Assembly (NCBI GenBank): GCA_017964405.1
Contig: JAGCSA010000032.1
Location: forward strand, 1 to 41,288
DNA: 41,288 bases
Reading direction: 5' to 3'
Source of the DNA: Bacilli bacterium
GTDB taxonomy: Bacteria; Bacillota_I; Bacilli_A; RF39; UBA660
Of the stretch, positions 1 through 41,288 are shown in pieces. Position numbers and translations under genes: made by a program. Numbering within the stretch: position 1 is the stretch's first letter; every line of letters begins with the position of its first letter. A model generated the notes under the pieces. That model saw nothing but the letters and a program-made list of their open reading frames with translations, did not search any database and was not told where the DNA came from.

Positions 1-1902
1 ACCGGTGATGATGTTCTAAGAGCTGCCGCAGGAGTCAGTGATGATGTTTCTGGTGCAGCTATTCAAGTAGAAGGAGTTCAACCATTATATGCTCCACCAC
101 CTGCACCAGAAGTAATCACCGTAGAAGCAGTTTCAGGAGTCGGAGACGATGTTATTGGAGCTGTTTCAGGAGTCGGAGACGATCTTGTAGGAGGAGCTGT
201 TGCACCAGATGTTATCCATTTAGGTGGAGAAGTTGCTTCTAGTGTCGGAGACGATCTTTTAGGAGCTGCTGCTATCCCTGCTGGAAGCGGAAGTACAGCC
301 TTAACCGTTGTTGGAGGATCTGCTGATGAAATTGCTAATGTTGTTTCAGGAGCAGGAGATGATATTGCCAATGCAGTAGGTAATATCTCAGATGATCTAG
401 CAGCTGTTGCCGGTGGAGGAGGAAGCAATCTTCCTGCTGTCATTGGTGGAGGGGCTGATGATGCAGCCAATGCTCTTGCCAATATCGGAGATGATGTTGC
501 TAACGTCGGAGACGATCTTGTAAATGGAGGAAATAATCCTGCTTTACAACAAGCTCTTGATGATTATAGTGATGCACTAAGTAGAAAAGATGTTCTACAA
601 CAGCAATTAACAGATCTTGGAGAAATTCCAGGAAATGCTCCAAAAGCACAATTTGATGCAATCAAAGGAGAAATTGCTGCTATCGATGAAAGTCTTGCAG
701 AATATGGACAAAGAATTGCAGATGCAAGTGGAGGAACGAACCTTCCAGCTGTTGTTGGTGAGGGAAGTAATCTTCCAGCTGTCATTGGTGGAGGGGCTGA
801 TGATGCAGCCAATGCTCTAGCCAATATCGGTGATGACGTTGCCAATGTATCAGATGACATTACAAGAACTGCTGGACAAGGATCTAATTTACCAGCAGTA
901 CAAGAACCAAAAGAATTAATTCCATACGGTGAAAATTTACCTGCAACACAAGATCCTACCGATATTATTCCATATGGAGAGAATTTACCAGCAAAACAGG
1001 GCTCAACAGATATCATTCCAAAGGAACCTACCGATATTATTCCAAAAGAGCCAACGGATATCGTTCCAAAAGGAAATACAGATATCATACTAAAAGAGCC
1101 TACCGATATTATTCCAGAAGGCGATAAGGGTATTATTCCGTATAAACCGGAACCACAGCCACCTGGACCAAAAGAGCCAACGGATATTATTCCAGAAGGC
1201 GATAAAGGTATTATTCCATATCAACCGGAACCACGACCACCACAGCCACCTACAGGAGGACAACCAGTGGCACCAATACAAGATGTCATTCCGGTTCCAC
1301 CAATTATTCCAGATGTGGAAGTACCAATTGATGCTGTACCAGTGATACCGGTACCACCAATTACAGAAATAGGAGTAACACCAATTACACCTGTTGAACC
1401 TGAGATACCAACACCACCTGACACACCAACCCCAGATACACCAGTGACACCTACACCTGATACCCCTGTTACACCAGGTCCAGACACTCCAGTGACGCCA
1501 GGTCCAGATACACCTGTTACTCCAGTTACACCTACACCTCAGCCAACGGGTGGAACACCAACAACACCTACGACACCAATTACACAGCCACCAACTCAGC
1601 CAACGCCAACAACACCAACGACTCCAACACAACCACCAACTCAGCCAACACCAACGACACCTCCACCAGGAGAGGATCCAACGGTTACAACACCAATTGA
1701 TGAATATGCACCAATCCCTGATACGATGGTTGGAAGAAAGACAATTAGAGATTATGCTCTACCAGCTGTCTTAGGAGCCGCTGCAGGAGTTACCGGATTA
1801 GCTGCTGTTGCAACACGAAAGAAAGATAAAGATCGTGATTATCTAGAAGATGATGACGAAGACGAAGATGAAGATTACTTCACTGAGGAAGAAAGAGTTT
1901 AA
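1..1902 (+). CDS. Repeat-rich, Pro/Thr-stalked protein with C-terminal membrane anchor (5' end missing)
   Basis: Frame 1 is open from base 1 to the TAA at 1900-1902, so at least 633 residues of the C-terminal part are present and the start lies upstream. The visible order is: Gly/Ala/Asp-rich repeats with many GDD and ADDAAN units (about 1-860), a short helical stretch (about 550-720), PTDIIP repeats (about 950-1240), a Pro/Thr-rich stalk of PDTPVTP units (about 1260-1680), one hydrophobic segment (ALPAVLGAAAGVTGLAAVA, about 1756-1812) and a Lys then Asp/Glu-rich tail. There is no LPxTG motif, so it is more likely held by the hydrophobic segment than by sortase. The Pro/Thr stalk suggests an extracytoplasmic position. 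It lies 15 bases upstream of a DUF4176 gene, a family found in type VII secretion loci, so a role as a secretion-associated or surface protein is plausible but inferred. Large ORFs on the other strand here are shadows of the repetitive coding sequence. Confidence 0.8.
   Translation, partial: TGDDVLRAAAGVSDDVSGAAIQVEGVQPLYAPPPAPEVITVEAVSGVGDDVIGAVSGVGDDLVGGAVAPDVIHLGGEVASSVGDDLLGAAAIPAGSGSTALTVVGGSADEIANVVSGAGDDIANAVGNISDDLAAVAGGGGSNLPAVIGGGADDAANALANIGDDVANVGDDLVNGGNNPALQQALDDYSDALSRKDVLQQQLTDLGEIPGNAPKAQFDAIKGEIAAIDESLAEYGQRIADASGGTNLPAVVGEGSNLPAVIGGGADDAANALANIGDDVANVSDDITRTAGQGSNLPAVQEPKELIPYGENLPATQDPTDIIPYGENLPAKQGSTDIIPKEPTDIIPKEPTDIVPKGNTDIILKEPTDIIPEGDKGIIPYKPEPQPPGPKEPTDIIPEGDKGIIPYQPEPRPPQPPTGGQPVAPIQDVIPVPPIIPDVEVPIDAVPVIPVPPITEIGVTPITPVEPEIPTPPDTPTPDTPVTPTPDTPVTPGPDTPVTPGPDTPVTPVTPTPQPTGGTPTTPTTPITQPPTQPTPTTPTTPTQPPTQPTPTTPPPGEDPTVTTPIDEYAPIPDTMVGRKTIRDYALPAVLGAAAGVTGLAAVATRKKDKDRDYLEDDDEDEDEDYFTEEERV
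436..816 (+). repeat. Internal direct repeat, GADDAANALANIGDD unit
   Basis: Bases 436-474 and 778-816 are identical (39 bases), and the similarity extends on both sides. They are offset by 342 bases, exactly 114 codons, so the reading frame is kept. Both copies encode NLPAVIGGGADDAANALANI followed by GDDVAN. Such an exact DNA repeat inside a repetitive surface-type gene is a site for recombinational length change. Confidence 0.9.
1096..1239 (+). repeat. Tandem EPTDIIPEGDKGIIPY repeats
   Basis: Two near-identical units encoding EPTDIIPEGDKGIIPY followed by a short Pro-rich linker begin at 1096 and 1174, 78 bases (26 codons) apart. Shorter PTDIIP-like units occur from about 958 onwards. The Pro/Thr stalk starts directly downstream. 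Confidence 0.85.
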
Positions 1903-1917
1903 AAAGGAGAAAAGAAA

Positions 1918-2310
1918 ATGGAAAAAGAAATCGGAAAAAAGTTTTTACCAATCGGAACAGTAGTTCTATTAAAAGGAGCTAACAAAAAAGTAATGATCCT
2001 TTCCTATCTAATATTCCCAACAGGTGATAGCCCAGATAAGAAGATGTATGATTATGGAGCTTGTAACTTCCCAGAAGGTGTTGTAGATAGTAAAGTAGGA
2101 ATTGGATTCAATCATGAGGATATTGAAAAAGTAGTTCATTTAGGATTAAAAGATGACGAATACAATAAAGTAAATGAATTATTAGTTCGTTACTGTGATG
2201 ATTTAAGAAAAGAATTCCAAAAATCTGTTGATATTAAAAAAGCAGAATTAAAGAAAAAAGAGGAAGAAGAAAAGAAAACAACAGATAAAAAAGAAGAACC
2301 AAAAGAGTAG
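1918..2310 (+). CDS. DUF4176 family protein (type VII secretion-associated)
   Basis: This 130-residue protein opens with the family pattern FLPIGTVVLLKGANKKVMIL, followed by a YDYGACNFPEGVV segment and FNHEDIEKVVHLG. I recognise this as DUF4176, a small soluble family repeatedly found in Firmicutes type VII (ESX/LXG) secretion loci; its biochemical role is not established. The C-terminal 35 residues are a charged Lys/Glu helix, probably a coiled coil. The start is supported by AAGGAG at 1903-1908. It follows the repeat-rich gene by 15 bases and is probably in the same operon. Its stop codon lies inside the terminator hairpin at 2301-2324. The family call is from memory of sequence patterns. 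Confidence 0.75.
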   Translation: MEKEIGKKFLPIGTVVLLKGANKKVMILSYLIFPTGDSPDKKMYDYGACNFPEGVVDSKVGIGFNHEDIEKVVHLGLKDDEYNKVNELLVRYCDDLRKEFQKSVDIKKAELKKKEEEEKKTTDKKEEPKE

Positions 2311-2324
2311 AAATACTCTTTTTT
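2301..2324 (+). terminator. Intrinsic terminator overlapping the DUF4176 stop
   Basis: AAAAGAGTA (2301-2309) pairs with TACTCTTTT (2314-2322) across a GAAA tetraloop, followed by T residues. The TAG stop (2308-2310) lies within the stem and loop. Confidence 0.85.
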
Positions 2325-2325
2325 C

Positions 2326-2354
2326 TTGCAAAAATATCAAAAATGTGGTATAAT
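2326..2354 (+). promoter_or_regulatory. Promoter of the small lipoprotein gene
   Basis: TTGCAA (2326-2331), a 17-base spacer and TATAAT (2349-2354), with an extended -10 TG at 2346-2347. It follows the terminator at 2301-2324 directly. Confidence 0.8.
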
Positions 2355-2383
2355 ATAGACACATTTGAAGGGGGAATAGGATT

Positions 2384-2632
2384 ATGAAAAAATTAAACAT
2401 TTCATGGCCTGCGTTAGTGGGAGTGGTAGTTGCATTTACCTTAATTTCTTGCAACAACCAAAAAGCACAAGAAAAATATGAGAAGGAACAAGCAATTGCT
2501 AATATCAATATACCTGCATTTGAAGAGGTATTTGAAAAAGCAAACAGAGAAATGGATGAACTTCCAATTGATGAAATCATCATTCCAGAAGGCTTAGAAG
2601 TTGAAGAAGAAGAAACTAGTTTTACTAGATAA
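2384..2632 (+). CDS. Small predicted lipoprotein
   Basis: This 82-residue protein has a Lys-containing N-terminus, a hydrophobic stretch and a lipobox-like LISC, with the cysteine at about residue 23, followed by Asn/Gln and charged residues. This is the layout of a lipoprotein signal peptide, so the mature product should be a roughly 60-residue acidic peptide tethered to the outer face of the membrane. The mature part is helical and Glu-rich, and I recognise no domain. The gene has its own promoter (2326-2354), a GGGGG ribosome-binding region at about 2370, and its own terminator, so it is monocistronic. Function unknown. Confidence 0.75.
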   Translation: MKKLNISWPALVGVVVAFTLISCNNQKAQEKYEKEQAIANINIPAFEEVFEKANREMDELPIDEIIIPEGLEVEEEETSFTR

Positions 2633-2644
2633 AACTAGTTTTTT
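2613..2644 (+). terminator. Terminator overlapping the lipoprotein stop
   Basis: AAACTAGTTTTA (2613-2624) and TAAAACTAGTTT (2630-2641) form a perfect 12-bp stem with a five-base loop, followed by T residues. The stop codon TAA (2630-2632) starts the right arm. Confidence 0.9.
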
Positions 2645-2676
2645 AATGGATTTTTAAGAGAAATCATAAAAAACTT

Positions 2677-2704
2677 TTGCAAAATAAGAAAATTTTGGTA
2701 TAAT
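2677..2704 (+). promoter_or_regulatory. Promoter of rpmG
   Basis: TTGCAA (2677-2682), a 16-base spacer and TATAAT (2699-2704), with TG at 2696-2697 giving an extended -10. Confidence 0.8.
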
Positions 2705-2732
2705 ACTGATAGACGTGTAAGGAGGGATAAGA

Positions 2733-2897
2733 ATGGCTAAAGTAGGAAATAGACAATATAAAACTCTAGTATGTAGTGAATGCAAAGAAGAAGATTATAG
2801 AGAAGAAAAAAATGTAAGAAATACAACAGACCGTCTTGAAATGAATAAATACTGTCCTAAATGTAGAAAACATACAGTACATAAAGAAAAGAAATAA
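2733..2897 (+). CDS. rpmG: 50S ribosomal protein L33
   Basis: A 54-residue protein of the bL33 family, a small component of the large ribosomal subunit. It has the zinc-binding form: CSEC near residue 14 and CPKC near residue 41, with the family ending RKHTVHKE. The start ATG at 2733 follows GGAGGG (2720-2725) at a normal distance. It has its own extended -10 promoter and a weak downstream hairpin. L33 paralogues with and without cysteines are common in Firmicutes and can be zinc-regulated; no Zur-like operator was recognised here. Confidence 0.95.
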   Translation: MAKVGNRQYKTLVCSECKEEDYREEKNVRNTTDRLEMNKYCPKCRKHTVHKEKK

Positions 2898-2919
2898 AAA
2901 AAGTTCATAACTTTTTTTT
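2896..2919 (+). terminator. Short A/T-rich hairpin after rpmG
   Basis: AAAAAAAGTT (2896-2905), CAT loop, AACTTTTTTT (2909-2918). It is mostly A-T pairs, so a weak terminator; read-through into efp is possible. Confidence 0.6.
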
Positions 2920-2939
2920 AGTTTGTTAGGAGTGAAAAA

Positions 2940-3497
2940 ATGATTAGTACAAATGATTTAAAAAATGGGATTACGATTGAATATGAAGGTAGTATTTTCG
3001 TAGTAATGGAAACACAACACGTAAAACCTGGTAAAGGAGCAGCTATCGTAAAAGCAAAATTAAAAAATCTAAGAACAGGTGCTATTTATGAACAAACATT
3101 TAATGCAGGAGTAAAAGTTGCAACTGCTCGTATTGAAAAACAACAAATGCAATATCTATATAATATGAATGATACTTACTATTTTATGAATATGGAGTCT
3201 TATGAACAATTAGAAGTTCCAGCATCTAAAATAGGAGATCAAGCTAAATTATTAAAAGAAAATTTAGAAGTTTATATTACGAGTTATGAAGGAGAAATCC
3301 TTGGAATTGATCTTCCAGATAAAGTAGAATTAGTAATTACTCATACAGAACCAGCTGTAAAAGGAAATACAACAACCAATGCATTAAAAGATGCTACTTG
3401 TGAAACAGGTTTAATGGTAAGAGTTCCTTTATTTATCGAAGAAGGAGAAACCATTATTGTTTCTACAGCAGATGGAAAATATGTATCAAGAGCGTAA
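2940..3497 (+). CDS. efp: Translation elongation factor P
   Basis: EF-P (185 residues, the usual length) binds between the P and E sites and relieves ribosome stalling at polyproline stretches. The N-terminal KOW-like domain carries the tip loop KPGKGAA with Lys32, the residue that is modified in many bacteria; the C-terminal OB domains end with GETIIVSTADGKYVSR-type sequence. AGGAG at 2930-2934 sets the start. The need for EF-P fits the neighbourhood: the stalk protein at 1-1902 and the tail of the ATPase at 21850-23847 are very proline-rich. No EF-P-modifying gene was recognised in the window. Confidence 0.97.
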   Translation: MISTNDLKNGITIEYEGSIFVVMETQHVKPGKGAAIVKAKLKNLRTGAIYEQTFNAGVKVATARIEKQQMQYLYNMNDTYYFMNMESYEQLEVPASKIGDQAKLLKENLEVYITSYEGEILGIDLPDKVELVITHTEPAVKGNTTTNALKDATCETGLMVRVPLFIEEGETIIVSTADGKYVSRA

Positions 3498-3509
3498 GCT
3501 CTTTTTTTT
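3488..3509 (+). terminator. efp terminator with the stop codon in the loop
   Basis: AAGAGC (3488-3493), loop GTAA containing the efp stop TAA, GCTCTT (3498-3503), then a T-run. Confidence 0.9.
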
Positions 3510-3530
3510 ATTTTCAGAAGAAATCATCTA

Positions 3531-3539
3531 TGATATAAT
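3531..3539 (+). promoter_or_regulatory. Extended -10 promoter for the glycosyltransferase
   Basis: TGATATAAT, a TG-extended -10 without a good -35, ends 19 bases before the start codon. Confidence 0.6.
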
Positions 3540-3558
3540 GAAAACATAAGGTGAGTCT

Positions 3559-4722
3559 ATGCAAAAAAAGATAACAATTGGATTATTTATTGATACCTTT
3601 TATCCCATGGTAGATGGAGTGATCATGGTCGTCGATAATTATGCAAAACGATTAGCAAAAATAGCAAACGTCTATGTATTTGCACCCAAGATTCCTAGAA
3701 AAAGAATGGATGACTCTGCATTTAATTATAAGGTAATTCGTTGTAATTCCGTAAGTGTACCATTACTAGATTATTCACTTCCTGTACCAAAGATCGATCC
3801 AAAATTTCAAAAACAACTAGATGAATGTCATTTAGATATCATTCATATTCATTCTCCAATGACACTAGGAAAAATAGGAGTACAGTATGCGAAAGAACAC
3901 AATATTCCTGTGATTGGAACCATGCATAGTCAGTACAGACAGGATTTTTATCGAGCAACGCACTCTAAAAGAATTGCGAATCGTCTTACAAAAGATATTA
4001 TAAAGATCTATGAAGAATGTGATGAATGTTGGACAGTCAATGAAGAAGTTGCTAGAATCTTCCATGAAGAATATGGATATAAAAGATTACCAATTGTCAA
4101 AAGTAATGCTACCGAAATGAAACCAGTAAAAGACATCCAAAAAAGTAAGAAAAGAATTAATGAAATTCATCATCTAACAGATGAAAAAGTATTCTTATTT
4201 GTAGGAAGAATCAATAAATTAAAAAATATCTTCTTAATCGTAGATGCTTTAAAAGAATTAAAAGATATTAACTATAAAATGTTATTTATTGGAACAGGAC
4301 AAGACGAATTATTATTAAAAGAAAAAATAAGAGAATATGGTTTAAAGAATAAAGTAATTATGGTGGGAAAAGTAGTAGATCGAGATCTATTAGCAGATTA
4401 TTATGCAAGAGCTGATTTATTCTTATTTCCATCTTTATATGATGCGAATTCCATTGTACAAATAGAAGCAGCTTCTCAAAAGACACCTGTTGTCTTCTTA
4501 GAAAAAGCAGCAACAGCATGTAATATCAAGAATCATCATAATGGATATTTATCACCAGCAGGAGCAAAGTCTTATGCAAAGACCATAAAAGAAATAATAG
4601 AGAACGAAAAAGAATACCAAGAAGTATGTGAAAATGCATACAGAGAACTATATAAAAATTGGGATGATGAAATCAAAGAAATCTATCAATCCTATTTAGA
4701 ATGGATAGAAAGAAGGAAATAG
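3559..4722 (+). CDS. GT4-family glycosyltransferase, probably diacylglycerol glucosyltransferase-like
   Basis: This 387-residue GT-B protein starts with the glycolipid-synthase pattern IGLFIDTFYPMVDGV, followed by DIIHIHSPMTLG and GTMHSQYRQDFYR. The C-terminal nucleotide-sugar domain has FLFVGRINKLKN and FLFPSLYDANSIVQIEAAS. This resembles the 1,2-diacylglycerol 3-glucosyltransferases that make membrane glycolipids in Firmicutes and mollicutes, acting at the cytoplasmic membrane face with UDP-glucose. The usual E-x7-E motif reads D-x7-E (DANSIVQIE), a conservative change. The acyltransferase-like gene at 4724 begins one base after its stop, so the two are surely cotranscribed. Sugar and acceptor specificity cannot be read from the sequence. 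Confidence 0.85.
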   Translation: MQKKITIGLFIDTFYPMVDGVIMVVDNYAKRLAKIANVYVFAPKIPRKRMDDSAFNYKVIRCNSVSVPLLDYSLPVPKIDPKFQKQLDECHLDIIHIHSPMTLGKIGVQYAKEHNIPVIGTMHSQYRQDFYRATHSKRIANRLTKDIIKIYEECDECWTVNEEVARIFHEEYGYKRLPIVKSNATEMKPVKDIQKSKKRINEIHHLTDEKVFLFVGRINKLKNIFLIVDALKELKDINYKMLFIGTGQDELLLKEKIREYGLKNKVIMVGKVVDRDLLADYYARADLFLFPSLYDANSIVQIEAASQKTPVVFLEKAATACNIKNHHNGYLSPAGAKSYAKTIKEIIENEKEYQEVCENAYRELYKNWDDEIKEIYQSYLEWIERRK

Positions 4723-4723
4723 A

Positions 4724-5566
4724 GTGGGATTATTTACAAAGAAAAGAAAAGATGCAGATTGGGTAAAACCAAATGATGCGATTGGTATGATTATGCCATT
4801 TATTATGAAGAAGAGAACAGAAGCAGAAGTATCCAGTCAAATCGATATGGATGTAACAGAATTAGTAAAATATGTGGAAAAGTATAATAAAGAAAATCAT
4901 GAGTATAAAATGTCTTATTTCCATGCCATTGCTTCTTGTTTTGCAAAAATCATGTTTAACAGAAAAAAATTAAATCGATTTGTAAAGAATAAGAGATTAT
5001 ATGAAAGAAAAATCGTAACATTTGGTTTTATTGCAAAAGATAAATTAACGGATAGTGGAGAAGAAAGAATTATTGTATTAGAAGTAGATCCCAAAGATGA
5101 TATTAAAACATTAAGTCGTAAAATGGCAGTCGATGTTTTTAAAGCAAGAAAAGAAGGAACCAATGATATGGATGGAGTCATCAAGATGTTTGTATGGCTT
5201 CCAAAATGGTTATTATCGTTAGTAGTAAAAGTCATTTTCTTCTTAGATGATCATGGAATCAATCCCAAATTTATTACAGAAGGAGATACCAATTATGCCA
5301 GTCTCTTATTAAGTAATTTAGGAAGTATTCATTCAAATTCTATATATCATCATTTGAATGAATATGGAACCAACTCCATTGTCATTACAATCGGTACCAT
5401 TCGAGAAGAAAAAGGAAGAAAAATAGTGGATATTCAAGCAACATTAGATGAGAGAATTGCCGATGGATTCTATTTTGTAAAATCGATTCAATTAGCAGAG
5501 TATTATGCATTACATCCAGAACTATTAGAAGAAGAATTTCAAACCATTCGTGATATCGAAAAATAG
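4724..5566 (+). CDS. CAT/E2-fold acyltransferase-like protein lacking the catalytic His
   Basis: This 280-residue protein matches the catalytic domain of 2-oxoacid dehydrogenase E2 and chloramphenicol acetyltransferase-type enzymes, but has no lipoyl or E1/E3-binding domain. The C-terminal motif that normally reads HxxxDG is DERIADG (about residues 247-253): the catalytic His is Glu while Asp-Gly is kept. Other visible features are SYFHAIASCFAKIM near the N-terminus, a hydrophobic segment WLPKWLLSLVVKVIFFL and the SLLLSNLGSI strand. The start is GTG at 4724; AAGGAA lies 10 bases upstream within the previous gene. Coupling to a glycolipid glucosyltransferase suggests an acyl-transfer or structural role in lipid metabolism rather than pyruvate dehydrogenase, but this is inference. 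Confidence 0.7.
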   Translation: MGLFTKKRKDADWVKPNDAIGMIMPFIMKKRTEAEVSSQIDMDVTELVKYVEKYNKENHEYKMSYFHAIASCFAKIMFNRKKLNRFVKNKRLYERKIVTFGFIAKDKLTDSGEERIIVLEVDPKDDIKTLSRKMAVDVFKARKEGTNDMDGVIKMFVWLPKWLLSLVVKVIFFLDDHGINPKFITEGDTNYASLLLSNLGSIHSNSIYHHLNEYGTNSIVITIGTIREEKGRKIVDIQATLDERIADGFYFVKSIQLAEYYALHPELLEEEFQTIRDIEK

Positions 5567-5590
5567 TTATTCGAAAGAATAGCTTTTTTT
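5566..5590 (+). terminator. Terminator after the glycosyltransferase operon
   Basis: GTTATTC (5566-5572), GAAA loop, GAATAGC (5577-5583) and seven T residues. The last base of the stop codon is the first base of the stem. Confidence 0.9.
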
Positions 5591-5610
5591 GTTGAATTAT
5601 GACAAATTTT

Positions 5611-5649
5611 ACATTTCACTAGTGATTCAAAGTTGAAATGTAGTATAAT
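5611..5649 (+). promoter_or_regulatory. ftsK promoter region with nested palindromes
   Basis: TATAAT (5644-5649) lies 27 bases before the ftsK start. No good -35 is seen; at that position are a perfect palindrome TCACTAGTGA (5616-5625) and an 8-bp inverted repeat ACATTTCA (5611-5618) / TGAAATGT (5634-5641). The layout suggests an operator and an activator- or repressor-controlled promoter, by inference. Confidence 0.5.
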
Positions 5650-5675
5650 AAAGATAGAAGATGGGAGTATGAAAT

Positions 5676-7910
5676 ATGGCAAGAAGAAAAAGAAGACGAT
5701 CTCATAAAAAAGAGAGATTAGAAATTAAAAAAGAAATATATGCTATCTTCTTCGTGTTAGCAGCAATCATCGGTCTAGGAAAACTAGGACCTGTTGGAAA
5801 GTTTATCGCATCTTTTTCTTTATTTTTAACGGGATCCACATACATGGTATTTTTAGGCTTGCTATTAATACTAGGTGTTTATGTATTTATCAAGGGAGAA
5901 TGGCCTGAATTTTTCTCAACCAAGTTCTTCGGTTTTTATTTGTTTATTATTGGACTATTATCCTTTATGCATTGGAATTTTACGGATTTTCATCAAGGAT
6001 TAATCTTCCGAGAAACCATGAATACCGTAACCAATGGTTTTAATACAATGATGAAGACAGGTAGTGCAACAGGACCTTTGACTTCTTATGGAGGAGGAGT
6101 CATTGGAGGAGTATTTGCTAGTATGTTTGCTACTCTTTTCTCAGAAACAGGAATGAAGATTATTTCCATTACATTCTTAGTAGTAGGAGTCATCTTATTT
6201 ACAGGATTCTCAATTAGTGATTTTATTAAAAATACAATGTCAGAAGTAAAAGATAAGACAGAAACCATTAAGAAGAATCTAGAAGAAGAGGATGAGGAAG
6301 AAGAAGACAAAAAGAAAGTAATCATCAGTAATGGAAATGAAATAGAAGAAGTAGAAAAACCTACGATTAAGAGTATTGATGATTTAAAGAAACCTTCTCC
6401 ACAAGAAGTAAAGAATGAAGTAGAGGAAAAACAACATAATCCAATTAATCCTAGTTATCAATTACCACCTCTTGATTTATTAAATAAACCAAAAAATAAA
6501 AATAAAGGAATGGATAATGCAGCAATAGAAGCAAACATTGCCAAACTAGAAGAGGTATTAAGAAGCTTTGGTGTATCTGCCAAAGTAGTAGAAGTACATG
6601 TTGGTCCAACAGTAGCTCAATATGAACTAGAAATTGCAACAGGTACAAGAGTTAATAAAATTACGACTTTAAGTAGAGAAATTGCTCTTGCTTTATCTAA
6701 GAAAGATGTAAGAATTGAAGCACCTATTCCTGGAAAGAGTACAGTAGGAGTGGAGTTTGCAAATGATAATCCATCATCTGTCAGTTTCTTTGAAATCATG
6801 GCAAGTAAGACCATGCTTCAAAATCAAGATAAGAAATTAATGGTTCCATTAGGAAAATCCATCATGGGAGATATCGGAGTCTGTGAGATAAATAAAATGC
6901 CTCACTTACTAATAGCAGGTACGACAGGTTCTGGTAAGTCTGTCTGTGTCAATGGTGTCATTTGTTCTATATTAATGAGAGCAAGACCGGATGAAGTAAA
7001 ACTCGCATTAGTCGATCCAAAGGTAGTAGAATTATCGGTCTATAATGGAGTACCACATTTAGTACGTCCTGTAGTATCAGATCCAAAACAAGCAGCCATT
7101 CTTTTACAGATGATGGTAAATGAAATGGAAAAAAGATATCAGATGTTTGGAAATACAGGAACGAAAAAAATTGAAGGTTATAATGAGTATGTAGAAGAAC
7201 ATAATAAAAAACATCCAAACGAGCCATTAGATAAAATGCCATATATTGTCATTATTATTGACGAGTTATCAGACTTAATGATGGTAGCTGCCAAAGAAGT
7301 AGAAGATTCTATTTTAAGAATTACACAAAAAGCACGTGCTGCTGGAATTCATTTAATTGTAGCAACCCAAAGACCTTCTACAGAAGTAATTACCGGTTTA
7401 ATCAAAGCAAATATTCCATCTCGTATTGCATTTGCCGTAGGATCAGGAATTGATTCTAGAACAATTCTAGATCAGATTGGTGCCGAAAAACTACTAGGAA
7501 AAGGAGACATGTTCTTCTTACCAATTGGACAGAATACACCAACTCGTATTCAAGGATCCTTCATTACGGATGATGAAATTGCGAAAATCATTGAATTTAC
7601 GAAGAAACAACAAGGTGCCCAATATGATGATAGTTTCATGAAATTGGAAGAACCAAAAGAGGAACAAGAAAATACGGATATGGAACCAACAGAAGTAGAG
7701 GGGGATGACTTATATGATGAAATAAAAGATTTCGTCATCAAGTCTCAAAAAGCATCTGCCTCTCTATTACAAAGAAAATTTAAAATTGGATATAATAAAG
7801 CAGCAACGATGATTGATCAGTTAGAAGAAGATGGAATTATAGGACCAGCAACCGGTAATTCTAAACCAAGAGAAGTCTTATTTCAATATGAAAAAACAGA
7901 TGAGGAATAA
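5676..7910 (+). CDS. ftsK: FtsK/SpoIIIE-family DNA translocase
   Basis: This 744-residue protein is the septal ATP-driven motor that pumps chromosome ends through the closing division septum. In order: a basic N-terminus; about four membrane segments (residues about 22-175); an acidic linker rich in Glu/Asp/Lys (about 195-260); the alpha/beta motor with Walker A GTTGSGKS (415-422), Walker B IVIIIDELSDLM (about 523-534) and ATQRPSTEVITG; and a C-terminal winged-helix gamma domain (about 675-735, QKASASLLQRKFKIGYNKAA) that reads polar DNA motifs. Its length matches SpoIIIE/SftA-type proteins. No sporulation genes are nearby, so a vegetative FtsK role is more likely. The start follows GATGGGAG at 5660-5667. 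It is monocistronic, with its own terminator. Confidence 0.95.
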   Translation: MARRKRRRSHKKERLEIKKEIYAIFFVLAAIIGLGKLGPVGKFIASFSLFLTGSTYMVFLGLLLILGVYVFIKGEWPEFFSTKFFGFYLFIIGLLSFMHWNFTDFHQGLIFRETMNTVTNGFNTMMKTGSATGPLTSYGGGVIGGVFASMFATLFSETGMKIISITFLVVGVILFTGFSISDFIKNTMSEVKDKTETIKKNLEEEDEEEEDKKKVIISNGNEIEEVEKPTIKSIDDLKKPSPQEVKNEVEEKQHNPINPSYQLPPLDLLNKPKNKNKGMDNAAIEANIAKLEEVLRSFGVSAKVVEVHVGPTVAQYELEIATGTRVNKITTLSREIALALSKKDVRIEAPIPGKSTVGVEFANDNPSSVSFFEIMASKTMLQNQDKKLMVPLGKSIMGDIGVCEINKMPHLLIAGTTGSGKSVCVNGVICSILMRARPDEVKLALVDPKVVELSVYNGVPHLVRPVVSDPKQAAILLQMMVNEMEKRYQMFGNTGTKKIEGYNEYVEEHNKKHPNEPLDKMPYIVIIIDELSDLMMVAAKEVEDSILRITQKARAAGIHLIVATQRPSTEVITGLIKANIPSRIAFAVGSGIDSRTILDQIGAEKLLGKGDMFFLPIGQNTPTRIQGSFITDDEIAKIIEFTKKQQGAQYDDSFMKLEEPKEEQENTDMEPTEVEGDDLYDEIKDFVIKSQKASASLLQRKFKIGYNKAATMIDQLEEDGIIGPATGNSKPREVLFQYEKTDEE

Positions 7911-7922
7911 TCATCTGTTTTT
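7892..7922 (+). terminator. ftsK terminator enclosing the stop codon
   Basis: AAAAACAGATGA (7892-7903) pairs with TCATCTGTTTTT (7911-7922). The seven-base loop contains the ftsK stop TAA (7908-7910). Confidence 0.9.
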
Positions 7923-7924
7923 AT

Positions 7925-7953
7925 TTGAAAAATATTGTTTTTTTATATATAAT
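7925..7953 (+). promoter_or_regulatory. deoD promoter
   Basis: TTGAAA (7925-7930), 17-base spacer, TATAAT (7948-7953). It begins directly after the ftsK terminator. Confidence 0.8.
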
Positions 7954-7977
7954 GAAAGTAAGAAAGAAGGTATGTTG

Positions 7978-8679
7978 ATGGCTACACCACATATTGAAAG
8001 TGCCAAAGAAGATATTGCAAAAACAGTCTTAATGCCAGGGGATCCCCTAAGAGCAAAATTTATTGCAGAAACTTATTTAGAGAATTATCGTTGTGTAAAT
8101 ACTGTAAGAAACATGTTAGCATATACAGGATTTTATAAAGGAAAAGAAGTAACCGTATTTGCATCCGGAATGGGAAATCCAAGTATGGGAATTTATTCTT
8201 ATGAATTATTTAAAGATTATGATGTAGAAGAAATTATTAGAATTGGAAGCTGTGGTGCTTTTAAAAAAGAATTAAACTTATATGATATTTTAATTGTCGA
8301 TAACAGTTATTCTACTTCTTATTATTTAACAGAATTAAATGGAGATACAGAAAAATCTCTTCCAGGAAATGAAGAAATCAACGAACGTTTAGCAGAAGCA
8401 GCAACTTCCTTAGGATATGGATATCATAGTGGAAATGTATACTGTACCGATGTATTTTATAACTATGTTAACATCGATAATTTAAGAGATTTTTTTAATT
8501 GTTATGCAACAGAAATGGAAACATTCGCATTGTTTAGTAATGCAAGAGAGTTTAATAAAAAAGCATCTACTATTTTAACAGTATCAGATAATCTCATTAC
8601 CAAAGAAGAAACCACATCCGAAGAAAGAGAAAAATCATTCAATAAAATGATTGAAATTGCATTAGAAGCAATTCGTTAA
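7978..8679 (+). CDS. deoD: Purine-nucleoside phosphorylase, DeoD type
   Basis: This 233-residue cytoplasmic enzyme, the standard hexameric PNP length, reversibly splits purine (deoxy)ribonucleosides with phosphate for nucleobase salvage. It shows MPGDPLRAKFIAETYL, GMGNPSMGIYSYELF, IRIGSCGAF, the substrate-binding EMETFALF and TVSDN. The start is ATG 7978, because GAAAGAAGG (7962-7970) lies seven bases upstream; an ATG at 7972 is too close to the ribosome binding site, and a longer in-frame extension to 7888 would begin inside ftsK and cross the terminator and promoter. No terminator separates it from the M16 peptidase genes, so they may be cotranscribed. Confidence 0.96.
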   Translation: MATPHIESAKEDIAKTVLMPGDPLRAKFIAETYLENYRCVNTVRNMLAYTGFYKGKEVTVFASGMGNPSMGIYSYELFKDYDVEEIIRIGSCGAFKKELNLYDILIVDNSYSTSYYLTELNGDTEKSLPGNEEINERLAEAATSLGYGYHSGNVYCTDVFYNYVNIDNLRDFFNCYATEMETFALFSNAREFNKKASTILTVSDNLITKEETTSEEREKSFNKMIEIALEAIR

Positions 8680-8707
8680 TCACTCAGATCATTCAGGAGG
8701 TACAAAC

Positions 8708-9979
8708 GTGCAATACACAAAAAAAGATTTAGGTTCTTTTAATCTACATATCATAGAAACCAATGAATTTAAAACAATCACAATGCGGATTGTTTTTCAC
8801 AGCCCCATAAAAAAAGAAGAGATTACAAAAAGAATTGTTTTATCAGATCTATTACTACAATCTACGAAAAAGTATTCTTCCAAGAGAAATATGATTATGG
8901 AAGCAGAAGATTTATATGCAGCAGAAGTCTATAATCATACGCAAAGAATCGGAAATTATATGATGACGAGTTTTATTCTACAAGTATTAAATGATTCTTA
9001 TACTGAAAAAGGGAATTTTGAAAAAGCAGTAGAGTTCATGAGAGATATCTTATATGATCCCGATATCAAAAACAATAGTTTTAAAGAAGATAAACTAGCC
9101 ATTGTCAAAAAGAATTGTGAAGGAAATATTTCTTCCATCAAAGAAGATCCACAAGAATATGCCATTATTCGTTCAAAAGAAGCTTACGATAAAGATAATC
9201 CCATTGCTTATCGAATGGTTGGATATAAGGAAGACTTAGAAAAAATCACTGTCAAGAATCTAGTAGAGTCTTATGAGAAAATGATAGAAGATGATTTTGT
9301 AGATATCTATGTAGTTGGAAAGATAGAAAAAGAAGAAATCTTAAGAATTATTAAAAAATATTTTAAATTCAGAAAAATTAAAAAGAAAAAAATGCCATAT
9401 GAAGTAGAAAATAAACCTTGTAGAAAAAGAAGATTAATGGCAAAAGAAATCATAGAAGCAACCCAATCAAAACTAGCTATTTGCTGTCCGGTAGGAAAGT
9501 TAAAAAAAGAGGAAATGAATTATCCATTAGTACTAGGAAATATACTATTAGGAGGAGGAGTAGACTCCAAACTTTTCCAAGAAGTACGAGAAAAGAATTC
9601 TCTTTGTTATACCATTTATTCTGGATATAGTAAGTTGGATCAAATGATTTATATCACAGCAGGAATTGATAGAGAAAATTATGAAAAGACATTAACACTC
9701 ATTACCAATATCTTAGAAAAAATGAAAAGGGGTAAATTTTCAGATAAAGATATTAAAATAGCAAAAGAGTTTTATCAAACATCGATTGAATCCATAGAGG
9801 AAAATCCTATGAATCTCATTCGAGAATATATAACCCAAGAGATAACAGGAATAGAACCTTATCAAGAAAGAGGCAAACGAATGGCAAAGGTAACAAAAAG
9901 AGAAATCATAAAAGCAATGAAGAAAGTAAATATGGATACTGTATTCTTATTAGAGGGTAATGAAGATGAAAGAGATTAA
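8708..9979 (+). CDS. M16-family peptidase-like protein, YmfF type, without the zinc motif
   Basis: A 423-residue member of the insulinase/pitrilysin-like family. Where active members have HxxEH it reads VFHSPIKKEEIT, so no zinc site is formed. The family features remain in the second half: LVLGNILLGGGVDSKLFQEV and REKNSLCYTIYSGYSK. This is the usual non-catalytic partner of a two-subunit M16 peptidase, as in the adjacent ymfF/ymfH genes of Bacillus; in such pairs it helps form the substrate chamber. The start is GTG 8708 with AGGAGG at 8696-8701. Its 3' end overlaps the active-subunit gene by 14 bases, implying translational coupling. The substrate is unknown. Confidence 0.85.
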   Translation: MQYTKKDLGSFNLHIIETNEFKTITMRIVFHSPIKKEEITKRIVLSDLLLQSTKKYSSKRNMIMEAEDLYAAEVYNHTQRIGNYMMTSFILQVLNDSYTEKGNFEKAVEFMRDILYDPDIKNNSFKEDKLAIVKKNCEGNISSIKEDPQEYAIIRSKEAYDKDNPIAYRMVGYKEDLEKITVKNLVESYEKMIEDDFVDIYVVGKIEKEEILRIIKKYFKFRKIKKKKMPYEVENKPCRKRRLMAKEIIEATQSKLAICCPVGKLKKEEMNYPLVLGNILLGGGVDSKLFQEVREKNSLCYTIYSGYSKLDQMIYITAGIDRENYEKTLTLITNILEKMKRGKFSDKDIKIAKEFYQTSIESIEENPMNLIREYITQEITGIEPYQERGKRMAKVTKREIIKAMKKVNMDTVFLLEGNEDERD

Positions 9980-11258
9980 ATTAAGTGGATTAGAAGAAAT
10001 CCTCTATCAAGAAACCTTACACAATGGATTAGAAATCTATTTGTTACCATATGAAAATAAAAAGAATTATTATATAACCTATGCCACTAAGTATGGAAGT
10101 GATGTATTATCTTTTGTTACAGAAGAGAAAGAAGAATATACACCTCCGTTAGGAATTGCCCATTATTTAGAACATAAGATGTTTGAAGAACCATCGGGAG
10201 AAGATCCCTTTACCTTTTTCTCTTATAGTGGAAGTGATGGTAATGCCGCAACATCTTATGATAATACCCAATATACTTGTTCGGGTACAAAAGCATTTAA
10301 AGAGAATTTGAAATATTTAATTGAATTTGTAAATAATCCTTATTTTACAGATGAAAATGTAGAAAAAGAAAAAGGAATTATAGCAGAAGAAATCAAGATG
10401 TATCAAGATTTACCAGACTATCAATTAGAAATGAAATTAAGAGAAAACCTCTATTGGAACAGTCCTAGAAAGTATGATGTTGCCGGAACCATCCGAGAAA
10501 TTAGGAGGATTAAAAAAGAGGATTTATATCAGTGTTATCATGGCTTCTATATACCAAATAATATGTTTCTATTAATCACAGGTAACTTTGATAAAGAAGA
10601 AGCAATGAAAATTGTCAAAGAAACATTAGAAGAGAAAAAATCAAAACCTCTTCCTAAAATATTAAAATTAAGAGAGAAAAAAGAAGTTGTAAAGGAAGAA
10701 GAAACGATTTATCAAAATATAGAGATTCCAAAAGTAGGAGTAGGAATCAAAGTACCAAAAGATTGTATCGAAAAAGAGAAAGTAGAAACTCACTTATATT
10801 TAAATATGTTGACGACCATTCTCTTTGGAGCATCTTCTGAATTTCGAGAAAGAGTAAGAGAAGATCAAATACTAAATGATATTTATATGGAATGGGAAGA
10901 AGAAGAGAGTTATCACACATTCTATCTATTCGCAACTTCTACCTCCCCTGATCAATTGTTATCAGAGATTGAATATGAATTATCCCATATCTCCATTACT
11001 TCTAAGGCATTTGAAAGAGTGAAAAAGGTATGGATCGCAACAGAAATTAAAATGATGGATATTCCGGAAAAAGCAGAAAGTAACTTATTTGAAGATATTA
11101 TTAATTATGGAATGGTGGTTGAAGATAGAATTGATTTGATCCGTAAAATGAATGTAAAAGAAATGGAAAAAATCATTAAGAAATTAGACTTATCCAACAG
11201 AAGTACAATTAAAATGCTAGAGAAACGGTCAAAAAAGAAAAGAAATTATGATTCATAA
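9966..11258 (+). CDS. M16-family zinc metallopeptidase, YmfH type
   Basis: This 430-residue protein is the catalytic partner of the preceding gene. It has the inverted zinc motif H66YLEH70 with the downstream glutamate in IIAEEIKMYQ near residue 140, followed by the TGNFDKEEAMKIV segment typical of the family and the second, non-catalytic half. It should form a cytoplasmic clamshell peptidase degrading peptides, with the active and inactive halves supplied by two genes. I chose ATG 9966 over ATG 9960 because GAGGG (9953-9957) is eight bases upstream of 9966 but only two from 9960. A terminator begins inside the 3' end of the gene. Confidence 0.9.
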   Translation: MKEIKLSGLEEILYQETLHNGLEIYLLPYENKKNYYITYATKYGSDVLSFVTEEKEEYTPPLGIAHYLEHKMFEEPSGEDPFTFFSYSGSDGNAATSYDNTQYTCSGTKAFKENLKYLIEFVNNPYFTDENVEKEKGIIAEEIKMYQDLPDYQLEMKLRENLYWNSPRKYDVAGTIREIRRIKKEDLYQCYHGFYIPNNMFLLITGNFDKEEAMKIVKETLEEKKSKPLPKILKLREKKEVVKEEETIYQNIEIPKVGVGIKVPKDCIEKEKVETHLYLNMLTTILFGASSEFRERVREDQILNDIYMEWEEEESYHTFYLFATSTSPDQLLSEIEYELSHISITSKAFERVKKVWIATEIKMMDIPEKAESNLFEDIINYGMVVEDRIDLIRKMNVKEMEKIIKKLDLSNRSTIKMLEKRSKKKRNYDS

Positions 11259-11267
11259 TTTCTTTTT
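11241..11267 (+). terminator. Terminator overlapping the end of the M16 gene
   Basis: AGAAATTAT (11241-11249) pairs with ATAATTTCT (11255-11263), followed by T residues. The hairpin contains the last codons and the stop TAA (11256-11258). Confidence 0.85.
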
Positions 11268-11325
11268 ATTTGATTTTATATTATAATATTGATAGTAGGG
11301 TAAAAGGGTGAATAAGGAGGTAGCT

Positions 11326-12909
11326 ATGGGAAAAGAAATCATAACATGTCCTTTATGTAAGAGAGAGATGGCTGTTGGAAATACGAGATGTCCACAATGT
11401 GGAGCTGATTTAACCAAAACAGAAAATGAATGTCCAAAATGTCATACCAAGAATCTTGCTACATCTAAATTTTGTAAGGGATGTGGAAAATCATTAATAG
11501 AAATTATCAATACTCCTATTTCGCAAATTGCACTAAAATGTCCAAAGTGTCAGGCTGCTTTAATCAGAGGAGCAAAGTTCTGTAAAGAATGTGGTGCCAA
11601 TGTAGAAGCAACCATGCAAGTATATAATGAAACACACGGAGTAGCAAACGTAGGTACTCCAGTAGATTATAGTAGCTATGATTATTATTTAACAAGTGGA
11701 TCGGAAGCATCTTCAATCAAAGCAATCATTCGAAAAGAAATGAATTCCAATCCAGAAGTGAAAGGAAGAACTCTTCCAAAAGTAGAAAATAAGAAACTAT
11801 TATTTACTTTCTTTTATGGAGTAATTGTCTTTATTGTAATCGCAATCTATATGTTCTTCCATACATATCTAGGATTGAGAAATTTCTTATTAGTAGGATC
11901 AACCGGTATTTATATCTTCTTAGTTTGTCGATTGAGTACCATCGGTTTTTTAGCACAAGAAGTATCCAGAAGACCAGAAGAAAAAATCGGCTATATTGTC
12001 GCTACGAATATGGCAAGTGGAAAGAAGAATAAATGGTTATATGTACTAGCAAAAACATTTATATTGATTCTTTGTTTTGGATCTATCCTCGTTTTATTTC
12101 ATAAACCTCATATGATTTATGAGCGAGGAGAAGGTGGATATGTTCTTCGTTACTATACGTATGGAATTGGAACAGAAGAAAGAACAATAACCGTACCAGA
12201 AACCTATAAAGGAAAACCAGTAGTAGGAATCAGAGGAGATACCTTTAAAAATGTAGACAGTGTTCAAAAGATTGTCTTACCAGAATCTATCAAAGAAATT
12301 AGAGGAGGAGCTTTTGAAGGTTGTACAAGACTAGAAGAAATCAATCTACCAAAAGAGTTAATAGAAATTCACGGAAGTACGTTTAAAAACTGTACTAGTT
12401 TAAGAGAAATTGTCTTACCAGAAGGATTAGAAAGAATTGGAGGAGCTGCTTTCCAATATGATATTTCTCTTCTTTCTATTAAAATTCCAGAATCAGTCGT
12501 AGAAATAGGAGGAGAATCCTTCATGGGATGTAGTAGTCTATATGAAGTAAATCTTCCAAGTAAAATTACAGAAGTCCATGGAAGTACGTTTGAAGATTGT
12601 ACGTCTCTAGAGGCGATTGAAATACCAGAAGGTGTTACGAGAATTGGAGGAAGTGCTTTCAGAAATTGTATTAGTCTAAGAGAAGCAAAAGTTCCAACCA
12701 CCGTAACAGAAATTGGAAGTTCTGCTTTTAGAGGAACAGCTTTACAAACCGTATGTATTCCAAAAAGTGCAGAAGTAAACGAAAGAGCATTTAAAGAAAC
12801 ATGGGCAACGATTGTCTATTATGAAGATAATTGTGAAGAGCCATCTTATGGAACAAATTTTAATGATTATTTTAATAATGATTATTCTTATGGAGATTCC
12901 TATGAATAA
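11326..12909 (+). CDS. Zinc-ribbon, membrane-spanning, leucine-rich-repeat protein
   Basis: This 527-residue protein is modular. Residues 1-90 hold three zinc-ribbon units (C8/C11/C22/C25, C36/C39/C50/C53, C72/C75/C86/C89). Three hydrophobic segments follow at about 158-180, 187-209 and 237-258. Residues about 285-507 are BspA-type (LRR_5) repeats of about 23 residues, with recurring LPEGLERIGGAAF- and IHGSTF-like units. With the zinc ribbons inside, an odd number of spans puts the repeats outside the cell. Start ATG 11326 is set by AGGAGG (11315-11320); a longer GTG start at 11308 would put that site inside the gene. It heads the five-gene operon and overlaps the radical SAM gene by eight bases. 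The repeats may bind a surface ligand or a modified partner, by inference. Confidence 0.85.
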   Translation: MGKEIITCPLCKREMAVGNTRCPQCGADLTKTENECPKCHTKNLATSKFCKGCGKSLIEIINTPISQIALKCPKCQAALIRGAKFCKECGANVEATMQVYNETHGVANVGTPVDYSSYDYYLTSGSEASSIKAIIRKEMNSNPEVKGRTLPKVENKKLLFTFFYGVIVFIVIAIYMFFHTYLGLRNFLLVGSTGIYIFLVCRLSTIGFLAQEVSRRPEEKIGYIVATNMASGKKNKWLYVLAKTFILILCFGSILVLFHKPHMIYERGEGGYVLRYYTYGIGTEERTITVPETYKGKPVVGIRGDTFKNVDSVQKIVLPESIKEIRGGAFEGCTRLEEINLPKELIEIHGSTFKNCTSLREIVLPEGLERIGGAAFQYDISLLSIKIPESVVEIGGESFMGCSSLYEVNLPSKITEVHGSTFEDCTSLEAIEIPEGVTRIGGSAFRNCISLREAKVPTTVTEIGSSAFRGTALQTVCIPKSAEVNERAFKETWATIVYYEDNCEEPSYGTNFNDYFNNDYSYGDSYE

Positions 12910-14638
12910 TTATCGATTTATCCATTTACTATATGTTCCTACTATGGCTTGTAATATGGCTTGTAAATATTGTTACTTAGAAGATAATACCAAAGATGAA
13001 TGGAATTCCTATGATGCATTAGAAACTCTACAATATGCCGTAGAAAAGTTTCGTGCCAGTAAAGTAATTCCCTTTAATATATCGCTTCATGGAGGAGAAG
13101 TAACAACTCTTGCCAAAGAAGATTTTGAAAAAGTAATTGCTTATATTGATTCTTATTACAAAGAAAATGAGATGTTAATAGAATCCAATGGTTTTAATGT
13201 AGCACCTCCTCATATTAAAACAAACTTATATGATATAGAAAAACATCTAGATACGATTCAAAAATATAATGTTTCGATTAGTGGTAGTCTAGATTTACCT
13301 TTAGAAGTACATGATATCTATCGTGTAACAAAAGGAGGAAAAACAACAAGAGAAAAGATTCTTCAAAATATTCAATTATTAGAAGAATTACCCAATCATA
13401 AAAAAGTATCTGCAACTATCTTTCAAGAACATTTTGATTTAGATAAAATTGTAGAAGATATCAAATATCTCGATCAGAATACTTGCCTCGATATGAATGA
13501 TTTTAACTTTATGATAGGATTCGACTATAATTCCAATGGATTATTACATCCCATCACAGAAGAAGAACAATTGGCTTTATATGAAAGAATGAAACAAGAA
13601 TTTACCGGAACGAATTTAGAAGAAGGACTTCATAATGCTTGGTTTGCAGAATTTGGACCAGGTTACTGTACGAACTGTAATAATTGTGGAGATAAATTTT
13701 TCTTATTGGAAAAGAATGGAGATATCTATTCTTGTGTAAGAGGACAAAAACATAAAGATTTCTATTATGGAAATATTTATCAGAATACCCCAGAAGAAAT
13801 CTTAGAAGCATCTCATCAAAAGATCTATGAGGCTCATCATAAAATGCCATTACATGAAGAATGCAAAACCTGTAAGTACTTATATTTATGTAAGACAGGA
13901 TGTCCTTTTGTAAAAAATGTATATCATACAAGTCAATCCTATACTTGTAAATTACAAAAAGAATTATATAAAGATTGGAATTTAAGAGAAGATCCATTCG
14001 CAGATGAAACCTTATATGAATATGCAAAAATGATGCATCCAGAAGAAAGTGAAAAGTATTATCCAACAAGAAATCATGAATATAGAGATTTAAGAGAGTT
14101 AATCGAAGAAGATCCTAAATTAAAATACATCTATGATCCCAACTCTTATGAAATAGAAATCGATGGAGAGACTTATCCATTAGAATCCCAAATTCTAAAA
14201 GGAGAAAGAACGATTGCCTCTGTCGGAGAAGAATCTAAAATATGGTTAAGAGTCAAAAAACATATTTTAGAAGAAGAATCTCCTTATCCCAATAATAATG
14301 CAGTCTATATCATGTTATTGAGTGGAGATTGTATTCAATATGGGGATGAAAAGAGAGTAAAACAAGCACATATTATGACGCATCAAATCTATAAAGGAGT
14401 ACTCGATCAACATAAAAAAGGAGATTGGTATGAAATAGACATAACCAATCTATTAAGAGAGTATTATCCATCTTTATCAAAAGAAAATCCAAACAACTTA
14501 TTCGTAACAACAACAGATTTAAGAGATTATCATTATCAAAAACAAAAGAATAATGCTTATTATCACATGGATGCGATTAATTTACCATTTCAAAATATAG
14601 AATTTTATATGTTAGGAGGAGAGAAAAATGATCAATAG
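12902..14638 (+). CDS. Radical SAM/SPASM enzyme with a C-terminal extension
   Basis: A 578-residue enzyme. The radical SAM cluster motif is C17-x3-C21-x2-C24 (CNMACKYC), followed by the SHGGEVT-like glycine motif ISLHGGEV. A complete SPASM domain for two further Fe-S clusters is visible: C262-x10-G273-x4-C278 preceded by C256 and C259, then C321-x2-C324-x5-C330-x3-C334 and C349. This is the arrangement in peptide- and protein-modifying enzymes such as anaerobic sulfatase maturases and RiPP maturases. About 190 residues after the SPASM domain (about 385-578) match nothing I recognise and may bind the substrate. ATG 12902 overlaps the upstream stop by eight bases and the next gene starts 11 bases before this one ends, so translation is coupled. 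The small Gly/Ser/Asn-tailed protein encoded next is the obvious candidate target. Confidence 0.88.
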   Translation: MNNYRFIHLLYVPTMACNMACKYCYLEDNTKDEWNSYDALETLQYAVEKFRASKVIPFNISLHGGEVTTLAKEDFEKVIAYIDSYYKENEMLIESNGFNVAPPHIKTNLYDIEKHLDTIQKYNVSISGSLDLPLEVHDIYRVTKGGKTTREKILQNIQLLEELPNHKKVSATIFQEHFDLDKIVEDIKYLDQNTCLDMNDFNFMIGFDYNSNGLLHPITEEEQLALYERMKQEFTGTNLEEGLHNAWFAEFGPGYCTNCNNCGDKFFLLEKNGDIYSCVRGQKHKDFYYGNIYQNTPEEILEASHQKIYEAHHKMPLHEECKTCKYLYLCKTGCPFVKNVYHTSQSYTCKLQKELYKDWNLREDPFADETLYEYAKMMHPEESEKYYPTRNHEYRDLRELIEEDPKLKYIYDPNSYEIEIDGETYPLESQILKGERTIASVGEESKIWLRVKKHILEEESPYPNNNAVYIMLLSGDCIQYGDEKRVKQAHIMTHQIYKGVLDQHKKGDWYEIDITNLLREYYPSLSKENPNNLFVTTTDLRDYHYQKQKNNAYYHMDAINLPFQNIEFYMLGGEKNDQ

Positions 14639-15014
14639 AAATCCAGAAACATTATCCGAATTAAGATTAGTAAGAAATGTATTAGCAATTTCGAAATATT
14701 ATACAGTTTCACAAGAGTTTATTGATGAAGCATATGATTTCTTAAAAGCAGGATCTTCTCGTCATATTGCAGGATATACATCGACGATTTCCTTTTATGA
14801 AGGATCCAAAGTTGTAAAATCATTTCAAGTAGATCGACCAATTTCATCTATTGATGGAATTTATGTTTCAGCAACCACTCTTAGAATTACTCCTCACTAT
14901 ACACCATCTTCCTACTCAGGATTTGGAGGAGGAAGTAGTTTTGGAAGTAGTTCCGGCAGTAGTTGGAGTGGATCTTCTTCCAACAACAATAACAATAATA
15001 ACAACAATCACTAG
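14628..15014 (+). CDS. Small protein with Gly/Ser-rich and poly-Asn tail; candidate radical SAM substrate
   Basis: A 128-residue, cysteine-free protein with no signal peptide or membrane span. Residues 1-95 look folded (ETLSELRLVRNVLAISKYYT, then several beta-like strands). Residues about 96-118 are Tyr/Gly/Ser-rich (SYSGFGGGSSFGSSSGSSW), and the end is nine Asn and one His, encoded by an AAC/AAT run (14982-15008). ATG 14628 follows AGGAGG (14615-14620) and overlaps the radical SAM gene by 11 bases. A leader-like folded part and a low-complexity tail next to a SPASM enzyme is the layout of a RiPP-type or modified-protein substrate, but no known precursor family was recognised. Gly/Ser tails also occur in unrelated surface proteins, so the substrate role is a hypothesis. 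Confidence 0.65.
   Translation: MINRNPETLSELRLVRNVLAISKYYTVSQEFIDEAYDFLKAGSSRHIAGYTSTISFYEGSKVVKSFQVDRPISSIDGIYVSATTLRITPHYTPSSYSGFGGGSSFGSSSGSSWSGSSSNNNNNNNNNH
14982..15008 (+). repeat. Trinucleotide AAC/AAT run encoding nine Asn
   Basis: Nine consecutive AAY codons just before the CAC-TAG end of the small protein gene. Length change by slippage would keep the frame and vary only the poly-Asn tail. Confidence 0.85.
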
Positions 15015-15023
15015 GAGGCTTTT

Positions 15024-16052
15024 ATGGTAGTTGAAGAGAAAAAGGAAAAACGTCTCAAAGAATATGGATTAAGTATTAAGACCATTTTTCGAGATGGAAA
15101 TGAAACCAAAGTAAGAAATACTGACCATTCCAAAGAAGATCCCATTGAACAAGGTGTTATCATTGAAAAGGATTATATCAAAGCAGGAAAAGTATTGAAA
15201 AAAGAAAATATATTTGATTCGAGAATCTTATACTGTTATCAATTAAATCAAAACGAAAAAGCAGAGTGTAAGAACTGTGGAATGACAGGTTCTCTAGGAG
15301 AATTTACTCATGGATGTCCTTATTGTCATACAACCTTTAATATGGAATATCATAAAAAGGAATTAGGAAGTAAACATTACTATGATTTAACCATTAAGAA
15401 TAAAAAGTATTTAATTGTTACCTATATCATTGATTTAATTGTATCCTTTATGATTACACTAACCTTTATTATGGATACCAGTAGAACATTCTATTTCTTT
15501 GATATGGTAAAAGTATTGATTGGAACTATCTTAATCAGTTTACTTTTATATTATGTATTCTATTATGTAGATGCACTCTTCCTTCTACCAGGAGTAAAGA
15601 AATATAAAGAGATGCAGAATAGAAAACAAGAAGCTTTCTGGTTATCCTTAAATTATACAGAAGAAGAAAAAACAAAATTTTATAATAATATTAATTATGC
15701 ATTAAGAGAATATTATTTTGGAGAAGAAGAACCAGAAGTGATTGATTTTGATATTATCGATTATGATTCCTTAGAAAAGGATACCATCGATCAACAATTA
15801 TTTGTCAATGTAACCATTGATATTCGAATTGTGAGATATCAAAATAACAAAGTCATTTCCAAAAAAGAAAACAAAACGTATCGTTTCCGTAAAGTAAAAA
15901 TAGCAACTCCTCTAGAGGGAGGAATGAATTATGTAGAATGTCCAGGATGTGGAGCATCCATTAGTGTATCAGAAAAAGAATGTGAATACTGTGGACACGA
16001 AATTCATTTTTATCAAGAATGGTATCTAGAAAAATCAAAGAACGGGGTGTGA
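15024..16052 (+). CDS. Zinc-ribbon membrane protein, possibly with a Tim44-like domain
   Basis: This 342-residue protein has an N-terminal soluble part with one zinc ribbon (CKNC at about 87-90 and CPYC at about 101-104), two membrane segments (about 132-150 and 162-186), and a soluble domain (about 205-300: a helix with NYTEEEKTKFYNNINYALRE, then a mixed alpha/beta stretch ending in KTYRFRKVK). It closes with a second zinc ribbon, CPGC and CEYC, at about 311-330. The hairpin topology leaves both zinc ribbons on the same, probably cytoplasmic, side. The helix-plus-sheet domain faintly recalls Tim44-like domains seen in zinc-ribbon proteins, but I am unsure. AGGAGG at 15013-15018 overlaps the previous stop codon. 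It belongs to the radical SAM operon; function unknown. Confidence 0.7.
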   Translation: MVVEEKKEKRLKEYGLSIKTIFRDGNETKVRNTDHSKEDPIEQGVIIEKDYIKAGKVLKKENIFDSRILYCYQLNQNEKAECKNCGMTGSLGEFTHGCPYCHTTFNMEYHKKELGSKHYYDLTIKNKKYLIVTYIIDLIVSFMITLTFIMDTSRTFYFFDMVKVLIGTILISLLLYYVFYYVDALFLLPGVKKYKEMQNRKQEAFWLSLNYTEEEKTKFYNNINYALREYYFGEEEPEVIDFDIIDYDSLEKDTIDQQLFVNVTIDIRIVRYQNNKVISKKENKTYRFRKVKIATPLEGGMNYVECPGCGASISVSEKECEYCGHEIHFYQEWYLEKSKNGV

Positions 16053-16056
16053 AAAG

Positions 16057-16971
16057 ATGGCACGAATTGAAAGCTTATCAGAATTAGAAGATTATGAAAA
16101 GCAAAAAGAATTTGAAAGAAATTATCAAGGAAAGAATAAAGTAGTGATTATTATCATTTTAGTAGCTGTTTCTCTTTTATTAGGATTAATTGTTTATTTC
16201 ATCAGTAATGCTTTATTAAAAGAAGAACCACAAGCACCTGATAGTTTTATTGGAGAACAGATTTCTTTAAGTGATGAGAATGTACAAATTCTCTATCAAT
16301 ATGTTACGTATGGAACAGAAGGAACAAGAAATCAAAAGTTTGTAAATAATCGAGAGGTAAATCTTTCCTCTTTCACAGATCAAGAAAAATTATATTATGC
16401 CTTACAATTTGCACAAGTAGAAGATTTTGAATTTACAGGAGAAAGAACAGCCAATAAAGAGAAGATTTATACGATTCCGACGAAGACAATTGAAGAATAC
16501 ACAAAACTGTATTTTGGACCCAATGCTTCCTATAAAGAATATCCAACGATTACGTATCCATTTACTTTCTATATTAATAAAATGAATGTAGGTACGATGA
16601 AATATAATAGTGTAAGAGATGGATATGATACGACCTTTACAGCGAATCAAAGTCTAGCAGAAAAGAAAAACACAATAGATCCTGCTTATGGTCAATTAAT
16701 TAGTGCCATAAGAACCGCTGATGGATCGATTATTCTACAAGAGAGAGTGGTTTATACAACACTCAGAACCGATAATGGATTATTCGCAGTCGATATCTAT
16801 GAAGATCCAGAAAGACAAAAACTACTAGAAACAAAAGGACAGTTATCAGAATCGGATCTTTATCAATTTGATGTGAGTATAACAGGTTATGCTACGACAT
16901 CGATTGTAGAATATACATTCGCATTAAGTGGACAGACACTCTATTTTGAAAAGAGTAGAATTATCTCATAA
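16057..16971 (+). CDS. Single-span membrane protein with a large extracytoplasmic domain
   Basis: A 304-residue protein with a charged cytoplasmic N-terminus of about 28 residues, one strong membrane segment ([20 protein letters not shown], about 29-51) and about 250 residues outside. The outer part begins with an acidic/Pro linker and is rich in Thr, Tyr and beta-type stretches; it has no cysteine and no recognised domain. The start ATG 16057 lies four bases after the upstream stop, with GGGGTG as ribosome binding site. It is the last gene of the operon and is followed by a clear terminator. It could be an anchor, receptor or secretion partner for the Ser/Gly-rich protein; this is inference from position only. 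Confidence 0.7.
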
Positions 16972-16975
16972 GAAT

Positions 16976-16999
16976 AGACTCCAAATAGGAGTCTTTTTT
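16976..16999 (+). terminator. Terminator of the radical SAM operon
   Basis: AGACTCC (16976-16982), loop AAATA, GGAGTCT (16988-16994), then T residues. Confidence 0.9.
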
Positions 17000-17008
17000 G
17001 AAAGAATA

Positions 17009-17017
17009 TGCTATAAT
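17009..17017 (+). promoter_or_regulatory. lepA promoter, extended -10
   Basis: TGCTATAAT, with no convincing -35, 24 bases before the lepA start. Confidence 0.65.
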
Positions 17018-17041
17018 AATAAATGTTTAAGGAGGTCTACT

Positions 17042-18838
17042 ATGAAACAAGAAAATATTCGTAATTTTTGTATTATTGCTCATATTGATCATGGAAAAAG
17101 TACCTTAGCAGATCGAATTCTAGAACGGACAGGAGCCATTGACAAAAGAGAATTAAAAGATCAAATGTTAGATTCTATGGACCTAGAAAGAGAAAGAGGC
17201 ATTACGATTAAATTAAATGCCGTACAACTTTCTTATCAGAAAGGACAAGAAGAATATCAATTAAATCTCATAGATACCCCTGGTCATGTAGACTTTTCTT
17301 ATGAAGTATCTCGTTCCTTAGCAGCTTGTGAAGGGGCTTTACTCGTAGTAGATGCTGCCCAAGGAATTGAAGCACAGACATTAGCAAATCTCTATCTTGC
17401 TTTAGATAACCATCTAACGATTATTCCTGTTATTAATAAAATTGATCTTCCAAGTGCCGATCCAGAAAAAGTAACAAAAGAATTAGAAAATATTGGTTTC
17501 AGTAGAGAAGAGATTGTAAGAACAAGTGCCAAAACAGGAGAAGGAATTGATGAATTATTAGAGAAAATTATTGAAGTCATTCCTCATCCAACAGGAGACA
17601 AGAAAAAGCCATTAAAAGCATTAATCTTCGATAGTTTATTTGATTCTTATCGGGGAGTCATTACCAGTATCTGTATCAAAGAAGGAGAAGTCAAAGTAGG
17701 GGATATTATTCGCATGATGGAAACGGGAGCAACCTATGAAGTAGTAGGTCTTTCGATTAATAATCCCAAAGAACAAGAAGTAAAATCTCTGATAGCAGGA
17801 GAAGTTGGTTACTTATATGCATCCATTAAAAGTATCACAGATGTTCATGTGGGAGATACCATTACCCTAGAAGACCATCCAGCAGAAGAACGACTTCCAG
17901 GATATAAACCAATGAAACCAACGGTTTATTGTGGATTATATCCAATTGAATCGAATAAATTCGAAGATTTAAGAGAAGCTTTAAATAAATTAAAGTTAAA
18001 TGATGCAGCTTTAACCTTTGAACCAGAAACATCCAAAGCATTAGGATTTGGATTTCGATGTGGTTTCTTAGGACTCCTTCATATGGAGATAGTTGAAGAG
18101 AGAATTGAAAGAGAATTTGGAATTGATTTAATCGCCACTTCTCCTTCCGTTGTCTATGAAGTAGAATTAAATGATCATACAAAAGTGATTGTCGATAATC
18201 CAAGTAAAATGCCAAAAAGAGAAGCAATCAATAAGACTTATGAACCTTATGTCAATTGTAGTATCTTCTCTCCGAGTGAATACATTGGCCCACTAATGGA
18301 ACTATGTCAGGATAAAAGAGGAACGTTCCTCAATATGGATTATATTGATACGGAAAGAGTCACCATTCATTATGAATTACCATTATCAGAAATTGTCTAT
18401 GATTTCTTTGATCGTTTAAAGAGTTGTACCAAAGGATATGCATCATTTGATTATGAAGTCATCGGTTATAAACCAAGTGATTTAGTCAAGATGGATATTC
18501 TGTTAAATGGAGAAATTGTCGATGCATTAAGTGTCATTGTCCATAAAGATTTTGCTTATCAAAGAGGAAGAATTGTCGTAGAAAAACTAAGAGAAATTAT
18601 CCCAAGACAATTATTTGAAGTTCCGATTCAAGCAGCAATTGGTATGCATGTCATTGCAAGAGAAACCGTAAAAGCTTTACGAAAAGATGTACTAGCAAAA
18701 TGTTATGGAGGAGACGTTACAAGAAAGAAAAAACTACTAGAGAAGCAAAAGGAAGGAAAAAAGAGAATGAAGCAAATTGGAAGTGTAGAAGTTCCACAAG
18801 AGGCATTCTTATCCATTCTCTCTACCAAAGAATCATGA
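17042..18838 (+). CDS. lepA: Elongation factor 4 (LepA)
   Basis: EF4 is a ribosome-dependent GTPase that back-translocates or rescues stalled ribosomes and aids 30S assembly. The 598-residue length is usual. The G domain shows AHIDHGKST (G1), RGITIK (G2), DTPGH (G3) and NKID (G4); the C-terminal domain has [20 protein letters not shown], diagnostic of LepA. Start ATG 17042 follows AAGGAGG (17029-17035); an in-frame extension to 16928 would overlap the upstream gene and the terminator. Its last bases ATGA are shared with the hemW start, matching the lepA-hemW order common in Firmicutes. Here the hrcA-grpE-dnaK genes often found next are replaced by an HD hydrolase. Confidence 0.97.
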
Positions 18839-19935
18839 TCAAACATTGTTATATCCATATCCCTTTTTGCAAAACAATCTGTTCTTATTGTGATTTCTGT
18901 AAACAGTTTTATGATTCCCAAAAGGTAAAAGAATATCTTAAGAATCTAAGAGAAGAAATAGAAAGAGATTATCAAGGAGAAGAAATGGATACTATCTATA
19001 TTGGAGGAGGAACTCCTACTTGTTTATCTCTAGAAGAATTAAAAGAATTGATGGATATTCTATCTTTGATTCATAAAAGTCATAACACAGAAATAACGAT
19101 TGAAGGAAATGTAGAAACCATTTCTAAAGAAAAATTAGTTTTATTCAAACAATATGGAATCAATAGAATCAGTCTAGGAATAGAATCTATCAATGAAAAC
19201 CATTTAAGATTCTTAGAAAGAAATCATACCAAAGAACAAATTCAAAAAACCATTCAAATGATTCGAAAAGAAGGATTTCATAATCTTAATTTAGATTTAA
19301 TCTATGCAATACCAGGAGAAACCATAGAAGAAGTCCAAGAAGACTTAGATTTTCTATTATCGTTGCAACCAGAACATATCTCTACATATTCCCTAATGAT
19401 AGAAGACCATACCAAATTAAAGATACAAGGAGTAAAACCAATTGCAGAAGAAACAGATGAAGAGATGTATTCTTTGATTACTTCTTATTTAAAAGAAAAA
19501 GGATATATTCATTATGAAATCAGTAATTTTTCAAAAAAAGGATATGAATCCAAACACAATATTGGCTATTGGAAAAATGAAGAATACTATGGATTTGGAT
19601 GTGGAGCGTCTTCTTATAAAGATTCTATTCGAAAGACAAATACTAGATCCTTAACCAATTATCCCAAAGGAAATCTTTTAGAAAGAGAAGAAGTAACAGA
19701 ATCTGACAAAATAGAATATGAAATCTTATTAAATCTGAGACTATTAGAAGGAATCTCTCTTTCAGATTTTGAAGAGAAGTATCAGATGCCTCTCAAAGAT
19801 TTATATAATTATCAACAATTAGTAGAACAAGGACTTCTAATAGAAGAAGAAAATCACCTAAGAGTTCCCGAAGAAAAAATATATGTAAGTAATGAGATTA
19901 TTGTAAAACTTTTGCAATCTAAAAAAGAGATATGA
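18835..19935 (+). CDS. hemW: Radical SAM heme chaperone HemW
   Basis: A 366-residue protein of the HemW/HemN-like group. It starts with [20 protein letters not shown], giving the radical SAM cysteines C12, C16, C19 and the extra C22, followed by IYIGGGTPT, the [11 protein letters not shown] motif and a C-terminal wing domain. HemW binds heme and delivers it to target proteins; it is not the coproporphyrinogen dehydrogenase it was once named after. ATG 18835 overlaps the lepA stop by four bases, so translation is coupled; the longer frame upstream lies within lepA. Whether this organism has hemoproteins cannot be judged from the window. Confidence 0.93.
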
Positions 19936-19941
19936 TAAAAT
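19912..19941 (+). promoter_or_regulatory. Promoter for the HD hydrolase, inside the 3' end of hemW
   Basis: TTGCAA (19912-19917), 18-base spacer, TAAAAT (19936-19941), with TG at 19933-19934. Confidence 0.65.
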
Positions 19942-19962
19942 GAATAGGAAAGGTTGAGTCAT

Positions 19963-20544
19963 ATGAACAAAGAAGAAATGTTTGTAGAAGAATTAAGTTA
20001 TATAGAAAATCCAGATTACAAAGAAGCTTTAACGAATATCATTCAAATGTTACCAGAATACTGGTATCATGAAGCAGCATCCTCAACAGGGAAATATCAT
20101 CCAGAATATGCTTTAGGAGAAGCTGGATTATTAAGACATTCAAAAGCTGCTATGAGAATTGGATATGAATTATTGAGTGATCCATCTATTGGAAAAAAAT
20201 ATACCCAAAGAGAAAAAGATTTGATGTTGATGTCTTTACTCGTTCATGATGGATTAAAAAGAGGAATTCCCGAAGAAAAATATACTAGATTTGATCATCC
20301 GATATTAATGGGAAATTTTGTCTATGAGAAGAGGAAAGAAATAGGGCTAAAGGAAGCAGATGCACTCTTTATGCAAGAAGTAATTAAAACTCATATGGGA
20401 GATTGGACAACAGACTATCAAGGAAATGAAGTCCTAGAAAAACCAAAAACAAAATATCAGAATTTTGTGCATATGTGTGATTATTTAGCATCTAGAAAAT
20501 GTTTATTGGTTCCTTTTGATAAAGATAACAAAATAAGTGTCTAG
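19963..20544 (+). CDS. HD-domain phosphohydrolase
   Basis: A 193-residue cytoplasmic protein with the HD metal-site pattern: H59 in LLRHSKAAM, H95-D96 in LLVHDGLKRG, a further His in TRFDHPILMG and in KTHMGDW, and the closing Asp in HMCDYLASRK near residue 173. HD proteins usually hydrolyse phosphate esters of nucleotides or cyclic nucleotides; the exact substrate is not visible. ATG 19963 is preferred over the in-frame TTG 19954 because AAAGG (19949-19953) sits nine bases upstream of it. It has its own promoter and a terminator enclosing its stop, so it appears monocistronic. Confidence 0.85.
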   Translation: MNKEEMFVEELSYIENPDYKEALTNIIQMLPEYWYHEAASSTGKYHPEYALGEAGLLRHSKAAMRIGYELLSDPSIGKKYTQREKDLMLMSLLVHDGLKRGIPEEKYTRFDHPILMGNFVYEKRKEIGLKEADALFMQEVIKTHMGDWTTDYQGNEVLEKPKTKYQNFVHMCDYLASRKCLLVPFDKDNKISV

Positions 20545-20558
20545 TAGACACTTATTTT
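20530..20558 (+). terminator. Terminator with the HD gene stop codon in its loop
   Basis: AAAATAAGTGTC (20530-20541) pairs with GACACTTATTTT (20547-20558); the loop TAGTA holds the stop TAG (20542-20544). The arms are A/T-rich at both bases, so it may also work on the other strand. Confidence 0.85.
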
Positions 20559-20559
20559 A

Positions 20560-20588
20560 TTGTAGAAGAAAGATTTTTTTGATAAGAT
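20560..20588 (+). promoter_or_regulatory. Candidate promoter upstream of the membrane protein/tmk pair
   Basis: TTGTAG (20560-20565), 17-base spacer, TAAGAT (20583-20588). Both hexamers are imperfect. Confidence 0.45.
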
Positions 20589-20606
20589 GAAAGAGAGGTG
20601 GGACAT

Positions 20607-21152
20607 ATGAAAAAGAAGAAAAAGAGGGTAACACAAAAGCAAGTTACAAAAGCAGCTTTTCTAACAGCTTGTTTAATCATCTTAGTAGGTATCGTATCTT
20701 ATGGACTTCTATCATTTTCCGAAACCCCATCCAAAGTCAATGCATTATCTGCCAGTTACTTATCTTTAAAAAACAACAACACAACCGATATGTTAAAGAT
20801 TAGTAATTTTCAAAAATTAACAGAGGCAAAAGGAATCTCTTCTAAAAATCCTTGTAATCAAACCTTTCAAATTACAGGAAAAAGAGATAAAACTTATCAA
20901 ATTGTTTTATTTCATTTAGGAGATGTGGTAGAAGAAGAATGGATAGAATATCAATTAACCAATGAGAAAGGGCTAAAAGAAAAAGGAATCCTATCCCAAA
21001 AAGAACAGACACAAGATGGAGGAAGAATTCTTTGGGAAGGAACCATGAAAGAAGGAAAGAATTGGAATCTAAAAATGTGGATTACCAAATCCTATCCAAA
21101 CGAAGTCAATAATATTGCCTATGAAATTAGAATCAAAGAATCAGGTGATTAG
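20607..21152 (+). CDS. Unknown single-span membrane protein
   Basis: A 181-residue protein with a very basic N-terminus (MKKKKKRVTQKQ), one hydrophobic segment (AAFLTACLIILVGIVSYGLL, about 17-36) and an extracytoplasmic domain of about 140 residues with beta-type character. One cysteine (near residue 90) is visible and no known domain. ATG 20607 is chosen over in-frame GTG 20598 because GAGG (20595-20598) lies eight bases upstream. The tmk start codon follows its stop immediately, so the two genes are cotranscribed, although no functional link is evident. Confidence 0.6.
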   Translation: MKKKKKRVTQKQVTKAAFLTACLIILVGIVSYGLLSFSETPSKVNALSASYLSLKNNNTTDMLKISNFQKLTEAKGISSKNPCNQTFQITGKRDKTYQIVLFHLGDVVEEEWIEYQLTNEKGLKEKGILSQKEQTQDGGRILWEGTMKEGKNWNLKMWITKSYPNEVNNIAYEIRIKESGD

Positions 21153-21821
21153 ATGAAAGGAAAAATCATAGTCATAGAAGGAACGGATTGTTCTGGAAAA
21201 GAAACACAATCCAAATTACTAGAACAAAAACTAAAGAAACAAAAGAAAAAATGCATTCGTTTTAGTTTCCCTATGTATGATACCCCAACCGGAAAAATTG
21301 TAGGAGGAGACTACTTAGGAAAACCAGAAATATCCCCTTCCTTATTTACCGAAGGAGCTGTGAATGTAGATCCCCATGTTGTTTGTCTCTATTATGCAGC
21401 TGACAGAAAATATAACATGCCAAAGATAGAAGAATATCTCAAAAAAGGATATTATGTCATATTAGATCGATATACGACTTCCAATCTTGCCCATCAAGGA
21501 AGTAAGATTCAAGATCCCGATGAAAGATTTAATATGTACCAATGGATTGATAAATTAGAATATTGGTTATTAAAATTACCAAAACCAGATTTGACGATTT
21601 TCTTGCATGTTCCTTTTGAGAAGACAATCGAACTCAGAAAAAATAGAGAGTTCATTGATGAACATGAAAAATCAGAAGAACATTTAAAAGGAGCAGAAAA
21701 AGCATATTTAGAATTATCAGAATTATATAATTGGCATCGAATTGAATGCATTAAAAATGATGAATTAAGAAGTATCGAAGATATTAATGAAGAAATATTA
21801 GAGATCGTAAAAGATATATAA
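21153..21821 (+). CDS. tmk: Thymidylate kinase
   Basis: A 222-residue P-loop kinase phosphorylating dTMP to dTDP for DNA synthesis. The P-loop EGTDCSGKETQ has the family form with Glu after the Lys rather than Thr, as in a group of Firmicutes dTMP kinases; other motifs are IRFSFPMYDTPTG, the LDRYTTSN (DRx) motif and a lid region with FEKTIELRKNRE. The start ATG directly follows the previous stop. A terminator shared with the convergent ATPase gene follows. A related deoxynucleoside monophosphate kinase cannot be excluded, but the overall pattern is dTMP kinase. Confidence 0.85.
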   Translation: MKGKIIVIEGTDCSGKETQSKLLEQKLKKQKKKCIRFSFPMYDTPTGKIVGGDYLGKPEISPSLFTEGAVNVDPHVVCLYYAADRKYNMPKIEEYLKKGYYVILDRYTTSNLAHQGSKIQDPDERFNMYQWIDKLEYWLLKLPKPDLTIFLHVPFEKTIELRKNREFIDEHEKSEEHLKGAEKAYLELSELYNWHRIECIKNDELRSIEDINEEILEIVKDI

Positions 21822-21846
21822 AAAAATCTACCGAAGTAGATTTTTT
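21821..21846 (+). terminator. Bidirectional terminator between tmk and the PilB-type gene
   Basis: AAAAAATCTAC (21821-21831), CGAA loop, GTAGATTTTTT (21836-21846). A-rich and T-rich flanks allow function on both strands for the convergent genes. Confidence 0.9.
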
Positions 21847-21849
21847 ATT

Positions 21850-23847
21850 TTACATTGGTTGTATCGGTGTTGCGATATTAGCAGCCGGTGTAGCAGCATA
21901 AGGAGTATTCATTGGTTGGGCTACTTGGGGAATGGCTGGCTGTACTGCTCCATAAGGACTAGGAGCGACAGGAGCAACTGGTTGAGCAATTGGTGCTTGT
22001 GCCATTGGAACAGCAGGAGCTGGAACAACAGGTTGAGCAGCAACATCTGGCTGAACAATCGGCATTGCAATATCAGGAACACCCATCTGAGCCGGTGCTA
22101 CTGTAGGAGCAGCGACCATTGCAGGATCAACAGGAGTAACTCCATAAGGATAACTAGCCATTTGACTAGGGTCGACATAAGCAGGTTGTGCTATCTCAAC
22201 TGGTGCTGGTGTAACAGGTTGTGGTAGAGCAGCAGGAGCAGGAACAACAGGTTGAGCAACCTCATAAGAAACAGTTGGTGTCATATCGACAACAGGAGAA
22301 GTAGATAAGGATTCAACAACAGGAGTTGTTGGAATCATATCAACAGAAATAGTCGTAACCGGATCAATCATATCGACTCCTGCTAAATCTGGAACAACTG
22401 GTGTGGTAGGAGCCTCTTCTGTAGGAATTCCTTCAACAACTGGTGGAATATCGGAAATACCAAAGGAATCTGCCAAAGAAATCGTTCCCTCTTCTTGTGG
22501 AGCAAAGTCTTCTGATAGACTACTATCATCCTCTTTTGGAGCCTCTTCTACTGGAATAGATTCTTTAATCTCAGTAGCCATTTCATTTTCATAGTTGTCA
22601 TCATCTTCATTTTCAATTTCAATGGTACGATAAACTTCCTCAAAAGAAGTTTTTCCTTCCAAACACTTAATCAAAGCATCTTGTAACATGGTAATGGTTT
22701 TACCAGTATATACCATCTTTGCAAGATCTTTTTTATCTAATTTTTCATTACTTAAAGCAGCACGAATATCATCATCTAACTCAAGTACTTCATGGAAAGC
22801 AATACGGCCATGGTACCCTTTACGACAATGTTCACATCCAGTAGGGTTGGCATCCCATACACGAGCAACATCCATATTCATAAACTTCTTAAAGATTTTT
22901 TTCTCATATTTGGTCGTATCTCTTTCATAACGACAATCTTCACAAAGCATCTTCGCAAGTCTCTGTGAAATAATTCCAGATAGGGCAGTGGATAACAAAT
23001 AACGTTCAACTTCCATATCTAGCAAACGTTCAATGGTAGCTAAGGCATTGTTGGTGTGGATAGTAGACAAAACTAAGTGACCCGTAATAGAAGCACGAAC
23101 GGCAATTTGTGCAGTCTCAGAGTCACGAATCTCTCCGATTAAAATAACGTTAGGGTCCTGACGTAAAATAGAACGTAGGGCAGCAGCGAACGTCATACCA
23201 ATTTCAGCATTAACTTGAACTTGGTTGATTCCTTCGATGTTCATCTCGATAGGGTCCTCAACCGTAATAACATTGGTTTCAGGTTTATTCAATCCTTGCA
23301 AAATAGAATAAGTCGTAGTAGATTTTCCGGAACCAGTAGCTCCAGTTGTCAAAATAATTCCATTTGGCAAAGTCATCATTCTTTTAATTTTTTCTAGATT
23401 GGTAGGGTGGAATCCTAGCGTATCAATACCTTCCAAGCTTCGAGAATAGTCTAAGATACGAATAACGATTTTTTCACCCGTATTTAATGGTAAAGCAGAC
23501 ACACGCATATCCAAGTATTGGTCTCCAAAGTTTCCTTTGATCGCACCATCTTGTGGAAGACGAGACTCGGTAATGTTCATATTAGCCATAATTTTTAATC
23601 TGGTAGTTAAGTTTCTTTCATAAGCTTTTGGTACGAATGTATAATCTTGACAATCACCGTCAATACGGAAACGTACCATCATTCCTTCTCCTCTAGGATC
23701 GAAATGAATATCAGAAGCACCGTATTTGGATGCAGCTATAATGATATAGTCTGCAATTTGAGTTACAGGCGTCTTGGTAAAATCAAAAGACACCATGAAA
23801 CTTTCGGTACCTTTTTGAACTCGTTTGACATCAAATTGGACCATCAT
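21850..23847 (-). CDS. pilB: PilB/GspE-type assembly ATPase with a long Pro/Ala-rich tail
   Basis: A 665-residue secretion/pilus assembly ATPase. It begins near the N2 domain (SKYGASDIHFDPRGEGMMVR) and lacks the MshEN domain common in longer PilB. The motor has Walker A GATGSGKSTT (about 168-177), the Asp box TVEDPIE, Walker B VILIGEIRDSETA and the His box STIHTNNA. Four cysteines, CEDC and CEHC (about 300-340), mark the PilB/GspE zinc subdomain and argue against PilT. From about residue 415 to the end there is an acidic stretch, then Pro/Ala/Val/Gln-rich sequence with repeats such as AQPVVPAPA, very unusual for a cytoplasmic motor. The start (23847, alternative next codon) has AAAAGGGG upstream. 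It is divergent from two prepilin genes; no PilC, PilM or prepilin peptidase is in the window. Confidence 0.9.
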   Translation of the reverse strand: MMVQFDVKRVQKGTESFMVSFDFTKTPVTQIADYIIIAASKYGASDIHFDPRGEGMMVRFRIDGDCQDYTFVPKAYERNLTTRLKIMANMNITESRLPQDGAIKGNFGDQYLDMRVSALPLNTGEKIVIRILDYSRSLEGIDTLGFHPTNLEKIKRMMTLPNGIILTTGATGSGKSTTTYSILQGLNKPETNVITVEDPIEMNIEGINQVQVNAEIGMTFAAALRSILRQDPNVILIGEIRDSETAQIAVRASITGHLVLSTIHTNNALATIERLLDMEVERYLLSTALSGIISQRLAKMLCEDCRYERDTTKYEKKIFKKFMNMDVARVWDANPTGCEHCRKGYHGRIAFHEVLELDDDIRAALSNEKLDKKDLAKMVYTGKTITMLQDALIKCLEGKTSFEEVYRTIEIENEDDDNYENEMATEIKESIPVEEAPKEDDSSLSEDFAPQEEGTISLADSFGISDIPPVVEGIPTEEAPTTPVVPDLAGVDMIDPVTTISVDMIPTTPVVESLSTSPVVDMTPTVSYEVAQPVVPAPAALPQPVTPAPVEIAQPAYVDPSQMASYPYGVTPVDPAMVAAPTVAPAQMGVPDIAMPIVQPDVAAQPVVPAPAVPMAQAPIAQPVAPVAPSPYGAVQPAIPQVAQPMNTPYAATPAANIATPIQPM

Positions 23848-23880
23848 TTCAACCCCTTTTGTCTACTTTCTATGGTTTTT

Positions 23881-23920
23881 TACTATAATATAGTATATAA
23901 TAATTTTGAAAGAATAGCAA
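23881..23920. promoter_or_regulatory. Overlapping divergent promoters between pilB and the prepilin genes
   Basis: On the minus strand TTGCTA (23920-23915), a 17-base spacer and TATACT (23897-23892) form a good promoter for pilB. On the plus strand two TATAAT boxes (23884-23889 and 23896-23901) could serve the prepilins, but no clear -35 is seen. The overlap means the two directions probably compete. Confidence 0.55.
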
Positions 23921-23938
23921 GGACAGGGAGAATGAAAA

Positions 23939-24784
23939 ATGAAAAAAATAAATGCAAAAGGATTCATTCTAGCAGAGACTCTCATCGTATCTGTTTTCCT
24001 AATGGTTATGTTTACCATGATCTACACCAATTTCTACCCATTAATTGGTGAATATGAGAAGAGAGAGAACTATGATGATGTAGACGGAAAGTATACAGCC
24101 TATTGGATTAAAAAAATTATTGAAAGTAATTCTTATACACTATCGACAACCAATATCTCCACCATGAATAAATGGGGATATGCTCGTTTTGAATGTAGTA
24201 ATGTCAGTACAAATAATAACCAAAGAGAATTATGTGTCAATTTAGTACAAGCCATGGAGATATCCAATTGTGATTCTTCTGGAAATGGTTGTGATATTTA
24301 TATTACGAGATATACGATTGGAACATCCAATTCTCCCAATGCACCGGTCAGTTTAAAAGAGACGATTCGAACAGCATCCATTCGTAGATGGAATGAACTT
24401 TGTGCTGCAACAGCAGATCCTTTTAATGAAACAACTGCTACACAAACCAATACTTCTTGTGCGACAGTATTCTTCAAAGAATGTTGTAGACAAAAAGGTC
24501 TAACGAGTTGTACCAAACCAAAGTTATCAGGAGAACCTACATATGAAAATTTATATACAGATCCTGATAAATCAGTAGAAAATAATACGATTGCTAAATA
24601 TTGTAATACTTTAATTACAAAAAAAGCATTCTCATCTGCTACCAAAGACTATATATTAGCATTGCCAAATTATACGATTCATCATACAGCAACCGGTGCC
24701 AAATATCGTGTCATTGTAGTAGTAAGACATAAGAAAGATAATAATGATTATTATTCGTTCTCCACGATGGAGGTGATTAAATAA
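23939..24784 (+). CDS. Type IV prepilin-like protein
   Basis: A 281-residue protein with a type III (prepilin) signal: a short basic leader ending in Gly8, then F-I-L-A-E with Glu at +5, followed by the hydrophobic helix TLIVSVFLMVMFTMIYTNFY. The prepilin peptidase should cut between Gly8 and Phe9. The globular part has about ten cysteines, so disulfides are likely outside the cell. It is larger than a typical major pilin and fits a minor pilin or pseudopilin. ATG 23939 follows GGGAG (23926-23930) by eight bases. Its stop overlaps the next start by one base (TAATG), so the two prepilins are translationally coupled; they are divergent from the assembly ATPase. Confidence 0.85.
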   Translation: MKKINAKGFILAETLIVSVFLMVMFTMIYTNFYPLIGEYEKRENYDDVDGKYTAYWIKKIIESNSYTLSTTNISTMNKWGYARFECSNVSTNNNQRELCVNLVQAMEISNCDSSGNGCDIYITRYTIGTSNSPNAPVSLKETIRTASIRRWNELCAATADPFNETTATQTNTSCATVFFKECCRQKGLTSCTKPKLSGEPTYENLYTDPDKSVENNTIAKYCNTLITKKAFSSATKDYILALPNYTIHHTATGAKYRVIVVVRHKKDNNDYYSFSTMEVIK

Positions 24785-25566
24785 TGAATCAAAAAGGTTT
24801 CACAACCGTAGAAGTATTAGTATGCTTTGTCATTGTATCGGTTGTTATGATGTCATTGTTCTCAACCATTTCTTCTTTTAATGAAAAAAAGATAGAAGAA
24901 TCTTATCGTGCAAGAGTATATGAATTTAAAAATGGAATCACCAATATGATTCAAGAAGATATCATCAAGAGAGGCCTAACATTCGCAAAAGTATCCGATA
25001 ATGGTAAAACACCAGGAGATGTCGAAGGAAGAACATATACAGTAGATATGACCTTCCGAGATGGTAGTAAAAGAAGATTAATTGTTCATCAACGTTTTTC
25101 TAGAACGGCTTATCGTCTAGAAGGAACAGATCGAAGTGATGATTTTTATATTGAATATGGAACTCCTAGTGAGGGAGGATCCGCAGGAGATATGATTCGT
25201 TACAATCTACCAGAGTTAGGAGAAAACAAGGGGTATTACAGTACAACAGAAAGAGCTTATATTCCAGAAGATAACAGTGGTAGATGCTATAAAAATTTAG
25301 CAAGAACCCAATCAACAACATGTTTAGTATCCAAGAACTTCCAAATTAATAATATTGCAATCAATGTATCAAATGAACAAGATCCTGATGCAGAAAGCCA
25401 CGTATTAAATATTTACGTAGGTTTCTATCATCCGAACTTAGGAACAAAATATGCCATTAATATTATTGCACCCATTGATTATCAAACGAGTAGTGTAGAT
25501 CAAAATGGACAATTCCCAACAACACCAACCAATCGAAATAGTGCAACAGAAATTTATTATCCATAA
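24784..25566 (+). CDS. Type IV prepilin-like protein
   Basis: A 260-residue second prepilin: leader MNQKG, cleavage before Phe6, F-T-T-V-E with Glu at +5, then the hydrophobic helix VLVCFVIVSVVMMSLFSTI. The globular domain is unlike that of its neighbour, with few cysteines and an acidic, Tyr-rich middle (SEGGSAGDMIRYNLPELGEN). It overlaps the upstream gene by one base. Together with the divergent ATPase it points to a type IV pilus- or type II-secretion-like apparatus whose membrane platform and peptidase must be encoded elsewhere. A terminator follows. Confidence 0.85.
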   Translation: MNQKGFTTVEVLVCFVIVSVVMMSLFSTISSFNEKKIEESYRARVYEFKNGITNMIQEDIIKRGLTFAKVSDNGKTPGDVEGRTYTVDMTFRDGSKRRLIVHQRFSRTAYRLEGTDRSDDFYIEYGTPSEGGSAGDMIRYNLPELGENKGYYSTTERAYIPEDNSGRCYKNLARTQSTTCLVSKNFQINNIAINVSNEQDPDAESHVLNIYVGFYHPNLGTKYAINIIAPIDYQTSSVDQNGQFPTTPTNRNSATEIYYP

Positions 25567-25571
25567 AAACG

Positions 25572-25594
25572 AAGTATCCTATGGGATACTTTTT
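25572..25594 (+). terminator. Terminator after the prepilin pair
   Basis: AAGTATCC (25572-25579), TATG loop, GGATACTT (25584-25591), then T residues. Confidence 0.9.
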
Positions 25595-25658
25595 GTCTTT
25601 TAAATTGACAAGTAAATGGATACTTTTACAGTTTTCTTTTTAATTTTAATTCTTTCTT

Positions 25659-25667
25659 TGTTATAAT
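25659..25667 (+). promoter_or_regulatory. Extended -10 promoter for the YlbL-like gene
   Basis: TGTTATAAT, 17 bases before the start codon; no good -35. A TTGACA at 25605-25610 lies upstream without a good partner. Confidence 0.55.
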
Positions 25668-25684
25668 AAAGTTAAGGTGATAGA

Positions 25685-26704
25685 ATGTTCAAAAAAATAA
25701 AAGACAACATCCTTCTAACAATCAAAGAAGAATATAAATTTATTATCTTTATGATTCTTCTTCTCATCGTATTAAACTATCCCTTAAACTACTACATTGT
25801 TATGGGAGGAGGAATTTCAGATGCCTCTTCTAGAATCGAAGTAGAATCAAAAAAAGAAAGTAAAGGTAGCTTCAATATCAGTTATGTTTCTCAATTGGAT
25901 GCCAATGTCTTATTCTATGGATTAAGTTACATTGTTCCTACTTGGGAAAGAGAAGATGCAAATCTCTATAAATATACGGAAGAAGAGAATTTAGAAGATA
26001 TTCAATTTCGTAGTGATTTGGACTTAGAAACTGCCAATGGAACAGCTACTTACTGGGCTTATACATTAGCGAAGAAACCCATTCAAGAAACGTCCTCTAA
26101 ACTATATGTCATTATTACTTACCCAGATGAGTATGAAACAGAATTAAAAGTAGGGGATGAGATTAAAACAATCGATGGAAATACCTATCATACCATTTCG
26201 GAATACAGTAATTATATTCAAACAAAAGAAGTAGGGGAATCTGTTGAAATTGTCATTGAAAGAAAGAAGAAAGAGAAGACAATTTCTTCTCCTGTCTATG
26301 AATTAAAGAATAAAAAAATCTTAGGAATTGGTCTACAGTATGTAAAAACATATGAAACAGATCCAGCCGTTAAAATACAATTTAATAAAAAAGAATCCGG
26401 TCCATCCGGAGGATTAATTACAACATTAGAAATCTACAATCAACTAACCAAAAAAGATTTAACAAATGGTTATACGATTGCAGGAACGGGTACCATTGAA
26501 GAAGATGGATCCATTGGACAAATTGGAGGAATTGAACATAAGGTATTAGGAGCAGCCTCGGCAAAAGCCGATATATTCCTATGTCCAGGAGGAGACAACT
26601 ACCAGGATGCGAAAAAATACATCCAAGAGAAAAATCTGAAAATCAAATTAATCAAAGTGGAAACCATACAAGATGCGATTCAAAAACTGGAGGGATTGGA
26701 GTGA
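25685..26704 (+). CDS. ylbL: YlbL-like PDZ/Lon-type membrane serine protease
   Basis: A 339-residue protein: cytoplasmic basic start, one membrane segment (FIIFMILLLIVLNYPLNYYIVM, about 20-42), a PDZ domain (about 135-200, KVGDEIKTIDGNTY) and a C-terminal Lon-type proteolytic domain. The catalytic Ser241 lies in SGPSGGL and Lys286 in GGIEHKVLGAA, the Ser-Lys dyad spacing of this family. The active site faces outside. Bacillus YlbL cleaves membrane-proximal proteins, including a DNA-damage cell-division inhibitor; the substrate here is unknown. AAGGTG at 25674-25679 supports the start. It overlaps the next gene by four bases (GTGA). Confidence 0.9.
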   Translation: MFKKIKDNILLTIKEEYKFIIFMILLLIVLNYPLNYYIVMGGGISDASSRIEVESKKESKGSFNISYVSQLDANVLFYGLSYIVPTWEREDANLYKYTEEENLEDIQFRSDLDLETANGTATYWAYTLAKKPIQETSSKLYVIITYPDEYETELKVGDEIKTIDGNTYHTISEYSNYIQTKEVGESVEIVIERKKKEKTISSPVYELKNKKILGIGLQYVKTYETDPAVKIQFNKKESGPSGGLITTLEIYNQLTKKDLTNGYTIAGTGTIEEDGSIGQIGGIEHKVLGAASAKADIFLCPGGDNYQDAKKYIQEKNLKIKLIKVETIQDAIQKLEGLE

Positions 26705-27249
26705 GAATAGGAATAGACATGGATGATACCATCTGTCGTACAACAGAAATTGTCCATGATCGATTAGAAGCATATTCTTCTTCCTTAGGAATCAATCCCC
26801 TAGATATTATGAACGATGAAGAATTATGCAAAAATTTCTTTTGTATCTATCGAGAAGATATCTACGAACATGCAGAAATCAAACGAAATGTAGCATCTGT
26901 CTTAAAACGATTACGTTCCAAAGGAAATGAAATTTATATTGTAACAGCAAGAGAAGATGATTTTGTATCATCTCATACAACGGCAGAAGAAATTACAAGA
27001 AAATGGCTAGAAGAAAATCATATCGAAATAGATGGAATTATAACAGATGTCTATGGAGAAAAACGAGCAAAAGCCATTAAAGAAAATCATATCGATATCA
27101 TGATTGATAATGATCCCTATAACTATAAGATGATGACATCCGAGGGAATCAGATGTATCTTATTTGATGATAGAGAACGATATGTACTAAAAGAGAATTA
27201 TGTAACCAATTGGTTCGATGTAGAAAAATACATAGAAAGGATTCGATAA
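26701..27249 (+). CDS. HAD-family 5'(3')-deoxyribonucleotidase-like protein
   Basis: A 182-residue HAD hydrolase with motif I DMDDTICRT (nucleophile and acid Asp), motif II IYIVTARED, and motif IV IDIMIDNDPYN. This pattern is that of NT5C-type nucleotidases that dephosphorylate (deoxy)nucleoside monophosphates, though the exact substrate is uncertain. The start is GTG 26701, overlapping the protease stop by four bases; the longer frame upstream is the protease gene in another phase. It is followed one base later by a membrane protein gene. Confidence 0.8.
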   Translation: MRIGIDMDDTICRTTEIVHDRLEAYSSSLGINPLDIMNDEELCKNFFCIYREDIYEHAEIKRNVASVLKRLRSKGNEIYIVTAREDDFVSSHTTAEEITRKWLEENHIEIDGIITDVYGEKRAKAIKENHIDIMIDNDPYNYKMMTSEGIRCILFDDRERYVLKENYVTNWFDVEKYIERIR

Positions 27250-27250
27250 T

Positions 27251-28030
27251 ATGAAAAAAATAATAGTAGGAGTTTTAGTATTACTAATAGGAATGACGCT
27301 TCCTGTCAAGGCAGCTAATTATGAAATGAGGGAATTAATTCCTTCAGGAATTACAACAACCATTAGAGGAGAAACATTTTTATACAAAGGATTATCTTAT
27401 AAAAATGGAATTATAAAATTTGAAACCATCAAAAATAATTCAAAAGAAAAGAAATCTTTATCGATTTCCATCGGTCTATTTGATGAGAAAAAGAAGAATG
27501 TTGGTACTATCAATTTCTGTTCCAGTGAAATGGCTCTTGATACCAAAGAAGAAAAACCAAACTTTGTCATTGATGTAAAAGGATCTAATCTAGAAACAGG
27601 AAAGAGTTATCAAGACATCAAATATATTTCTGTACTAGGAGAAAATGAAAATTGTAGAGTAGATGGATCTACAGACTATATTGGTCAAACAGTAGAACAA
27701 ATTGGTATGCCAAAAAACAATACTTTTAACGATGAACAACTATTATTAATCAACATTGTAAAAGTAATAGTAATCGGTCTAGTAGCATGGTTCTTATATC
27801 GATTCTTATTCACAACTGCATTCCGAAATATGGATGGAGAAGATGTCAGACAAGAATATGCTTATATTAATAAAGAACTAAGAAATGATCGAGAAAGAGA
27901 ATTAAAGAAAAATCCTCCAAAACCAAAAGAAGTAAAAAAAGTAAAGAGTGATGCTGTCATAGAACAAGAAAAGATTCAAAACGAAAAAGATAAAGAGGAT
28001 GACTCGGATTTACATAATTTTTACATATAA
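27251..28030 (+). CDS. Secreted-then-anchored membrane protein of unknown function
   Basis: A 259-residue protein with a signal peptide (IIVGVLVLLIGMTLPVKA, cleavage probably near residue 22), an extracytoplasmic domain of about 150 residues with two cysteines (FCSSE and ENCRVD), one membrane segment (INIVKVIVIGLVAWFLYRFLF, about 176-197), and a highly charged cytoplasmic tail rich in Lys/Glu. No family was recognised. It is the last gene of the protease-HAD operon. Topology resembles a type I membrane protein, so it might sense outside conditions or be a protease substrate; this is speculation from position. Confidence 0.65.
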   Translation: MKKIIVGVLVLLIGMTLPVKAANYEMRELIPSGITTTIRGETFLYKGLSYKNGIIKFETIKNNSKEKKSLSISIGLFDEKKKNVGTINFCSSEMALDTKEEKPNFVIDVKGSNLETGKSYQDIKYISVLGENENCRVDGSTDYIGQTVEQIGMPKNNTFNDEQLLLINIVKVIVIGLVAWFLYRFLFTTAFRNMDGEDVRQEYAYINKELRNDRERELKKNPPKPKEVKKVKSDAVIEQEKIQNEKDKEDDSDLHNFYI

Positions 28031-28057
28031 AAAGATATTGAAAAAATATCTTTTTTT
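28031..28057 (+). terminator. Terminator after the YlbL operon
   Basis: AAAGATATT (28031-28039), GAAAA loop, AATATCTTT (28045-28053), then T residues. A second small hairpin, GGAAAA/TTTTCC (28060-28077), follows. Confidence 0.85.
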
Positions 28058-28290
28058 GTGGAAAAATAAGCTTTTCCAAAGAGAAAAGAAATCCTCCCAT
28101 AATTTCCCATAATTCTGAGATATTTATTACACATTTCCTCGATATGATGGTTATAGCAAAGGAGGGATGCACATAAGTTTTAGGAATTTAGAGTTACGAT
28201 ATAAATATTATTTTATATAAATATTTTGAGAAAAGGAGGGATTCTAGAATCAAAGAAAAAGACGTGATATACTAATGATGGGTGGTATGT
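28058..28290. other. Longest gene-free stretch, with repeats upstream of the two-component system
   Basis: The stretch carries a small hairpin (28060-28077), two copies of AAAGGAGGGAT (28158-28168 and 28232-28242), an A/T inverted repeat AAATATT/AATATTT (28203-28226) between them, and the presumed promoter of the response regulator. The AAAGGAGGGAT copies resemble ribosome binding sites, but neither has a start codon at a usable distance. They could be operator sites or part of a small RNA. Confidence 0.5.
28265..28273 (+). promoter_or_regulatory. Extended -10 promoter of the two-component operon
   Basis: TGATATACT, 17 bases before the response regulator start; no good -35 hexamer. Confidence 0.5.
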
Positions 28291-28950
28291 ATGTATACAG
28301 TATGTTTAGTAGAAGATGAAGAAGCTCTTTCCAATGTAGTAAAAGCCTATTTAGAAAGAGCAGGATATAAGACAATTTGTTTTACCAAAGGAAGTGAAGC
28401 AATTGCTTATATTGGAAACAAAGTAGATTTATGGATCTTAGATATTATGTTAGGAGATGATGTGAATGGTTATGATGTAATCAAAGCCATCCGAGAACAA
28501 GATGAAAATGTTCCTGTCATATTTACTTCAGCAAGAGATCAGGAATTAGATAAAATATTCGGTTTAGAATTGGGTAGCGATGATTACATGACAAAGCCTT
28601 ATTCGAGTAAAGAACTAGTCCTTCGTGTCAATAATATTATGAAGAGAGTATACAAGGACAAGGAAAGTAACATTATGAATCAAGAAGATTACATAATTAA
28701 TCTAGAAAAAAGATCTGTTGAATATCATGAAAAAGAAATTAAGCTAACAACCCTAGAATTTGATTTACTATTATTATTCGTACAAAACAAAGGAAAGTGT
28801 TTCCAAAGAGAAGAAATCCTACGAGCAGTTTGGGGAGATGATTATTTCGGGACTGATCGTGTGGTAGATGATTTAGTAAGAAGATTAAGAAAAAAATTAT
28901 CAAAGATTAAAATTGAATCTGTTTACGGATATGGGTACAGATTACTATGA
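28291..28950 (+). CDS. OmpR-family response regulator
   Basis: A 219-residue transcription factor. The receiver domain has the acidic pair near E8/D9, the phosphorylation site D51 (WILDIMLGD), the Thr/Ser of VIFTSARD and the Lys of YMTKPYSS near residue 102. The C-terminal winged helix has LTTLEFDLLLLFVQN and DRVVDDLVRRLRKKL with the final YGYGYRLL. ATG 28291 is used because GGGTGG lies just upstream. Four bases (ATGA) overlap the histidine kinase gene. It would bind DNA on phosphorylation by the partner kinase; the repeats at 28158-28242 are possible sites, but this is not shown. Confidence 0.95.
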   Translation: MYTVCLVEDEEALSNVVKAYLERAGYKTICFTKGSEAIAYIGNKVDLWILDIMLGDDVNGYDVIKAIREQDENVPVIFTSARDQELDKIFGLELGSDDYMTKPYSSKELVLRVNNIMKRVYKDKESNIMNQEDYIINLEKRSVEYHEKEIKLTTLEFDLLLLFVQNKGKCFQREEILRAVWGDDYFGTDRVVDDLVRRLRKKLSKIKIESVYGYGYRLL

Positions 28951-30215
28951 GTATAGGAAAGAATAATTTAAGTAAACAGCTACTATTTGTAGTTGGAATT
29001 GCCTTCTTACTATTATTTATCTCTTTAGGAGCCTTGCTTCCGAGAATCTTAATTCCGGTAGCAGAATCCAATATTTATAATTATCTAAGAGAACCATTAC
29101 AAATCTATGAAGGACCGATGATTACCAAAATACAAGATACCGAGATTGCCTATATTTATATATCTGGAGGTTCTGTTGCGACCACAGCAAATCTACCAGA
29201 TATGATTCCTTATAGAAACATAGATGAAATATTAATAAAAATGACCAAATCTTATGGAAAAATAATATATAAACATAAGACATACTACTATTATAAACTT
29301 ACCGATAACGAAATAACGAAAATTGCCTTTACAGATGATACGTATATTAATCGTACCAAGGCAGCGATTCTAACGGCAATCTTCCCATTAGTATTAGGAA
29401 CGTTCTTACTCATTGGACTAATGATTTTATGTTGGTCCACAATCGTTGTCAAAAAGATTGAACGATTAAAAAATAAAATTGATAATATTGATAATCCAGA
29501 TTATAATCATAAAATTGATTTTCAAATGGATGACGAAATCAGATCACTTGCTTTAGCCATTGAAGATATGCGAATTTCCTTGATAAACCAGGAGGAATAT
29601 CGCAACCAAATGTATCAAAATATATCACATGATTTTAAAACACCTCTCACCGTTATAAAATCATATATCGAAGCTGTCGAAGATGGAGTAGAAAGTGAAT
29701 CTACCGCTCTTTCTACTATTAAAGAACAAACAGACAAGCTCGAGAAAAAAGTACACTCACTTCTTTACTTAAACAAATTGGATTATCTCAAAAATTCACA
29801 AAAGAGTTCTATGGAACTAGTAGATATGGAGAAAATAATTAAAGAAGAAGTTGAAAAGTTTAAATTTCACAGGAAAGAAATTAAGTTTTCGACAAATATT
29901 GATAAGAAGTCCAAATATTATGGTTCCACAGAAAACTGGGAAACGATCCTAGACAACTTGTTAAGTAATTTTATGAGATATGCCAAGAACGAAATATCGA
30001 TAACTGCAAAGCAAAATAAGTTGATTTTATATAATGATGGAGAATCCATTGATGATGACTTTTTGGAAGTAATATTTACTCCTTTTCGGAAAGGAATCAA
30101 GGGAGAATTTGGATTAGGACTATCAATTGTGAAAAAAACCCTCAATGTAATGGGGTATGATATTACCATTAAAAATGAAAAAAAAGGTGTATCATTTATT
30201 ATTGCAAAGTCATAA
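28947..30215 (+). CDS. Sensor histidine kinase
   Basis: A 422-residue membrane kinase. There are two membrane segments (about 12-34 and 142-166) around a sensor domain of about 105 residues; then a HAMP-like linker, the HisKA helix with the phosphorylated H228 (NISHDFKTPLTVIKSY), and an HATPase domain with the N box ILDNLLSNFMRYA and G box FGLGLSIVKKT. The DFKTPL form (D-F-K rather than E-L-R) is common in low-GC Firmicutes kinases. The sensor domain is Tyr/Thr-rich and gives no clue to the signal. It is cotranscribed with the response regulator, and its stop overlaps the terminator stem. Confidence 0.95.
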   Translation: MSIGKNNLSKQLLFVVGIAFLLLFISLGALLPRILIPVAESNIYNYLREPLQIYEGPMITKIQDTEIAYIYISGGSVATTANLPDMIPYRNIDEILIKMTKSYGKIIYKHKTYYYYKLTDNEITKIAFTDDTYINRTKAAILTAIFPLVLGTFLLIGLMILCWSTIVVKKIERLKNKIDNIDNPDYNHKIDFQMDDEIRSLALAIEDMRISLINQEEYRNQMYQNISHDFKTPLTVIKSYIEAVEDGVESESTALSTIKEQTDKLEKKVHSLLYLNKLDYLKNSQKSSMELVDMEKIIKEEVEKFKFHRKEIKFSTNIDKKSKYYGSTENWETILDNLLSNFMRYAKNEISITAKQNKLILYNDGESIDDDFLEVIFTPFRKGIKGEFGLGLSIVKKTLNVMGYDITIKNEKKGVSFIIAKS

Positions 30216-30237
30216 AGGAACGAAAGTTCCTTTTTTT
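30214..30237 (+). terminator. Terminator after the histidine kinase
   Basis: AAAGGAAC (30214-30221), GAAA loop, GTTCCTTT (30226-30233) and further T residues. The kinase stop TAA (30213-30215) overlaps the first stem bases. Confidence 0.9.
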
Positions 30238-30263
30238 GTTGTATAATGAAATTAGGTGGTAAA

Positions 30264-31139
30264 ATGGAATACATTTTTATTCTCAATCGGTTCAGTTTAA
30301 AAGAGAAATTAGAGGATGTAAAGAAAAGACTGGAAAAAGTATCAAAAAAGAAAAAGTTAAAATACAAAATAGAAATTAATAACGAAGAAGTCTCGACGGA
30401 AGATATCGTAGAAAAATATAAGAAGAAACGTGTTTGTATCGTAGCCGTAGGAGGAGATGGTACGATAAACCGTGTCTTAAACAAAGTAGTGGGTACGAAA
30501 AACGTCTTAGGATTTATTCCCTATGGAACCGGAAATGATTTTTATAAATCCTGTCAAGAATTATTAAAAGAAGGAATCCAAACAATTGATTTAGTCAAGA
30601 TCAATGAAAAATATTGTATCAATGTAGCTTGTTTTGGAATTGATGCCGAAATTGGAAACAATGATGATATTATTCATAGTAAATGGATTCCTGCTAAACA
30701 GAGATATAATATGAGTTTGATTCATCATTTCTTGAAATTTCAACCAAGAGAGGTAAGAGTAAAAGTAAATAAGATCCAATGGAATTCTCCGATGACAACC
30801 ATTGTATTATGTAATGGAAGATATTACGGAGGAGGGTATAAAGTAGGATTTACCTCTCAATTAAACAATGGAAAGATCGATGTATATTTAATCAATCAAA
30901 TGCCTAAAATCAAAATGGCTACCTTAATTAATGGAATGAAGAAAGGTCTTCATGAAAAATCGATTTATACAACCAAAGTACAAGCAAAAGAATTAACAAT
31001 TGAAAGTGATTCCATCATAGAAAGTAATATTGATGGAGAAAAGTATGCCAGTAAAATATTTAAAGTAAAAGTCATTCCCAAGGGAATTACGATTAACTAT
31101 GATCAATCCTTAATCGATGCCTTTTACGGAAAAAAATAA
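30264..31139 (+). CDS. Diacylglycerol kinase-like lipid kinase
   Basis: A 291-residue member of the DagK/YegS lipid kinase family, which uses ATP to phosphorylate diacylglycerol or a related lipid at the membrane. The nucleotide site is VAVGGDGTINRVLNKVV, followed by GFIPYGTGNDFYKS; the C-terminal beta domain has VLCNGRYYGGGYKVGF and DGEKY. ATG 30264 follows AGGTGG (30254-30259); an ATG at 30246 lies within the promoter -10 region and lacks a ribosome binding site. Diacylglycerol released by lipoteichoic acid or glycolipid turnover would be recycled by this enzyme, and the acyltransferases at 36272-37727 would act in the same pathway. Confidence 0.88.
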   Translation: MEYIFILNRFSLKEKLEDVKKRLEKVSKKKKLKYKIEINNEEVSTEDIVEKYKKKRVCIVAVGGDGTINRVLNKVVGTKNVLGFIPYGTGNDFYKSCQELLKEGIQTIDLVKINEKYCINVACFGIDAEIGNNDDIIHSKWIPAKQRYNMSLIHHFLKFQPREVRVKVNKIQWNSPMTTIVLCNGRYYGGGYKVGFTSQLNNGKIDVYLINQMPKIKMATLINGMKKGLHEKSIYTTKVQAKELTIESDSIIESNIDGEKYASKIFKVKVIPKGITINYDQSLIDAFYGKK

Positions 31140-31155
31140 AGGTGTAAAGAAGAAT

Positions 31156-31185
31156 AAAAATAGAAGAGGAATCTTCTATTTTTTT
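31156..31185 (+). terminator. Terminator after the lipid kinase
   Basis: AAAAATAGAAGA (31156-31167), GGAA loop, TCTTCTATTTTT (31172-31183). Confidence 0.9.
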
Positions 31186-31194
31186 GGAATTCTA

Positions 31195-31223
31195 TTGACA
31201 AAAATCATTGTTATTAATAAAAT
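31195..31223 (+). promoter_or_regulatory. Promoter of the NAD salvage operon
   Basis: TTGACA (31195-31200), 17-base spacer, TAAAAT (31218-31223), the only perfect TTGACA-type promoter recognised in the window. Confidence 0.85.
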
Positions 31224-31231
31224 GTTATTAA
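31214..31231 (+). promoter_or_regulatory. Candidate NrtR operator
   Basis: TTAATAA (31214-31220) AATG TTATTAA (31225-31231) is a perfect inverted repeat covering the whole -10 box. A direct repeat TGTTATTAA (31209-31217, 31223-31231) overlaps it. The position is typical for a repressor that blocks RNA polymerase, and the repressor candidate is the nrtR gene of the same operon. The link is inferred. Confidence 0.6.
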
Positions 31232-31253
31232 CAGATAGTAATAGGAGGTACAT

Positions 31254-31847
31254 ATGAAAAATATAAAAGATTTCAAGATGTATAAAGGCTGTTTAATCAT
31301 CGTAGATATGGTGAATGGTTTTATCAAAGAAGGACTAATGCATGATGAGTCGATTGAAAGAATTGTTCCGAGAATTCTAGAATTAATAAAGGAAGCAAAA
31401 GAAGAAGGAAAGCTCATTGTCTTTGTAAAAGACTCTCATACGAAAGACTCCATCGAATTTCTTCGTTATGGTGGAAAAGAACATTGCTTGAAGAATACGA
31501 CAGAAGCATTACTCATTCGTGTACTAGAAGAATTAGAAAAAGCAGAAGATACGATTAGTATAGAGAAGAATTCTACGAACTTTATGGAATCCCATCAAAT
31601 GAGAGAATTGATGGAGAATCAAACGGAAATGGAAGAATTCGATATTGTAGGATGTTTAACAGACATCTGTGTTATGAATGGTGCAATTGGATTGACAACG
31701 TATTTAGATGAAAGAAATAGAAAGAATCAAGTTCGGATTCATGAAGATGCTGTATCGACTTATGCAGAAGAGAATCGAAAAGAATATGTACAAGCTACAA
31801 AATTATTATTAGAAGCACAAGGAATTCAATTTGTAAAAAGGAAATAA
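31254..31847 (+). CDS. pncA: Nicotinamidase
   Basis: A 197-residue isochorismatase-fold hydrolase converting nicotinamide to nicotinate. The catalytic triad is visible: D18 (IIVDMVNGF), K105 (SIEKNSTNF) and C139 (TDICVMNGA). The start ATG follows AGGAGG at 31243-31248. It is the first gene of the NAD operon, directly behind the promoter and palindrome. Isochorismatase-like hydrolases with other amide substrates look similar, but the adjacent nicotinate phosphoribosyltransferase gene makes nicotinamidase by far the best call. Confidence 0.9.
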   Translation: MKNIKDFKMYKGCLIIVDMVNGFIKEGLMHDESIERIVPRILELIKEAKEEGKLIVFVKDSHTKDSIEFLRYGGKEHCLKNTTEALLIRVLEELEKAEDTISIEKNSTNFMESHQMRELMENQTEMEEFDIVGCLTDICVMNGAIGLTTYLDERNRKNQVRIHEDAVSTYAEENRKEYVQATKLLLEAQGIQFVKRK

Positions 31848-31856
31848 GGTGAAAAA

Positions 31857-33293
31857 ATGGAAAATAAAACATTAATGACGGATTTATATGAATTAACAAT
31901 GGCACAAACTTATTTTAAAGAAGGAAAGAAAGACGAAATCTTATATTTTGATTTATTCTTTCGTCAAAATCCTTTTAATGGAGGTTATACCATCAGTGGA
32001 GGATTAGATGAAATTATCAAGTATATCAAAAACTTTCAATTTCAAAAAGAAGAGATTGATTATTTAAGAGGATTAGGTTATTTTGCAGAAGACTTTTTAG
32101 AGTATCTAGAAGGGTTAACGTTTAAAGGAGATATTTATGCAGTACCAGATGGAACAGTAATATTCCCAAATGAACCCATTCTAACGGTAAAAGCAGATGC
32201 AATCACAGCTCAAATTCTAGAGACAGCAATTCTTGCTTGCTTTAATCATGCTAGCTTAGTGATCACAGCTGCTAAAAGAATCACCAAAGAAGCCAAGGGA
32301 AAACCAGTCATGGAGTTTGGTGCGAGACGTGCAAGAGGAATCGACTCCGCGATTGAAGCAAGTAAAAATGCTTTTATTGGAGGATGTGTAGGAACCAGTA
32401 ATACCTATGCAGGAATGAAATATGGACTTCCTGTTTTGGGAACTATGGCACACTCTTTAGTAACAGAAAATAAAAAAGAATATGAAGCTTTTCTAGGATA
32501 TGCCAAAGCAAATCCAAATAATTGTGTATTCTTAGTAGATACCTATGATACCTTAAGAAGTGGAATTCCGAATGCAATTAGAGTAGCAGATGAATATTTA
32601 AAACCAAATGGATATCCTTTTAAAGGAATTCGAATTGATAGTGGAGATTTAGCTTATCTTTCCAAAGAAGCAAGAAAGATGTTAGATCAAGCAGGATACC
32701 CGGATGCAACCATCTGTTTAAGTAATGCTTTAGATGAATTTATTATCAAAGACTTATTAGAACAAGGAGCTATCTTTGATTCTTTAGGAGTAGGAGATAA
32801 TATTGCTGCTGCCAAAGATAGAGTAGGAGGAGTATATAAACTAGTAGCCGTAGAAGAAGATAACAAACCATCTCCTCGATTCAAAATAAGTACGAATATC
32901 TTAAAAATGACAACACCAGGATACAAGAAAGTAGTTCGTTTCTATGATAAAGATACGGGATATGCCTTAGGAGACGTCGTTGCGATGAAAGATGAAGTGA
33001 TTTCAGAAGAGAAATATACGTTAGTCCATCCAATCGAAATCTGGAAACAAACCTATTTAGAAAACTATGTAACAAGAGAATTACAAGTACCAATCTTTAT
33101 CCAAGGACAATTAGTCTATCAAGAACCAACTCTAAAAGAGAAACAAGAATATTGTGAGAAAGAATACAATACCCTATATCCAGAAATCACAAGAATTCAA
33201 AATCCACATGAATACTATGTTGATTTAAGTGAAGAAGTAAGAGAATTAAGAAATTATTTAATTCATGCTTATACAGATAAAAGAGGGGGATAA
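31857..33293 (+). CDS. pncB: Nicotinate phosphoribosyltransferase
   Basis: A 478-residue enzyme making nicotinate mononucleotide from nicotinate and PRPP, with ATP. It has the N-terminal LMTDLYELTMAQTYF, the MEFGARRARGIDSAIEASKNAF active-site segment split here as FGARRARG and IDSAIEA, GTMAHS, and the PRPP site IRIDSGDL. Its length is usual for the PncB type of Firmicutes. AAGGTG at 31846-31851 overlaps the end of pncA; nadE follows two bases after the stop. It supplies the substrate used by NadD, encoded two genes downstream. Confidence 0.95.
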   Translation: MENKTLMTDLYELTMAQTYFKEGKKDEILYFDLFFRQNPFNGGYTISGGLDEIIKYIKNFQFQKEEIDYLRGLGYFAEDFLEYLEGLTFKGDIYAVPDGTVIFPNEPILTVKADAITAQILETAILACFNHASLVITAAKRITKEAKGKPVMEFGARRARGIDSAIEASKNAFIGGCVGTSNTYAGMKYGLPVLGTMAHSLVTENKKEYEAFLGYAKANPNNCVFLVDTYDTLRSGIPNAIRVADEYLKPNGYPFKGIRIDSGDLAYLSKEARKMLDQAGYPDATICLSNALDEFIIKDLLEQGAIFDSLGVGDNIAAAKDRVGGVYKLVAVEEDNKPSPRFKISTNILKMTTPGYKKVVRFYDKDTGYALGDVVAMKDEVISEEKYTLVHPIEIWKQTYLENYVTRELQVPIFIQGQLVYQEPTLKEKQEYCEKEYNTLYPEITRIQNPHEYYVDLSEEVRELRNYLIHAYTDKRGG

Positions 33294-33295
33294 TC

Positions 33296-34051
33296 ATGTT
33301 TGATGCCAAAAAAGAAAAAGACAAAATCGTCGATTTTATCCGAAAGTATTTTGAAAAAAATCATCTAGGAGGAGTCGTCCTAGGAGTGAGTGGAGGAAAA
33401 GACTCCGGAGTAGTAGCTGGACTCATGACAGAAGCTTTAGGAAAAGAAAATGTCCTAGGAGTAACCATTCCTTGCTATTCCAGAGAATCCGATCGAGAAG
33501 ATGCCTTACTCGTAAGCAACTATTATGGTTTTGAAATGATCAATATCGATATAAAGGATACCTATGATACTTTCAAAGAAGAAATCAAAAAACTAGGAAA
33601 TTTTACAGAAAAAGAATTAGAAAATAGTGATATTAATGTCAAACCAAGATTAAGAACCATGACTCTATATTATCTAGCAGCCCTATACTCTGCTATCAAA
33701 GGAAAAACCTATATTGTGGCAGGGACAGGAAACAAATGTGAAATCTATGTAGGATACTTCACCAAAGGAGGAGATGGAGTCTCTGATATCAATGTATTAG
33801 GAGATTTAACTGTAGACGAAGTTATCCAAATAGGAGAAGTATTACATGTACCAGAAAAAGTATTATATAAGACACCGGATGATGGTTTAAGTGGTAAAAG
33901 TGATGAAGAAAAACTAGGAGTCAAATATTCGGATATCGCCAAAGTCATGAACCAGGAACCATTAGATCCAGAAATCAAAGAAAAAATAGAACGTCTTCAT
34001 CAAAATAGTCTTCATAAATTTAACATTCCAACTTATCACAAATGCGATTAG
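33296..34051 (+). CDS. nadE: NH3-dependent NAD+ synthetase
   Basis: A 251-residue enzyme amidating deamido-NAD to NAD, the last salvage step. It has the ATP pyrophosphatase loop GVSGGKDSGVVAGL, then RLRTMTLYYLAA-type helix, AGTGNKCEIYVGYFTKGGDG and the late KTPDDGLSGKSDEEKLG segment. There is no glutaminase domain, so free ammonia is the nitrogen donor. Some members show GNKxE; here it is GNKCE, as in a subset of Firmicutes. The start follows GAGGGGG. It overlaps nadD by 10 bases. Confidence 0.95.
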   Translation: MFDAKKEKDKIVDFIRKYFEKNHLGGVVLGVSGGKDSGVVAGLMTEALGKENVLGVTIPCYSRESDREDALLVSNYYGFEMINIDIKDTYDTFKEEIKKLGNFTEKELENSDINVKPRLRTMTLYYLAALYSAIKGKTYIVAGTGNKCEIYVGYFTKGGDGVSDINVLGDLTVDEVIQIGEVLHVPEKVLYKTPDDGLSGKSDEEKLGVKYSDIAKVMNQEPLDPEIKEKIERLHQNSLHKFNIPTYHKCD

Positions 34052-34587
34052 GAATCTATATTGGTAGTTTTAATCCTCCTCATGAAGGACATCAGAGAGT
34101 CATACAATATGTATTAGAAAAAACCTTAGTAGATCAAGTATTATTACTACCAACTCCCAATTATTGGAATAAAAATAATTTAGTAGATATCAAAGAAAGA
34201 GAAGAAATGTTAAAAGTTTATGAAGACGAAAGAGTATTAGTAGATACCATTCATAATAAGTATCCCTATACCTATGAAGTATTGAGAAGTCTAAAGAAAG
34301 ACTATCCAAAAGATGAATTATATATCATCATGGGATCGGATAATCTAGAAAAACTTCATGAGTGGAAAGAAATCAAAGAAATATTACAAAATAAAGTAAT
34401 TGTTTTAAGAAGAGGTAAAATTATGAAAAATCCACACTTAAAAGAATATGAAAAACAATTCCTTTATGAAGAAGATTTTGAATATTTAGATATCTCTTCT
34501 ACAGAGATTCGAAAAGGAAATTCTAAGTATCTAGATCCTGCCATTAAACAATATATCGAAGAACACCATTTGTATGAAGAAGACTAA
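34042..34587 (+). CDS. nadD: Nicotinate-nucleotide adenylyltransferase
   Basis: A 181-residue nucleotidyltransferase forming deamido-NAD from nicotinate mononucleotide and ATP. The N-terminal GIYIGSFNPPHEGHQRV holds the HxGH motif; the C-terminal ISSTEIRKG matches the ISSTxxR motif. MGSDNLEKLHEWKEI is the usual middle segment. Its start lies within the end of nadE. Pantetheine-phosphate adenylyltransferase is similar, but the surrounding NAD genes and the ISSTEIR ending fit NadD. The nrtR gene starts 14 bases after its stop. Confidence 0.93.
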   Translation: MRLGIYIGSFNPPHEGHQRVIQYVLEKTLVDQVLLLPTPNYWNKNNLVDIKEREEMLKVYEDERVLVDTIHNKYPYTYEVLRSLKKDYPKDELYIIMGSDNLEKLHEWKEIKEILQNKVIVLRRGKIMKNPHLKEYEKQFLYEEDFEYLDISSTEIRKGNSKYLDPAIKQYIEEHHLYEED

Positions 34588-34601
34588 AAGGATGTGAGAA
34601 A

Positions 34602-35435
34602 ATGTCACAATATCAATCAGAAGAAGAATTCTTGAAGAATTATGATTCTTCCGGATTCGAAAAATTATCCATGACAGCTGATATATTAATCTTAAGTGTC
34701 TCTTCAAAAGATACGAGTAACTATCGTAAAACAGATACTAAATGTATGAGTATTCTACTTGTAAAAAGAAAAGATTATCCTTATAAAGACAAATGGTGTC
34801 TACCAGGAGGATTCTTAGATTCTTCTAAAGAAACATTAGAAGAATGTGCCAAAAGAGTCTTAAAAAGAGAGACTAATTTATCCGATATTTATTTAGAACA
34901 ACTCTATACATTTGATGCCATCAATAGAGATCCTAGAATGAGAGTCGTTTCAACATCCTTTGTCGCTTTAATTGATAAAAATGAATTAAATGAAAAAATA
35001 GAACACGCATCCTGGTTTGATGTGATAGAATTAAAAGAGAAGAATCATAGAGTAGACATAGTACTAAGTAATGGAGAAGAAAATCTATCATTCTCCATCC
35101 GAAAAGAATTAAGAAAGAAAACAACTGATCGATATGATTATATTTCAGAAGGGAATTCTCCTCTTGCCTTTGATCATGATAAAGTGATTTTGGCAGGAAT
35201 CGAAAGAATTAAAAATAAAGTAAATTATACCGATGTTGTCTTTAACATGATGCCAGAGTATTTCACATTAGGAGAACTACAACAAGTCTATGAAGTGATT
35301 TTAAATAAAAAGTTATTAGATCCAGCTTTTAGAAGAATTATTGCGAACAAAGTAGAAAAAACGGAAAGGATGAAGAAGGGAGAAGGACATCGTCCTTCCT
35401 ACTTATTCAGGTATAAAAAGAATGAAAGAGATTAG
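34602..35435 (+). CDS. nrtR: NrtR-type Nudix-domain transcriptional repressor
   Basis: A 277-residue protein with an N-terminal Nudix-like domain (about 25-165) and a C-terminal winged helix (about 205-270, ending RRIIANKVEKTERMKKG then GHRPSYLFRYK). The Nudix box is degenerate: PGGFLDSSKETLEECAKRVL followed by KRETNL, so the REUxEE core reads RVLKRE and hydrolysis is unlikely. This is the architecture of NrtR, which represses NAD genes and is released by ADP-ribose or related NAD products. Its place inside the NAD operon supports the call. ATG 34602 follows AGGATGTGAG. It overlaps nadK by 14 bases. The probable target is the palindrome at 31214-31231. Confidence 0.88.
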   Translation: MSQYQSEEEFLKNYDSSGFEKLSMTADILILSVSSKDTSNYRKTDTKCMSILLVKRKDYPYKDKWCLPGGFLDSSKETLEECAKRVLKRETNLSDIYLEQLYTFDAINRDPRMRVVSTSFVALIDKNELNEKIEHASWFDVIELKEKNHRVDIVLSNGEENLSFSIRKELRKKTTDRYDYISEGNSPLAFDHDKVILAGIERIKNKVNYTDVVFNMMPEYFTLGELQQVYEVILNKKLLDPAFRRIIANKVEKTERMKKGEGHRPSYLFRYKKNERD

Positions 35436-36222
35436 AAAAGTGAGATTATTCGTCAATCATAATATTCGTTCCAGAGAAGTAGAAAGACAGACAAGGGAAG
35501 CATTATTAAATAGAGAATTTGAAATTACAGAAGAAGAATATTTTGATTTAGGAATTGCCATCGGAGGAGATGGTTCTTTCCTAAGAATGGTCAATGATAG
35601 TCACTTTAAACAAGATGCTTTCTATGTAGGAATTAATGCAGGAACTCTTGGTTTTGCCCAAGATATCAGTGTAGAAGAAATAGAAGAGTTTGTAGATCAT
35701 CTGAAAAGAAACGAATATTATTATGAAGAAATTGGAGTGCAAGATGTAGAAGTAGAATCGAAAGAAGGAATCACCCATTTCCAATGTTTAAATGAAATTG
35801 TTATCAGAGATAATGAATTAAATACAACACATTTAGATACGTATATCGATAATGTTTTATTAGAAAACTTCGTAGGAGATGGTTTATTAATTGCTACTTC
35901 TTTTGGATCGACAGCCTACAACCTAAGCTATGGAGGAGGAATCGTCTATAATGAATTTGATACCCTTCAAATTACTCCGATTGCTCCGATGTCGAATAAA
36001 ACCTATCGTTCGCTAACAAACTCTTTGATCATTCCTTCTAACAAGACAATCACCATTGTTCCAGAAGAGAGAAGTGGAGATATTCTCATCATGACAGATG
36101 GTAGAAATAGTTATTATACAGACGTAAAAAGAATTGAAACAAAAATTGAAAATCATATTCATTTGATTAGAAGAAGAGATTATAACTATATACGAAAAAT
36201 TAATGATAAATTTATAAAGTAA
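35422..36222 (+). CDS. nadK: NAD kinase
   Basis: A 266-residue enzyme phosphorylating NAD to NADP. The nucleotide loop is IAIGGDGSFLRMV, followed by GINAGTLGFAQDI and the late GDGLLIATSFGSTAYNLS, all diagnostic of NadK. It overlaps the nrtR 3' end by 14 bases and completes the pathway from nicotinamide to NADP in one operon. Its stop lies in the terminator stem. The short N-terminus (GGDGS at about residue 48) is typical of Firmicutes forms. Confidence 0.95.
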   Translation: MKEIRKVRLFVNHNIRSREVERQTREALLNREFEITEEEYFDLGIAIGGDGSFLRMVNDSHFKQDAFYVGINAGTLGFAQDISVEEIEEFVDHLKRNEYYYEEIGVQDVEVESKEGITHFQCLNEIVIRDNELNTTHLDTYIDNVLLENFVGDGLLIATSFGSTAYNLSYGGGIVYNEFDTLQITPIAPMSNKTYRSLTNSLIIPSNKTITIVPEERSGDILIMTDGRNSYYTDVKRIETKIENHIHLIRRRDYNYIRKINDKFIK

Positions 36223-36243
36223 ACAGACATGTTTACTTTTTTT
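36216..36243 (+). terminator. Terminator of the NAD operon
   Basis: AAAGTAAAC (36216-36224), AGACAT loop, GTTTACTTT (36231-36239), then T residues. The nadK stop TAA (36220-36222) is in the left arm. Confidence 0.9.
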
Positions 36244-36244
36244 A

Positions 36245-36253
36245 TGATATAAT
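36245..36253 (+). promoter_or_regulatory. Extended -10 promoter for the plsC pair
   Basis: TGATATAAT, 18 bases before the first plsC start, directly after the terminator. Confidence 0.6.
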
Positions 36254-36271
36254 GAATCATAGGTGAAGAAC

Positions 36272-36910
36272 ATGAAAGAAAAAAGCAAACCAAAGTATGG
36301 AGATCGTTGGTTTTATACGTTTATAAAACCACTTTTAATATTTTTAATTTACCTGTTATATCCACCAAAAGTAAAAGGATTAGAAAACATTCCGAAAAAA
36401 GGTCCCGTTGTTTTAGCAGGGAATCATACGAAATGGGTAGATCCAGAAATGATCTGTGCTGTTGTGAAAAAAAGACAAGTGCATTTCTTGGCAAAACAAG
36501 AATTATTTCATGGATGGGCTCATATAGTAACTTGGGGAATGGGAGCAATTCCTGTTAATCGAAAAATTCATGATCATGGAGCACTTGATCATGCGATTGA
36601 TGCATTAAAAAGTGGATTAATGATTGGTATCTTTCCAGAAGGAACCATCAATCGAACAGAAGATGTCATCATGCCATTTAAAATAGGAGCTGTGAAAATG
36701 ACACAAGAAGCCGATGCTACTTTAGTTCCCTTCGCCATAACAGGAGAATACAAAATATTTCGTGGAGGAGAAATTATCGAATTTTTAAAACCAATTAAAG
36801 TAGGAGAAGATCTAGAAAAAGCCAATCAAGAATTAATGGATGTTGTAAGTAAAAAACTAATTGAAGGAGGAAGAACACATGGAAGCATACGAAAAAGCGA
36901 CCGCGTATAA
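36272..36910 (+). CDS. plsC: 1-acylglycerol-3-phosphate O-acyltransferase
   Basis: A 212-residue membrane-associated acyltransferase of the PlsC family, making phosphatidic acid. It has a hydrophobic N-terminal helix (FIKPLLIFLIYLLYPP), motif I NHTKWVD (H-x4-D), motif II with GAIPVNR and motif III FPEGTI, and PFAITGEYKI as motif IV. ATG 36272 is chosen over GTG 36263 because AGG (36261-36263) is then eight bases upstream. The gene overlaps the second acyltransferase by 32 bases. It could supply phospholipid precursors together with the neighbouring lipid kinase. Confidence 0.9.
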   Translation: MKEKSKPKYGDRWFYTFIKPLLIFLIYLLYPPKVKGLENIPKKGPVVLAGNHTKWVDPEMICAVVKKRQVHFLAKQELFHGWAHIVTWGMGAIPVNRKIHDHGALDHAIDALKSGLMIGIFPEGTINRTEDVIMPFKIGAVKMTQEADATLVPFAITGEYKIFRGGEIIEFLKPIKVGEDLEKANQELMDVVSKKLIEGGRTHGSIRKSDRV

Positions 36911-37727
36911 AGTATTTAGAACGATTTTAGGACCAATCTATAAGTTCTGGTATAATCCAAAAATCATTGGAAAAGAAAATATTCCCAAAGAAGGAAGATT
37001 TATCATAGTGGGAAATCATATTCATATTATGGATCAATGTAATGTGATTGCTGCTACCAAAAGAGTCATTCACTATATGGCAAAAAAAGAATATTTTGAT
37101 CCACAATATAAAGAAGGACATCATGGATGGTTCTTTCGAAGTGCAGGATGTATTCCAGTAGATCGAACCATTAAAGATGAAGAAGCAACTCATGCAGCCC
37201 TAGAAGTATTACAACATGATCATGCATTAGGACTATTCCCAGAAGGAACGAGAAATGGATTAAAAGAAGCCAGAGCAAGAGAATTATATGATGAGTATTT
37301 AACAGAAGAAAATATTTCTTTTGAAGATTTCTATCAAAAGGCAAAAAAGAATCGTACTTCTTTTGTCAATTATCTAGAAGAATTAATGAAACAAGAATTT
37401 ATTACCAAAGATGAATGGATTGATAATATCGCAACAGCAGAAGAATATGTAGAAATGCTTTTAAAAGAAAGAAGAATCACCAAAGAAGAGTATTATGATC
37501 ATATCTTCTTACCATTCAAGTTTGGTGCAGTCTCTATGTCTAAAAAAACAGGAAGTCCGATTATTCCCTTTGTCATTACAGGAGACTATAAATTTAGAAG
37601 TAAAAATCTAACGATTCGCATTGGAAAGCCATTAGATCCAGAAGAAGACTTAGAAAAAGCCAATCATGTCCTAGAAGAAACCATGAGAGAAATGGTGAAG
37701 GAAAATGATCGAATGAATGGCAAATAG
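36879..37727 (+). CDS. plsC: PlsC-family acyltransferase with a long insertion
   Basis: A 282-residue paralogue of the upstream gene. It keeps NHIHIMD (H-x4-D), GCIPVDR, FPEGTRN and PFVITGDYKF, but has about 70 extra residues (about 128-205) between the FPEGT motif and the LPFKFGA segment, mostly charged helix (ELYDEYLTEEN, then FITKDEWIDN and RITKEEYYDH units). The insertion contains helical short repeats that resemble SHOCT-like ITKEEY units, and may mediate protein binding or a different acceptor choice. ATG 36879 follows AAGGAGG (36864-36870) inside the first plsC; an in-frame TTG at 36861 is less likely. A strong terminator follows. Confidence 0.88.
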   Translation: MEAYEKATAYKVFRTILGPIYKFWYNPKIIGKENIPKEGRFIIVGNHIHIMDQCNVIAATKRVIHYMAKKEYFDPQYKEGHHGWFFRSAGCIPVDRTIKDEEATHAALEVLQHDHALGLFPEGTRNGLKEARARELYDEYLTEENISFEDFYQKAKKNRTSFVNYLEELMKQEFITKDEWIDNIATAEEYVEMLLKERRITKEEYYDHIFLPFKFGAVSMSKKTGSPIIPFVITGDYKFRSKNLTIRIGKPLDPEEDLEKANHVLEETMREMVKENDRMNGK

Positions 37728-37735
37728 TGTCAAAT

Positions 37736-37767
37736 AAAGGAAGCAAATACCCATTTGCTTCCTTTTT
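37736..37767 (+). terminator. Terminator after the acyltransferase pair
   Basis: AAAGGAAGCAAA (37736-37747), TACCCA loop, TTTGCTTCCTTT (37754-37765), then T residues: a strong 12-bp stem. Confidence 0.92.
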
Positions 37768-37768
37768 A

Positions 37769-37777
37769 TGTTAAGAT
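37769..37777 (+). promoter_or_regulatory. Candidate extended -10 promoter for the hydrolase
   Basis: TGTTAAGAT immediately follows the terminator; no -35 is visible. Confidence 0.4.
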
Positions 37778-37793
37778 GATATTGGTGAAGAGT

Positions 37794-38639
37794 ATGAAAC
37801 AAAATGAATTTGAATTAGAAGAAAAATACAAACTATTTAGAAGTGTAAAAGAATTATTACACCCAACCATATCAAAAAGAAATATTAGTAATTATAAAAT
37901 TATTGTCGATGAAAATATCTTATTATTGAGAGTATTCTATCCAAAGAAAGTCTCTAATATTAAGAAAGTCATCATCAATATTCCAGGAGAAGGAGAAATT
38001 ACCGATTGTGAAGGAATGTATTCCAATATATCTGCAACCATCTCTAAAGAAGTAGATCAAATGTTAATTTCTATTGATTATGAAAAACAACCCAATGATT
38101 TTCCATCTCTATTTGATAGAATCTATGAAACAATCGATTTTATCTATCAAGGATTACGAAAAGAAAATATCGCAGTAGAAGATATCAGTTTAATGGGAGA
38201 TTCTACAGGAGCTAATATTTTATTAAATATTGTAGAAAGAATGCAAAAAAATAATTTAGAAGTAGGAAGAATGATTCTATTCTATCCTGTGTTATCAGGA
38301 GAATATCAAGGAGAAACAAAATATCCTAGTATCAAAGAAAATACAAGTGTAAATTATAATTTAATTGAGAAATTAAAGAATTATTATAAGAAAGCACCAA
38401 AAGAAATCTTCCCACTAAATCTAGAAGAAGAAAAAACATATTCACCAACACTTTTACTAAGTGGAAATGTAGATCCTCTAGTAGATGAAGCAAAAGCATT
38501 CAAAGAAAAGAATAACAATATAGAATTAAAAATCATTGATTTTGCTTATCATGGATTTTTAAATACCAAAGATAAAGAAATGATTAAAGAGTATTTAAAA
38601 ATCGTAAAAAGTTTTATGAATCCAGAGAATAATGACTAA
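37794..38639 (+). CDS. Alpha/beta-hydrolase fold protein
   Basis: A 281-residue cytoplasmic hydrolase of the alpha/beta-hydrolase-3 (HSL-like) type. The nucleophile elbow is LMGDSTGANIL (G-x-S-x-G), the acid is probably the Asp of SGNVDPLVDEA, and the His is in FAYHGFLN. The oxyanion HGG motif of HSL-like esterases is replaced by NIPGEGEI, so substrate choice or activity may differ. ATG 37794 is preferred to the in-frame TTG 37755, which lies inside the terminator. It has its own promoter and terminator. An esterase or lipase role near the acyltransferases is plausible but unproven. Confidence 0.8.
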   Translation: MKQNEFELEEKYKLFRSVKELLHPTISKRNISNYKIIVDENILLLRVFYPKKVSNIKKVIINIPGEGEITDCEGMYSNISATISKEVDQMLISIDYEKQPNDFPSLFDRIYETIDFIYQGLRKENIAVEDISLMGDSTGANILLNIVERMQKNNLEVGRMILFYPVLSGEYQGETKYPSIKENTSVNYNLIEKLKNYYKKAPKEIFPLNLEEEKTYSPTLLLSGNVDPLVDEAKAFKEKNNNIELKIIDFAYHGFLNTKDKEMIKEYLKIVKSFMNPENND

Positions 38640-38660
38640 ATAGTGTCATTATTCTTTCTT
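38626..38660 (+). terminator. Terminator with the hydrolase stop codon in its loop
   Basis: AGAATAATGAC (38626-38636) pairs with GTCATTATTCT (38645-38655); the loop holds the TAA stop (38637-38639). The T tract is interrupted. Confidence 0.8.
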
Positions 38661-38662
38661 TA

Positions 38663-38671
38663 TGTTATAAT
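38663..38671 (+). promoter_or_regulatory. Extended -10 promoter for the lipoprotein/tRNA-Arg unit
   Basis: TGTTATAAT, 20 bases before the lipoprotein start. Confidence 0.6.
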
Positions 38672-38691
38672 AGAAAACGAAGGTGAATGAG

Positions 38692-39186
38692 ATGAAAAAA
38701 GGATACATTTTTTTATTAATAGGAATCGTATTATTAACACTAACAGGTTGTGAGACAAAAGAAGAAAAAGAAACACCTGTTAAAAAAGGAAGAGTACATG
38801 AACATTGTACAAGAGTAGGAATTATCGATAATAATTCTTCTGCAGATCTAAGTTATGAAATCTATTACACAGGAGAAGTATTAAATCGAATTGAATCAAC
38901 AGAAAAAGTAACTTCTACAAGTCAAGAAACACTCGATACATATGAAAATGCTTATCGAGGAATTCATGAACATTATAAAGGATTAAAATATTATGAAACG
39001 AATGTAGTCCGTACCAATGATACTGTAACAAGTACCATTGTCATTGATTACGATTATATTGATATTGATCAGTTAATTAGTATTGAAGGAGAATCAAATA
39101 ACGTATTTGAAAATAAAGTTCCCAAAGTAGCAAAATGGAAAGAATTAGCAGATAGAGTAGGAACCAAATGTACAGAAGTTGCTTAA
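38692..39186 (+). CDS. DUF1307-like (YehR-type) lipoprotein
   Basis: A 164-residue lipoprotein: basic start, hydrophobic stretch and the lipobox LTGC with the lipidated Cys at about residue 20. The mature domain resembles DUF1307/YehR lipoproteins: short beta-rich fold, GLKYYETNVVRTNDTVTSTI, VIDYDYIDIDQL and a conserved-looking cysteine near each end (HEHCTRVG, TKCTEVA). Function of the family is unknown. ATG 38692 is chosen over GTG 38683 because AGG lies eight bases upstream. A tRNA gene starts 11 bases after its stop without a promoter between, so both probably share one transcript. Confidence 0.75.
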   Translation: MKKGYIFLLIGIVLLTLTGCETKEEKETPVKKGRVHEHCTRVGIIDNNSSADLSYEIYYTGEVLNRIESTEKVTSTSQETLDTYENAYRGIHEHYKGLKYYETNVVRTNDTVTSTIVIDYDYIDIDQLISIEGESNNVFENKVPKVAKWKELADRVGTKCTEVA

Positions 39187-39197
39187 ACTTCTTACTT

Positions 39198-39273
39198 GTT
39201 CGGATAGTTTAATTGGATAAAATATTTCCCTCCGACGGAGAAGATATGGGTTCAAGTCCCATTCTGAACACCA
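39198..39273 (+). tRNA. tRNA-Arg (anticodon CCG)
   Basis: A full cloverleaf folds: acceptor GTTCGGA/TCTGAAC, D arm GTTT/AAAT, anticodon stem TTTCC/GGAGA with loop CTCCGAC and anticodon CCG at 39232-39234, T arm ATGGG-TTCAAGT-CCCAT, discriminator A and encoded CCA. It reads CGG, a rare codon in such an A/T-rich genome. It lies 11 bases after the lipoprotein gene and before a shared terminator. Confidence 0.92.
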
Positions 39274-39282
39274 ATAAAAAGA

Positions 39283-39305
39283 AAAAAGACTCTAAGAGTC
39301 TTTTT
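39283..39305 (+). terminator. Bidirectional terminator between tRNA-Arg and the GDPD gene
   Basis: AAAAAGACTC (39283-39292), TAA loop, GAGTCTTTTT (39296-39305). The minus-strand GDPD stop codon (39292-39294) lies within it. Confidence 0.85.
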
Positions 39306-39999
39306 GTTGTGGATAAGGTAAATTATTACAGATATAAGTCAAATGATCTTGATAATTGACTTCTTCTTTTTCTTTAATAGTCCATACAAAGATAGGGTAA
39401 GAAGAAAACTTCTTCATCATCTTAGCATTCGATAATAATATCTTAGAAATGGCGACAAAATCACATTTAGAATAATGCAAGATAAAAGAAGTGTGACAAA
39501 TCCATTGATAAAACCATTTATCATATTTATTATGAATCAGTAATCCTGCTTGTACATCAGGATATTGCTTCTTAATCGTTCGAATGAGTCTAGGATCAAA
39601 AGATTTCAAAACATATTGATGATATCCATTTAATTCTTTCATTAGATAGAAAATCGTATCGTAAATTCGTTTGGTAGGTTTAATCTCAATATCAATATAT
39701 TCCTGATCTTGATTGAGTTCCAATACTTCTCTTAATAAAGGAATACGAGCTTTGGTCCCTAAAAGAGATTTTTTCTTTAAATCAGAATAATCCATCTCTT
39801 GCACCATCAAATTCTCACCAGTCATACGAGATAGATCTTCATCGTGAAAGACAATAATTTGATTATCTTTCGTTAGTTGAACATCTAATTCAATCGGATA
39901 ATGATATTGGAAAGCTTTTTGAAAACTAGGAATTGTATTTTCAATAATCGTCTCATTATCAAAGATACCTCTATGGGCAATCAATTTACTTTTGATCAT
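39292..39999 (-). CDS. Glycerophosphodiester phosphodiesterase
   Basis: A 235-residue TIM-barrel enzyme that splits glycerophosphodiesters to glycerol-3-phosphate and alcohols. It has the N-terminal IAHRGIFDNETIIENT (catalytic His9), the metal-binding ELDVQLTKD and the second His in VFHDEDLSRMTG; the later YIDIEIKP strand also fits. No signal peptide is seen, so it is probably cytoplasmic and recycles phospholipid headgroups (UgpQ-like). The start follows GGGAGGGA on the minus strand. Its promoter shares a -35 element with the divergent gene at 40101. Confidence 0.92.
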   Translation of the reverse strand: MIKSKLIAHRGIFDNETIIENTIPSFQKAFQYHYPIELDVQLTKDNQIIVFHDEDLSRMTGENLMVQEMDYSDLKKKSLLGTKARIPLLREVLELNQDQEYIDIEIKPTKRIYDTIFYLMKELNGYHQYVLKSFDPRLIRTIKKQYPDVQAGLLIHNKYDKWFYQWICHTSFILHYSKCDFVAISKILLSNAKMMKKFSSYPIFVWTIKEKEEVNYQDHLTYICNNLPYPQQKDS

Positions 40000-40017
40000 A
40001 GAATCCCTCCCACAAGT

Positions 40018-40069
40018 ATTATACTGAAATAGAAAAACAATTGCAAATCAAAGGAAACAGTGTTATAAT
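40018..40069. promoter_or_regulatory. Symmetric divergent promoters sharing one TTGCAA -35
   Basis: TTGCAA (40041-40046) is its own reverse complement. Exactly 17 bases away on the right is TATAAT (40064-40069, extended by TG at 40061-40062), and exactly 17 bases away on the left is TATAAT on the minus strand (40023-40018). The same hexamer can thus be the -35 of both the GDPD gene and the 40101 gene. Confidence 0.75.
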
Positions 40070-40100
40070 AAGAAAGCATTTCAAAAAAGGGGTGAGGAAA

Positions 40101-40571
40101 ATGGAAAAAATCATCGATTTATTTGGATACAATGCAAATGAATATGATATGTATGATGCAGAGAATAGTTGGTATGGAACAGTCCTTGTGGGAGAAGACA
40201 ATTGGTTCGAAGGAGTTGTAAGAGAATACTGTGATGAAGATTATTCATTGGTATTTGGACATATGACAGAAGAGACACTGGATGTCATCAAAGTGGCTCC
40301 TGAGGATCAACATGTTGCGAAAAGATATGAAGGATTAAAAGACGGAAAAAAATTCTACGGAATGTATATGGCAAAAGCTCTATGGACAGAAATTCCGATT
40401 GGAGAATGTAAGATGAGTCTTTTACCAGCAGAAACAACAAGAGAAGAAACCGATATGGAAAGAGCCTATGTTCATAAAAAAATCAATATTATGGCAGATA
40501 GATTAGGAGAGATGGGAACTCTTTTATATCAAGATTTTCAAACACAAAGAAGAAAAATGCTAGAAAAATAA
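40101..40571 (+). CDS. Unknown acidic soluble protein
   Basis: A 156-residue protein not assigned to a family. It is rich in Asp, Glu, Tyr and Trp, with EYDMYDAENSWYGTVLVGED near the start, CDEDYSLVFGHMTEETLDVI in the middle and a helical basic C-terminus (HKKINIMADRLGEMGTLLY, then QTQRRKMLEK). There is no signal peptide or membrane span. ATG 40101 follows AAGGGGTGAGGAA; the in-frame extension to 40041 would cross the promoter. It is transcribed divergently from the GDPD gene with a shared -35 box, so the two may be coordinated. It looks like a small cytoplasmic beta-rich domain of unknown role. Confidence 0.7.
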   Translation: MEKIIDLFGYNANEYDMYDAENSWYGTVLVGEDNWFEGVVREYCDEDYSLVFGHMTEETLDVIKVAPEDQHVAKRYEGLKDGKKFYGMYMAKALWTEIPIGECKMSLLPAETTREETDMERAYVHKKINIMADRLGEMGTLLYQDFQTQRRKMLEK

Positions 40572-40599
40572 AACAAGACACTATACAAGTTTTGTTTTT
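40566..40599 (+). terminator. Weak possible terminator after the 40101 gene
   Basis: AAAACAA and TTGTTTT flank a loop of about 15 bases, followed by T residues. The stem is short and A/T-rich, so termination before the tRNA genes is uncertain. Confidence 0.35.
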
Positions 40600-40602
40600 T
40601 TG

Positions 40603-40611
40603 TGTTAAAAT
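40603..40611 (+). promoter_or_regulatory. Extended -10 promoter for the tRNA-Thr pair
   Basis: TGTTAAAAT, 10 bases before the first tRNA; no good -35. Confidence 0.5.
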
Positions 40612-40621
40612 ATACATGTAT

Positions 40622-40697
40622 GCCGATTTAGCTCAGCTGGTAGAGCAGCGCATTCGTAATGCGGAGGTCGGAGGTTCAAGTCCTCTAATCGGCACCA
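40622..40697 (+). tRNA. tRNA-Thr (anticodon CGT)
   Basis: Acceptor GCCGATT/AATCGGC, D arm GCTC/GAGC, anticodon loop TTCGTAA with CGT, T arm GGAGG-TTCAAGT-CCTCT and encoded CCA. It closely resembles bacterial tRNA-Thr(CGT) as in E. coli. It reads ACG. Confidence 0.97.
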
Positions 40698-40698
40698 C

Positions 40699-40772
40699 GC
40701 CGTAATAGTATAACGGTATTACGAGGCCATGGTAAGGCTTTAATCTAAGTTCAACTCTTAGTTACGGCACCA
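40699..40772 (+). tRNA. tRNA-Thr (anticodon GGT)
   Basis: Acceptor GCCGTAA/TTACGGC, reduced D stem, anticodon arm AGGCC-ATGGTAA-GGCTT with GGT, T arm CTAAG-TTCAACT-CTTAG and encoded CCA. It starts one base after the preceding tRNA, so both come from one precursor. It reads ACC and ACT. Confidence 0.9.
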
Positions 40773-40781
40773 TTTAAAAAG

Positions 40782-40805
40782 AAAAACTCGATAAGAGTTT
40801 TTTTA
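40782..40805 (+). terminator. Terminator after the tRNA-Thr pair
   Basis: AAAAACTC (40782-40789), GATAA loop, GAGTTTTT (40795-40802), then T residues. Confidence 0.85.
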
Positions 40806-40912
40806 TTTTTATAAAAATAAATGTAAAGATATTTGTCAATTAAAAAAAATAGTAAGGAACCTTCTTAAAAAACATTTAAAATTATTGTAAAATCATAATA
40901 GTAGGTGATTAT

Positions 40913-41288
40913 ATGAAAAAGTGCCCTAAATGTAGTAAAAATATGTCAGATAGTTCTGATTTCTGCGATAAATGTGGAACTCCTTTAAAGGATGCTTACG
41001 ATGATACAGAAGTACTAGATACCATCTCAACAGTTCCCACAGTACCAGAAGAAATTGAAAAACTAGAAACAGAGACATTAGAACCGGAGACAGAACCTGA
41101 AAAAGAAGAAGAGAAAGAGACTCCCACAACATCTCCGGAAGATGAAAAAGAAGAAAATCCGACAACGGCTCCTGAGACAGAACCAGAAACAGAACCGGAA
41201 ACAGAGCCAGAGATAGAGGAAGATGAAAAAGAAAAGGTTCATAAAACAAAAGAAGAGCCAAAAGAAGAAACGGAAGAAGAAAAAGAAG
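40913..41288 (+). CDS. Zinc-ribbon protein with Glu/Pro/Thr-rich region (3' end cut by the window)
   Basis: ATG 40913 follows AGGTGA, and the frame stays open to the window edge, giving at least 125 residues. The N-terminus MKKCPKCSKNMSDSSDFCDK holds a zinc ribbon (C4/C7 and C18/C21), followed by a long low-complexity region of Glu, Pro and Thr with ETEPETEPETEPE units. The zinc-ribbon start matches those of the 11326 and 15024 proteins, which precede membrane segments, so a downstream membrane part is possible but not visible here. Antisense ORFs across this stretch are shadows of the repeats. Confidence 0.75.
   Translation, partial: MKKCPKCSKNMSDSSDFCDKCGTPLKDAYDDTEVLDTISTVPTVPEEIEKLETETLEPETEPEKEEEKETPTTSPEDEKEENPTTAPETEPETEPETEPEIEEDEKEKVHKTKEEPKEETEEEKE

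Follow-up and report, generated by a model that had tools for sequence, protein, structure and literature searches.

Which molecule is modified by a radical SAM/SPASM enzyme that is encoded among membrane proteins and directly ahead of a small protein with a low-complexity tail? This question is raised by an operon in the Bacilli bacterium assembly GCA_017964405.1 (contig JAGCSA010000032.1); the whole stretch of DNA that was analysed, 41,288 nucleotides, is called the window here. In our reading, to which we give a probability of roughly 0.75, the enzyme is a maturase whose substrate is the C-terminal asparagine tail of the protein encoded beside it. The features concerned are the following.

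11326..12909, + strand: BspA-type LRR membrane protein with N-terminal zinc ribbons, three TM segments and a C-terminal LRR_5 domain (Pfam)
12902..14638, + strand: radical SAM/SPASM enzyme, 578 aa, the proposed Asn-tail maturase (Pfam, alignment, model)
12950..12973, + strand: CxxxCxxC motif for the SAM-binding 4Fe-4S cluster (C17, C21, C24; alignments A2 and A3)
13667..13948, + strand: SPASM cysteine region (C256 to C349) including the invariant SCVRGQ (A2)
13982..14635, + strand: C-terminal extension of about 218 aa, the proposed tail-binding part (Pfam search, alignment)
14628..15014, + strand: small tailed protein, 128 aa, the proposed substrate (A1 alignment, model)
14907..14981, + strand: Gly/Ser-rich linker, residues 94-118 (sequence)
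14982..15011, + strand: Asn run, residues 119-127, with the final His, the proposed modification site (A1, codon test, fibre parallel)
15024..16052, + strand: two-TM membrane protein, its TM segments flanked by a zinc ribbon on either side (Pfam, CxxC counts)
16057..16971, + strand: single-TM protein outside the conserved core (seen solely in the window, L033 and L035)
16976..16999, + strand: Rho-independent terminator of the operon (terminator scan)

All five open reading frames were confirmed, with the overlaps of 8 and 11 bases and the subsequent gaps of 9 and 4 bases given in the preliminary description. That description had also placed the operon between two clear terminators, of which the downstream one (16976-16994) stands, whereas upstream there is just an AT-rich hairpin that the terminator scan did not call. 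Its view of a five-gene operon had to be given up: the fifth gene is lineage-specific, was found in just three of 81 loci and was rejected as part of the unit. The M16 genes that lie upstream of the operon in the window are likewise common to the same three loci only.

The conserved unit consists of the BspA-LRR membrane protein, the radical SAM/SPASM enzyme and the small tailed protein, in this order, usually with the two-TM zinc-ribbon protein next. About 80 gut genomes (Bacilli, Clostridia, Bacteroidales, Slackia and a TGA=Gly lineage) carry it, in unrelated contexts; most loci come from metagenome-assembled genomes, and the genes flanking the pair of enzyme and Asn-tailed gene vary between loci. 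The LRR membrane protein (Pfam matches in the window: LRR_5, 4.5e-49; DZR, 1.1e-16) has relatives in 74 of the 81 loci, the two-TM protein in 43. Zinc ribbons are indeed present in both membrane proteins, as first proposed, but they do not define both: four CxxC motifs are found in 42 of the 43 two-TM proteins, whereas 39 of 73 relatives of the LRR protein lack CxxC, so that zinc ribbons are a lineage-specific trait of this partner. Across the loci compared, the core is not accompanied by any recurrent protease or transporter family, in agreement with the earlier suggestion that this is not a classic RiPP system with protease and exporter. An anti-phage defence role was rejected, as the sole match of the PADLOC models over the operon was a weak one to viperin (E 1e-8), within the radical SAM core.

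The enzyme itself is a complete SPASM protein, as had been supposed. PF04055 (Radical_SAM) and PF13186 (SPASM) are both recognized in all 46 family members (alignment A2), the TIGR04085 score is 46.6 bits against a cut-off of 27, and nearly all cysteines of the CxxxCxxC motif and the SPASM region are invariant in the 46 homologues; C17, C21 and C24 (residues 17-24) are so in both A2 and A3. The C-terminal extension of about 218 aa has no Pfam match. In the predicted model of the enzyme (pLDDT 90) it is mainly composed of strands.

Both by sequence and by fold, the nearest solved structure is the anaerobic sulfatase maturase anSME (TIGR03942; PDB 4k36-4k39), which shares the radical SAM and SPASM fold and also acts on residues of a protein instead of a short peptide, as we propose here. 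Together with the common Ser-rich linkers, this might suggest an enzyme that turns a linker serine into formylglycine. We regard this as very improbable. The TIGR03942 score (93.4 bits) is far below the cut-off of 349.45, and the catalytic Asp of anSME, which follows the SPASM cysteine (Asp277 in anSMEcpe), is replaced by Val in the SCVRGQ motif, invariant in the gut family, and by His in the phage branch described below. Moreover, the enzyme carries the extra C-terminal extension, its neighbour protein has no sulfatase motif, the two sulfatase-fold proteins (PF00884) of the genome lack [CS]x[PA]xR, and some phage tails have no Ser adjoining the run. A standard sulfatase maturase with a sulfatase elsewhere, the identity that would have spoken against a dedicated partner, was therefore rejected.

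What, then, is special about the neighbouring protein? As described at the outset, it is free of cysteine, with a folded front and a low-complexity tail; the model predicts an alpha-alpha-beta5 domain followed by a disordered tail, and fold searches with the domain found no relative. The preliminary description mentioned the tail without singling out its asparagines, which are the key feature. The Gly/Ser-rich linker is variable among relatives, and the sole invariant column in the alignment of 55 homologues (A1) falls inside the Asn run. Of the 76 loci for which enough DNA is available, 75 have a gene ending in such a run directly 3' of that for the enzyme, the one exception being a frameshifted copy, and the two genes overlap in 52 of 65 loci measured. 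Enzyme and candidate substrate are thus encoded and conserved together, as in RiPP systems, and the gut family did not yield the enzyme without its small protein, which would have spoken against the pairing. Searching the genome of the window for other C-terminal Asn tails gave none. Second Asn runs considered as substrates in trans, in a membrane protein (G000, locus L116) and in an internal linker (G161, locus L125), were dismissed, as neither is a C-terminal tail.

Asparagine runs might simply be flexible spacers or products of slippage that have nothing to do with the enzyme. Poly-Asn does serve as a designed spacer, the linkers of MBP fusions match the tail profile, and AT-rich genomes easily gain low-complexity runs. 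However, a spacer has nothing to connect when it stands at the extreme C-terminus, and the runs persist in loci of 21-64% GC. AAC makes up 43% of the codons in the run compared to 28% in the enzyme gene (35% and 11% in low-GC loci), and the codons within the run are mixed beyond chance, which led us to reject a DNA repeat as its source and, together with the over-use of AAC, indicates that selection acts on the amino acids. Since phage fibres, moreover, end in asparagines solely where the enzyme is present, as outlined below, this explanation is hardly credible.

A further alternative is that thioether or cyclophane cross-links are formed, as by the maturases of ranthipeptides, sactipeptides and triceptides. 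The next-best matches include the models for PapB, DynA, AmcB and GrrM, an aromatic residue closes several phage tails (NNNNY, GNNF), and cyclophane enzymes can functionalise Asn, often using its C-beta. On the other hand, 71 of 72 distinct tails and 16 whole small proteins contain no Cys, 17-18 of these tails lack an aromatic residue close to the run, and 17 have neither an aromatic residue nor His in the last 12 residues of the linker. As such tails exist, a thioether or cyclophane RiPP is improbable as a general rule. The enzyme scores below every NCBIfam equivalog cut-off among the matches listed, and far below those of DynA (NF041298), PapB (NF047865), GrrM/OscB (TIGR04261), AmcB (NF041718) and YhhB (NF041707), whose enzymes are also encoded beside a presumed ribosomal substrate; DarE, HxsB, Clo7bot, FibroRumin and others were compared as well, and over the 46 members the best E-values of the RiPP maturase models stay modest. 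The substrates of GrrM are Gly-rich. In contrast to the SPASM RiPP maturases, the candidate substrate here is a folded protein or a phage fibre whose C-terminal Asn tail often lacks Cys and aromatic residues, and there is no dedicated protease or exporter across the loci compared.

Independent support comes from phages. By tblastn against phage and plasmid records we found a homologue behind the tail fibre genes of Campylobacter Mu-like phages, which aligns over the full length with 35% identity, C-terminal extension included (YG[DE]E.R.K..H and TT..R..HY are kept), and the PHROG profile phrog_1802 matches both gut and phage enzymes over the full length. This branch has no small protein of the gut type, but a different Asn-tailed protein: on 12 of 12 contigs the fibre beside the enzyme ends in NNNNY, GNNF, GNNS or NNNNN, whereas none of 17 related fibres without the enzyme ends in such a motif. 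The Asn-ended fibres span about four kinds of tip, and two tail types follow two enzyme clades. Zampara et al. (2021, PMC7882524) described the H-fibre and chaperone of a CJIE1-like Campylobacter prophage; this fibre belongs to the same family, is followed by its chaperone in the same order and, with 343 aa, has the same length as the enzyme-less fibres found here. The available part of that paper names fibre and chaperone alone at the locus, without a radical SAM gene. If fibre tip, chaperone and enzyme are exchanged together as a single cassette, this could account for part of the association.

Matches in other phage records ('Bacteriophage sp.', Klebsiella and Salmonella) cover the radical SAM core only; those with annotation that were inspected proved to be a sulfatase maturase and a radical SAM gene of generic type. 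A scan of viral contigs with the gut-family profile gave no match, and phrog_1802 over Bacteroidota found mostly generic SPASM enzymes, the known locus alone reaching the end of the profile.

Since the same enzyme family stands beside an Asn-ended gut protein and Asn-ended phage fibres, the Asn tails are probably modified. It could nevertheless be that the run is a docking or recognition tag and that the enzyme modifies another part of the small protein (its folded domain or Ser/Gly linker), the LRR protein or the shaft of the fibre. Separate regions for recognition are known from related SPASM enzymes, and Ser is frequent ahead of the run. Run length and final residue differ widely, as would hardly be expected of a precise core peptide, and one modified site would not require runs of such length and variability. 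All this counts against our reading. Yet gut proteins and phage fibres share no other element than the Asn-Asn motif. Neither the linker nor its Ser and aromatic residues are universal, as illustrated by LYTNNNN in locus L110, by phage tails with a different linker (TGNNF, SMGNNF) and by 17 of the 72 tails, and the phage system has neither an LRR nor a zinc-ribbon partner. A mere docking function is therefore unlikely.

The reading of the enzyme as an Asn-tail maturase thus draws on the family it belongs to, the linkage of the genes, the conserved tail, the selection that acts on the run and the phage association, and the initial idea that it modifies the adjoining small protein is strongly supported by co-occurrence and the phage-fibre case. 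The carrier would be a small folded protein made together with the BspA-LRR and usually also the zinc-ribbon membrane protein in gut bacteria, and the tail fibre in the Campylobacter phages. On entering the SPASM active site, the tail of the carrier would probably be held by the conserved C-terminal extension, and the 5'-deoxyadenosyl radical would abstract hydrogen from asparagine; the most likely targets are the C-beta atoms of several residues in the run. The tail may thereby be oxidised, cross-linked from Asn to Asn or, less likely, epimerised. Radical SAM epimerases (EpeE/YydG, PoyD) are in principle capable of repeated action on an Asn-rich stretch, of which polytheonamide precursors are an example. 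However, anSME and CteB rank well above EpeE as fold matches, and no epimerase model is among the NCBIfam matches listed. The altered tail might then play a part in the fibre tip of the phages and, in the bacteria, in surface contact or in membrane assembly together with the LRR protein.

We consider it somewhat more probable than the opposite that the family was recruited twice, into a BspA-LRR membrane module in scattered gut bacteria and into the finishing of phage fibre tips. Known SPASM enzymes mostly modify Cys, Ser, aromatic, Lys or acidic positions, mostly in short precursors. In our literature searches, poly-Asn was nowhere described together with radical SAM enzymes, RiPPs or tail fibres, and a substrate class set by Asn runs on folded proteins and phage receptor-binding fibres is undescribed in the literature searched. 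The two systems provide matched pairs of enzyme and minimal tail (for instance GNNF) that are small enough for direct biochemistry. If the reading is true, poly-Asn would be the substrate of a new type of modification of proteins and not of short peptides, phage tail fibres would include some with a chemically modified tip, and an operon shared widely among gut bacteria would gain a testable function.

The five-gene layout of the operon, with the overlaps and gaps claimed in the preliminary description, is borne out by the ORF coordinates (11326-16971):

11326-12909, ORF1, LRR membrane protein
12902-14638, ORF2, radical SAM/SPASM enzyme
14628-15014, ORF3, small tailed protein
15024-16052, ORF4, zinc-ribbon two-TM protein
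16057-16971, ORF5, fifth gene
16976-16994, clear terminator of the operon

Two M16-peptidase-like genes, presumably resembling ymfF and ymfH, flank the operon on one side and a lepA-like gene on the other. The genome, 1.28 Mb in size and 94% complete, contains the window as contig C6.

With the enzyme as query, species genomes yielded 80 loci (49-74% identical), mostly from gut and rumen MAGs of Bacilli, Lachnospiraceae, Oscillospiraceae, Bacteroidales and Slackia, with GAM79 as the sole complete genome. The system is sparsely distributed: within the window's family, 9 of the 192 genomes sampled contain a close homologue, and the copies of the window and of GAM79 are the only ones among 392 and 349 genomes sampled from their respective phyla. 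Clustering of the neighbours in 81 loci revealed the small protein in at least 75, the LRR membrane protein in 74 and the zinc-ribbon protein in 43, while the remaining genes vary. The core of the earlier interpretation, an enzyme that would act on the neighbouring small protein, is strongly supported, but the unit does not extend to five genes, since the fifth is limited to the window, L033 and L035 (3/81 loci), which also share the upstream M16 genes. The link of the LRR protein to the system is supported by locus L108, where its gene has been relocated behind the other operon genes, yet is retained. In many lineages (e.g. loci L057, L096 and L101) the LRR partner ends in a VNERAFKE[ST]PT-like motif that is more conserved than the remainder of the protein and is possibly a contact site. 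The system has also reached a recoded lineage, since organisms reading TGA as Gly carry it whole (L084, 6989-8722; L085, about 7000-8731). Long ORFs of L084 contain 5-90 TGA codons each, and all 16 in-frame TGA codons of the two enzymes align with positions at which Gly is the most frequent residue.

Radical SAM and SPASM domains are present in all 46 enzymes scanned. The model of the enzyme (mean pLDDT 90) is closest to the solved structure of anSMEcpe, followed by CteB and SuiB. The window enzyme scores far under all NCBIfam equivalog cut-offs, and the catalytic Asp of anSMEs is replaced by Val within an invariant CVRGQ motif (numbering in the enzyme alignments A2 and A3 starts at the second residue; add 1 for the full protein). 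The C-terminal ~218 residues match no Pfam family and are rich in invariant positions.

The small protein is predicted by AlphaFold as a confident alpha-alpha-beta5 domain, without a match at E 0.001 in fold searches, and a low-confidence tail. In this tail a Gly/Ser-rich linker leads into a run of Asn, in most cases of 5-20 residues, which either ends the protein or precedes a single final R, H, G, S or A. The tail is found in 75 of the 76 loci whose sequence extends far enough past the enzyme, including L084, L085 and Slackia L110; in the sole exception, L075, the run is shifted by one frame, and L076, another contig from that MAG, has it in frame. Across 55 homologues the folded front is variable (32% mean column identity) and the single invariant column falls inside the Asn run. 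Measured against the enzyme gene at its own locus, the run is enriched in AAC, and its two Asn codons alternate more than by chance, as expected if selection keeps the amino acid run while the DNA repeat gets broken up. No signal peptide is evident, and the protein may remain inside, engaging cytoplasmic parts of its membrane partners.

Many assemblies end in or right at the run (3' ends of L042, L046, L064, L066, L071, L076 and L079), which suggests that metagenome assemblies break at the AAC/AAT repeat and that the small protein is often annotated in truncated form. Just one further long run of Asn codons exists in the window's genome (L116, contig 50, 1396-1641); it lies in a small membrane-anchored protein (IANNNNNNNNGPMMEMPNG...) preceding a large protein and is unrelated to the operon. 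Natural SSSNNNNNNNNNN tails resemble the poly-Asn linker designed for MBP-fusion vectors (PDB), and tail-based searches will match such constructs.

Searches of phage and plasmid records revealed one full-length homologue outside the gut group, in the Campylobacter Mu-like phage CAM-P21 and a C. coli plasmid record (35% identity across 97% of the query, C-terminal extension included). Its gene sits 3' of a tail-fibre gene, whose product ends in SGSTNNNNY, and of a 211-aa gene at the fibre-chaperone position. In the 12 enzyme-bearing viral contigs the fibres, of about four tip-domain kinds, end in NNNNY, GNNF, GNNS or NNNNN, whereas 17 enzyme-less contigs with a related fibre N-terminus have other ends, e.g. 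FMELR or GHV. The Fisher value of 2e-8 overstates independence, because the counts contain related sequences and tip, chaperone and enzyme may move together. The NNNNY and GNNF types track two enzyme clades. One phage enzyme copy (L221, 5965-7757) is split over two frames, being broken or mis-assembled; its fibre still ends in MGNNF. Zampara et al. 2021 (PMC7882524) demonstrated binding of C. jejuni by a CJIE1-like H-fibre together with its chaperone; since this fibre, at 343 residues, matches the enzyme-less fibres in length, it is probably uninformative on the Asn-tailed type.

The same C-terminal Asn motif thus recurs in two unrelated carriers that neighbour one enzyme family, which is strong evidence that the motif is the target or handle of the enzyme. 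Asn-Asn near the C-terminus is the sole element that the carriers have in common; none of Ser, aromatic residues or Cys is required. We regard the asparagine tail as the decisive feature of the system, and put the probability that the enzyme modifies it at roughly 75%. Asn itself would probably be the modified residue. Related SPASM enzymes act at C-beta, and by analogy there is an even chance of such chemistry here; epimerisation is unlikely. No description of poly-Asn together with a radical SAM enzyme, RiPP or tail fibre was found in the literature searched, whose coverage mostly excludes subscription journals. There is a fair chance that the system represents a new class of protein modification. 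Since both carriers are connected with contact or surface structures, one through a phage fibre tip and the other through an operon that encodes BspA-type LRR membrane proteins, the modification might play a role in such structures.
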